DNA from: Ascidia mentula
Lineage: Eukaryota; Chordata; Ascidiacea; Phlebobranchia; Ascidiidae
Assembly: GCA_947561715.1 (NCBI GenBank)
Contig: OX387202.1
Span: 19,543,001-19,607,000 of the forward strand
DNA: 64,000 bases
Direction: 5' to 3'
Positions 1 to 64,000 of the stretch are shown piece after piece; position 1 is the first letter of the stretch; each line of letters opens with the position of its first letter. The position numbers and the translations under genes are program-made. The notes beneath the pieces are model-generated. The model did not search any database. It was not told where the DNA came from and saw nothing but the letters and a program-made list of their open reading frames with translations.

Positions 1-95
1 TAAAAAACATTTTGTTGATCTTTGGGAATCAGGATTTCAGCCCTTCCCTCTGTGACTTTATCATAATCGTCGTCCCAGGAAGTTTGTGCAGTCAT
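1..95 (-). CDS. TRMT1-like tRNA (guanine-26 N2) dimethyltransferase, N-terminal exon (partial)
   Basis: An ATG at 95 on the minus strand opens 31 codons that run off the left edge without a stop. The reading begins MTAQTSWDDDYDKVTEGRAE and continues through ILIPKDQQNVF toward Y. The pattern 'V-T-E-G-x-A-x-I-x-x-P ... VFY' matches what I recall of the N-terminus of TRMT1-family enzymes (TEGxAKIxFP...VFYNPVQ), which dimethylate G26 of tRNA using SAM. Only this short segment is visible, so no catalytic motif can be checked. The gene is divergent to LLGL, with the MULE insertion lying between them. Family call is by motif recall only. Confidence 0.6.
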   Translation of the reverse strand, partial: MTAQTSWDDDYDKVTEGRAEILIPKDQQNVF

Positions 96-1023
96 TTTTA
101 TAAGCCTAAAAACAGTGCGACTCAAAAATCATTTTATTTTGTGCCAACAGATAATGCAAAGCATGTTTATGTCTGGCGTTGACCAAAACTGATTTTGTAA
201 CAAAAAAATTGCATGGTTTGTAAAAGAAGTCAATAGAACCAATTAATCATTGAAACACGCCAGGTATACGTACTGGCTTCCAACCTTTTGGCGTTCTTGT
301 TTCCAAATTGAAGGTACGCCTTCACCACTTTTGACAACAATAATGATTTGTTTGATGAAAAAACAGAAAACATCAGAAATGTTGCTTTCCCAACTGATCA
401 CGTGGTGTATGGGAAAACCCCAGATGTGAACTCTAAACCGAAACATGCAGCTTATACACAAAAATATTGTTTCAATAATTCGGCCAAGTGTGTTTCACGT
501 GTTATTCAACAAAACGCAAGTTTTGTCAAAGAGCTCCCAAAAATGTTTTTCAAGCCCAAGTATTATGCAGGAGGGGGCGAATAAGGCGTTCGCCCTCCAA
601 GAATATGATTTGGTTTGGTCGTAAGATTGATTTTCGTTGGTCACTGCTTTGTCTGGCGCATGCATCTTCCGGCCAAACGACCAAAAATCGCTATTTCTGC
701 GTTACAATAAGTTTTCGGTCGTAAGCAGTTCATAGCAACTACTTTTTTCAAGCCTTAGACCTGATTCCACCCCTATTTTTGAAATCGGGCTTTTGAAAAT
801 TTGTCCGAATTGCTGTGCGCCGAAGAAATCAACATCGCCCAGCTCAATTGTTTGTGCCTTTGTTAGGATTCTTTATGGCAAAATTTATTGGCAGTTTGGA
901 ATTTTACGACAAAGAGATTTTTCCCCAACCCTATTGCTCTGTTTCTCCGGCGCAAAATGTAAAACGACACGCGACAGTCGTGATGCGACATGGAATGTTG
1001 GCAAAACCGCGGCTTGGTAGAAT
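96..1023. other. Intergenic segment between the TRMT1-like gene and the MULE insertion
   Basis: No exon with convincing splice sites and coding character was found. Before the transposon inserted, this segment and 11563-12744 would have formed one short divergent intergenic region of about 2 kb, so it probably holds the TRMT1-like promoter and 5' UTR and perhaps part of the LLGL promoter. Short open frames here look random. Confidence 0.5.
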
Positions 1024-1032
1024 CTAAAAGAG
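1024..1032. repeat. 9-bp target-site duplication, left copy
   Basis: CTAAAAGAG lies immediately before the left terminal inverted repeat and is repeated exactly at 11554-11562 just after the right terminus. A 9-bp duplication fits the 8-10 bp (usually 9) made by Mutator-like elements. Confidence 0.93.
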
Positions 1033-1187
1033 GGTAGATACATTGACCACATAACGGGGGCATCGACGCAAACCAGATTATGACGTCACAATCGCTTTTA
1101 ACAATGGACAAGGTTGTGCGTGCGTCAAATGTGCGTGAAGTGCGCTGTAGTCTGAAACGTGTCAACTGAACCGTGAATGTTTTGAAG
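1033..1187 (+). repeat. Left terminal inverted repeat, unique portion (155 bp)
   Basis: Identical base for base, by eye, to the reverse complement of 11399-11553. The sequence is non-repetitive and contains a TGACGTCA palindrome (CRE-like) about 50 bp from the end, which may be incidental because TGACGTCA is frequent in this window. It likely carries the terminal transposase site. Confidence 0.92.
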
Positions 1188-2656
1188 CATTAAATACTCT
1201 AATGTGGGTTGGGCCTAGATTTCAGTTATGGTGTAGCATGGAAGCATTAAATACTCTAATGTGGGTTGGGCCTAGATTTCAGTTATGGTGTAGTCTGGAA
1301 GTATTAAATACTCTAATGTGGGTTGGGCCTAGATTTCAGTTATGGTGTAGCATGGAAGTATTAAATACTCTAATGTGGGTTGGGCCTAGATTTCAGTTAT
1401 GGTGTAGTCTGGAAGTATTAAATACTCTAATGTGGGTTGGGCCTAGATTTCAGTTATGGTGTAGTCTGGAAGCATTAAATACTCTAATGTGGGTTGGGCC
1501 TAGATTTCAATTATGGTGTAGTCTGGAAGCATTAAATACTCTAATGTGGGTTGGGCCTAGATTTCAGTGATGGTGTAGCGTGGAAGCATTAAATACTCTA
1601 ATGTGGGTTGGGCCCAGATTTCAGTTATGGTGTAGCGTGGAAGCATTAAATACTCTAATGTGGGTTGGGCCCAGATTTCAGTTATGGTGTAGCATGGAAG
1701 TATTAAATACTCTAATGTGGGTTGGGCCTAGATTTCAGTTATGGTGTAGCGTGGAAGCATTAAATACTCTAATGTGGGTTGGGCCCAGATTTCAGTTATG
1801 GTGTAGCATGGAAGTATTAAATACTCTAATGTGGGTTGGGCCTACATTTCAGTGATGGTGTAGCGTGGAAGCATTAAATACTCTAATGTGGGTTGGGCCC
1901 AGATTTCAGTTATGGTGTAGCGTGGAAGCATTGAATACTCTAATGTGGGTTGGGCCCAGATTTCAGTTATGGTGTAGCGTGGAAGCATTAAATACTCTAA
2001 TGTGGGTTGGGCCTAGATTTCAGTTATGGTGTAGCGTGGAAGCATTAAATACTCTAATGTGGGTTGGGCCCAGATTTCAGTTATGGTGTAGCATGGAAGT
2101 ATTAAATACTCTAATGTGGGTTGGGCCTAGATTTCAGTTATGGTGTAGCGTGGAAGCATTAAATACTCTAATGTGGTTTGGGCCTAGATTTCAGTTATGG
2201 TGTAGTCTGGAAGTATTAAATACTCTAATGTGGGTTGGGCCTGGATTTCATTTATGGTGTAGCGTGGAAGCATTAAATACTCTAATGTGGGTTGGGCCTG
2301 GATTTCAGTTATGGTGTAGCGTGGAAGCATTAAATACTCTAATGTGGGTTGGGCCTAGATTTCAGTGATGGTGTAGCGTGGAAGCATTAAATACTCTAAT
2401 GTGGGTTGGGCCCAGATTTCAGTTATGGTGTAGCGTGGAAGCATTAAATACTCTAATGTGGGTTGGGCCCAGATTTCAGTTATGGTGTAGCGTGGAAGCA
2501 TTAAATACTGTAATGCGGGTTGGGCCCAGATTTCGGTTATGGTGTAGCGTGGAAGCATTAAATACTCTAATGCGGGTTGGGCCCAGATTTCGGTTATGGT
2601 GTAGTCTGGAAGCATTAAATACTCTAATGTGGTTTGGGCCTAGATTTCAGTTATAG
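1188..2656 (+). repeat. 57-bp tandem array in the left arm (about 26 units)
   Basis: The unit starts near GCATTAAATACTCTAATGTG, continues through GGGTTGGGCC and AGATTTCAG, and ends TTATGGTGTAGCGTGGAA. Units differ at a few positions (CCTAG/CCCAG/CCTGG, AGCGTGG/AGTCTGG/AGCATGG, GCATT/GTATT). Because 57 is 19 codons, a frame free of stops persists for long stretches on both strands (MWVGPRFQLWCSVEALNTL in one direction), interrupted only when a unit carries a stop. This is a period artefact, not a gene. The last units near 2500-2656 are the most diverged. The array is part of an extended inverted repeat with 9238-11398. Confidence 0.95.
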
Positions 2657-3745
2657 TGAAGCTTAATAACTTTATACTCTGTGGGTTGGTGTATGACTGG
2701 AACTATTATATTTTGGTTTTGCTTCGCTTACTTTGCACAAGCTCAGACCATCAGAATGAAGCATGTTGCCAATGTGTTTAGATCCATTAACATAATTTAG
2801 GTCATTCTATTTTGACTATGTTGGTTTCAACAAAAGACAAATGACATTTGAAGCGACAAGTCAAACAGAAGACACAAATCAAAAGGTTTGTTATGATTTT
2901 ATTAAAAAAAAACAATTTTAAATGCTACTTGAATTTCAGCTGAACATCTGCAATGCTTCTGTTGGAATATTACATCTGTGGAAATAAAGTATAATTTGAA
3001 TAAGGTAAGAATTACTGTTAAGTCTTTAAAGTTCATTTTGTGTGGTCCTTTTTACTCCTTCCCAAAAATGAAATTATTTTATATCATACTATGGATATGA
3101 TAGTGTCTGTCGTCATACTACAAAATATTTTCACTTCGTATATTGTTTACATTGGATTTAAAAAAATGGATATTCCTGTATGATTCTTGATTGATAAAAC
3201 AAAATTGTAACAAAGCTTTAACACTGCAGATTCTGCAAAGATAGAAGCCACCCTAAATAAGCTGCAAGAAACCAGATACAAATTTCCAAACATATTTTTT
3301 ACAAAGTTGAAATCTTTATAAAACACACTATCTCATGTTAAACAGCATTTGTGTTATATATATTGTTTTGTGTATGCTAATTGTGATGCAATAAACTGTT
3401 TCTGCCACTGCCAGACAATGCAAATTTAAATGAACTTCCTTTGGGCACAAACATTGCACTCTTTGTCACATGTCGCTACAAAAACGGTGCTATTTGTTTT
3501 GTAATCGATTTCTCTTTTTTATGGCGAACTAAGTGCATTTCAGGCTTTCCAAATAAATAATGTTTGCTTATATGTTGATGGACTGCATTTTTATGTTGTG
3601 TTTGAAAAATTCCTACCACGCCCAGGAGGCTTTTCCATGTGGTCGTTGGCATTTTTGATAACCCAGACGCCTCGCCAGTAGCCATATGAAACTGGGTTGA
3701 ACAACATAATACGTGTTGAAGAAAACACAATACTTAAATAGTATG
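2657..3745. other. Non-coding interior of the MULE, left side
   Basis: AT-rich with no coding exon that joins the transposase. On the plus strand, 2848-2888 opens an ATG frame followed by a possible GT-AG intron and a second exon ending in TAA at about 2980 that overlaps an AATAAA. This could be a tiny transcript of about 30 codons or chance. Nothing else is recognised. Confidence 0.4.
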
Positions 3746-4075
3746 GTCTTAAAATCACTCTGCAGAAGTGTTACACCTCTCAGGTTGAAGCCTGATTGGT
3801 CAGTTTTACCATCGCAAGGTATGGTATGAAATTCACTCTGCGAAAGTGTTACACCTCTCAGGTAGAGTCCCGATTGGTCAGGTTTACCATCACTCTACGA
3901 GTGTTACACCATTAGGGTCAAAACCCAAAGGTATGGTAGGAAATTCACTTCGCAGGAGTGTTACACCTCTCAGGTAGAGTCCCGATTGGTCAGGTTTACC
4001 GTCACTCCAAGAGTGTTACACCCTTTGGGCCAAAACCCAAAAGGTACGGTATTACATTCACTTTGCAGAAGTGAT
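3746..4075. repeat. Internal direct repeats in the MULE (period about 115 bp)
   Basis: The phrase GTGTTACACCTCTCAGGT occurs three times (near 3768, 3847, 3959), followed by GATTGGTCAG and TTTACC. A shorter GAGTGTTACACC form alternates with it, joined by GGGTCAAAACCCAAAGGTA-like text near 3915 and 4030. The block sits just downstream (3' side) of the transposase stop codon. Its role is unknown; it may be a decayed satellite or a 3' UTR feature. Confidence 0.7.
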
Positions 4076-4176
4076 AAAACTAAAAAAATTGGGACATTGT
4101 GGTTGTTATGGTATAGTGAATAAATTTCATTTGGCTTGTGTTCTTATTTGTTTAACAGATTGTAATGTTGTTTGAT

Positions 4177-7100
4177 TTACAATGTGCACACAAAATATTT
4201 ATCTTTTTTTGCTTGCTTCTCTGAAAAACCAACACACATGATGTGAAACCACTGTCCACATCGAGTGCACTCAATCCAAACTTTTTTCAGGGGATTGGCG
4301 CCTTCATCTCCACATACTTTACATGTCTCTATTTCATTTGTGCCTTGAAGACACTTGCCAGCAATTTCCCTTAACATTTCAAGTCTATAGCTGTAGGTAC
4401 AAACATTTTGCACAAGTTTTTCTCCAGTTGCCAGCCATTTTGCATACATACATATCATCACTCCACAGCTTGATCCATCTGGCTGTTTTGTTCTGTGTGG
4501 TATTTCCACAGTATTAATTTTCCAACCAAACTTTGTTGCCATTAGACAATTCACCATAGCTTTTGCAGTTTGAACATTGCTGTCTGTTTTTACACAAGGC
4601 ATTGCTACTGGGTCTATGTACAGCATTTTTCGACCAGGGATGTCAACTACAAGCAAAACCCAGTGGAAGCCTGAAGAGTTCCAAGGTATAAACAGTGTTT
4701 GTTTCCCTTGCAAATTTATCCCTTCCCAAACTTTTTTAATTGAAGCTTTTCTTTGTAATATTTGAGCCACTGTCGAACAAACATAAAGTGTGTGTTGGTG
4801 CACACCAGTTAATCGCCACAAGTAGCTGTTAATGACTTCATCATAAAGCCAACCAACATTAAATCTGCTGTCATGCTTTTTAAGCTCGCAAACTTCAGCT
4901 GGTGGCAATGCATCATCCAGAGATTTTAACTCCAACAAAGAAATTGAATGAGGGCCGTTTTTTAAAATTGTACCAGAAGCTTTGTAACCGGTAACATGGG
5001 CTGTGATGTTTTTTTGCATCATTGAGTGTTTGTTCCGAACAATATCCATACAAGCCTCACCAGAAGATTTATGTTGGTCACAGGCTTTTGCTGCCTGTGG
5101 GGTTGTTAATTTTACACTTTTCTTTGATCGAGGAAACAAAGTTGTTACTTGGTGCAGCGGCTGCATAAGGTTGGCAAATTGTCCAACCCGTGATGAAAAT
5201 GGATTGGGCTTTGGTCGCTTGCGGGGCAACTCATCATGGACAGTATTTTCAGAAGGTGTTGTTTTTCGCTTCCTTTTCAATGACTTAAGTTCTGGAGGTT
5301 GAGTAATTCTAAACCCAGAATCGTATGAACATGCTTTAGAAAACTTAGCCACCATGGCATTGCCATCAGAAATGCCTTCATCCAAAACCTGCTTGGAACT
5401 GACATCATATGAAAGGTCTATCAAATGCTTCATTAAATCAATAAACTTTTGATGGCTTTGTTTGCGATCTGAGGTTTTGTTGTCAGTACCGCAGGTTTTG
5501 TCGTCAGTTACAATGTTTTCAGGTTGAGAAATTGATTGGTTTGTGGAGGAATTCTTGATGTCTTGTGTTTTGACCACAGTATCACAAACAGTTTCAGCTG
5601 ACAATTTGTTCACAACAACCGGATCCAAAACCATGTAAACAGAATTGGAGTACCAATCTGGCAGACTATGCCATCCAACATCTGCATACTTGTTAAAAAT
5701 TGCAAACATGTGTTTGCATGGTAAAAAATTGTGTAAAAAATCATGACATGTACACTTTGGAAAATCTCTTTCAGTGCCAAATTTAATGGTGTATATTTCA
5801 GAAGAGGAACTGCTTAATACAGTGAACAAGTCCCCTTTTCTACATATAGAACTTGCCTGAATGTTTGTAGTTTCTCCGATACGTTTTATACAATGTTTTA
5901 CCAATTTTCTTGGTCGGTTTTGAAGAAAGCTGGGAACCTCAGCGTTGTAACTTCTGTAATTGCCAGAAGATCTCATGTTTTGTTGTTTGTATCTGCTCAA
6001 AGTAAAATTTATTGATTAATTTTGATTGCATGTTCTTGCATATAACCATAAATGTTTTAGTGGAGGTACACTCACTTCTCATATGCATTTGGCAAAAATT
6101 CGTGGTGCAAAATTGTAATTAAGCCAGAAAGCGACTTATCAGTCCGAAATCGCACATGGCATTCTTTTAAAACTCGGTTTTGTCTCTCAACACCATTGTT
6201 GGTGCGGATCAAAACCTTTAACTGGTCTGCTCGATAGAGCCACATCCAACGCTAGAAAACGTGCATGAACAGAAGTTACATTTAACATATATGTTTTGTA
6301 AATACTCAAACCTCTTTATCCTTAAGCCAAATATTTGTGAAGTATTTTTGTAGTTTTGGGTTGTTTTCCCAAACTGAACTTGACTCAAATATCTGCAGTG
6401 CATTGTTGCAGCTTTTTTCACATTCAGCGTTAGCAATTCCTCTCATAAATGTCAAAACTTTGTCCTTGTCTGGACCTACTTGGTTTTCAGATTTTTTAAC
6501 CCATCTTTCCCATGCCTGTTCACGATGAAAATCGCAAATGAGGACACGGACATCTAGAAAATAGTTATTTTTACATATGTGGTACATGTATATTTGATGC
6601 AGAACTTTAACCTGTAAAAATGCTTTCAATGGCATGGATCTCAGCATCACATTTATCTACCATAAAAAATGATGGTTGCCATGCAGGAGTCCATTCTTTC
6701 AATATTTTCAGTGCCTCTTCAATGTCCAATTGTCTTTCATTCTGTGTAATGAAACTGGCAACAACTTGATAGCCAACATTTGTCTTCACACAGAGAAAAA
6801 ACAATGGGAGAGCATATTTGGATGTCTTGTAGGTAGCATCCATTAGACAAATGTCTTGGCCGTAGCGCAGAAGCAATCTACGCTGCCATGCAAACTGATG
6901 GATAAACAGCATGGTTTGTTCAGATTGAATGACTGGTGCTGTTTCTCCATCAACTACTTCAGGTTCCATGTTAGCAATGAATGGCCGGAAATATATTTTG
7001 TCATTGGCATCTCCTGCCTTCACCCATTCATCCACCAAGCACTGGACATTAGTTTGATCAATTTTTGCAAATCTGTGTTTACAAAATACTCGGTAATAAT

Positions 7101-9166
7101 GACTTTGAATGTCCTTTTTTGTTGGATAAAATCTCCTGTTTGAAGTAGATGGTGGGGTATCATTTTGAAAAAGTTCATGGGCAACATAATGTTTTAGGCT
7201 TCTAAGAATTTCCTCAATACTGCATACACCTTCTGTAACCAATTGATCTATTTTGGCAATTATTCTTTGATCAACAGGTTGAAGGAAACCAGCAGCCTTA
7301 AAATATGTAATATGGTAAATAAACAGTTCAAAAGTAAACATTTAATTTAAATAACATTCTTACTTCCCCTAAAACATGACCGGTGTGGTCATCCTGAGAT
7401 GGAAAGCAAACACTGTAAGTTTGTTGCTTTAGCAAGTGCTTATCGTTGTTTTGCAGCAAATCTTTTACAACAACACTTGTCTTGTCCATTTTAGATTTAC
7501 ATTTCGAGATTATCTAATCATATTACAGAAGAAATTATTGATATCCAACTAAATAAAATTAGATTCAAACAAGTTGAAGAAGTACCTGAAACTGTGGAAA
7601 CTTCATAATTTCCTGAATTACAATTTTTGCCTTGCAGTTAGTTTTTTTGGTCCCTTGAATACACAAATGTTTTTTGCAAGGATTTGGATGATCTTGCAAC
7701 TGATCAAAGGGGTTTCAATATTTTATCATAGAAAACATAAAGTCACTTACATGTGTAGGTGGTGCAACATGACGCCTTTCATTTTTAATCTTGTTGCGAT
7801 CTTTAGAATGTTGGCATTCCAAGACCTTTGTTTGTACTATGATGTAGGGAGTGGATGTACTGTCCCAATGCAAGCGACCTATTAAAATATCTAAAAAAAA
7901 TCACAAATGTAATCAGTTTGTATTGTCATACAATTATGGCTTGATGAACTTTCTTTTAATAAGTAAAACTAAGCTAAAAAGCAGGCCTTTTTTTATCATA
8001 CCAAATGAATTCTTCGAGAAATGAATGAACTTTGTCAATGTGGAGATTTCAAATTTCTCAACTAAATCATTTGCCTGAGTCATTGAACAAGCCCACTGCA
8101 ACAATTGTTGGATTTACTCTAAACTTAAATTTATAAACTGCACCAATTACCAGTCTTATATTACCTGCAAATTTTGTTTGCTATTCTCCTTTGCTGCTTC
8201 TGATATATTTTGCTAAAATAAACAACCACACATATGCACAAAGCATTGTGTTAAGCTATACAATTTACTAACCATTTTAGTTAAACAAGTGAATTCGTTC
8301 TTCACAAACTTCACAAAATATCTCTCTTCCTGTTGTAAACCTGCACCTTGGCTATTAAGGCTTTCTCTTATTGTTTTGCTTGCCTTTTCAAGATTGTATT
8401 TTGATAGCTTGTTCTGTGCCCAAGACATTAATGTAATGATAGTTAATAACATTTAAATGCATACTTACTAAGCCTTCAAACTTTGCAAACACCAAAACAT
8501 CAAAGATGGTTATTACATATTGATATAGTTTGTTTGGTTCAGATTGGCGGTCAAAATGCCAAAGTGATTCAAAGCACTCTGAACGTGTAATTATGTATGG
8601 TATGGCAGCATCATTCCAATGCACTGAGCTTTTACATGCATCTTCAAACGTAAAAAGAGGTTTCGAAAAAAAAAAACTTTTTGAATTGATGCAGCATATT
8701 TGTTGCTTCATGTTTGGATCCATACCACTAATAAATAAAAGCACAAATGAAATACTTCCATAATACAACAAAAACATGTTCATGTGCCTGAACATAGAAC
8801 TTTTATTACTACTTAACAGATTCTTAGACCAATTTGTGACAATGCAAGTTTCATTCTTTAATATTCACAGCGTAATAACTAACCTTCTCCAGAGTATTTG
8901 AGAATGTAAATTCCTTCTCACCGAATGCCACTTCATTTAGGATGCTAAAGCAAGTATTAAAATAGTTTTTAGGATTTAGAAAAGTTTTACATCTTACCAA
9001 TGTTGAACAATATCTTCAGAGATTAATAAATTTTTTGGCATTGGCACACAATTTCGAAATTGCCTAGACTCATGAGAGTCAACAACATCTTTCAAAAGAT
9101 TGAAACTTCTTTTACAAAAAAACATCTCTTCGCACAAAATCAATTCGATTTTTAGCAGAACAGAAC
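4177..9166 (-). CDS. MULE transposase with SWIM, Ulp1-like protease and PHD-like domains (13 exons)
   Basis: Exons read by phase: 9166-8998, 8944-8884, 8727-8469, 8413-8273, 8212-8165, 8095-8002, 7890-7751, 7699-7586, 7513-7364, 7296-6612, 6553-6312, 6251-6076, 5995-4177; about 1,360 codons. The N-terminal part is unrecognised. The exons at 7890-7586 hold a Cys/His-rich stretch resembling the CARF (ALS2CR8) DNA-binding region. The transposase core shows the first Asp in LMDATYKT, the second in FMVDKCDAEI, and RTNNGVERQNR later. A SWIM finger follows (CTCHDFLHNFLPCKH), then a C48/Ulp1 protease with H in SGFHWVLL, D in LYIDP and C in DGSSCGVM. The C-terminal PHD-like motif (CKVCGDEG...CTRCGQWFHIMC) stops just short of its last expected Cys. 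Exon 8727-8469 contains a run of 11 A (plus strand, about 8666-8676); in the phase set by upstream exons the frame closes soon after this run, while the downstream exons need a one-base different length. The true start codon is uncertain. Confidence 0.82.
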
Positions 9167-9237
9167 CTAAATAAACAATAAATACAAATGGTCACTACAA
9201 ATAAACCAAATTAAAGTAATTTCTATTTTACACATAA

Positions 9238-11398
9238 AGCTTCCAGGCTACACCATAACTGAAATCTAGGCCCAACCCACATTAGAGTATTTAATGCTTC
9301 CACGCTACACCATAACTGAAATCTAGGCCCAACCCGCATTAGAGTATTTAATGCTTCCACGCTACACCATCACTGAAATCTGGGCCCAACCCACATTAGA
9401 GTATTTAATGCTTCCACGCTACACCATAACTGAAATCTGGGCCCAACCCACATTAGAGTATTTAATGCTTCCACGCTGCACCATAACTGAAATCCAGGCC
9501 CAACCCACATTAGAGTATTTAATACTTCCAGACTACACCATAACTGAAATCTAGGCCCAAACCATATTAGAGTATTTAATGCTTCCACGCTACACCATAA
9601 CTGAAATCTAGGCCCAACCCACATTAGAGTATTTAATGCTTCCAGACTACACCATAACTGAAATCTAGGCCCAACCCACATTAGAGTATTTAATACTTCC
9701 ATGCTACACCATAACTGAAATCTAGGCCCAACCCACATTAGAGTATTTAATGCTTCCACGCTACACCATAACTGAAATCTAGGCCCAACCCACATTAGAG
9801 TATTTAATGCTTCCACGCTACACCATAACTGAAATCTGGGCCCAACCCACATTACAGTATTTAATGCTTCCACGCTACACCATCACTGAAATCTAGGCCC
9901 AACCCACATTAGAGTATTTAATGCTTCCAGACTACACCATAACTGAAATCTAGGCCCAACCCACATTAGAGTATTTAATGCTTCCATGCTACACCATAAC
10001 TGAAATCCAGACCCAACCCACATTAGAGTATTTAATGCTTCCACGCTACACCATAACTGAAATCTAGGCCCAACCCACATTAGAGTATTTAATGCTTCCA
10101 CGCTACACCATCACTGAAATCTAGGCCCAACCCACATTAGAGTATTTAATGCTTCCAGACTACACCATAACTGAAATCTAGGCCCAACCCACATTAGAGT
10201 ATTTAATGCTTCCACGCTACACCATAACTGAAATCTGGGCCCAACCCACATTAGAGTATTTAATGCTTCCACGCTACACCATAACTGAAATCTAGGCCCA
10301 ACCCACATTAGAGTATTTAATGCTTCCAGACTACACCATAACTGAAATCTAGGCCCAACCCACATTAGAGTATTTAATACTTCCACGCTACACCATAACT
10401 GAAATCTGGGACCAACCCACATTAGAGTATTTAATGCTTCCAGACTACACCATAACTGAAATCCAGGCCCAACCCACATTAGAGTATTTAATGCTTCCAC
10501 GCTACACCATAACTGAAATCTAGGCCCAACCCACATTAGAGTATTTAATGCTTCCACGCTACACCATAAATGAAATCTAGGCCCAACCCACATTAGAGTA
10601 TTTAATGCTTCCAGACTACACCATAACTGAAATCTAGGCCCAACCCACATTAGAGTATTTAATGCTTCCACGCTACACCATAACTGAAATCTAGGCCCAA
10701 CCCACATTAGAGTATTTAATGCTTCCACGCTACACCATAAATGAAATCCAGGCCCAACCCACATTAGAGTATTTAATACTTCCAGACTACACCATAACTG
10801 AAATCTAGGCCCAACCCACATTAGAGTATTTAATGCTTCCACGCTACACCATAAATGAAATCCAGGCCCAACCCACATTAGAGTATTTAATGCTTCCACG
10901 CTACACCATAACTGAAATCCAGGCCCAACCCACATTAGAGTATTTAATGCTTCCACGCTACACCATAACTGAAATCTAGGCCCAACCCACATTAGAGTAT
11001 TTAATACTTCCAGACTACACCATAACTGAAATCTAGGCCCAACCCACATTAGAGTATTTACTGCTTCCACGCTACACCATAAATGAAATCCAGGCCCAAC
11101 CCACATTAGAGTATTTAATACTTCCAGACTACACCATAACTGAAATCTAGGCCCAACCCACATTAGAGTATTTAATGCTTCCACGCTACACCATAACTGA
11201 AATCTAGGCCCAACCCACATTAGAGTATTTAAATACTTCCATGCTACACCATAACTGAAATCTAGGCCCAACCCACATTACAGTATTTAATGCTTCCACG
11301 CTACACCATAACTGAAATCTGGGCCCAACCCACATTAGAGTATTTAATGCTTCCAGACTACACCATAAATGAAATCTGGGCCCAACCCACATTATATT
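9238..11398 (-). repeat. 57-bp tandem array in the right arm (about 38 units)
   Basis: Same 57-bp unit as the left arm in opposite orientation. The array is about 700 bp longer than its partner, so the two arms have changed copy number independently even though the outer 155 bp remain identical. Open frames across it are again a consequence of the 3n period. Unit variants are interspersed rather than sorted, as expected from unequal exchange or slippage. Confidence 0.95.
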
Positions 11399-11553
11399 CT
11401 TCAAAACATTCACGGTTCAGTTGACACGTTTCAGACTACAGCGCACTTCACGCACATTTGACGCACGCACAACCTTGTCCATTGTTAAAAGCGATTGTGA
11501 CGTCATAATCTGGTTTGCGTCGATGCCCCCGTTATGTGGTCAATGTATCTACC
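11399..11553 (-). repeat. Right terminal inverted repeat, unique portion (155 bp)
   Basis: Exact inverted copy of 1033-1187. Divergence begins only where the arrays start: the left goes straight into the repeat consensus, while the right has a short variant junction before its first unit. Confidence 0.92.
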
Positions 11554-11562
11554 CTAAAAGAG
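11554..11562. repeat. 9-bp target-site duplication, right copy
   Basis: Exact copy of CTAAAAGAG found at 1024-1032. The perfect match brackets the whole 10.5 kb element and indicates a fairly recent insertion of the intact unit. Confidence 0.93.
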
Positions 11563-12744
11563 GAGGTCACCGCCCAAACTGATACTGTTTCGTTTTGTTT
11601 ATCTTTTATACAAGGACTTATTGTTGAAAACATGGTTTGTGCTTAGTTGTATAAGGATGTTCGTTTAGAAGCTAAGTTTAATGACGATTGTGTTTATGTT
11701 TTTACAAAGGTTTGTTAATTTTTGTGTAAGTAAAGCTCTGTGAAAATCAACATATTAGTTTTTTTATCCATTTACTTTCAGAAATAAACAAAACTTTTGT
11801 TTTGTGTTTTTAAAATTTTGTCATAAATCTAAATTAAAATTAATTAGCAAAAGTTTTGTGAATAAATCAAATGAGTGATAATGGTTTTTGCCAACATTGT
11901 TGTAATTTTATCGGCAATCAGCACATAAATATAAAATGATGCATTAACACATAAAAAGTGTTTGTTCATTGCCTTCCATTGTTTCCAAAAAATATCCTCA
12001 ATGCAAATTACAAACTTTCCAATCTACCTTGCAAAGACTCGTAACAAATGATTTTTAAAAATTTGCTGCCATCGCCAAATCTGGGGAATTGCCCTTTGGT
12101 GTCGGGCATTTTCAGGTTTTAAAAAATATTTTTTGTCGGTCATAAAACACATGTTAATTAATGATGCTTTAATGTGAGAAGGTAACGCAATGATTGTGTG
12201 ATTCGATAAGTATTCAGAGTGACACAAATCATGATCTTCCCACCCGGCAGTGAGAAAATTATTGATCCTAATAATTTTTTAACTTAGTTTTTACTAGAAT
12301 GCTTGTTGTTTCACTGATTTCTATGTTTTAATTTGAATGCACTAACGGCAAGCATTTAAAATCGGTGAAAAAATGTTTGTGAATTTTGTGTATTAAGGAA
12401 TATTCATGGGGAAATTAAAGGTAATGATGTCTTGAGCTTGTAGTTCTCATGCATTATTATTAATTATTGATGATTTCTTGCTTTTAACATTCCATTTTCT
12501 GGAAGTCCTGTGTAACGGTCAAGGTTTATTGGTTTCAAGCACCGACTTTATTATTTCAACAAGAAACTGGTTGTCTTTGTTGTTGATTTCTCCAATTTAC
12601 TTCCAGATATATATTTTACACTATCTGTTTTAATCATATCTTTATTTGAATGTTTGTTTGTTCTTCTATAGATCAGCATTTTTAGATGTTAGGTGTTATG
12701 CTACTTGTGTTTAAACTCTGCAACACCTGACCCTCAGCACAGCC
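11563..12744 (+). other. LLGL 5' region
   Basis: No coding exon is recognised. A plausible 3' splice site (TTCTTCTATAG) at about 12672 lies upstream of the LLGL ATG and could join a non-coding first exon, or accept a spliced leader if this is Ciona, where trans-splicing is common. AT-rich otherwise. Confidence 0.45.
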
Positions 12745-15700
12745 ATGTTCCGCAAGTGGAAAAAAGGAGGCCATCTTGACCCACAGAGAGAGAAAATAAA
12801 AAGTGAACTTTTTACTTTCAAAAAGGTTTGTTACATATACTGTTAGACTGGTTTAATCTTTAATCAAGATACAGTGACATGTAAAATCAATCAACCTCGT
12901 ATCTTTTGAGACTGATTAGTTGGCCAGACCAGTTATCTTGTAGGTGTCATATTTAACATTGAACTTTTCAACTTAAATTACTTCCTTTAGCAAGGGTATG
13001 AATAGTTTACAATTTAGTCAGTATGTCATTTTTTTCGAAGTTTATAATTATTTACTATATTTTGTTTTTTTGCAGACAGTCGAACATGGATTTCCGCACC
13101 ATCCATGTGCGTTTGCTTATGACCCTGTTCTAAAACTTATGGCAATTGGCACCAAAACTGGTGCTGTAAAAATGTAAGGATGTCTTTTTGAACATTTTTA
13201 CACAAACACAAACAACATTGCACTTCAGTATAGTGAATATTATGTTTTAATATGCATTTTTATTTATCTTGGCAATGCATTCTAGTGCAAATTAGGATAC
13301 TTGATTAAAATTACCTTTGAACAATTAGGATTAAGAAGTGCTTAAACATGTCCAAGAATATATTTCACAACATGAAGCTCAAATGCCAAACACAATTAAT
13401 GTGCTTGCTACAAGCAAAAATTTAAGTCACATTGCTTTAAAAACTATTGTCTAGATTTGGATCACCAGGTGTGGAATTCACAGGGATTCATTCCGACATA
13501 AATCAAGTTCTCCAGCTGCACTTTGTACCTGGCGAGGTAAGCTGAATTTATTGATGAAAGTTTAAAATCACTTCTTAAATTTTAAAACGCTGCTGAGTAG
13601 ATTGAGTCAATCTTTTTAATCGCATCTAACCATAGTAGTTTGACCATAGTTTTTGTGCAGTATTTATATAATAAGTTGTTATTCATGCAGGGGCGAATCA
13701 TTAGCATATTAGACGACAACACGATCCATCTATGGGAGCTCTGTTCTGTTAAGGAAGATAAGCAAGGTGCTCAGGGTCTTGTGGAAGTTGGAGCTTCACA
13801 GCTATCCGGTCGTCCAGGGTAAAAAATATTCATTTTGTAACATGGGCAAAACATTCGCTTGATGTGTAAGACTGATTCCTTAACAGATTCTAGACCTTAA
13901 TTTGGCATTGTCCTCATGCCAGCTACACCAATGTATTAAGATCTGAATTACTGTGGAACAGTTTGTTTCAACAATTAAATTTACATGATATGTGCATCAC
14001 TAAGGGCACCAATGATCCCTCCAGGATTGACAAATAAAGTTTCCCTTTGATGATTTGAATGTTTCTTTGACTTCTTAATTCAGTTTATACTTTCAAACTT
14101 TTGTCTGTGCTCTGTGGGTATGAAGTCAATCATGTTGTATTTGTCAGGACCAACCAAATCACTGTGGTTACAATACAATCCGGCAATGAACTGATGTGGG
14201 TTGGCACAGAAGGTGGAGGAATATACACTCTCACACTACCAGAGTTTGAAATGAAAGAAACCATCCATCAAGATCAAGTCATGCAGAGGTTCGTTTATGG
14301 TCTTGTCTCTTGTAAAGATTGTGGTGCTGAAATATTGACTAGTGGCTGGAATTGTGCTGTTGTGCAAAAATACTTGGTGGAAGTTACATTGATGCAAATT
14401 CTTCATGGAATGCTCCACATATCAGGTGTTTGAAGCCACAGCTCTTGTTCACATGAGATTGCAATTTTACATAAAGACAAAGCCTCCTTGACTAATAATT
14501 TACCTTAGCATGTGGTTTGCATAAACATGTACTGCAGCATATATGTGTTGTTAACATTCTTCTTAACTTTTCAATTTGCCACAATATCCCCATGCATGCT
14601 GTGTAGTTGTTCCACAATCGGATGTGGACCCACTAATATAACAGACAAACTTTAAGTCCTGTTATTTGTGGTCAGCATTCCAGATCATTACAAGACTGGC
14701 AAAGCTCTTGGTCTGGTGGAAGCAATTGCAGAACACCCATCCAACCCCTCCCAAATACTTATCGGATATAATCGTGGACTTATTGTGCTTTGGGATGATG
14801 CAAGTCAAAGTGTCGGGAGTTTTTATCTTTCAGAGAAGGTCAGAAATAAATCGGTTATATGGAGTTGTGTAGAGTTTGTAATGTGGAAGGTTACATGACA
14901 TAAAAACAACTAATGATGCAGCATAGGGGTGATTTATTATTGGTGAACTTAAGTTGATTGATGCATATAAGTTTATTTTACTGATATATTTATTGATACG
15001 TATAATATACTCACAATTAATTGTGGGTGTAACTTTAGTTTAGCCAACAGAGTATATACATTATGTCATAACAATTTCTCTGCTGTAAGAAGCCCCACAT
15101 TATTAACTCCACAACAGAAACTACAACGCACAAAGGCTTTTGCATTTCACCATTCGGCAAATATTACTTTTACAAGTTTTCTGTCTCATAAAATACCTCC
15201 AATGATGTAACCAATATAATGGTTTTATGTCATTTGTGTAGTGAGTGTATTTGTATGGCGTACATGCCTTGCTACTGTACACAAGTATGGGTCTCCTGGA
15301 CACCATCCTGCCACCAATTGTTCACTGTTTAATTTGCACACAGGGATTGGAGTCAATTTCGTGGCTTTCTAATAGCAAGGAATTTATGAGTGCTCACACT
15401 GATGGATTTCTGTGCACATGGAGATTAGAATCCTCACAACCCCATACTTCATACACTCCCTATGGTAAGAGCAGTTAACTGACTGTGACATCCCATTATT
15501 TACATTCATTAATTAGTTTTACTGATTCTTTCACAGTTGCTTTGATCAGTGATATTGTTATGTTTCTGAATTTATTTATAAAAGTTTTACAATGCAAGTA
15601 AAAATTTCATCATAATTTTGTTTTTCAACACAGGCCCCTTCCCTTGCAAAGCCATCACCAAGATTTTATGGAAATCATCGAGGATGTAAGTTTTTTTTTG

Positions 15701-18700
15701 AAACATTTTGAAAACAACTTTATTTTTGCCTCTGGGATTTTGTGTGTTTTCCAAACAATACAACTAAAATGAATTAAAATTATGAACAGACTTGAAATGC
15801 ATTTCAATACATCTACTTATCAAACCAACCTGTATTTCTTGGCAGGGATCACTATCGGATATTCAGTGGTGGAATGCCACGTGCCAATTATGGAGATCGC
15901 CACTGTGTCAGTGTCATTCACGGTTCAAAGCATGTCACATTTGATTTTACATCACGCGTCATCGACTTCTTTGTAGTCTGTAAACATAAGTCAAATGCAG
16001 GTCAGTGCTCAGTATAAAGTATGTTAGAAAAATATGGCAAGTTTAAGGTCAAGTAAGGTTTTGCAAATTAGATGAACTTACCATGGTTACAGATTGGGAG
16101 GAACCAGAATTCCTGATAGTTTTGCTCGAGGAGGAATTGGTTGCGATCGATCTCACTCAGGACGAATGGCCTGGCATGATTCCCCCATACCTTGGATCTC
16201 CTCACGCTTCAGCGATCACATGTTCGGCACATACTGAGGATATCCCTGAAATGGTTTGGGAGAAGATTAAGATTGCCGCCAAGGCGATGAAAATTGGAAA
16301 ATCGGAATCTGTGAGTAGCAACTTTGTACTAAGAATTCAAGTGTCATGTGGTGGCTTAGCAAAGTAAGCATGCATTTATTTCCAATGCAATACGATAAAG
16401 AAGTTTAACCATTTCATATTTACAATACATTTCACTTTTAATTTTGGCTATTTAAGAATCTGCCACATTTGTAAATTACTAACCATAACCAAAATTGTGG
16501 CCAGTTTCAATGCTGGTTAATCAAATGAACCATGCATAAAATGTAAACCCACTTAAAAAAGTTCATGCCATCGAAAGGCCACAATTCTGGCTATTATAGG
16601 TGTTGTAAATATAGCTGGGCACTTAACATTGCCTCTTAACCAATATTTCAAGTGGTTTCTCGAGTAGCGACGAGTTTTGTGGACGTGGTATCTCACACAG
16701 GATGCAGCGATGCGGAAAGACACATGATTGATAAAAAATGTTTTTTTTAGACATGGCCAATTACTGGGGGAAAAGATCTGGTTAAAACTAAACCTTCATC
16801 GCACGATATTCTCCTTACAGGCCACGAGGACGGCTCCATTAAGGTGGGCTTTTATAATCGTGATGTTAAGTGTCCGAACACTCACAGTTCTATTACATAG
16901 GTTGTTTGAAATTATCACTAAACTTTACTGGGTTTATTTTTAATACAACCCTTTTACCCCAACAACCTGTGATGATTTAAAACCATAAATTTATTAATTG
17001 ACTTGCTTTAAAATTTAGTCACAGGCAAATATTCTGACTATAAACGATCTTTAAACAATTGCCGTTCACTTTTTTGTGTGGTTATGTTTATCATACATGG
17101 TTAATTCATCGAGGTAAACCATGTTAAATGTGCAGCTGTGGGATGTGTCAAATGTTTCAATGTATCCCATCCTCAAAATGCAAACCAACCAAGTTTTCGT
17201 CACCGACTCTGATGCAGGGAATGACGGAGATGGCTTCGAAGAACAGTTTCCCCCGTTTAGAAAGGTCATTAAATTTTCTTTTGCCAATCCTCGTTACTAC
17301 TTCTATTTAAATATTCACAACCGGGTCCTGTTTGTAAAAGCTTGTGATTTTGAACTGATCCTGCCCTTACAGATGTGAAACCCGCAGACCAGGTTGTTTA
17401 ACTCAATTGTATTTTTATGACAAGGTTGGTGAGTTTGACCCTTACAGCGACGATCCACGTCTTGCGATCCGAAAAGTTGCGATGTGTCCCACCACTGGAG
17501 CGCTGGTTGCCGGGGGAACAGCTGGTCAGGTACACAATTAATCTTTATATTTTCTTCAACTTTTTTCAGACAACTGACTTAATGCGACTTTTTAATGCAG
17601 AAAATGTTTATTTTGTTTGTGTTTCATTTTCAGCACACATCATTTTATATTTTTCAACTAACATATCCTGGTTACAATATGTTGTATGCCAATAACGAAA
17701 TGCTCGCCATTTTGTAAATACTGGTTACACATAAATAATGATTAATAATTGGAGTTTAATGTTTTAAGGTTGTCGTGTTTGTGCTTTCAAACGAAGGAAC
17801 CGAAACACTTGTCACAAGTAATCTGGTCGATATCCTTGAGGGAAGGGCGGACTTTACCTGGAAGGGCCACGGGCAACTCCAAACCAAGGACAACCACATA
17901 ACAATGCCACCAGGTAAAGTCAGTCCTGACTTAAATTCAGTTGAAGTTATTTGATAATGGGTTGTAACTTTCGAAATTACTTAGTTTCTTTGATATGATG
18001 TAATTAGTGACACTCACTAAGGCTTTCCTGAACATTTGCATCAGGTGGGTTGAGAACATTTAGTCATATTATAATATTTATCCTAATGTTCATGAATTAA
18101 CTCTGGTTCCCATGCTAGGTTACCAGGTTGCGACTGTTGTCCAGTGTCAACCTCCAGCAAGCATCACTTCGTTGAGTGTTTCGTCCAACTGGGGTTTGAT
18201 CGGGCTTGGAACTGGCCATGGGTTTGCGTTGTTTGATTACCTGCAGGTGAAGAACAACCTAATTCTAATTTTGTGCTGGTACTGGGATTGTTTAACCAAA
18301 TCCATATATTGACACAATTCCACTTTAAGTAAAACAAAGGGTGCTTGGAAGCTTGTGTTGGTATTCGTCTGAATGTGGACTGCAAGAATTCAAAATCAAC
18401 CAACTTATTTTGTGTTGACATGTGTTTGCCACTAATACTGAACATTAATTCAAATGTTATTGATTTTAAATTCAGAGATTGACCCCCTGGAAACATTGGG
18501 AACTGAAATTGTGAATTATTTTGGCAGAATAAGTCGGTTCTGTCCCGCTGCACACTAGAAGCTGGAGACCACGCAGCAATGGAAGGTCATTTCTCCAGGA
18601 TGAAGTCGATCAAGATGTCGCTCCGTCAATCGATGAGAAGGATCCGAGGAAGTTTTCATGGTGGAGGAAGAGGTTCTGTGAGGAGGAAGTCAGGAAGAAG

Positions 18701-21700
18701 AAGATACAAGAGAGATATGTCCCAGGTTTAGAAATTGTGGCGATGCCCAGATAATCCTTTCCGACTTGAAAGTCTTCATATAAAAAGCAATATTAAAAAA
18801 AAGTTTTGTGCCCAGTTGCGCTTTGATGATAGTCGGGCAAAGATTGGTGGAGATAAACCTGTTGATTGTGACGTGATAAACCTGCTGATTTGATTGTGAC
18901 GTGTTTGGCAACAGAAACTGCAGGAGGCGAATGCAGCCCTTGTTGATGAGGAGGAGACTGCATCTGGGAGTGGATGGTCGCCAGCAGCAACCGGACAGCG
19001 GAGAGTTGAAGCGAGATCATCCGATGATGGGATGACTGGAATGGTTCGTTGCACCTACTTCGCCACAACCTACGTCCGCGACAGTAAGTTACCACGTCCC
19101 CTCTCTTCACGGTAGGATAAACACGTTGTGACGTCATACCAGCACTACCCAGTAGATATGTTTGTTATAAATAATCACGACCACTTTTTCGATCTCGTCA
19201 GTGCAGCTTGGCCACCTTGTCTGGAACTCACATGCCCAATTGATGACGTCACAATATAAATTCATAATCGTTTAAATTAATCTGACTGTGAAATGTGGAT
19301 TAGCGAATATTCAACTGCCGTAACGTCAAAAGTTTGTCAAAAATAAGTTGTACGCTTGTAATTACACCGCGACCTGTGACACTTTAAGCAGATGATTCGT
19401 TGCAGCTTATGGAAAGTCATACAATGTTGCCTGGTACCTGTAGTTACGCTCGACCGCAAAACAAATATTTAAACCTGGATTGATTTATTTAATGACACAA
19501 CGTTAACCTTGACTCCACACACACACACGTGATTTTATTGTTGCGTCATAGTACTGTATTAATCAGTCATAATGAGGTGTTTCTTGCAGCGGTTAGCACC
19601 ACGCCAACGTTCTGGGCCGGAACAAACTCTGGCGGGATTTATGTGTTCTCCCTTCATGTACCAGATTACAACCAGAGACAAGATCATGACGTCACCACCG
19701 TTGTCGGTGAGAATACTATGATTTCTATTGTCACAATGGGCGATTTCTATGTGGAAAATTTTCTTGAAAATTATGAAGCTTTTTGTAAAATACGGATTAT
19801 TAGTGGCATGATGGATACCAGACGTCTATGGTTTGATCAGTGCGGGTAAAAGAACAAATTATCGCTGTTCGCCTTTTAACAAATACCATCATAGTGACGT
19901 CATAAATACTGACCCCCAAAATCGGGCAAAGTTTCTGAAATAAATACAATTTCGGCATCAAAATGCTGCGTGCTTATTTTTTTGCAATATAACTTGTATG
20001 TATGCACTGATAACTGATGTATCGCCTACTATTATAAATCTGATAACAGCGGCATCTCAATAACAAAAAGAACCTTAACACGAGATTTGAGACAAACGTT
20101 GCTTCCAGGCAAACACATTCAGTTGATGCACCGAGCTCCTGTGGTGGACATAGCTGTGTTGGATGGATACGGGACGCCTGTACATGCTGTCCATGGCAGT
20201 GGAGATGGGAAACCAAGTAACGGGAATGCTGTTGGAAAGACTTCTCCGACAACTGCAGCCCACCACACTCTCGTCATCTGGTGAATTAAGAGATTTCTTG
20301 TTGATTTTCAACGAAATCAACACGTGTGGATTTTTTGTTGCTTTTTCAACTTTTTGATGTAAAAAGTTTAATTCAATTTTCAAGAAAGAATCAAAAATGC
20401 GCGTAATATTCCTCTGCTCGAACAACCTTTGTTGAACAACACGAAGGTTTTATCCTAATATCATGTTGTATCACCGCACCTCCTTAAAACCTCTCTTAAT
20501 CTTGTCGTTAAGTTCCGAGGAGCAAATCAAAGTCTTCGCCCTCCCCAAAGTGGCGGCGAAACGGAAATTCAAACTGACAGCCGTGGATGGTTCGTTGATT
20601 CGCAGAGCGGAATACGCGAAGTTTACGTCATCAAAGAATCCGGATTATAATGAATACGGACTCGTCTGCCTCTCCAACATCGGTAAGAATATGTAATTAC
20701 TACGTCACACTGACGTCATTGAATATTTTTTAATCGTCACGTGGCCAGGCCGTGTGAGAATCTGGGGAGCTTTTGAGTAATTTGTTAAAGTTTGGTTTCG
20801 TAAACCTCGCAAGTTGCCATAGAAACCGCCTGCACTGCTTCTGTGTTTGAACACGTGTTTTAAAAAGTCCTGATTTTGTGAAAACAGGTGAACTTCTGAT
20901 ATTTGGTCAGCTCCCGTCAATCCGACCGCAGGAAACGCACGCTTGCATCGCGAGGGACGACGCACAGGGAATATCGACCACTGTACTTACGACGCACGGA
21001 CAAGGTAACAACCTTACTTACAATCAACCTTTATTCTAATATAAATCTAAAATCTGTGCCAATGTCACGTTGTTCTGGTGTCCGCTTCCGGTGGGCTTTG
21101 AACTCGCAACCCTTGGAGCTCGAAAGCGAGATTTTCAACACAAGCATTTCTTCCCGCGAATAAGTAAATGACGTAATAATGTTTTTATAGTTGTGGGCAA
21201 GGCCACTCTTTCGACCTAAATATCGCATCAGTGCAACTTTGGTTGGTTTTAGCTTTTGTTTGGTCACAGTGTTTCATCACGTTTGGCACCCAATGGTTAA
21301 TGATGGCCGTGTAGTTACCACAAAGTGGACGTCTTGTAGTGTAATTTAGTTGACAAGATCGTTGTAAATCATACCAGCAGCACTGGTGAGGCGTATTAGG
21401 TCGGAAAAATGTCCATCTGTCTGCAGCTCACTATACAACTACACGTGTTTCAACTTCCAGGCATGTATCTCATATCCCCGTCGGAATATATCCGCTTCAC
21501 ACTTTCAACAACGAGTTCCATCGAACCCGTGTGTCGAGTACAAACTACTCGATCAACAAGTTCCGACGATGACGTCATCAACGAAGTCTCGGTGCAAGTT
21601 GTTGTGGAGGACGGGGCTGCGACGAAAGAGGTAAAAATATCGATAAATTTGTAACTGATGAGCGTTTGGTTTCAACGAAAATATGAAGGTCCTGGCGGTT

Positions 21701-23831
21701 TTCTGAAACCTCAGCAACAGAAATAAAAATAAGTCTCCATTTTATATCAGAAGAAATCCATTTGATGCGAAAATAATTGATTGGGAAGGTCATTGGTTGA
21801 ACAACACTAAACATGATACACACAGGGTCAACGCAAGCGAGTTGTGCTCCCTTGGCAAAGTTTTACTTGCTTCGCCCAGTGAAATTGATACATGGCAGAG
21901 AAAGCCGGGTCTTAATGCACAAATCCGTAGATGGGTCGGACACTTATTTCAAAGTGTTGCGCCCCCTTTAATAATATGCGACCCAGACAGTTGCCTAATG
22001 GACCCGCGGGCCCTGTTTACACCATAATAATCTACTGGAAATCGGCACCAAATTTCCAACCATTTAACTCTAGGAACCAACGACTCCTAAACGATCTTCC
22101 ACCAAGAACAACAGGACTGGAGGTGCTGCGGTGGTTGCCACGCAACCTTCTTCCCCCAAAACCCCCCTCTTGTGCGATCATGATGACGAAGATGATGATG
22201 ACGACACACGTCACGTGGAAAAACATGAAAGTAAGACCGTTGCCTGGCAACCGCGGCGACTGGGTGTTTGTGTGATTGTGTCTGTTGCTGCTGTTGCTGT
22301 TGTTGTTGCCATTCTTGTTGTTATGAAACTAATCGCATTTTTATGTGAAAAAGTAATTCTTCGTCCAAATTGCTTTGAGGACTTCAGCTTGGAATTATTA
22401 ATTTCCCTTAAAAATTAATTAACGAGGCCCTGATTCTCTGTTGGAATTGTTTGTTGAACTTGTAGCAACTTTCTAGAAAAGTTTAGTTTGCAAGTTTTCA
22501 CGATCAAACACAACAGCACTTTTGACACATTGATTCAAGTAGAAGCTTTTAACGCCCAAAGCTGAAAAATCTTTACACAAACATCGTATTCCTGTCTTAC
22601 GCATGGCCAGAAGCGCTGTAACCGCATGTCGTAAACTTGACTAACTTTCTCATAAGCTTGGGTTCGCATTATATTATTGTGGGTGCTTGTAAGGTGTTTT
22701 GGAGGAAGCCGAGCGAACCCTGGCTGAGGCAGGTGACGGAATCCATATCTCAAATTCTGATGAAGAAGAAGTAAACGTTCAAGAACTTCTCGGGTGAGGA
22801 CGCACTGCAAACTTGAGTGGGGAAGTACCGGGTTCGCGTGAAAAAAACATAGAAATATTAGGGAATCCCCCGTAATTATTTAAGTATTTTTTTAGAAATT
22901 ACGTCATTTTTGTTTTTTATTTCTATTTACTTTTGTTATTAACCGACTTTTGAGATAGTGAAAAACCCGCAGGAACATGGCAAGGTCATGCGAAGGTCGA
23001 GAGTTGGTGACAGTTTTATGTTAGGTTGGATTATTGGGGTTGGGGAGGAGCGGGCATATAAGGTAAAGTGAAGGTAGTCGCAGGGAGTGGGGCTGTGTTG
23101 ATTCCGATGAAATTTAGTGAAACATTTTAGAATCAGCAACAATTTACTTTAGCGCAATTTATGAACATGTGTAAGCATCAAGCTCGGATATTATTAGATC
23201 TTGTTTATTTTCAAAATAGACGGCACAGTTTATGCGGGGTGGAAGTCAACAGACGGAGATGTGAGTGGGTTCACGTTGTACAAGTTGCAAAGTGTGAAAA
23301 AGACAGTTGGTTTTTCCAGATCAATAATTTTGCCTCCTGTTTTGAGTTAAATTATTTTATGCTTTGTCTTGTTTAAGTTAAGCTGACAACTTTTCTGTTT
23401 CTCCACAGAAGTAAAATAACTTAAAGTTTGCGTTGACCTTGTTTTGTTGTTTGAACAAAGCATCAGCACAGTTAAATAATTACAACCCGTCCTAATTTGT
23501 ACTAACTTTCATCACTGTTAGTGCATGTTTGGTTTGCTTTGCATGAGTTTGGTGTTTTAACGGATTGCGTCGAACTACAATTCGGGTCGTCCTCCGAATT
23601 TGAAAAACCAAACTCGCGACAACCTCATTGGTTGCTGAAAACTCTTTGTAACCGCTCTGTTACGTCACTGGTGAATCTGTCGCTCGTATCTAACGGCACG
23701 TGGCTACGGTTTGAACTGTTCGCTACAGCGATTTTTATGTTTTACCGAACAATGGTTTTAGAAGATATGAATTTTGTTGCAGTGCTATAGCTGATGCTGA
23801 GAAGCAACTGGGAAAATCTGACGACGAATAA
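12745..23831 (+). CDS. LLGL: Lethal giant larvae homologue (LLGL), about 25 exons
   Basis: Exons in continuous phase: 12745-12825, 13076-13173, 13455-13536, 13691-13818, 14148-14288, 14676-14838, 15344-15464, about 15635-15686, 15846-16000, 16093-16310, 16751-16843, 17136-17264, 17425-17529, 17769-17913, 18119-18246, 18528-18725, 18915-19083, 19590-19706, 20085-20280, 20513-20682, 20888-21004, 21461-21630, 22074-22230, 22694-22793, 23783-23831; about 1,093 residues, the usual LLGL length. The protein starts MFRKWKKGG then [14 protein letters not shown], as in vertebrate LLGL. The WD40 double propeller includes [24 protein letters not shown] and LLTGHEDGS. The exon at 18528 has the basic aPKC-target segment ([18 protein letters not shown]), with serines spaced as in fly and vertebrate Lgl; phosphorylation there releases Lgl from the cortex. 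The C-terminus is acidic. Role by family: basolateral polarity with Scribble and Dlg, antagonising aPKC/Par6. The start is well supported by the conserved N-terminus. Confidence 0.95.
19168..19222 (-). repeat. Hammerhead-core dispersed repeat, fragment (copy F)
   Basis: On the minus strand the text AGCTGCACTGACGAGATCG followed by GAAAAAGTGG is a decayed version of the family core (stem I GCTGCA, CTGATGA, GAAA). It lies in an LLGL intron. Confidence 0.5.
21185..21248 (-). repeat. Hammerhead-core dispersed repeat (copy D)
   Basis: Minus strand: GTTGCACTGATGCGATATTT then AGGTCGAAAGAGTGGCC. It shares the family order of stem I strand, CTGATG, short hairpin, GAAA, AGTGGCC, but has changed core bases and is probably inactive. 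It lies in the LLGL intron after 21004. Confidence 0.6.
21352..21440 (+). repeat. Hammerhead-core dispersed repeat (copy C)
   Basis: Plus strand: CAGCAGCACTGGTGAGGCG, AGGTCGGAAA, then CTGTCTGCAGCTCAC. The 3' stem I strand TGCAGC and the GTC before it are kept, but the CTGATGA core is changed. It lies in the LLGL intron just before exon 21461 and in opposite orientation to copy D. Confidence 0.6.
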
Positions 23832-25330
23832 AAAGGTAGAATTCTGTGGGTTTCATTTTTATTTCGTATCGTTGACATAAAATGTAATTCAAACAACTTT
23901 GCTATAATACAAAAACCCCAAGAGTTTGTTGACGTAACTTCGCAAAACAACAGCTGGGTTGGATCTACTTCCCCAACCGATGTGAAATATTTTGACAGAG
24001 TTGACAACGATTCAGATCCAGACGGGAAAAAAACAAAAAATTCGATTTTGAAGATGGTGCTGCATTCTCACACTGATTCAGACAGCTGGCGATGACGCAA
24101 AGATGTTGTTTTTGAGGCTTTTCTCCCGACAGCATGTCACGTTTTTTTTTACTCCCCAGCAATTGCTTTTGTCTTTCTTGTGTCCGGGGTTTCCCCGTTT
24201 TTTTTGGCTTTATTGTAGGCCTTCTCCTCTGGTGCTTTCTGTGTTGTTGTTGTTGTTTAGGTGGTAGGCAAACTTTTATTGTTGCTAGTTGCGTTGATAC
24301 CATGTCGTCGCCTTGTTTAAATCCAGTCATTCATAGGTCGGACCACGATTCCCATAATTATCTGTTTCTACCGGGAAGTTGAACTTGTCGGGTTTTTATT
24401 CAACAACAGTTTACCTTTTCTATTGCGAAACTATTTTATTGGACGGTTTGAAACCATTCTGGTGCATCCATTTATTTGTTTTTTAGTTTTTATTGAAACA
24501 ATACCGTTTTTATTACAACTCAAAATCTATTTTGAGTGTTCGAAATATTTAATTGAAAAACACAAAATCTGAAGATTGATCATGTTTTTATAATTGCTTG
24601 GTGATAGTTGGTATACGACCTCCGTATCCTTCACAGTACAATTTTTGCGTTTTTTTTTGCAATTTTAGCAAATGTTTGGTGTTTATTGTGTGTTTGATAC
24701 TAAAAACGGCTGTTTTTACTAACACCAATCCTGTCGTTGCCTCCCGCGTTTAAATCACACGCATCGTCTGTAAGTGTTTTTAATTCTTCGCATATTCCGC
24801 GTTCCTGCACATGTTTTGTCCCCTGTGGTACTTTCCCCAAAATCTCCCCCCTGGCCACGGTACGCCTTCACATAAAATTATATTTTGCAACAATATCATC
24901 TCTATCCTGATAAAACTCCTCAAGCTGATATTTGGACAAACGCGGATAATCCCCCCATGACGTTGGTACTTATGGTGGATTTTATGCATCACCGGTTTTG
25001 ACCTCATCGTGTTCAGTTTCAACATTTGTCGCTTGAAAGTTATCGCTGCTGCCACATTTTAAAGTAATCCTGTCGTAATGCGCAAATAAATTAAAACCAA
25101 AAAAGTAACTTGGCACAGGGAATATCGACCACTGCGTTTAAGACAGCGACTCTACACACTTTTCCATATAATGCGATCCTTCCGTTTAAAATGTATTTCT
25201 GTGCAAACAGCACTTGTCTGGCGGAGATCAAATATATTCCACAAAATGACGCAGACAATTTTACCTCTCCCTAAATATTCATGTGAAATTTCTAAAACAA
25301 AAATTATCCCAACTTCACGAATCATGTGAA
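23832..25330. other. Tail-to-tail intergenic region between LLGL and the lectin-ZP gene
   Basis: Both neighbours end here. A possible orphan exon frame on the plus strand (about 23919-24095) carries a polar reading with NSWVGSTSPTD and a stop, but its upstream junction does not match the LLGL phase. 25113-25134 repeats 22 nt of the LLGL exon near 20962-20983. No other gene-like signal is seen. Confidence 0.45.
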
Positions 25331-28300
25331 TCACTGAGAGACCCCGTGATAGCTCATTTCGTGAGAGATGAAAGCAGCCAATGAGCAAAGCACGCCCGAA
25401 GCGATGAAGAAGAAAACCGAGATCTCAGAGGAAAAATCTTCCAGGATGTTGAATTCCACCGAGTCCTCATCAGCTGACAGAAATATCAAATGTTTTGAGT
25501 CCCCACCATCGCGTTAACACAAACTTATGAGAAATAGACTTTAAACGAAAGCTGGTTATCTTTGGATTCTTGGTACTTGTGGTTACTTTAACGTTGGAAA
25601 CAAGATTCATCGAAGCATTTTAAAATAATGCAGTTGAAACTTTCCTCCTACCGATTTCTCGTGTTGGAGAAGAGCAAGTCTTCCCGTCATCCATCAAGGT
25701 CATCGTGTCATCCGGACACGTGCACGAGACCTTTCCTGGGTCGATGTCGGAGCAGAGATGGGAACATCCGCCGTTCTCCTGGAAGTAAATATAACTTACC
25801 CCTCATCCGGTTTGATAGTTCAAGTTATTGTGGAGGGAATTTAATAACAATGTAACTACGTGCGGCTTGGGGAAGCATTTTTCGATCTGTAACGAGCAGA
25901 CTTATCAGCGCTATATAAACCGTAACATGGACATAACCTATGAGTTGTGACAATCATCATTCGAATAATTCATTAATCCGAACGGCAGAAAGCGCCTTTA
26001 CAAATTTTTGTGAGAAAAATTGTATCATGACCCCCTCCGGCATTTCCGCTATTGTTCCAAGTTGTACAGCTCACGGTATCACGTAAACATCATACGATAA
26101 CTCACGTATGCACATGATTTCGGTGGCTTGATTGTGATTAGTTCTGATCTTACTTCATGAATTGATTCTCCACGACCCAAATCTCTCTTCTTGCGAAAAG
26201 GTGGACAGGAGGCCTGAGGTAAAAGTGCGGTGTCAGCAAATTTGAACGCAGCAATACGAACTATTACAACGATATTATCGTGCAGCAATACGAACTAATA
26301 CAACGATATTATCGTGCGAGGTTGTCTGGAGTCGCCTGGAATTCAACTACATGAAAAGTCGAATGAAGGTGTTTTTAATGGAAGTTTTTTTTTCGCAATT
26401 GCGTCGCAAACATATTTATCTGTTATTTTGAGTTAAAACATGGGATAATGTCATGGAATTACGGCGGGAATCATCTTGTTCAGGTCGGCGACAATCACAG
26501 ATAGGAGAGAAACATTCACAGGTTTTCACGCGAAGTCGCTAAAATAAACTCACAAGTTCTTCTGGCAAAAGTTGATGTTTCGGTCGTTATGCAATCGAAT
26601 CAGGACAAAGAGCGTAAATTCACCCAAGTAAATTATTTCCACCAGAAGAGCTTGTGAGTTTATTGAACATTTTCCTTGGAAGCGTCAAAAATAAATTAAA
26701 TTTACTAAAACTTTGATATAATTTGACGCGCGACGTTTAGAAGGTTGTAAACCACTGGGTGAAAGCTAGGTTTTGGCCTCGTCGTTTCCGATCAAACGAA
26801 AACTCACAGATTCAGTGCAGTTGTTCCCAGGAACTGTTTTATCGCAGACGTGGACGAAGCAGGAGATGTAGATTATCTGTTCATCAGTCGGGTTGCTCGT
26901 CCACAGGAACGACGAAAAGGAGAACCTCGATTTTGAGCTGTTTCTGTCTTCGATAATCGTCACTGTTGCAGGATCGTCGGGGCAGCTGAAAGAAATGTTC
27001 GAGATTTAAATCGCGCGTTTCTGGGCTCGGTGAATTTTGAGGATGCAAAATAGCGAAATATTCAAATGAGATACAAAACTACATGACGTCACAAAGAGTA
27101 GCCATGAAATGACAGCCTTAAGAAATTTGTACCAGGTTTTAATAAGTTATATAAGAGAAAACCTCAGTCATCGTCATTATGTTGTTTCAGATATATAAAT
27201 TTCGCCTAGAACCCATCACTAAAAAAGATTTGAACAAATATCACTTTATGACCTGTGAAAGCTGCAAAAAAAGTTGGCTCACCCATGGCTAATGAAGTAT
27301 ATGACGTCACCGGAGCAGAAGCACCCGTCGTAACTCACACATTCGTCGATCTAAAAGGAAAAAAAATAACTTGTTTCATCAATGGAATGGGACATTCATC
27401 ATTAAAATATTAAGTTACATCTCGACTGCGGTGAAAGATGATATCACAACTGGCGCTACATTAGCAACTGTTCGCACTGGTATTCGAACCATCAACCTTC
27501 GGGTATAGGATAGACTTGCCTGAACAACGTAGGTATCCGGATCAGATTCGAATACTTTTAACCCGACGTAAACTGGATCCGGAACTTGCACTATGCCGTC
27601 GGTGACGGGTTCTGAGAACGATGAATCGGAGAAAAGAAACATTCCGACGCTCATGGAACCCGAACCGAATCTCATCGGGAATTGGAGTGATCTGCAAGAG
27701 GTGCAGGTTAATTGGGGGGAATTTGACAGGGGGTCAAAGGTGAATACCTGTATACAATGCCTGTATACAGTGGATAAATAGGTGTTTACAACATCCAACG
27801 TTTAAGTGTTGTGGCCAAAAAGCAAAAAAATATGCAATAACATCACTCTTTACATCAAGTCATGCAGAAAAGTCATTTTTCGTTACAATCGCGTTGTTTC
27901 TGATATGTTTATATATTTAGCCTACATTAGGTATCGTCAGTATCACCGAAAACCTTGGAGCCGACTAGTTTAACTAGGAAAGTCTAAGCTGGTATGCTAC
28001 TTATGCTAAAGCAAACGTTTCAACTACTACTGTGTATCAGTTCCGCAACTCATTCTTATATTTTCTTTTTAACTACTTGGCACTGATGATGAACACAGTG
28101 GTGTTTGAAACGTTTGCTTCGGCATGAGTAGCATACTAGCTTAGACTTTCCTTTATAAATCATTTTCTTGTCACCTCCCAAGGTTTGGATCTTAGATCAG
28201 CTTTTCTATTCAAACTTCCTCAAGTGACCACAAATTTACACCAAGGAAGCCCCAGGCCGGCAAAATTAAAAGACCCAGGGGTCAGATTTGGCCCCACGGG

Positions 28301-31300
28301 ACCGCAGTGCGCTCATGTCTGCTTTGTATTCATTTTGATCTCACCAACACAAAATCATACACATTTAGTTTCTGTCTTTTAGGTAGAATCAAATTGTTTT
28401 GGTGAATTTATCGACCGGTTTGAAAACAACTCAGTTTCTTCAGGTTAATTTCTTTGTTATCGTGGAACGAAGATATTTGAGAACTTATGATCAAGCCTAG
28501 TCTTGGACACATTTGAGCTTAAAACGCTTAAAAAGGTCCAGCAAATTTGACATAAAGACCAAAAGGATTCAAATCTGATTGATTTTTTTATGTGAAATAC
28601 AGACTTTGTTTTCTAATCGTGTCCCGCGTTTTCTGGGATCGTCTCCACGTAATTTCGTGGCGTAAATGCCGGTGCAGAGTCCCGTAAACCTCTGCATATT
28701 GACGCAACACCAATGCAGCATCTGATATTCACCAGCACTTACTTTCGTTCAGCTGTAACGGCGCCGGCACTTAAAGTCACTTCTCTTCTCACCGCGCAGA
28801 CCAGCGACACGTCAACGTTTCTATGGCGACCGATTATCTGGCCCACGTAATTGTAGCGGGCTCGGAAATTCAAGTTGTATTGGAAATCTATTGAGTCGTT
28901 CGTGTCCTGAAATGAAGAATTGTTTTAATGCGGCAACCGTTATAAGCCAATCCCCATGTATCGGAGGCCGTACTACTTTCCTCTTAACAATACCGTGCTC
29001 TTCACTGTTTATAATGTTGGTAAACTTTGCGAATTAGAGGCGGTTTATTCAACTTTTCTGCATGATAACAAAAAGAATTATCCGCCCACAGGTTATTTAG
29101 CACCTTAACTAAACAACACGCGCCTGTCCATGTACTTATTGCTGGCATGACAATTTTGCTGGGAAGACCTACGTTGCCGATTACCCGTAAAGTTTCACGT
29201 GTTTAAATTTCATTGGATCAAGTTTGCTGACAAAACGAGTCTGGGGGTTTGGCGTCGAACACAGACAACTTAAACTCACACTGATTGATGGATTGCAGGA
29301 GAAAATATTTGGAAGAACCAGAATCTGATCCCGCATTTCGCATAATTCCTCGCCCGAATCTCCAAGCGAGAAATCGACGGCGTTGATTCCTTGCCTTGCG
29401 CAGTGATTCAACCTTTAACATTATTACATGGGAATAACGGTTTTCAACACTGTGGCTGTGCTTCATACCGCATTCCCCCTAAAACTGATGATTATAAAAA
29501 AATCTTTGCAATCGGTAAAATATTTATAAATGGAAAAGAAAATATATGGAAAAAAGAGCCAGAATATTTATCAAGGAAAAAACATATTTTTCTTGAAAAA
29601 AAAGTTACGAATAAATTGGTTGAACGTTTTTCGTTTGCGTCAGTGATGGTTTATGGAATTATGTGCTCACGTGATTGCGGTTCCATTATTATCGCAGAAC
29701 AACTTGGCACCGAGATATGTTTCGTATTGTTCAGAATTGCCTTCAGTGTGAGCGTCGAGGGGGACGGTGTCGAATGGCGGACATTCTGCAAAGAAACAAC
29801 AGTGGTTGTTTGTGGTTGTTCCGTAAAACGAACAAGTTCTGTTCAAGTTTCTTTGCTGTTGAAACTCGTTTCTAAAGTTTACTGATAATGAACGCAGTGG
29901 TGTCGAAACTTCTACTAAGGATGATTAACAACATGATAGCTTTCCTGATTCGAACAAGTTCTCTGGTACGAAGTTGATTAAACGGAATAGAAAAGTCAAA
30001 GCTGATATAAATCATAATACGAACAAACGTTCCGCACAGCACTACTGTGCTCATCATCAGAGATGTGAACTGACTGAGTTACAGCAAGGAGCGCAGAAGC
30101 CAAACATCACGTGACAACAACTACCCTCGAAGAACCACCATGGTGACGTCATCATTGAAGATGTGTCAGGCTACATTTCATATTTAGGGGTGCAGTCGGA
30201 ACACCCACCCTGCTGCACCACAGGTGAAACACATTTTATTTGTGAATGGAGTCAGATATTTGGACGACATCCTTTTGTTGGACTCGGAATTAATTTCATG
30301 AAAAGATGGAGTCATTTTTCTGGTTTGGAATTTTTTTTATAAATCCAGTTTTGCCCGAAATATTTAAAAAAGAATTGAAGCGACGCCCGTGGAACAGGGA
30401 AAGTACCTGGCGCTTGAACAAATCATATTTTGAAAAACTGTAAACAAAACCTTACCAGATTTCTGGCAAATAAAGTTTTTCGTTGCCAGGCAACTCTGCG
30501 TCGACCAATCAGAAGCGTTGCATCCGCTGGAAAGATGACAATTGCGGAAAGCCACAACAGAACAACTGGAGGAACTCGGCTCCCCCTGGGCCCAGTTATC
30601 ATAACCCCCTGGTTGCTGGGCAACGACCGTCATCCCATCACATGTGTCGGTACTAATGCAGGTAGAATCGTGCACTGCTGCCACCAAGTGGGGACCGGCA
30701 ACATTTGTCTCACAGAAGTCAGTTTCAATCGAGCAGTTGACGAACGAGAGCGGGTTCGACGCGATCGATTCCAGCGCCGATTCCGCGGCAAATCTAAACG
30801 CACCGAACCAGAACTCCCTGTCACGTGTTCGCCCGACCACGTGCCTCATAAATTCTTCCGCGCTTTGGTCGATTTGAGCAAGATTTCCTCCATACCTCTC
30901 GCAGTAAAGGTATGCCTCCGCTGCGGTCGCTTCGTGGTCGCTGAACAAGTAGATGACGTTATTGTGGAGAAGTTCTGTAACAGAGAAAAGTTTGAAATCA
31001 ACATCTTGGTCGAAGATCTTCATCCATTTCATACCAGTGATGTTTAGTTTCTATTCAGACCATGAGATTGTTACAAACCAAGCAAAAACCAACTTACCAA
31101 TGCCTCCCACATTCCCACTTTCAGGATCTGTAAAATAGAAATCACGTCAATAGAACAAAATTGTTAAATGTTTTAAAACACGATAGTTTAAAACCGTATG
31201 AAATCAAACATATTTCGTATACCACGTTAACACAGAATTGGTTTATCATAAAAACATTGCTAAGCAGGTCTAATTATAGTTGCGGTATTTTAAAAATCCT

Positions 31301-31556
31301 GTCAACGTTAAGTCGAGGCATTTCAGAGAAAAAAAATTTCCTGCGGATCACGTGCAATTATTGGTGGAACGCAGTCTTCACGACTTCAACATAAACAAAT
31401 GATATCCATGGGCCCCCAGAATATTTATGGGTCCGTTGCACCCCCCCTGGTGGGGTTTGAATCAAAGATATCAAACTTACGGGGTAGAGCTTGGGTGAGA
31501 GTCAGAATCCAAACAACTCCCAACGTAATCAAAGTGGACTTAATCCCTCTATCCAT
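25331..31556 (-). CDS. C-type lectin / sushi-like / ZP / EGF single-pass membrane protein (12 exons)
   Basis: Exons in unbroken phase: 31556-31481, 31127-31098, 30974-30456, 29785-29671, 29412-29280, 28906-28743, 27691-27520, 27350-27283, 26985-26808, 26213-26154, 25778-25652, 25473-25331; about 594 residues. Order: hydrophobic signal peptide (STLITLGVVWILTLTQA); C-type lectin domain, about residues 36-208 (AYLYCERYGGNLAQID ... ATKNFICQK), with QGEPSSSS where a canonical EPN calcium motif would sit; a half sushi-like segment (ECPPFDTVPL...LFC); a ZP module with ZP-C hallmarks (FPMRFGSGSMSVGMFLFSDS, HGCPDDPATV, YISCFVHVCD); a basic cleavage site RKKRD; an EGF domain (ENGGCSHLC...CTCPDD); then a C-terminal membrane helix (ISVFFFIASGVLCSLAAF). 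By family, ZP modules polymerise into egg coats or other extracellular matrices after cleavage at such basic sites. The intron after 27520 begins GC. The exact ligand is unknown. Confidence 0.87.
26248..26315. repeat. 34-bp tandem duplication
   Basis: Two adjacent 34-bp units (26248-26281 and 26282-26315) beginning GCAGCAATACGAACT differ at one base. Each ends in the palindrome ACGATATTATCGT. The duplication lies in an intron about 35 bp upstream of the acceptor of exon 26213. Confidence 0.9.
27976..28152. repeat. Palindromic intronic repeat, family P, copy 1
   Basis: Arms of about 60 bp (27976-28038 and 28092-28152) are inverted copies: GGAAAGTCTAAGCTGGTATG on the left against GTAGCATACTAGCTTAGACT on the right, with a 55-bp spacer. 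The right arm contains CTGATGA, a short hairpin AACAC/GTGTT, then GAAAC. It lies in the lectin-ZP gene intron between 27691 and 28743. It could form a long hairpin RNA; it is probably a non-autonomous element. Confidence 0.85.
29876..30064. repeat. Palindromic intronic repeat, family P, copy 2
   Basis: Left arm from 29878 reads CTGATAATGAACGCAGTGGT then GTCGAAAC. The right arm, read on the minus strand from 30062, gives CTGATGATGAGCACAGTAGT then GCTGTGCGGAACG. The arms are more diverged than copy 1. It lies in the intron between 29785 and 30456 of the same gene. Confidence 0.75.
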
Positions 31557-33248
31557 ATTTCCTGATCACGTGATGCCTTATATCTGACAAAACAGAGGTT
31601 TTACTCGAGATGCGAAGCCCAGTCGCCAAACTTTAACAAATTTCAAGTTTTCCCACGAGGGCCCGATTCACGAAATTACCAACACATATAATCACGCGTT
31701 TGTGACGTAAACGTATTTCTGCGATGAATCCAACTCTAACGACTCTGTAAATTCGCACCAGAATCACCAAACAGTCTTATTATGAGCAACACAGACTTTG
31801 TATCGGATTTCGAGAAAAAATCCATGTAATTTGTCGATATGATTGTTTTCTGGCGATGCCTAAATGTAGGCCTTATTTACACTTATCAGAAACAACACTA
31901 ACACAACGACAAATGACTTCAAACTAACTATCCCATGTATCCTGTCAAAACCCTATATCTCATGACCATATGACGTTTCACCAACCACTAATCACAAGCA
32001 CGCCTATATATCAGCAAAGATGGGATTTAAATGCTTTCAAATTTACATTGAAAAACCACCTGTATCTCAATCATATCCAAATATAACGACTGTTTCTCGA
32101 AGACAGAACAAATTAACCAGTTACACAACCTTAATCCTCAATTGTTCTAATTACAATGCATCGTTTCGACTATCCGCCCGCACAGGAAGTTGTGCCTCTG
32201 ACTCATATTCTACCTCCCTCTCGCGACCGATGCAGGCTAGGGGATAAACATGTTATGAAGTGAGGGAGGGTATGTAATCTCCAGAAAATGTTTTCGCACT
32301 GGAATTATTAAAGTTATTTACAAACTCACGAATCAGCCTTCGTTACAGCGAATTCCCGCGTTTAAATTTAATTATGTTAAGGTATTTGTGGACTGAGGTT
32401 TACGTTAATGCTGCGTTGGTCTCTTGACAAATCGCTATGAGAAGCAAATCTATGTTGAAATATTGACAGGGCGGCAAATATTCGATGAAATCCCGAGTAA
32501 ACATATTAACATAATATTATCCGAATAACATCATGGATTTGAAATAAAATAGTGCCACGGATAAATTGATGAAGATTAGACGGGTTAAATAAAACAACAG
32601 CAACGTCACAATGGTGGAACACGTAACAATATCGTACAATAGAAATCAAACACAAGCACACTTGTAGTGAGAATGAAACGGTGTAAAAATATAAACAATC
32701 CATGGACAGAGGAAAATACTACTACACCGGGTCACAAAGTTTTTTCCAAACTTGACCCACATATAAACATGTGTAAAACAGAAATCTGTGCGAATTTTAA
32801 TGATTAGGCGTGAACAGGGCAACCACCTGTTATTTTTGTTTATATATTTAAGTTGAAATACTACACGAAATCGTAGCGTTAATATTCGCACAGATTTCTA
32901 TGTTACATAGGCTTATATGTGGATCAAGTTTGGAAAAAACTTTGTGCCCCGGTGTAAAAGTATCTACCATGGACAGAAGGAGGAACTTTACAAACTTTAA
33001 TGAAGTTTCGACACCAAAATATATATTTCAAACAGTGAACTTGTTAAAAACGCAACAAAATCATGTAAATTTACAAATTCGGTTCAATTTTAATAAATGT
33101 ATTTTATGTAACTTGAAGTTCAACAAATGCAAACTATGCATATTTATTTAGAGCTGTTTCAATTTCAAAAGGAAACATTGCTGAAACAATAGGTTATATA
33201 TTTGTGGAAAGCAACACGAAGAAACGTTTCGTGGAGTTATTGTGTTCG
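31557..33248. other. Intergenic region upstream of the lectin-ZP gene
   Basis: No coding exon is recognised. It contains the palindrome at 32700-32970 and otherwise AT-rich sequence. The first few hundred bases upstream of 31556 should hold the lectin-ZP promoter. Confidence 0.5.
32700..32970. repeat. Inverted-repeat (foldback) element, arms of about 100 bp
   Basis: Left arm 32700-32805 and right arm 32878-32970 are inverted copies with good identity (ACCGGGTCACAAAGTTTTTT against AAAAAACTTTGTGCCCCGGT; AGAAATCTGTGCGAAT against ATTCGCACAGATTTCT). The spacer is about 70 bp. It is unrelated by eye to family P. Likely a MITE-like relic; no clear target duplication was found. Confidence 0.82.
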
Positions 33249-36148
33249 TTACCTTCCTTGCTGGCCAAATTCTTCCGAATTCACCAAAGTTATTTCTGTA
33301 ATTTCGGGGAAAGATCCAAGTCTAAGAGGGAACGCGTAATACACACTTCCCTGGGAGACGTAGACAAATGTGTCCTTGTATTTGTACAATCCGTTAAGAA
33401 ATGGATTGATGAGATACGCCAACCACTTGATGGGGTACATCTGACCTCCATGTGTGTGACCTACAATGTACAATGTATGTGCAAAAGAGCTATAGTAATC
33501 GTTGAGTTACATACAGAAGTGTTTGGACCTAAAGGGGCTCATCAGTGCAAATTACATCATCAAATTGTATCAATCAAAATGTACAAAGAAAGTTTGCCTC
33601 ATGTTGGGGGAGAATTTGGTCATCAGACAGCAATTTAAAAATTAAAACAAAATTTTCTAATCTGTGTTAATTAAGTTATAATTGGGCACAGAAATGTTGC
33701 ACGACACATGCTAAAAATAAGTTTTTGAAGCCGGAAAACACAGGGTTACCTGACAGCACAAGCTGGAGGTTAAGACCAGAATCAATCGCTATCTGAGCAG
33801 CTCTTGGTTGGTGAGCGACCAGTATGGAAGCGTGCGATGAATCACAACCCTTGTAAGCAGCCTTTAAATCCATACCATGACCTTTATATCTAATAGCAAC
33901 AAATATTTTGTTATTGCTGCTGCCAATGTCAGGTATTGTATAACTTTCAGTAGATTACCATCTTAAAAAGGAAAAAAAAGTAATGTAGATTGTAACCTTG
34001 AAGTCTCGCTGCATGGCAACTGTGGTTAAATGCAATTTACACTTTCGAAAGGTCGATTCTTAAAAACTATTTGCATCAAAGTTTAAAACTAGTTCTGGGC
34101 TGGTTGAAATACAACTTATAATATTGTTGTCAACACCATTAAACTAACAAGTTGAGGCTGATAAACGGTTTATCCATACATGAAAGGGTTTTCATATTTA
34201 CACATAACCGACTATGTACAGGAAATTCAGCTACACAGGTGAAATGGTAGTGGTGGCACAGAGTGAGTTCATAACATCAGACTGAATAACATCAACTTAT
34301 CAAGGAAGTACCAACCAAATTGCAACAGGTTTGACTCTCAGAAAGGAAACTACCAAATATTACGATCGAAACCAAATAATTCACCTAATTTGGTCGGCTT
34401 GAAGGTCGTCAGTCCCCAGCAAACACAACCAAGATTTATGATCGCTTCCTGCATAGATCTTCACATTTGAGTTGTGCAAGATTTGAAATCCTGATTGATA
34501 AACAACAAAATAAGTTTTGTAAAACTCAGATTTAAGCCCTTGATACACACATACGTTTCAGCAATAATTTGAAATTTCTGGAAAATCTTACCTAAACCTT
34601 TCAAGTGGGAAAACCAGGCTTCGACGTCCCCAGTGTAATATTCATGATTTCCTGCAATTGTTACATAAATAATGATAAAGAATGTTTTAAACAATCACAT
34701 ACAACACAAGCAAGCTGTGCTCCACTTTTTTATTAACATGATTATATTGTTTTTTTACTTGGGAAAATATTTTTACCAGTTGCAAAGTATTTTCCCATGG
34801 GTGGAGTCAGCTCCTGCAACGGTAAAGCTGCATCACCGATTTCTTCAACTGTGCCGTCGGTAACATCACCAGCAAGCACTACAATGTCTGTAAAAATTTC
34901 CAACTTTAATCGGGATATAACGGACAGTTGATAAATCCATTGGATCTTGATAAATTTTTTTGAATTACGAAAAGCATTTGCGTTTCATTTGATTTGATTC
35001 TTAGCAAAATAGGTAATTGGTGATTTCCAACTTTATTATAAACAGAATATTAAAAACATTGATAAATCTTTTTTATAGTAAGCTGCAGACAGGCCACTGT
35101 TTGAATCTAATTGGTCTCATCAGTGTAACTATGGTGTGAATTATAACGATCTTAATTGCTAAATAGCGGGCAACATTATTGGCTCTATTGCTTGTGCGTT
35201 GATAAAATACCAAAAACAAACACTATTTAAACACTAAAAGCAAAAAAGATGTTTGTTAAGTAAACAACCTGCGTTGATGGTCTTGGTTTTCTGTACAAGT
35301 CGGTTCATCATGGTGAAACCCACTGTTGGACCAAGGTGAATGTCGCTTAGCAACGCCAGTTTCATGCTTTTTACCGGAAGATTTTTTATGGGGATTTCGA
35401 TCCTGAGAAAATAAAACTTTTAAACTTCTCAACAGAAGGTTGGTTACCGACCAACTTATTCGGGAACATAACTGACGGGTTTGTAAATCTTTAATAGAAA
35501 CAAAAGCCAAGTTATTTGAAAGTTAAGATTCTATTTCCTATGTTTTCACGATTAAATATACAGCTTTGTTTGGTTTATTGCATAACAAACACCAACATTA
35601 AAATAATACCTGACGATTTGGGGATCGCTTAATGCCATTGTGACTCCCCAGTATGTGAAAAGACTTGCAGTCGCAACTGCAAACACAGCTTGCTTTCGGG
35701 CAGAGAAAAAATTTGGTTTCCTGGAATGCACAAAGAAATCCAATGTGGTCTTCATTGGAAAGTGGATACAAAATAGAATTATATAGGAACCAAAACACGT
35801 CCATGATGCCATGCCAATAAACGTGGGGTCTTTGTGCATGAACAAGTTTGTGAATGGAGCGATGTGGGCCAGAGCAAGAAAAGAGAAAAGCAAGATTTTC
35901 CAGGTTACTGCACACAGAGCAGGGGTGTCTGCATTAACTGCCCTGGTTACCAAGTTCTTCCAAAGATATTTTGACCCGATATAGAATACCATATTGAGGA
36001 CAATGTAGAATTGGAACCTGTATAATTTGTACTTGGAACTGTTTGGAAGAGTTACAAATACAACAATCTCAAATGTTAATACTGAGCATATCCCAACAAC
36101 CCAAGCAATAATCCACATAGCGTTCGTTTTCTTTGCTTTTTGTTCCAT
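33249..36148 (-). CDS. TMPPE: TMPPE-like transmembrane protein with metallophosphoesterase domain (7 exons)
   Basis: Exons in phase: 36148-35610, 35402-35269, 34887-34777, 34651-34592, 34490-34385, 33889-33750, 33460-33249; about 433 residues against roughly 450 for vertebrate TMPPE. The first exon encodes several hydrophobic helices (MWIIAWVVGICSVLTFEIVV, FQFYIVLNMVFYIG, WKILLFSFLALAHIAP, GSYIILFCIHF). The rest is a calcineurin-like metallophosphoesterase with all metal motifs in order: LLSDIHLGP (DxH), VLAGDVTDG (GDxxD), GNHEYYTG (GNHE), VAHQP and GHTHGGQMYP (GHxH). The enzyme is expected to hydrolyse phosphoester bonds with two bound metals; the substrate is unknown. The start ATG precedes the first helix and is well placed. 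No disturbance is seen. Confidence 0.9.
35078..35152 (-). repeat. Hammerhead-core dispersed repeat (copy B)
   Basis: Minus strand: TTACACTGATGAGACC, then AAACAGTGGCCTGTCTGCAG and CTTACTATAAAAA. CTGATGA, stem III (CAG/CTG), the GTC site and the 3' stem I strand are kept; G12 of the GAAA core and one stem I strand are changed. It lies in a TMPPE intron. Confidence 0.65.
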
Positions 36149-37379
36149 TGTACATTCAATTTAAAAACTCTTACCAAAGCAAACTGTTAAAATAAAGCAT
36201 TTATCCCACGCACTGATAACTATTCAAAAAATAAAACTGAACAGAGACTTTTAAAGCGAACGTATGTCTTTCGAATAATACATTAACATTGGTATAAATA
36301 CCTCCCAAAGCAAATGCACTGTTAAAATAATGGCAATCAATAACAAAATGCGAGCTTTCTTTGGGCAAAAAAATACACATTTACAACAAAGTAAAGCATA
36401 TTTATTGATGTGTAAACAAACTCTTTCAAATTTTTCCACCAACCCCGAAAAAATGACTCAGCACAAATTAACTGGCGAGTCATTCTATAATGCAAACAAC
36501 GAAACGAAAATTTATAAAATCTCTTTCAGCTTTTCAAACCAACATGATACACAGTTGTACATTTGCTAAACGGAGCAATGACTTTGAATCTAATTCTTAC
36601 TATCAGCATCACTATGAAGACATTCTTCATGAAGAGTTTTTTTCCACTTTCTAATCACGTAAATAGGTTTCATACCCGCTAAAGCTCGAATGTCGAGACA
36701 AGCTAGATTGGAATCAAGTAGACTTTATTTCCCAAACCTTGGCCAGGGTTAATTTTTCTGCAAATGCGTGTTGCAAACATCGCAATCCGTCAAAGACGAA
36801 CGGAAACATACGGGCTCTCGGATGTCAACTCGTGACTCCACACATCCTGCTGTTAAATGAACTTTTTCTGTGTGGATTTTTAAGTGGTGAATTCCAACAG
36901 CAAGAATCGGAGTTTCTCACATTAAGTTACTCGTTCCACTTCAAAGTGACAATAAGACCCAGCACAATTTAAATGGTGCCTGTAATCAAGTGCATTTTTC
37001 AAACATTTTCTGACACATTGTTTAATTGTAAAGCAAACGTGAATTTATCTTTTCGTAATCTTCTACAACCAACACACGACAATACACAGCTTCCTCTAGA
37101 GTAAATCTTATCACAAGAGGGCAGCAAAACATCAGCTGGTTGTACCAAAATATCACCTCAGCCAACGACCTCTTTTACTCATCATGGAACCTCTCACAAA
37201 CATGTTAATGTTGTTTTACTTATGGATGAGCATATTTATTCTCATGAAAAGAATACATTTTTTTATTCTTTGTTGGTCAGACAAGAGTACTTTTGGTTAG
37301 ATTGAAAGACAAACAAAAATCACACCAAGACCCGTGTTTATTTAATTCTACAGCAAGTTTGTCACAAAGCTACTCTAAG
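36149..37379. other. Intergenic region between TMPPE and the BTB gene
   Basis: No coding exon is recognised. It probably holds the TMPPE promoter (right of 36148) and the BTB gene 3' UTR (left of 37380). Nothing repetitive stands out. Confidence 0.45.
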
Positions 37380-40300
37380 CTAAGACACGTTTACACCCCA
37401 GGTCCGGATAATCACACCAAGTTTCAACCCTGCTGGTCCGGACTGACTCATCGCCATCTGAAAGTCGCTGTCGCTTATGATGTTGTCTATGGCGTAATAT
37501 TCCTGCCCATTGTGTGGCCCATGGAGTTTGCTGGCGGGGCCGTGGGGCGGCCGGTGGGGGTGCAAATTGGATGAGTGAGGCGACACCTCTTTACTGCCGC
37601 CAGCGGTCGCAGCGCCGCTGTTGGAGGCACCGGAAGTCGACCTAACAACGGGATGTTACGTAACACAAGCACCAACGCTTAACAATCGTCATATGGTTAC
37701 CGTGGGGTGTTGCTAGGTGACGTTGCGTTTGAGTTGCTCCCTCCAGCGGGAAGAGTGTTTGACCTTGGTGATTGTTCAAGGGCACGCAGCACACACGCCT
37801 TCCTCCGTAACCTCATTTGGATCGTCCCGTTCCGTTTGTAAATCAGAATAGAAATATAAACTTTGACGTCACTTTCAAGTGGTTTCTATGGAAACAGAAG
37901 AAAAGTTTTTGTCCGAATCTGATTGAACGAAAACGAATTCCCTTTTTTTTTCTTTGTAAACGTGGCGTCGATTACTTTTAATATGATGACGACATTAAGT
38001 GTGTCGTAATATCGGCGAGGTTGGATCTCCCATCTTCCGTTTCCATAGAAACACGACGTCGCGGTTCGCTTGTTTCGATTCGGATGATAGAGCAATTGCA
38101 CGCACCACTGCTTGTCCGTATAATCACGTGGAAGATACTGAGGTTCCTGAAACTCCGGACTTTCCTTGGCGAGTATCTGGTACCTGAGAAACGGTTACGT
38201 CATCATTTCTACCACGGGAATCGGGACACAGATAAAATAATCTGTCACATTTTATCCGCTGCAGAAATAGTTTAGTGTCAGGACATAATATTCTTTCCTA
38301 TATAGCTTACTGTGAGTCTAAAAATGTTTTCTTACATTTAATAAATAAAGAATGTGGGGAACATAACACTCATTCACATGCGAGAATTAATTGACGAGAA
38401 ACGATTAAAACCGTTTGCTTCTAAACAAGGTTTCTAAATTGGGGGTTATGGGCCCTCGGGGTCCACAGCGATCTATATCAGGGGGGAAACAACACTTTTA
38501 GTGGAAGGTGGCCCGCGGGCAAAAAAAACCTTTGGCTCGAAACGTAAAAAAATATCCAAATTTAAGCCCACACCTGTACGCGTCCCCAAGGTAAGTGCGC
38601 ACGATCGATCTGTAATGCAATCCTATCGGTGACTCTTCCACTGCCAACAGCTGTGTTCCATGCATTTGCGAAAACCGGAGGTGCTGCAGGGTCTAAATGA
38701 ATATGACGTCACAATCGCGACTAATGGTTATATTGACGTCACAACTAACTTTCCGCAAGTCGTCGGTGACTTGTTGGTCTTCCGCTGATCCTTTCTTCCT
38801 TCCCATCATCCATCTTTGAAGAGCTTCGTAAAGATAAAACTCGTCCGGAACCAGCAGACTGGAACTTTTTAGAATAGCCTCGACGCAGTCGCCAGGCAGG
38901 CTCAGCCAATCAGAGGAGTCCACGAGTTCTTCTATGTTATCAGAAATCGCTCCATCCACACATTTTGACGTCAGATCCTGAAAAACCACGGCGACGAACG
39001 AATCAACTCACAAGCACATTATCTACATAAACAGAACCTTGATCCCCCCAACATTCCGCTGCATTTTGAACCGTTGTCAATCGTTGTTACGTATAATAAT
39101 GAGATATGTCACGACAATGCACTTTAGCTAAATCAGCGTTAACTTAGCGTTAACGTGGTCAATTGAGTAACCACAGATTTGAACACGGTTGAATACCCAC
39201 AGGTTCGGACGTGGTTGAATAACCACATGTTCGGACATGGTTGGGTAAGCACAGGTTTGGCCATGGTTGAGTAAACACATGTTCGGACACGGTTGAGTAA
39301 ACACGGACATACTCACGCTCAGCTGGTATCTCGCCGCGTACTTCAACCATTTAACCGAACTCTTCAGATCCCCGTCTTCGATCATTCCGGTGATGAAGGC
39401 GTCGCAAGCCGCCCTCAGTGACTCCACTCGGTACTTAGCACTCAACACCAGGAGCGGTAGAGCGCTCTCCGACGTAAAGCTGATTCTTCCGCAGTAAAAA
39501 AAACGGAGGAAGTTCCCGAACACTTGCTGGCACTCCTTCGACTCATCCAGCTCGAGTTCCTGTGTATGTGACGTCACAGTGAGATGACAAGAAACAGTGA
39601 CGTCATCAAGGGTATACCTTCTGGAAGTCTGGACAAGTTGAGCATCGGTCGCTTACGATCAGCATATCCCTAAACACATCGCTCTGAGCCGCGAGCGCGA
39701 ATTTATGAGAATAATAGCGATGTTCTCCAACCACCAGTATGACGTCACTGAGGTCTGGATTGTCAAAATACCTGAAACATAAAAATAAGTTTATCGAATA
39801 GCGGCCAAAGCGGTTACATAACAATTAATGACCTCATCGTGTTTGCGGCAAAGGACACCAAATCCCCAACCACGTGACCGTCGACGTCATGGCCAGCTTC
39901 CTCCAATGACGTGCTGCGAACAGAGTCATGTGACAAATCGGCGTGGAAATAATTGTTACCATGCAACCGGTCACGTGATGCAACTTTTTGCAAATAGGCC
40001 TCGTACTGCGACGGATTAAGCAAACTCTCTCTCGCCCTCCCCCCAACCTGACGCGCGAAGTCGCGGGCGAATTCCAGAAACTCAATCTCGCTTGGTTTAC
40101 GTTGTGACGTCATAATATGGTCGCCTTCTGGAATCGTGTCCAAGTGGTTGTGATCACAATCGTCGCTTTTTTCTCCGCTTTTCGATATCACTGATAGTTT
40201 TACTTGAGGCTTTGTTACGTCATTAACGTCTGTGTTGTTCGGTAAATCCCCTTCTCCTTGCATTCGAAATCGAGTTTTGTAATGACGTTTTGACGTCATC

Positions 40301-40649
40301 GGTTCGGGTGCGCTTTTTGCAAATTGATTCGTCACAAATACCTCTGTTATATCGCTGCATTCGGTGTAAACAAACGTCGGCTGTTCTAAAAGTCCTTTGT
40401 ACATTGTTTCATCACAAACAAACAATCATTCCCCTCTAAACTACAACTTTCTTCACCGGCTGCAACATCTAACGAACTTTCCAACCAAGTACGACTGGTA
40501 TGAGTTGACACGAGACTAAAGCGCGCGCTTAAGTCGATTTTAAGGGTCACTTGAACTAATTAAAGAAGGACTTACCCGTGCTTAGCTTGCTGCGAAGTCA
40601 GAAGAAAAGACGAAGATTTTCCATCGAACATCGACGCGTTCGCCGCCAT
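37380..40649 (-). CDS. BTB-BACK domain protein, BTBD17-like, with alternative first exons
   Basis: Exons in phase: 40649-40576 (first exon A, MAANASMFDGKSSSFLLTSQ), 39771-39618, 39559-39317, 38977-38750, 38692-38574, 38183-37976, 37885-37701, 37641-37380; about 490 residues. A second first exon B (ATG at 40404, donor near 39830) encodes about 190 polar residues and also ends in phase 2, so it could splice to the same BTB exon. BTB fold: DLSDVILVVGEHRYYSHKFA and VFGNFLRFFYCGRISF. BACK domain: LSLPGDCVEAILKSSSLL and DEFYLYEALQRWM. The C-terminal third (YTDKQWCVQLLYHPN, VKVYISILIYKRNG, LGVIIRTWGVNVS) resembles a TRAF/MATH-like beta sandwich, interrupted by a His/Pro/Gly-rich insert. Domain order and length fit BTBD17; BTB proteins often act as Cullin-3 adaptors, but that is not shown here. 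Confidence 0.8.
39165..39306. repeat. 30-bp tandem repeat next to a BTB-gene splice donor
   Basis: About five imperfect units of the form GGTTGAGTAAACACATGTTC then GGACAT run through the intron and stop some 10 bp from the donor of exon 39559-39317. On the minus strand the first units remain open in the exon frame, so read-through would add Pro/Cys-rich peptide repeats before a stop. Confidence 0.8.
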
Positions 40650-41577
40650 GACCGACCTCTGCAAAGTGCTGCTATGTATCTGTGATGTAATAATCGATAT
40701 TCAACAACTTTCGAGAGACTCTCGTACGCGCGACTCGAACCACGTGATCAAATAAGTGCCCATGTTTCAACAAAATACTTGCGACGAAAACAGTTTATAA
40801 ATTTACTGGGAACCTACTCACACTCAAACTCACTGAGCGCTACAATGTGAAGAAAATTTGAAAAAGGAGGAATTTTTTATTGACTTTATCATGTGAACTT
40901 GACGTTGACAATCACAACATTCAGTTTTTACCACACCGGATTCGAATCCTGGATACGAATCCTCATTACTCGATATATATCCGATCGCCATGACCGGTTC
41001 CATCAAGCGTTGTTTAATAACTCCGGAAACGTTTGTTTCCATCTTGCGGCCACTATAAAACAAACCACACGAACACTAACGGCGCTGTGCTATTACTATT
41101 GCTCGTCAATGTCACGTGATTGTGCTGTTGATAACAAGGCGTTTGGGAATTATTGTGGGTTAACAAATGAAGCATAAGCGACAGGCGTTTAGTGGTTAGC
41201 CGACATAATTCACGTTTCAACAAATATTTCTGCGTGCTCTATTGTGAGTTTGGACGAATTAACAACGAAAAGAGTTTTGCTTAATTTACAAACTTCTGAT
41301 ATTACTAACTGAAGGCAAAGATTTTGGAGTTGGTAAAATTTGCACTTGAAGCAAAATGTTTACGACCAGTCTAACTTCAACTTCGACAGCCGTGAACAGA
41401 AACGAATTTTGACAAAACACAGTCATAGTTACGTCATAAGTGCAGTGATAAACGTTAGGAACTTGTCGACAGACGCCAGTCAACGGACGATTTTATTTCG
41501 TAAGGTCACGCGGAAGAAAAACCAAACGTGTTCTTTATCAACTGATTTGTTGGCAGGCTTGGTAATAATGATCTTTT
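40650..41577. other. Divergent intergenic region, BTB gene / Cys-loop receptor
   Basis: Head-to-head spacing of under 1 kb suggests a shared or closely packed promoter region. No coding exon is recognised. An open frame at 41340-41577 upstream of the receptor ATG has no supporting ATG and is best read as 5' UTR. Confidence 0.45.
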
Positions 41578-44264
41578 TCGTGATGTGGCGTCTGCAAACA
41601 CCTGTGGTTATTTACCTGCTTCTAATTCTGTTTGTTGCAAAATCAGCCAGTGAACACAACCATAAAAATCATAACATCAGAAGAGGTAACTGGATACGTC
41701 ATCCAACTGGTTTAATCGCCCTCCTCAACGATGAACTTGTTACAGAACGCGGAGCAGCAGAGGAGGACAGCCACGGGACAAAGGTCACCCGACAGATAGA
41801 GGAAATGCTCAGTGTCCATTCCTACGAACTCAGCATTCGCCCAAACAACAAAGGTGTCATGACTATTCAGGGAATTTCCCCGATGACGTAGGATCGATAA
41901 ATAAAATATCCGATATATAAAAATCGTTACGTTGATCGTTGACGCTTGAGGCCGCAAATTGCCATTAAATCTCCGAATATTTGCAGGCTTTCCTGTCCGC
42001 GTCAACGTTTCCCTGATGATTGAAAGCATCACCGACATAAGCGAGAAGAACATGGTGATTATTCAATAACAATCAACGTAATCTTATCCATTGTTTAAAC
42101 CTTGTCATGTCACAAACAGGATCTCACGTTTACATTGTGTATCCAAGAAACTTGGACAGACGAAAGGTTGCGTTTTTATGACGACACAGTGGAAAGCATT
42201 GTGCTCCCAAGCAGATTGGTCCAACAAATTTGGATACCAGGTACATAAAAATCTTACCTAAACTATTTTAAAGATAATGCACATAAAGGTTAAGTTGTAA
42301 ATCAAAGCAATATCTTGATATATTTTTTTGTTAAAAACAACTATCAACACATGTTACATTCAATGGTTTAATGTGGTGGCATTGACCCCAGGTACTTAAC
42401 ATTAAGTTGTCATGTGCTGACAGATTTGTATTTGGTTGGATCAAAGCACTCATTCATACACAAGACAACTGTGGACAACACAGTGCTTAGGTTGTTCAGA
42501 TCAGGAAAGGTGTTCTACAATGTCAAGTAAGCCCAAATCTGTTAAAATCCACTTATAATTTTGATTAATCTGTTCCTTTGGAACAATTAAACGTATACTT
42601 GTATTCACGGAAAAATGCCTGACAGCAACAGCAACGTAATGCCACTGGTAATTGTTTCATCCTACAGACTGACGACAACCGTAGCTTGCCAGATGAACTT
42701 ATATAACTTTCCACTGGACACAGAGAACTGCTCGCTCATTCTGCAAAGCCGTAAGTGACCAAAAAACAATCTAATCGTGGCTTGTTACGATACAATAACC
42801 CTTGTTACGTCATCAAGTGGGATACAATTATAAGGAACTTCAGTTGAATTGGAGTTTACCTGAGCAAGGAAAGTCACTTTTCATGAGTGAGAAGTTGGTT
42901 AAAAACATGCCTAAGTTCAGGCTCCTAACCTACCAATATCACTCCTACAACGTTCGAACAAACGAGATGCAGAACTTCGCGGGTATCGGCATTGTGACGT
43001 CATATAAGCAATTTTATATTTACCGCGTTTGTTCACAGACGTGAAGGTTTCCCAGTTGCAAATCAACTTTATCTTCCGGAGATATTTGCTGTCGGTTTTC
43101 TTTCAGTCCTATTTCCTCGCAATGTCCATGGTGGTCCTGGCAGGCCTGGGGATGTGGGTGGATCCCCAGTCTGTTCCAGCTCGTGTCGCAATTAGTAAGT
43201 AGGTGTTGTACCTAATAACCGTGGAAACGCAAATTCCCAAACCCCTTTTATCGGGCCGCAATTCACTTATTGTTGTAACAAGCGTGACGACTGCGTTGTT
43301 GGTTTTCAATTCCCACGTGTCTGAAATTTAACACTTAAATATTCATGCGGAAAACTTGGTGTTAAATGAGCAGCAGCCTTGCGACATTACAATGTAGGTC
43401 ATCCAATCAATGTTCACCAGGTGTAACATCTGTCCTCACTCTCTCAACCATCATCACTGGGCTCAAGACATCGTTACCGAAGGTGATTGATTTGACAATT
43501 TCTTTCCTTGGGGGAGCGGATTGTGTTCTAGAAATACTCGTTCCTTCGCGTCGAAAGTCGCCATACATTGTTTGAGAAAATATAAACAAAACCAATCAAA
43601 AACTCACAAAACATTCTTAATCTCATTGTTTGTTTTATTCCAGGTTTCCTACTTAACAGCGATGGATATTTATTTGTGGATCTGTTTTCTTTTCATATTT
43701 TCAACAGTTCTAGAATTCTGCATTTACAATTACATCATGACGCAACGAAGAAATCGCGAATCCCAGAGATTATTTAAGGTTCGCCAATTATCATAATGGA
43801 ACACAGCATTAATTCTGGAATTGTTTTATTGCCATCGATCGGCAATTTCAAGATGACAGGGGCACTTAATCGATGCTATTGTGACATAACCAATGTGCTT
43901 TGTGTTGGACAGGACAGTGACGTCATAGTTCGGTTGTTAAAAGATTTTGAACTTTATCCGAACCAAAACAGGTACGCAGCAAAACCGACGAAAGTCGCAA
44001 AAAGTTCTAAACTGATTGTTTGTCAGATTTCGAACAACGTCAAACGGAGTGACGTCAGACCTTGAAACACTGCTGAGGTATTTGAACAGTGGAATGACGT
44101 CATGCCACAGATGTGAAAGCAACGGAGGGCGGAAGAGAGCAACATTTCGTCTTGAGAATCCGGAAGTGATCGAAGTTTACTTCCGATTGAGTTATTTTGC
44201 CGCGTTTTTATTTTTCAACGGCGTTTATTGGAATTATTACATTCGACAAACTGTTAGCGCGTGA
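41578..44264 (+). CDS. Cys-loop ligand-gated ion channel subunit, anion type (about 10-11 exons)
   Basis: Main exons: 41578-41853, 41986-42054, 42120-42240, 42424-42526, 42668-42750, 42828-42982, 43039-43193, 43421-43482, 43645-43778 and 44111-44264. An N-terminal hydrophobic signal (TPVVIYLLLILFVAKSASE) leads the extracellular domain. The signature loop is present: C, 13 residues (QMNLYNFPLDTEN), C. The first membrane helix (SVFFQSYFLAMSMVVLAGLG) is followed by PARVAI at the M1-M2 junction. That Pro-Ala-Arg is the mark of anion-selective GABA-A/glycine/GluCl-type channels. M2 reads TSVLTLSTIITGLKT, M3 DIYLWICFLFIFSTV, M4 YFRLSYFAAFLFFNG. The M3-M4 loop is short; a 20-nt microexon near 43913-43932 would restore the phase into the M4 exon, but this is conjecture. 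The ligand cannot be named. No calcium or catalytic role; expected in plasma membrane as a pentamer. Confidence 0.88.
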
Positions 44265-44442
44265 GTTCGCTCGACAATTACAAGTGGAATTATTGATCGC
44301 GCCACTTTTCGAGTGTTCTCGAATTACAACACATGCTTCGTTATGATGACGTGTCGATCACTGTTATTCGTTCATGGTTGGTGAGGGAGGCAAAATGTAT
44401 GCAAGGAAAATGTTTTAAAACTTGTGAAAGTCAGCAGATAAG

Positions 44443-47400
44443 ATGAGAGTTGCGAGGTTGATGAAGACTGGGGTCAACATAGGGATCTGTCTCCTCTTCC
44501 TCCTCATCATTTACCTCCTAAGCTCTGGAGAAAATGATCTTTCCCCGGGTGAAAGAAATGCTGCGTTGGATGGGTATGATCTTTATGTGGAGAGTAATCT
44601 TCGCGAGGCTGGGATTGACCTTGAGGATGACCTTGAGGAAGAAGATGAGGGAGATGGTCTGTTTCTCAAGAAAGGTGCAGAAGACAGAAGAAAAATGATG
44701 GAGGAACTGGTCATAGTGGTGGTGACGTCAGAGAAAGGAAGTGACGACAAAATCGAGAACGTCATAGAAACTGAAAAAAGTGACGGATTGGAAGCACCAA
44801 GCGAAACGACGTCAGATAACGATGACGTAGATGTGTTACGCGACAATGACGTCATGATCGAAAACATCGTGATTGACAGAAGCGAGGATTTGTCTGCCGA
44901 GGTAAGTTACAATAAACAAACGAGAAAGCGACATCTAGCGGCAAATGTGTCTTAGTTCGGCAACGAAACTTTCGAGGAGGTCGACGCGGTTCTCAATATC
45001 GGGGTATCGGAGTTGGTGGATTCCCTAGCAGAGGAAAACTACACCGCGTCATCGTTTTACGCCCCACACGAACTTTTACCCCACCTGAAGAAGCCCCCGG
45101 CCGACAGGGACGCCCCCGGTGAGTTCGGACACCCGTTTGAAATCCCGAAGAAGTTGGGACCCTCGGTTGAGAGACAAGTGAACGAGGGATATCGGCGATA
45201 TTCGTTCAACGCTCTGGCTAGTGACATCATCTCCATTCATAGAAATCTTGGCGATAAAAGAGAGGACGACTGCAAGGCAAGTCACGTGACTATTGTTTTA
45301 AGCAAATCCGCATTATCAGATGAAGTTATGGTTTCTATGCAATCGACATGCTCGTGTGATGGGGGATTAGATTGTTTTGGTCCAAACCTTTGGAAAAAAT
45401 TGGTTATTCTCAACAAAAATTAAACGAAACAGTGGCCATCTGTATGCAGCTTACACAAAATATAAAACATTCGAACTGGGAATATTTCTGCAACTACGTT
45501 TCATTAATATATTTTTCATGTATTTTTTTTTTTACACAAGCAATATGTTTGTAGACACTTGGATCGTATTTGAACCCTGCGTGTGCGTGTGATTTTGACA
45601 AACCAAATTGCCTGACGGATGCATTTAAAATCCCAACGTTTAAATGAGAACACCAACCCTATGATTCTGAACATAATGAGACCAAGCAGACGTTTCAAAC
45701 ATAGCTGTCTGTCTGTTATTCGGCACCGCCTGTGCAGTCATCTCAGCCAATTCAGCAACATCACTGATGACGAACACTTGTGTGTCTGAAATGTCTGCTT
45801 AATATGTCCAACATCTCAGCTTTGACTTTCTCATTCAAAGTAGTCCAAGTTTTTTGTTTTTCCAGACGATAATATTCGAGAAGCCTCTGCCCACAGTCAG
45901 CGTGGTTGTGAGTTACAGAAACGAGGCGATTTCGACTCTCTTGAGAACTCTGTACAGCGTCCTTGAAACGGTTCCTGGGATTCTATTGCAGGAGTTGATT
46001 GTCGTCGATGACGCAGAGAAAGGAGGTCGGACGTGGATACGTTGCCACAGAAATATTGAAATAAAAACTTATAGGCGACATTGCAATGCAATTGTTTGAC
46101 TTTTATGTTACCTTTACCTTATACCGGGATATGGAGTTAATTGTTTGAGGATGGAGTAGGAATACTTTCTGTTTCACATCCAGTTTGGTCAATCTTGTGT
46201 TCCGCAGAAACATTCGATATCATCAAGGATGAAATGAAAGACATGGAAATGGTCAAATTTTACAAACTAGATCAACAGCTAGGTGTCGCCAAAGCGCGCC
46301 AGTTCGGCGTGAGTCATGCCACTGGTGACGTCATCATGTTTCTCGATTCCCATTGTAAGTATAAACGTCATAATTGGAGACACGAAATAATGACGTAATT
46401 GTTTAGGCGAATGCTATGAAGGTTGGGCCGAGCCGCTGCTGCAACGGATCAAAGAAAACCGGAAAGTTGTCGCCCTCCCCATCATGGAAATCATAAACCC
46501 CGATAATTTCAAGTTCAGTGTCACTCCTATGCAAAGGGTGAGGCCATGATTAACCTGTGGTAAAGTCCGCATTTCAACCACAAAAACCACTGAATTTTGT
46601 TGGTAACATCTAAGTAAGGAACCGAATATGACACCTTTCCATTTTGACACAGGGTAACCTCTATCTCAAAAACCCAGATAATAACCTTTAGTAACCCTAA
46701 ACCTAGGTACAGAGGGGTGGTTTTGATTGGAGTCTCACTTACCGCTGGCTCCCTCCACCCAAAGAACGCTTCCAGGATCCTCAAATGGATATGACGCAAC
46801 CAGTGACGTCACCAACTATGTCGGGAGGCGCCTTTGCAATCGACCGGAAATATTTTAACGAATTGGGCGGATATGACGAAGAAATGAAAATATATGGCGG
46901 CGAAAATCTAGAAATGTCATTTCGGGTTAGTGATGTCACAATTCAAAACAAATATCGTTTCAATCGTTGTGTTGTTTAGGTTTGGAGTTGCGGCGGTCGC
47001 ATAGAAATCATACCCTGCAGTCACGTGGGCCATGTTTTCAAATCGAAAACTCCACACGATATTCCTTATGACGTCATACTGCGCAACAAACTGAGGGTGG
47101 CAGAAGTTTGGATGGATGAGTTCAAGGCTTTCTTCCTGAAGAGAACTCCAGATGCTGCCAAGGTAACGATGACGTGGATCTACGGTTACCATAACGATAC
47201 AATACTTTTGTTTTATTATTAGGAAGACGCCGGAAACGTGACAGACCGTAAATTGTTACGTCACAAATTGGAGTGTAAGCCATTTTCGTGGTTTGTCAAC
47301 GAGATTTATCCCGAGTTGTACATTCCAGAACTTTCCCCACGGTTGAGCGGAGCTGTAAGTGACGTCACAATACTTAATATCACGTGATATTGATGTTTTT

Positions 47401-47902
47401 CTCCCAGGTTTGCTGCAATTTTGGTCACGTGAACGCTTGCTTAGATTCGCATTCGCTGGAGGTGATTCCTGGCCGGACACTAGGTGTCAGTAAATACAAT
47501 CCTAAGCTTGAAACACAAAAGTTTGAATTCACGAAACAGGTCAGTGCGGTTATTACGTCACAATTAAGCACGTGACACCTTTTATTCAAACAGAACGAGT
47601 TGCGTCAGGCCGGTCATCGCGATGTGTGTTTGTCTGCGAAAGGACAGAAGCTGGAAATCCAGAAATGTAAATTCCCGCTCGAGATGAAGGGGAATTCCCC
47701 GCCTTCCCAACAATGGAGGGTCAAAGAGGTACGGTCACGTGACACACAAATCGGTTTTTCATTGGTTAACTTAATCACGTGGTTGCAGGGCGGACTAATA
47801 ATGAACGAAGAAGCGAGAAAATGTTTGACTGCATCGATTGGTGACGTGTGGTTGGACAATTGTGACGCAACTTCTATACGTCAGAAGTGGAAATGGAAGT
47901 GA
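44443..47902 (+). CDS. Polypeptide N-acetylgalactosaminyltransferase (GALNT family), 11 exons
   Basis: Exons: 44443-44901, 44956-45276, 45866-46025, 46208-46354, 46407-46537, 46707-46925, 46980-47162, 47223-47354, 47408-47539, 47594-47728, 47789-47902; about 710 residues. Type II topology: short N-tail, membrane anchor ([14 protein letters not shown]), then an unusually acidic stem of some 130 residues rich in Asp/Glu. The catalytic domain shows [15 protein letters not shown], the metal-binding DSH in [38 protein letters not shown] and [11 protein letters not shown] ricin-type lectin tail has three repeats ([28 protein letters not shown]). By family it adds the first GalNAc of mucin-type O-glycans to Ser/Thr in the Golgi using UDP-GalNAc and Mn2+. 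The intron after 45276 starts GC rather than GT. The start ATG precedes the anchor. Confidence 0.93.
45640..45842. repeat. Palindromic intronic repeat, family P, copy 3
   Basis: Arms near 45643-45705 and 45775-45838 are inverted and diverged (AAGCAGACGTTTCAAACA against ATGTCTGCTT). The right arm carries ATCACTGATGACGAACAC then TGTGTGTCTGAAATG, the same core order as copy 1. It lies in the GALNT intron just before exon 45866. Confidence 0.7.
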
Positions 47903-48109
47903 AAAGAAGAAGAATTGTGTGTTTGCTTTGCGACCTGAATATTTGTATATCTTAAAGAAGCACGAAATTCCGTGAAACTTGTATTGAAAAAAATCCATAA
48001 AATCAACAAATAAAAGAACAAAATACAAAACAGGGGAACTCCCATCATGCCAAGTGCTTCTGAAAGTAAAACTTGTGATAAGTTTGTGTTGAAATATTTT
48101 TTTTTTATT
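47903..48109. other. Tail-to-tail spacer, GALNT / bHLH gene
   Basis: About 200 bp separates the two stop codons. An AATAAA on the plus strand near 48009 is a candidate GALNT poly(A) signal, so the two 3' UTRs probably meet or overlap. Confidence 0.6.
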
Positions 48110-48711
48110 TTAAACCTTTCTGTTGCGCGTCATACAAAACGTGCAAATCGAATTTCCCGCCTTTTCCACGTCACTTCCCGCCAAACACGGTTGCTCCTCT
48201 GTTACATCACAGTTAAGAGTTTGGTCTGCAAATAGTTTGGTAGGTAGAAATAATATTGACGAATATCGTGATGAGCACCCACCCAAATGTTGGATGTAAC
48301 TCGCCGCAAGTCGTAGGGTTTCCACCTTGCTCAGTCGTCTGTCCACCGGCTCCGTTGGAATCAACGTCCGAAGTTTCTGACGAAAAAGTCGAAGTTGGCG
48401 AAACGTCAGAAACATTCGAAAACCGCAAATACCTGAAACGCGATGTTGACATTGGGGGATCTCCCCTTCTCGTTACGTTTTTTCGTCACTTTTCCACAGT
48501 GAGGTCGTGTCAGTTTGGGGAAAGCACCCGGACAGTATTCCAGGGACGAAAAGCTTTCCGAACTCTGCGAAACGGCGTTTGCGAACCTGCTCCCGAACAC
48601 TGACAGCAAGGGGGGCAGGGGGACTTTCCCGTCACCCCTTAGTTCGCCCCCCAAAATACCCATTTGCTCCGTTGCTGTAGCAACCTGATAGGCATTGCAA
48701 TGATATTCCAT
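48110..48711 (-). CDS. bHLH transcription factor, TCF15 (paraxis)/scleraxis type, 3 exons
   Basis: Exons in phase: 48711-48433, 48376-48283, 48225-48110; 162 residues, compact for the family. The basic region ([17 protein letters not shown]) is at the end of exon 1, with the E-x-x-R DNA contact preserved. Exon 2 continues [20 protein letters not shown] then [12 protein letters not shown], essentially the paraxis/scleraxis helix-loop-helix. The C-terminus [13 protein letters not shown] matches the conserved tail of that class (ICTFCLSNQRK). In vertebrates these factors heterodimerise with E-proteins and act in somite, tendon and muscle-associated mesoderm. Exon 1 upstream of the basic region has no recognised domain. 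An intron of only 56 bp splits helix 1. The basic region departs from the usual NARERDR spelling, so DNA specificity could differ. Confidence 0.88.
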
Positions 48712-49373
48712 GTCTAAATTTTGCGTCCAAGCGTTTCTTCATATCTGCCATTGGAAACAGATAAGATTTAAATTACGAAGTGAGAGAGATGTTTTAAAAT
48801 CCATCGCAACAAACGGTTGGAAACGACATTTCGCTCCTTCTCATAAAGCAACGTTCACCAGCATTGCAAGGATACCTTTGTTCTTCCGGTAAAACAACAC
48901 ATAAACCTTCATTTAAAGTAGCTTTCTAACCACGAAGGTAACTCATAACGTAACCCATTGTTAAACCCCTAGCCTTAGTTACCTACGGTTACGTTCAAGC
49001 TCTAACTTACGCTCTGGCAACAACCAGCCTTATCCAAACTCGACCAAGTAATGACATCAACATCAACAAACTTACAATTAGTGTGCGAGCGTTTACTATG
49101 AGTTGATTGTGACGCCACAGACGCAGCTGTGACGCACAACACGTGACACAATCACGTGACCCAGCTGTCGATGCAAGCAACAACGAGACGTCAGTTGTTG
49201 TCAATCATTCTTCACGCTCGAACGACTCTTGTAAGCAAAGCGTAAACGCAAAATTGTATTTCGCCAACAAAGAACAGTGATTACACAGGAATGCGATTGA
49301 AGCGTCATAAACGCATTAAGTTACGTCACAATAATGCACTTGAATATAATTTTACACGCGCTTCGGAAGCCAA
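48712..49373. other. Intergenic region between the bHLH gene and teashirt
   Basis: Contains the presumptive bHLH promoter (right of 48711) and the teashirt 3' UTR (left of 49374). No gene-like frame is recognised. Confidence 0.45.
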
Positions 49374-52300
49374 TTAACCCGTCACTCTGATGACGTCATC
49401 TGGGGTAGTTACATCATCGACGTTTCGTATTATTGCCTTTACGTCATCAGCTTTGGTTGAAGGCACGTTTTGACGAAATGTGCTGAAAAAAAGTTGAATA
49501 ACCACAAATAGCAGAAAACTTCCACAATCGTCCACTCACCTAAAACACATGGAACCCTGGAAGTGAATTTTTTGTTTTGAGGAAAATGAAGTTGATTCTG
49601 GTTCCAAGTGACGTTGCAGATGTTCTGCCAAATCCATGACGTCATCGAGGATTTTGTAGGGGGAACAAAAGGCGCAAAAAACCTCCTTGCGGTCGCCATG
49701 GATACGTATGAACGGAGGCCTCTCATTGGCTCGTTCCATCCAATCCTAAACCTCCAATAATTAATTTCTCTTCTTTCACAACTTTAAAAACCAAACAAAC
49801 CTCAACCGACGACCGAGGCAGAGAAATCGCGGAAGCAATTGCCACTATTGCGTCACCACTGAGATGTTGATGACGTGGGTTGGACGTCATCAGGTGGGCA
49901 TAACAACGGTGCAACAAAATTTCTTGGTTCCTTGTTAGTTGAGCTGTGGACGGAAGCAAGAATGTTAAAATTATTCTTGAGAATAAACCTGGTGATTTCC
50001 CACCTGACGGGACTTTTTTCCTTTCGCTACTGACGTCACCATTGTGTGACGTAGTTGCACATTTTGTGTCATTGAGGTTCACGAGCCGGTTTTGTGGAGA
50101 GGTATGAGGTAAAAAGCGGGACGACGTCACAAAAGCGTTCAGTGACGTCACAGGCGAACACGTGCTGGGAACACTTGATGACGTCGTCAGCGGCGATGAC
50201 GCGCCACAATAAGACTTAGGTGCGTTTATCTTTTTATTCACAAGATCCTGCATTTGTTGAATAGGATTAATAACAGGGGAATCCCCAGGTATAACGAGAT
50301 CCAGAGTTTTGTTTCTCTTTTGAGGGGTTTCCCCAGCATCCACATCGGATGAGGATCGCTTCCTTCCACTGGTGGTCGTTGTGTTGTGAACAATCTTCCA
50401 CATTTCCTCCAGGGGGTTCGAGGGGAGTTTCCCATCAATGAGAGGTTGGTAACCCCCAGCATTTTTCTTCAAGAAGGGTGGAGATGATTTGATCGGTGCG
50501 GAGCTCTCCTTCACACTTTGGCTCGCTTCCTCGTTGGGTGGTTTGGGCGAACAGTCCTCCCGCTTCACCGTTAAATCAAGTGGGGATTCCGACTTAGTCG
50601 GTGGTTTAAACGACCCCCTATGTTTCGGGGACTCCCCAACAGGAGGTGATTCTGCTTTTAGTGAAGAAGTGAAGGGGGCGAAGTTTTTCGGTGCCGGGGA
50701 TCTCCCTTCCACCTTGCTGATGGCATTTTGGATCGTGCTTTCCAATGACTTGATGAAATCTGATCCTCCGACTTCGTCCATACCTTCCTGGTCGTCACAC
50801 TCGCTCGCTCCATTTGCAACTTGAGGTGATTTGCTCAAGGCGGACATATTAGCTGACTCATGCTGTGAAAGCGGGGAAGATTGACTCGGAATATTTTTTG
50901 TGAAGTGCGAAGTTTCTTTGAAGTGATTGGTCAGCTCCTGGAGCGATGTAAAAGTTTCTGAGCACTCAGGGCACGGGATGCCAGGGTCAGATGTTGGAGC
51001 GGGATACCTCGGAGTTAGAGGAAAAGGATAAAGTGAATTCATCATGGATGGGAGGAAGGGAGTGATCCATGGAGTGGAGTAGAGGAGGGAGTACGCTGCT
51101 GGATTCGTCATCGCTAAAAGATTACCAATGATTGTAGAAAGTGAATGACGATGATTATAAAACACACAACAAGCAGTGGAGGACATTGTGCTTCTAGTTT
51201 TGGTTTCATTTTATTTATTTATTTATTGATTGGTTTACCTTAATTATCAAATACAGCTTTGCGTGTTTAATTGTTTGCAGAAAATGACGATGCAATGGAA
51301 GGTGAAATCTATTTTTCTATTGCATAAATTAGTTGATGCCAATTCGAAATGTATTGTTTCAAACAATTTGACACACAAACAATATTTATTCAATTTGTTT
51401 GAAAATTCAATAAACCCACCTCCTAGGAATGGGAAATAAAATTGAGAATTGATTAAAGACGAAATATCCGGTGATGATGGAAATTCTGATTTCTTGTCTG
51501 CGTTTCCAGGGACATGATTTGTTGAATTTCTCCTCGCTGAATTTTCGCTTGCTTCCGGTTTTGGACTCCACATTCTCCACGACGGTACTTTTTCATAATG
51601 TTTTGTCTTAATCATGTGAACGCTCAGATCCTTCAACACAAATAAAATGTTTGAGAATTATAAAATAAAAAACTATTTGAGTAAATATAGAGATTTCCAC
51701 CTGCAGAGAATCGAACAGGCCCCCGCATCCCATGCAAGTTAAAACTTTTTCAGAGTTTGATTCTTTTTCTGATGTTTTCTTCTTTGTTTTGTTGACGTTT
51801 GAGAACCAAGAATCATCTGAAACAAGACTTCATATTTAAATCAACTGCAACATTGCGCATAATATCTCATAAATTTGAAAATTAATAAATTAGACCAAAG
51901 AACAGCTTTTTTTGAAAATTAGAATCCATTTATTCAAAACATTAAGGAAGAAGCTTGTCAAATGCGCCAATCATATTATCACCTGCAACTTTTGTTTTTG
52001 TGGGTGAAGAGTTCTTGTCGCGGAAATGTCCAGTTTGGTTCATGTGTACAGTTAGCTCCACTAGGGTGTTAAAGGAACTCCCACAATCCCTGCAGTTGAA
52101 TTTACTTGCTCCGGCAAATACTGTTCCAAACAATTTGTCCTGAAACACACAAAACCAAACCATGAAATATTGTTTCCTGCAGTAAGTTTGCTTCAAACCT
52201 ATTGAAAATTACAGCAATAGCACAAAGCATTTGAATTAAGTTGTCAATCAACGTCTGCATGTTTCCTGAGCATGTTTCCTGTCAAACTTACTTGCACGGA

Positions 52301-54330
52301 ACCAACGTTACTGGTTGGTTTCTTGACTGTGGGCACGTGGGCGCCATTAGCAGTTCGTGGCAGCTTGTGGTTGTTTCCTTGGACGCACCAACGATAACGT
52401 TCAGCTTTACTCTTGCTTAAACAATTGTTGTCATTTCTCTGCGACAAGGTAGTAATTGTTAAATGCAAAAACCTACATTCAGTAAATAACAAAAGGGTCA
52501 GAAAAGATATTGCAAAAAACTAAAACATGTTTCATACAAAAATGTTTGTAAAAACTAAGCGGCTCTTCATTACAAAATTTTGCTTGGCTTAAAAAAAAAA
52601 ACCTTTGCCTTGTATTACAATTACTGTGCAACTCGTGCTGCACAATATTACCTGGACATTAATCCAATTGCTTGAACATTGTTCATAGAGATGTTGTTGT
52701 TGAAGCATTGCATCCATAACACACTGAGCCGCATTTATTGATGCGACATCTACAAATTAAACAGTAATCCTTAAACATGTATACATATCATCTATAACAA
52801 CTCCACAACACAAGTAACTTGCTGTGTATGCCAGCATTTCCTTCAGTAAGACACAACACATGATATAACTAATGTAAAGAGAGGTGAGAATCATACGGAA
52901 ACGACAGCTCCTGTTAATAAGCTGTGACTCATTGTTGTATATGTGTCCTTGTTTATGTTGTAAGCGCTATATAGTTGAATGGAAACCCTTTAGTGTTTAG
53001 TAAGACTTGTGTAAGCTAATACGTGAAGCTGCCCTTTTATTCTGGAGAGATACAACGTACTAATCAAAAAACAGATATAATACCAGACTTTAATTGCCAC
53101 AAAATTTGACCCCTTACCTTTAAATGGCAGTTTATCCAGTCCATTAAGCACTGGTGCTGCATCTAATGGCAATCTTATGCTGTTTTTATTCAACGACGTA
53201 GTTGAAGAAACAGGGTGATTTCTTCTGTCACTCTGTGGGAAACCATTTGGAGATGCACTTGAGGTTCTAAACAAAAATATTTGTGATATGAAACTCATCA
53301 ACAAACCTTTGTCACATTACGTATATACCTGGTGTTGCTTAAATATTTGCCATGGCTTGCATCAACTTTGTGGGTGTTTCCACTGAAAGAATGGGCCTTG
53401 TTTGATAAAAATTCCATTGTGAATGCCAACAGCTTGTCACAGGATGAATTTGAGCAACTATCCTGACAATCTTCACTCGAAACTTTTGATGATTTTTCAG
53501 TTAATTCTTCAACAACTTCCAGATTCTCAACGACGATTTCACGCTCAGTATTTCCACTGCATGTTCTATCAGCTGTAAATTCCCCTGCACAAAACATACC
53601 GATTAACAAAACATCAAGAACTTAATCTTAAACCCACAGGAACTGCACACATGTGTTCCAGACAGCCCAAACCTAAACGTGACTGTGTCTTTTATTAGGT
53701 TCTGCAACAAGCTAGACCTTAACTAAGAAAACAAGTCAAAATTGACAAGATGATTAACAAGAACAAGATCCATTACAGCAAGCAGACACAGGTTATCCAA
53801 TTGAAGGCTTGTCAGAGAGGGACAACATAACAATGCCGCTTATCTTTCATTAATTATTGATGAACAGAATCTTGTAAGAGCATAGCGTATCGCTGTTTTC
53901 GGAGAGCCAGCAAGACTACAACCTGTCACTTCAAGTCATGCCTGCAATGACAGACCCTGTCAGATCCACTATAACCTCAGGCCACATATAATTTACCCCA
54001 AGCTCTGCCTTTAACGTCTCTTTGAATTAGCCGCGTTTCTGTGATCAAAATAATCGCCTTGCAACATAATACGAACACCCATTCTTACGCAACGCTCGTT
54101 ATCAGAACACCTATTGTTGCGTTAATTCTCATGTAACAATGGGAGTAATTTCGCAAGTAACAATTCAAGCAGATTGATGTATGTTGGTTCTGCTTACAAG
54201 AAATCCGGTAATTACTCACTGAAAATATCCTCACTAACGATATTCGTACTGGCTTGCTGAAGAAAGAAAGAACTGTCCTTGCCCGCAGATAATACCGCAT
54301 TCGACAGTTTTAGTGACGTGACGTGAAATT
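49374..54330 (-). CDS. tsh: Teashirt zinc-finger transcription factor (TSHZ/tsh), 5' end uncertain
   Basis: Exons from 3' to 5': 49374-49482, about 49537-49745, 49801-51113, about 51417-51634, 51701-51819, about 52004-52139, 52291-52442, about 52654-52750, 53118-53266, 53330-53585, and probably one near 54220-54330. Teashirt-type fingers: FNCRDCGSSFNTLVELTVHM then NQTGHF; LTCMGCGGLFDSLQ joined across an intron to DLSVHMIKTKHY; IPCPECSETFTSLQELTNHF. A CtBP-type motif (SPLDLTVKRE) and a divergent homeodomain (RNQEILLHRCYAHL ... LPRSSVEDWMERAN, split by an intron) follow, then a last Cys/His finger (EVFCAFCS...LAEHLQRH). The N-terminal exons are acidic and Ser-rich, as in TSHZ. By family: nuclear repressor that patterns trunk, gut and muscle and modulates Wnt/Hedgehog outputs. 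The first Met was not identified. An in-frame stop plus AATAAA follows the exon ending near 52004 (see separate entry). Confidence 0.9.
51929..51944 (-). terminator. Candidate intronic poly(A) signal in teashirt
   Basis: If the donor GTGATA after the first-finger exon (about 52004) is not used, the frame continues about 20 codons to a TAA at 51942-51944, followed at once by AATAAA at 51929-51934. This would make a short teashirt isoform ending after one finger. Confidence 0.45.
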
Positions 54331-57205
54331 GAAGAGATTAGGAGACAGTGCAATAAATTGGAGGCGACCGTGCTATGACCCGCATCGCTACAAGAAGTCA
54401 GACATGGTCTCCATTCAATAAATGTGATTGATTGGCTCGCTACTGGCAGTGGCAGGTCACCAGACACAGATCCAACTACCTCTGATGGATAAGCTGACAA
54501 CACAAAAACGATATATTCTCATTTTGCTGCGAACGCTGTTGACAACTTGATGGCTTTCACTCCATTATCTCCGTGACGTTTGATTTTTTTTTACCCACGT
54601 TTATCTGCTTTCAGCGCGAGACGAAAAAAAACATTCCGCACTGTTTAGATTTGCCGAAACTTTGACGAAAACACGAACAAGACGAAATACTAGTCACGAA
54701 ATTGCGGCGATTGTTCGGTTTCAAAGAACGTTTAATCAATTGCGCACAAGAAACAAAGAATGGCGACATTGCGTTAATGAATAGCTGGGCAAGGCAAGGA
54801 AATGTTACGATCCAATTTCACCAATGATCTGTCGACTTTTGACAGCTTCGGGTCAACTTACTGCAAATCAAACTGACAACTCAACTGTAACTATTCATTG
54901 AACACTTGTGAGCTATGAATGCTCGTCGGTTTGATGCTTCCGACAAGAATTCAACATTTTACCAATTTGCCACCGCACATAATCACGTGATCCCACTTTT
55001 ATGCAAAGCAAACATCTGCACCCTCCCCCAAGCAACGTGGTTATAACTCGGCCAAGCATAGTGACGTGCCTATAAGTGGGGGAGGTCATTTGGAGGTCAG
55101 CGGCACTTGTCACAGGGGTCGAGCCCTCCCACTTCCAGAGAACTTCGACGCGAGGCTCAAATTTATACCCAGCAAGTTGCGCCACGACTACACAACAAAT
55201 AAATTGTTCAACAAAAGCAAACACAATCAAACCTTGATTTAATGCTTCTACTAATTCAACCGGCAACAATCATCTTAGTGTGACGTAACAGTTGGGCGTT
55301 TGTGTAATAATGTCCTAATTTGATTGAAGGCGTAACAAATAGAAAAAGGATCGGAAAGATGTTTTTTGTGGACGTTTTAATGGCCCAGCAATAAATCTGT
55401 TCAGCAATAACGTCGCTCGATGAAGGTTTACATTGAAATAGCGCTCTAAATTATTGCGCTCGCCTCAAACCTTGACGGGAGCTTATAAATCAAACTGACA
55501 CTTCTCACAACACTTCGTGCATTCTCTATTTATCCCTACACCGATACGTGTGACGGTAAGCACGTGCAGCCCCATCCAGCCCAGAACTTATCAGTTATAA
55601 ACTTTTATTGGTATTAAGTCCATCAACACGGTTAAAGTAATAAGGTAACATTAAATTAACAACTTTTTTGTAGCGTTGTTTCGCTATTTTAATAACCTCC
55701 TGTTTAAACTTGACAACCTAAAAAATACGTTTCTAATTATTTGCAACTGCTGAACCAACAGAACACAGCTATAAACACGAGGTTTTCGAGATTTTTACAT
55801 TCCAGCACTGCAGTACTTTCTAGACGAACTTGATCGGGGATGCGCAACTATATATAACTCCACACCGTTTGTTTTGCAATAATCCGTATATTGTTTACGT
55901 GATTGTGATCGCGTATCGCCAACCTCACATCGATCAACAAACGCGGTGTTCGACAGGTCGTAATACGTCATAATCAGGAGGGGAATCCCATCCACATGGA
56001 AGTGGGCGAGCTGCTTCCCGGTTTAAACTCAGCCCGAACAACGTTAGGTTAAAAGAATTAACTTAACACACAAACAACCCCTCACTCTCAATCAAGCAGC
56101 AAAGCTTGTTCATTTTTACAATCTAAAACCAATCAAAACTTTATGCAAGTGTATCCCTTGCATTTAGTTGTTAGAACAGCCAAAAAACTGCGACTTTTCT
56201 GCCCCAAAAAACTGCGAAACAGAAGCACAGAACGAATGCAACACTGCAGTAAAATCAGACCTTCTGGTCTAATCCCTTCCACATTTGGTTTGTGACAACC
56301 GGTGAACTCAGACACATATTCGCCACCTTGCTTGTTCGCGGTCAACTTAATCTGATGAGAGAGTGTCGTTCCTCTCCATCAAAACACACCGTGCCCGTTT
56401 GAAGTGGTTAACTGTAAGAGTTTGTCGGCCCACATGCAAAAGCAGCTACGAGTGATTATCACACAAAACAAGCTCGAATTCTAATTGGTGTTCCCCGCTT
56501 AAGCCCCGCCCTCAACTCGTCTGTGGTTGGTTGGATTTGTCACGTGCGGCCGGATCAAAGTGTGTGCGCTTTGATGTCTGACGGGCGACGAACTTGTAAG
56601 TCGGTGTGTAACGCTGTATTCGACTTGTGGCTCGAAGCGGAGCGACAGATCAAACAAAGTTTGTGGTTTTGCCCGAGATACATGCCCAACCACACTTCGC
56701 AATAAAATCTTCGCAACAATTCAGTCAATAATTCCGGCATTCCCAAAAAAAACTTGCAGATAAGCGCATCAGCATTTTAAATAGTTCCCGAATTCTGTCG
56801 TGTATAGATCGAAAGTACATACCAAGTACCAAATCCACTTCAAAATGAACAACTGCCGCAACAACTTTTCCACATCTTGATATTCTCAATCCCCCAATCA
56901 ACGCGATGTTTCCGAAATTGTGGCGTTTACGCGAACGAAACCAACCTGCCACCAAAAGTGGTTAAAGCGCAAGATTTTGTGGCAAGGATTTGCGTTGAAA
57001 CATGATTAGTTGCTCTCTCATCAATCTGGAGCAGTAAAAGGAGAAGGTGGATCGTGTTATTGTACAGGAAGCGATTTGTTCGGTTATGGAAATTGAAGCC
57101 GTCATCATTTAGGGTAGGGGAACTCTTACATAGAAACCTGTGATTGATCGAATATTTCAATCGGACAACACTTGAAAATTACTTTTACAAAAATATTTCG
57201 CATTC

Positions 57206-57310
57206 GTAAACCTTTATAAGGTTTTTTATGGTGAGCTTGCAGACAGGGCAACTGTTCCGACCTGCTACGTCTCATCAGTGCAGCTGTTGTGTGAATTACA
57301 ACAATCTTGC
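57206..57310 (-). repeat. Hammerhead-core dispersed repeat (copy A)
   Basis: Minus strand: CAACAGCTGCACTGATGAGA, then a GAC...GTC hairpin, GGAAC, CAG/CTG stem III, GTC, TGCAAGC. Both stem I strands (GCTGCA and TGCAAGC, one extra base) are visible. The GAAA core is changed to GGAA, so activity is doubtful. It continues into CTCACCATAAAAAACC, as other copies do. Confidence 0.7.
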
Positions 57311-60119
57311 CAATTAAATACACTACAAGACATCAAATATTATTGTTTCTATCCCTTATATATGATTTCTTCATAAAGTTGTTGCTCTTTTTCGGCTGAG
57401 TTTCCCCTCCCTACAAAAAAGGCGCGAAAACTACCTTCAAACCTTGAGTCGTTGTAACGTCACAGATGATAAAGTGATCTCAAAAATAACTTTTGTTACA
57501 TCACACATCAACCACCGCATACAATAATGTCAAATAACACACAGACACAATATGAAACACACGATCCTAAAATCTAAGTGACGTCACAATCACATTTATT
57601 TGGACATGAATTGTTGAAGAATTTGATTACAATCGACCATTTGACGGTTGCGTCAATGCGAGCGATCCGATCTCATTGGTTGAAATTGAACATTTTTAAT
57701 GACTCAGTTTGCAAACAACCTCCATCTGAAGAGAGGACGTGTTTAATACACTGACAGGTGCCTGTGACCAACCTAACAAGACACACAAGACCTGTTTAAG
57801 CACGAACTTTATAATAGTTTCACTTGACAAACTCGTACAAAACCATGTTTTAGGTACGGTGATTGAAAAACGCGGACAGTAAATAGACTGGAGCAATGTA
57901 AAATGCATTAGTGTGATGGTAGAAGGTGATATGGTGGAGAGGAAGTAGGGAGAAATTCACCTGACCGTGTGATAAACATCAAGTAGTGTTTGACCCAATG
58001 CTGAACTGAGGACAATATAGAAAAAAAAATGCCACCCATCAATCGTAGGCTTGAGAGACACTTGAGGATCTCTGAGGTCGTCAATCAACTTTATTCAGCC
58101 TCCCCAACACCCAGGCTATGCCAACAAGTTCTGCCATTTGAACTAAGGCCTGCCTTGTTGTTTTTAAGGGAGAACCTTTTGAACCCACCTTGTCATAATT
58201 CATCAACATTGCTCAAACTCTTCTGCAGTTAAATGGGAGGAAAACGCTATTTGGATTCTTAATTGAGGTCAAACTATTGAAAATGCTTCACATGACTGTG
58301 CCTGTATAGCTTCATAAAATTGTGAATAAATACAGTACTTATGCAAAAAGTAACAAAATTTCTAAGTTATAACCTTTTTTTTCTTAATTATGTGCCTTTT
58401 TGCTTAATTTGAATAAAACCATTTTTAATAATGGTGCAAGTTGATAATAGAAGAAATGAAAATATTCAATTTGTTTTTGGACAATAGCAAAAACATACCA
58501 TTGAGCTTTTTTGGTGCATCCTGTTTTTTCCGTGTCATTTCTTTGTGATTGATGTGAATTAATTAACATTTCAACAAACTAAATTACTTTCACTACATCT
58601 ACAACAACATCATGGGAGCAATAAAAAAAAACAGGGTAAATCCTATTGTTCATATAAAAAATAGCGCATAATTAATGATGAATTTTCACCGTCCTGTTGA
58701 ACTGTTTGTTTGCTTTACTGGGCAATACATCACACAAAACACTGCCTAATTAATTTTCTGGTCAGCATCATTTTAACTGCTTTTATGACAGCTTGGGCAA
58801 TGTGGGCATTAATACAAAAGTAATGGCAATGCACATTTGCATCAAAAGTACTTGAAGAAGCTGATTATGATAGAGTCATAATTGATGTTTTAATAATTTA
58901 CTCGCTTTAGTTTGATGGTTTTAGTTTGATTTATTTTGATTTTACAGAATTGTTTTGGATTGATTCCCTTTGTTCATCAAGTGGTATTTTTGAAAAAGAT
59001 AAGAAGGCAATTCACTAAATAAACAACAACCACCACCACAGAAATGCACAGCAGGTAAAACAATGACATTAACAATAAGAAATGCTACCAGAATAGGCAT
59101 TTAAACAAAGTCATGGAAATGTTTTTCGAAACTGTAAATTACTGTGTTTGCCATTTCAATAAGATCTTAGTGTTTCGAAACACTAAAAGATGATAGTAAC
59201 AAAGAAAAAATAGAGATATAACTGTTTCAGATATTAATATTGTGACTGTATCAGCATATATCAAGCTTTCATATTGAAACATCACACAAAATTAACCAAA
59301 GTAATGATGGTATACAATATTAGCATAATCTACATGTCCTCATAATTTTGTAAACTGACAAATTCTTATATTTAAATTTAACAACTAAACGCGAGATGGT
59401 AAGCTAGAAAAATCTAGGAGACAAAGACAAACTTTAAAAATATAGTTTTATTTAAGTAAAAAAACAAGAAACAACTTGTGTTACAAAGTGAAAAAAACGA
59501 ATGATAATGAGACTCTGTAAAAATATCTTAAGTCTTTGTGGCATTGAACACCATGAAAGTGATACTTCATACACCAGGAATATGTTTTAAAAAAATTTAA
59601 TACAATTCCTAAAGTACAATAAGATTATTTGTATAAAAACCACAATTTTGTTATGTAGGTATTTTTGGTAACCTGTTTTCCTGTAGGGCAAATAAATATA
59701 ATAATATTGGGTTCAAGAAAAAAGAAGTACAAAAAAGTACTTAAGAAAAAAAGAACATTGATATGTAATGAATTAATTTGTTAGGGTTAGTTAAGACTAT
59801 GGTAAGATTAGTATTAACATCGCAGAAAAAAAAAAAACATAGAAAAAACGTAGTACATTTGTAAAACTCTATTGACAATCGTGAAGAAAAAAATGAGGAA
59901 TATATGCATTAACATATGAGGGCAAAAAAACGCTTCATTCACCGAAAAAACCTTTGCCAAAAAATCTGAAAGATAGGGACCAGGACCACCATGGTTTCAT
60001 GGACCTTTCCTACTTGTCATGTCACACAAATTTGTTGTGCAAATTTCAACTTAGTTCGCCAAAAGAACCTCAAGTGACGTTTACAATCAGGTCTGTAGTA
60101 TATTGAATGGTATAAATGA

Positions 60120-60154
60120 AAGGGCCGTGACTGCAAAAAGCTTGGGAACCACTG
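60120..60154. mobile_element. Solitary hAT-type terminus (relic)
   Basis: Read on the minus strand, the text CAGTGGTTCCCAAGCTTTTT followed by GCAGTCACGG is the typical end of many animal hAT elements. No partner terminus or transposase was found within the surrounding kilobase, so only a relic remains. Confidence 0.55.
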
Positions 60155-60717
60155 CATTACCAATCTAGAGATTACAGAAACACGTTTATACTGTTCACAC
60201 TCAACTCTCTAAAGCAACTAAAACAAATACTGCAAATAATTCTATTTTTAATTGTTAGTATGCAAAAAAACAACAACAGATTTTCTTTCACATAAAGCGT
60301 GTGGAATTACTATCAGGACAAATTAAACGTCACGCATGAGTGGAACTGAAAGACTTTCGCTTTCTATTTGTTTTTTCTTGGAAATAAATATTATTAACAT
60401 TGCTTTCCTGTTTCAAGAAAATATTAGTAGTTTCACATTCGTGAAAACTGATAAAACAATTTTGAAAAAGTTTACAAAATTTAAATCATATTGCATAGAA
60501 AATATCAGGTAAGTCATCTAAGATTTTTATGCGTACGACACAAAATTAGATCAGAAAACTTTGCTTGACTTTAACTTTCCTCCAAACAAAGGTGTGAATT
60601 TCGTTTTGTTTCGCCGTAAGAGCGGACAGATCCGTGTTTAACAAAATTATATGTGCACTGCAAAGCCTATGACGTGGAATTGTCTTCGCCTTGCCATAAG
60701 GTCATTCTTAACCTTGG

Positions 60718-60788
60718 AAAGTCACAAACCCCACTGATGAGACCTGGTAGGTTGAAACGGTGTGCACTGTCTTCAGCTTTATTATCAC
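60718..60788 (+). ncRNA. Hammerhead ribozyme-like motif with intact core (copy E)
   Basis: Plus strand: CTGATGA at 60734-60740; stem II GACC/GGTT closed by a 5-nt loop; GAAAC at 60754-60758; stem III CGGT/ACTG with loop GTGC; then the GTC cleavage triplet at 60769-60771. All conserved core bases (C3-A9, G12-A14, A15.1/U16.1, H17=C) are present. Stem I pairs poorly here: the 3' strand TTCAGC stays close to the family TGCAGC but the 5' strand has diverged. The architecture fits a type I hammerhead, as seen in small dispersed animal repeats. Self-cleavage is not shown and may be weak without stem I. Confidence 0.6.
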
Positions 60789-60854
60789 GATTTGGTCGTT
60801 GTGATTTATATTATAGCCTACGTTATTTTTTGTTTTTATTTATTACCTGTAAGG

Positions 60855-61166
60855 CAGGTGTGCACAACCTGCGGTCGTAAGGTTTTGTCTATCCGTGGAT
60901 GCTGATTCATGCGGCCGTACACATGCTTTGTAGTACATTTTGCCTGAATGTTGGCTTATTAAATTGGTCAGTCTTTGTTATAAAACAGAATAATATCATG
61001 GATTTTTAAGTAAAAAAAATCGTTATATTTTAACATTTCATTGCAATTTTATAGATAAGTAAATGTCAAATTAAATGTAAAAAAATTAGGACTCACTGAC
61101 GGCCGTTGGTGAAATAAAGTCTGTGCTGTGATGCGGCCGGTGTTAATAAAAGGTTGTGCGCCCATG
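60855..61166. mobile_element. hAT-like MITE (312 bp)
   Basis: Begins CAGGTGTGCACAACCTGCGG and ends, in inverted form, AGGTTGTGCGCCCATG. The 16-bp ends match with three differences, and CGGCCG-type motifs follow inside both. The interior is AT-rich with no coding. Flanks CTGTAAGG and ATGTAATA share five of eight bases, possibly a decayed 8-bp target duplication. Confidence 0.7.
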
Positions 61167-62485
61167 ATGTAATAAGGTCTTAGGGATTATTTTTAAATGC
61201 ATGGATCTGCTCTTTTTAACATACTTTTACAGCGTAAGAACAATGTCATAAGCGTGGAAACTATTGATACGCGCATCGCGGTGTCAACTAAATAAAAATG
61301 CACACGGTTGTGACGTCACAGGCAATTTAGGGATTTTGAGGCAAACGTATGATTATCGATTTTGTTTATTAATCGTTCTTTTATGGGAATTGCACTAATG
61401 GCACTTAAGTTACGTAAGTGTTTGTTGTAACCAACGTTTCGTCCACCATCCGGCGAGACACCCTCAGGGTTATGTCACAACGATAATGCATCAATTCTTA
61501 TCAAATGCTACGTCTGGCAGGCAATAATAGCGCTATGTATATTCGTTCGTTTGACAGAATACAAACAGTCGGCGTCGGTTTAACCTAAAAACTCCATTTC
61601 CTAAAGAAACCGACCATGAAGTCTGTGGGAATCAGACTAAATTCCAAAACACATCCGCTGAACATAAAATTTTGTATTTATAGGACAATACATGTGACTC
61701 AAAACGGCAACAACTGTAATTTTGATATCACGTTTCACCGAAAGAAAAATCCACGCAACGAGAATTGAACGCGATAAACAATCGGCACACGTTCTGTTTT
61801 CAACAAAATACCTTGCTTAAGGTCTTGTGTCGTCATAAAGGTGTCAAGCGCCTCGGCACGCTCATCGCAAGTTTGGACGTAAAAGGAGCTTATGTGTTAC
61901 GTATTCAATAGATAAAGAACTGGGAACAATTATGTAGGATGATGTCACAATAGATAGGTACACATTTCCTGTAAATTTGACGAATCTGCGAAAGAAGAAA
62001 CCGGTTGGAATCGAAGATAACTTTGACTCATTGATGTTTATCTAAAAGTCGACGAAGAGTATTGAAGGAAATATTGAAGGGAAGCTAAAGAAAAAGGAAT
62101 TATTTTACCTTCGGGGCACGACAAACAACAAATGCGCTGTATTACGTCACAAGGGCTAAATATTTGAGAAGTTCTGGTTTGTCGCTCGATTGTTCGGCTC
62201 GTCTGCGTCTGCGGATTAATTTGTTTTGGTGAAAAAAGTTTGCCGATTCTCCCGCGAACCGTTGTGAATATAAGGGATGATGTTTGGGCTGAAAGCAAGA
62301 AAGCCGCAAGTATGAAGGTTAGCTTCACACTGGTTGGGAAAGTCTCTGTGCTGCCGAGCTCTTGCAATGAACAACTTCTGCTTGTTTCGACTGAATGGAT
62401 GTAAATCTTTTAAGACTGAGGTTTTTGTGTTTCCACAGATTCACTGAGGTTTAAGAAAGTTATTTATTGAAAAGCTTTAAAGAAA

Positions 62486-63664
62486 ATGTGGGTTTCCGTT
62501 ATTTTGTTTCTTGCTTCTGCAAACGTTATCACAGGTAAATTAAGTATTTAATGTTTTGTACAAAGTTGCAAACTATAAAATGGTGAAATACTGAAAATTA
62601 CTTGTTAAAGCCTTATTGATTGATTTTTTGTGACGTGACAATCGTTTGTAGGTTCCTTTAATGACGAAACAATTAAAAGTTTGGAATTCCTGCACAGTCC
62701 CCGGTTTACTTTTATGGATATGAACAGCGACGGCATCCTTACGTCGGATGAGATATCGGTTAAATATACGTCGTACATGAAAAACCGTAAGTGAAAATTT
62801 TTGAATCAAGTTTGTTACGTGATTGAGGTTCTGTGGTTAAAACAGGTGGGAGATTCTGTGGCTTGGATTTTGTTTGTGACGTCAACAAAGACGGGAAAGT
62901 GACGAGAACCGAGAACACAATGTGCATTGTTCAATTCTTCAACCAAACCATATTTCCGGTATTAACCATTGTTTGTTTATTTATTATATGTAGTTTTGCA
63001 CTTTGCGATTTGAGCAACTTAATCGCAGCCAAGTGCCAAAGACACGAATGACGGCAAGAATCTGTTTCATGACGTCACAGTACGCATGTTCCACGTGATC
63101 GGCAGCGAAATGTTGATTGCTATTTTTTTCGCGGGAAAATTCCGCACGAGAGAAAAAAACATTTCAGTTTAAAAGAGAAGTCGACATTTTGGAAAACAAA
63201 TTTAACAAAGTTACTTTATTTCCGGTTGACACACACACAAATAAAAGGGGATTCTGGAATGCTTCCGCATAACTCTGTCTCGTATTGTGCAAAACAAACG
63301 TTTATTCCACAAGAAGATTAACAAGTTTTAATTAAATTCTTCAACCGAAATGAAATGTAAACAATGACATTCTAGAAACGACGTATTATGACGACATAGA
63401 AAACGCAGTTAGTTCAATATAGAATATGTTCCACAGATGCTCGACACGGACAGTAACGGTGTGATCAGTGGAGCGGAACAGACAAACATTGTGACGTTAA
63501 CACAGGAATATTTCTACCATCTCACTGCAAAAGAGATCGGATGGGTTGTCCAGTACTGTGACGTCAACATGAATGGCGAAATGGATCTTTCCGAAATGTT
63601 GCATGTTGATGGTGAACTCACGAATATCGACCTTATGAGACTTAAGTTTGCGAGTGCTCCGTAA
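62486..63664 (+). CDS. Secreted four-EF-hand protein (4 exons)
   Basis: Exons in phase: 62486-62534, 62652-62786, 62846-62958, 63437-63664; 174 residues. Exon 1 is a signal peptide (MWVSVILFLASANVIT). The remainder is two EF-hand pairs: loops DMNSDGILTSDE, DVNKDGKVTRTE, DTDSNGVISGAE and DVNMNGEMDLSE, each with Asp/Asn at positions 1, 3, 5 and Gly at 6, as calcium-binding loops require; all four end in Glu at position 12. No membrane anchor or ER-retention signal is seen, so it is probably secreted. Specific family not recognised; it may be a tunicate-expanded calcium-binding protein. The first ATG and signal peptide decide the start. Confidence 0.87.
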
Positions 63665-63729
63665 CGCCACCAAGTGGATGACTTACTGTATTTATGTTGC
63701 GAATGCGCCACGTAGTGGCAGCTGTGTTA

Positions 63730-63735
63730 AATAAA
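63730..63735 (+). terminator. Poly(A) signal of the EF-hand gene
   Basis: AATAAA lies 66 bp after the stop codon, followed by a T/G-rich stretch. A normal distance for a compact 3' UTR. Confidence 0.75.
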
Positions 63736-64000
63736 GCAGGCTGTTTTGTCAAACATAACGTCATTACTAACAGCTTAATAAATATGATTTCTATTATGTA
63801 GCCCACAGTGTGCCTTCATCAGAACAAGAAAGACAGCAATTTTATGAAATCCCAATAATGTTTTTTGAAACCCAGTCGTAGTTTTTAGATTTTTGTTGAT
63901 TGAGGGTCAGCAGCTCTCATGTTATCATGGTTCCAGCGCTTTAACACTATATAATATGTTTTATGGGGAAAAGGCGGAAAGCAGTCAGCAGGATTACCAA
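63736..64000. other. Right-edge sequence with no recognised gene
   Basis: No coding exon or repeat could be supported in the last 265 bases. Confidence 0.4.

Follow-up and report, generated by a model that had tools for sequence, protein, structure and literature searches.

The window examined here, a stretch of 64,000 nucleotides from Ascidia mentula (contig OX387202.1, positions 19,543,001 to 19,607,000), raises the question of what kind of mobile element it holds, whether that element has moved recently, and how its ends came to be built from tandem repeats. We propose that it most probably holds a Rehavkus-type DNA transposon that moves by cut and paste, is autonomous or close to it and has moved very recently, with arms that would serve as a non-coding turnover module.

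The transposon measures 10,521 bp and spans window positions 1033-11553. A 9-bp duplication, identical 155-bp ends and mirror-oriented 57-bp repeats had been read from the sequence in the initial annotation, and all were confirmed. The nonamer CTAAAAGAG was found only at 1024-1032 and 11554-11562 when both strands of the window were searched, the two ends (1033-1187 versus 11399-11553) show 100% identity once one of them is inverted, and Tandem Repeats Finder reported 25.9 copies of the 57-bp unit in the left array and 37.9 copies of its reverse complement in the right. Long inverted ends made from tandem repeats are also found in Drosophila FB elements and place the element in the foldback (FB) structural class, with the mirror-image minisatellite arms as the part that would make it fold back. 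The features are as follows.

1024-1032, unstranded: left 9-bp target-site duplication CTAAAAGAG (exact match and paired-element survey)
1033-1187, plus strand: left 155-bp terminal inverted repeat on the 3' side of the gene, starting GGTAGATACATTG (ends of 15 paired elements)
1184-2662, plus strand: left minisatellite arm, 57-bp unit, 26 copies (Tandem Repeats Finder)
3741-4073, unstranded: short 78/112-bp tandem repeats between the left arm and the 3' end of the gene (tandem-repeat search)
4177-5992, minus strand: last predicted exon with SWIM finger (marginal), Ulp1 (C48) protease and PHD finger, stop codon at 4177-4179 (Pfam and splice model)
6076-6251, minus strand: predicted exon carrying the Glu presumed to be catalytic (NNGVERQN) (splice model)
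6312-6553, minus strand: predicted exon carrying the DDE-domain C(2)H motif (ICDFHRE) (splice model)
6612-7296, minus strand: predicted exon coding for the last part of the CARF-like domain and for both Asp presumed to be catalytic in the MULE DDE domain (LMDATYK, FMVDKCDAE) (Pfam and splice model)
7364-7513, minus strand: predicted exon, CARF-like (PF15299) domain (Pfam and splice model)
7586-7699, minus strand: predicted exon, CARF-like domain (Pfam and splice model)
7751-7890, minus strand: predicted exon, CARF-like domain (Pfam and splice model)
7937-9089, minus strand: 5' part of the gene, four predicted coding stretches (translated comparison with sister family F2)
9235-11394, minus strand: right minisatellite arm, 57-bp unit inverted, 38 copies (Tandem Repeats Finder)
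11399-11553, minus strand: right 155-bp terminal inverted repeat on the 5' side of the gene (100% match to the left end)
11554-11562, unstranded: right 9-bp target-site duplication (exact match and paired-element survey)

A genome search with the terminal 26-mer, tolerating three mismatches, returned 38 occurrences, versus none for the reversed 26-mer used as control. The ends recur elsewhere with 9-bp duplications, as had been predicted: ten of 15 paired elements (the window element and its twin, described below, included) have perfect duplications, two match exactly over 9 bp once shifted by one base, one has an 8/9 flank match, and two have none. No perfect 9-bp match arose among 210 combinations in which flanks were swapped between elements. 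The duplication length of this family falls within the range used for Mutator/MULE transposons (about 8-11 bp). The transposase would bind the 155-bp ends, excise the element and insert it with a 9-bp staggered cut.

The predicted gene on the minus strand supports the earlier reading of a near-complete, multi-domain MULE transposase inside foldback ends. Seven predicted exons join in frame through GT-AG introns, and further 5' coding stretches (9089-9027, 8647-8541, 8404-8291 and about 8107-7937) are conserved in F2. Pfam identifies ALS2CR8/CARF, RNase H/MULE, Ulp1 and PHD domains on the gene and, marginally, SWIM, which scored 19.1 bits against a cut-off of 19.6 in the joined exons and 21.3 in the open reading frame alone. 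The joined exons match PF10551 (2.4e-11) and PF21056 (3.6e-13), as expected of a MULE-type RNase-H DDE domain, and the window copy shows the D, D, C(2)H and E residues, which we take to be the catalytic ones (the Asp in LMDATYK and FMVDKCDAE, the Glu in NNGVERQN). The PHD finger (PF00628, 5.1e-07) lies at amino acids 1059-1105 of the joined exons; the final Cys of what we assume to be the canonical PHD pattern is not visible ahead of the stop. Comparison of the DDE exon with solved structures gave no match at E<=1.

Copies elsewhere in the genome link this gene to these ends. The DDE exon has 114 genome matches, and all 11 at >=96% identity fall in loci with 155-bp ends (ten inside paired elements, one beside a single end). 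The idea that the interior gene does not occur apart from these ends thus stood for the DDE exon at >=96% identity and failed for relatives at <=90% identity, which do occur without them; these distant relatives belong to other families. The last exon, with 86 genome matches, fits the ends less completely: a 97% fragment (C2:16587279) lies about 12 kb off the nearest known end, and 96% fragments (C71:16402788-16404119) lie between two ends left unpaired. Non-autonomous derivatives, as had been anticipated, were found in the form of shortened copies with the same ends, a 2,560-bp copy flanked by a perfect duplication and copies of 3,310 and 6,330 bp that lack one. A candidate host-gene capture in a 26-kb copy was rejected, the extra 14.3 kb being another transposon. 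Seven other inserts are spread over four long copies, and one of them has inverted ends AGCCCTGTTTACATG.

Five other copies diverge from the window copy by 0.3-0.9% in their interior, and another two, near-full in length, by 1.5% and 3.7%. A twin copy is letter-identical across all 10,521 bp and occupies a different site, which indicates very recent movement. It is very unlikely that this identity results from segmental duplication, sequence homogenising or assembly error instead of transposition. Such an origin would be compatible with the position of both copies on a single contig, at a distance of 0.77 Mb, and with the considerable length of a 10.5-kb repeat compared with HiFi reads; however, their flanks differ, each is surrounded by its own perfect 9-bp duplication, and the assembly has a stated QV of 64.9. 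All 64 minisatellite units are identical between the twins, whereas the other copies examined carry different arrays, even one with 0.3% interior divergence. Also absent from both twins is a piece of 86-87 bp at about 8675; it is complete in eight of eight other paired copies retaining both sides of the spot, and a paired copy and a single-ended locus keep part of it. Judged by this comparison, the missing piece is a deletion private to the twins, which fits direct descent; by its position it probably lies in an intron, and it could still matter. Elsewhere in the assembly no empty counterpart of the window insertion site turned up, the joined flanks of the insertion (200 bases) matching just the two flanks themselves.

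Among described groups, Rehavkus is the best place to file the element, an assignment that rests on architecture and on comparison with Rehavkus by description. Rehavkus is tabled with a 9-bp duplication, a PHD finger and a minisatellite, its hosts being described as insects and annelids only (PMC6446971). The window element has the PHD finger, the 9-bp duplication, ends within 26-400 bp (155 bp) and a minisatellite 3' of the gene (1184-2662), with a second, inverted array on the 5' side. Descriptions of the Repbase entries Rehavkus-1_TC and Rehavkus-1_HR likewise give a 9-bp duplication, ends of 26-400 bp and a single open reading frame with PHD finger and MULE-like DDE domain, followed by a minisatellite near the 3' end. 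It seems improbable that the element is instead a Phantom-type MULE that acquired foldback ends. Such an origin would parallel the Phantom-like Tm1, and Dupeyron's Phantom group, where a tunicate element is already tabled, shows duplications of 8-10 bp, some members with SWIM fingers and, in aphids, a minisatellite after the transposase open reading frame. Yet the PHD finger is tabled for Rehavkus alone among the groups of Dupeyron's table, and FLYWCH gave no match in the nine single open reading frames (E<=0.1) or in the joined exons (0.01).

The suggestion that this combination is unusual or new for animals was too strong, since Mutator elements with foldback ends have already been published. 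Rehavkus-1_TC of Tribolium, at 9.5 kb, has 164-bp satellite arrays in its inverted termini (PMC10218199); the element described here differs in its tunicate host and possibly in its Ulp1 protease, the comparison being with the published description. Tm1 of root-knot nematodes (Meloidogyne), a Mutator/Foldback family (PMC3169594), shares the MULE transposase, the 9-bp duplication and inverted ends composed of tandem repeats whose number varies. It differs in being Phantom-like, with a transposase element of 2,593 bp and units of about 14 bp; the available account names no PHD or Ulp1 domain, and its authors judged Tm1 inactive. Galileo and Tetris are likewise described with long inverted ends from tandem repeats, Galileo however with a P-element transposase, and the end structure in common with these and with FB is convergent and no sign of kinship. 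A search confined to the paper literature met no description of the window's family.

What the arms do is best approached through their relatives. Three further families in this genome (F2, F3 and F4) carry a gene similar to this one, accompanied on its 3' side by a minisatellite, with unrelated units of 105, 97 and 42 bp. The units of the four families, the window family (F1) included, have no common 9-base word, even though the DDE exon of the family with the 97-bp unit is 90% identical to that of the 57-bp-unit family. F2 has 293-bp ends and 9-bp duplications in all five copies whose ends were read; the F4 arrays lie 3' of the gene and antisense to it in four of four gene-linked places. Arrays were seen on one side in two of the four families and on both sides in the other two. 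These relatives suggest that repeat-built ends change fast.

The arms are most likely a fast-turnover, non-coding module, and would probably act as a platform whose repeats are bound by a DNA-binding protein, encoded either by the element or by the host. A precedent is VANDAL of Arabidopsis, a Mutator-like group in which fast-turnover non-coding tandem repeats are reported to be bound by the element-encoded VANC (PMC5735166), although these are plant elements, anti-silencing VANC is theirs, and the binding protein here is putative. That the arms are instead functionless by-products, amplified inside the ends by slippage and unequal exchange, is a serious contender to which we give somewhat less than even weight. 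The absence of a common 9-base word among the four families would suit it, as would the wide spread of copy number between elements and the scrambled order of units between arms. Both F1 arms are made of the same unit, and the longest run of identical units common to the two is one in the window element and one to three in seven others, never exceeding the shuffle maximum; because the order differs, there is no trace, among these eight elements, of one arm having been copied whole from the other. Nor is an origin of the units as amplified pieces of the ends supported in F1 and F2, where the units have no more words in common with their own ends than expected by chance, so that the arrays need not be additional transposase sites; for F3 this origin is supported. 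Against by-products stands the 3'-side array in all four families, as seen in one to four copies per sister family, which suggests that position, not sequence, is retained; a position-biased passive growth of arrays would be compatible with that placement too.

A one-sided minisatellite may have been elaborated into foldback ends repeatedly, and in F1 the array would have started 3' of the gene and come to occupy both sides. A fuller proposal, which we put forward tentatively and regard as rather doubtful, is that a Rehavkus-type lineage in a chordate keeps the 3' position of its array and replaces the sequence wholesale, the array working by repetition and co-evolving with an element-encoded binding protein, and that foldback ends arose at least twice (in F1 and F3) when a one-sided array became established at the opposite end as its mirror image.

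The findings extend Rehavkus-like elements to a chordate and provide a family that has been mobile recently and includes two identical copies. The newer part is the presence in the same genome of three more families with a similar gene and unrelated 3' minisatellite units; as the four families differ in having one-sided or two-sided arrays, the origin of foldback ends becomes open to comparative study.

The element that the initial annotation had delimited at window positions 1033-11553 was borne out as a 10,521-bp foldback-ended MULE DNA transposon. It is flanked by the 9-bp target duplication CTAAAAGAG and bounded by identical inverted ends of 155 bp each, with 57-bp minisatellites of 26 units on the left (the 3' side of its minus-strand gene) and 38 on the right (the 5' side), in mirror orientation. 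Inside the 155-bp end lies the palindrome TGACGTCA (window 1081-1088), with a matching site in the right end, which we take to be a CRE/ATF-like site and possibly part of a promoter. The insertion is followed by an LLGL/tomosyn-like gene (window 12977-16364; LLGL Pfam match at 16047-16364), the coding region of which, judged by eye, may start at about 12977, some 1.4 kb away from the element.

The predicted transposase gene of the window copy comprises seven exons, joined in frame across GT-AG introns:

7890-7751, minus strand, predicted exon
7699-7586, minus strand, predicted exon
7513-7364, minus strand, predicted exon
7296-6612, minus strand, predicted exon
6553-6312, minus strand, predicted exon
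6251-6076, minus strand, predicted exon
5992-4177, minus strand, predicted last exon

The joined product of 1,106 aa matches the following domains:

ALS2CR8/CARF, 5.2e-36
ZSWIM-type RNase H, 3.6e-13
MULE, 2.4e-11
Ulp1 C48, 2.5e-09
PHD, 5.1e-07
SWIM, marginal match

Further 5' coding stretches, with provisional borders, are conserved with a sister family, F2, and the last exon is open across 612 codons in five copies of the window element's family (F1). The canonical PHD pattern has a final cysteine; the PHD-like finger of F1 (window 4177-4320; YFVCTL-stop) and that of a second relative, F3 (YFSCTKELTS), end without it.

The genome searched comprises 195.8 Mb in 79 contigs, and the window is part of contig C70. 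Its mitochondrial COX1 contains five in-frame TGA codons and looks regular only with AGA/AGG read as glycine (ascidian code), a reading based on the invariant glycines of COX1. The published Ascidia mentula assembly kaAscMent1.1 is given as 197.0 Mb in 95 scaffolds in PMC11109543. At up to three mismatches, the terminal 26-mer of F1 had 38 genome matches and the control none. Counting paired ends as elements, and excluding ends without a partner in the retrieved DNA, yielded 15 elements of 2,560 to 26,485 bp. Perfect 9-bp duplications flank 10 of these, including the window element and a second copy on the same contig; two more have 9 bp at a one-base offset, one matches in 8 of 9 positions and two have none, and swapping flanks among elements gave 0 perfect duplications in 210 combinations. 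Two F1 ends in like orientation at C52:19550901 and C52:19557113, 6.2 kb apart, share identical 15 flanking bases and probably reflect a local duplication that took in an element end.

The second copy (C70:20310847-20321367, about 0.77 Mb away) lies in the opposite orientation and agrees with the window element at every one of its 10,521 bp; it has its own duplication CAAGTGCAC and flanks unlike those of the window element. In its interior this twin shows no divergence from the window copy, C2:6800721 shows 0.3%, four more copies 0.5-0.9% and the remaining eight 1.3-4.1%. All 64 minisatellite units are identical in the twins, and since the other copies examined have arrays that differ from one another, this argues for very recent movement. 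Assuming that 3e-9 to 1e-8 mutations arise per site and generation, the absence of any difference caps the age at about 48,000 to 14,000 generations. Among copies with the region, only the twins are missing a piece of 86-87 bp at about 8675. It is complete in the eight other paired elements in which both sides of the spot are preserved, and part of it remains in one further paired copy and at one locus with a single end. This private deletion probably lies in an intron, just upstream of a conserved 5' coding stretch.

Genome-wide, the DDE exon had 114 matches; all 11 at 96% identity or more come from loci that carry the 155-bp end, and 10 of them sit inside paired F1 elements. The last exon had 86 matches, including a fragment of 97% identity at C2:16587279, with the closest known end some 12 kb away, and 96% fragments at C71:16402788-16404119, between two F1 ends left unpaired. 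At least some of the matches of lower similarity come from other families. Many of the transposase-gene matches cluster in a few megabase-scale zones, on C1 (14.6-15.2 Mb), C2 (18.4-19.3 Mb), C52 (9.3-9.6 and 13.4-14.2 Mb) and C71 (14-16.4 Mb), perhaps as pericentromeric transposon graveyards.

F3 is a 14,292-bp element nested within the left minisatellite arm of a 26-kb F1 copy, C52:489639-516123 (bases 590-14881 of that copy). It has a foldback of its own, with 149 and 47 copies of a 42-bp minisatellite in mirror orientation, and its ends share short motifs with that unit far above chance. F3 split a single 57-bp unit. A 24-base word spanning the joint of the restored unit is found in six other elements, and 9 times in the host element itself; this unsplit sequence serves as the empty site of F3, with 8 or 9 bp duplicated on insertion. 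The F3 gene matches MULE (2.3e-07) and C48 (3.1e-07), and PHD at 9.4e-04 (19.6 bits, under the Pfam cut-off of 24), with a SWIM-like motif by eye only. Comparison of the F3 and F1 DDE regions gave no significant similarity, and their kinship is read from architecture.

The last exon of F2 is 57-58% identical to that of F1. Its ends, of 293 bp, start with GGTAGATGC, and 9-bp duplications flank all five copies read (C67:8325067-8334751, C1:18867119-18875384, C52:13723955-13731760 and two of about 2 kb). A 104/105-bp minisatellite lies on the gene's 3' side in both copies read for it (21 units on C67, 8 on C1); the roughly 1.9 kb of 5' side in the single copy read, on C1, holds no minisatellite. 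A third relative, F4 (C70, 3.13 Mb), is 90% identical to F1 in the DDE exon and 73% in the last exon, with a 97-bp unit on the 3' side. Its 24 array matches in the genome make up four gene-linked arrays, all on the 3' side and antisense to the gene, and three short fragments, with no inverted 5' partner array among them. On the antisense strand, F4 and F2 units carry splice-like signals by eye (tract plus AG, 18-24 bases, GTAAGT or GTGAGT), and the F2 unit also a TACTAAT branch-like word; these may be fortuitous or may mark a second, convergent transcript.

A 3'-side minisatellite is present in all four families, F1-F4, on one side as found in F2 and F4 and on both in F1 and F3, and no 9-base word is common to their units. 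The simplest account is that the foldback ends of this Rehavkus-type layout are a secondary, repeated elaboration, in a direction we infer from few sister-family copies. Against it count the F1 arms, which when compared had no common unit order, the F2 5' side, known from one copy, the F4 layout, known from arrays without ends, and the distance of F3 from F1.

The closest known group for F1 is most likely Rehavkus, described in PMC6446971 and PMC10218199, used as outgroup in PMC13359780 and lumped with Mutator in PMC4438587; Tm1 (PMC3169594) is a further known relative system and VANC (PMC5735166) a further comparison system. Passages of PMC10027918 and PMC4411706 contributed no decisive information. 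In the open-licence literature, a search that did not extend to Repbase, we found no account of the F1 family, or of Rehavkus in any tunicate. The window element is real, well-built and recently mobile, and F1 is most likely a new family within an already known type. That it is an autonomous or nearly autonomous Rehavkus-type element that moved recently is the best explanation overall and one we hold with good confidence, slightly lowered because of the deletion private to the twins. Together with its sister families, F1 forms an informative comparative set.
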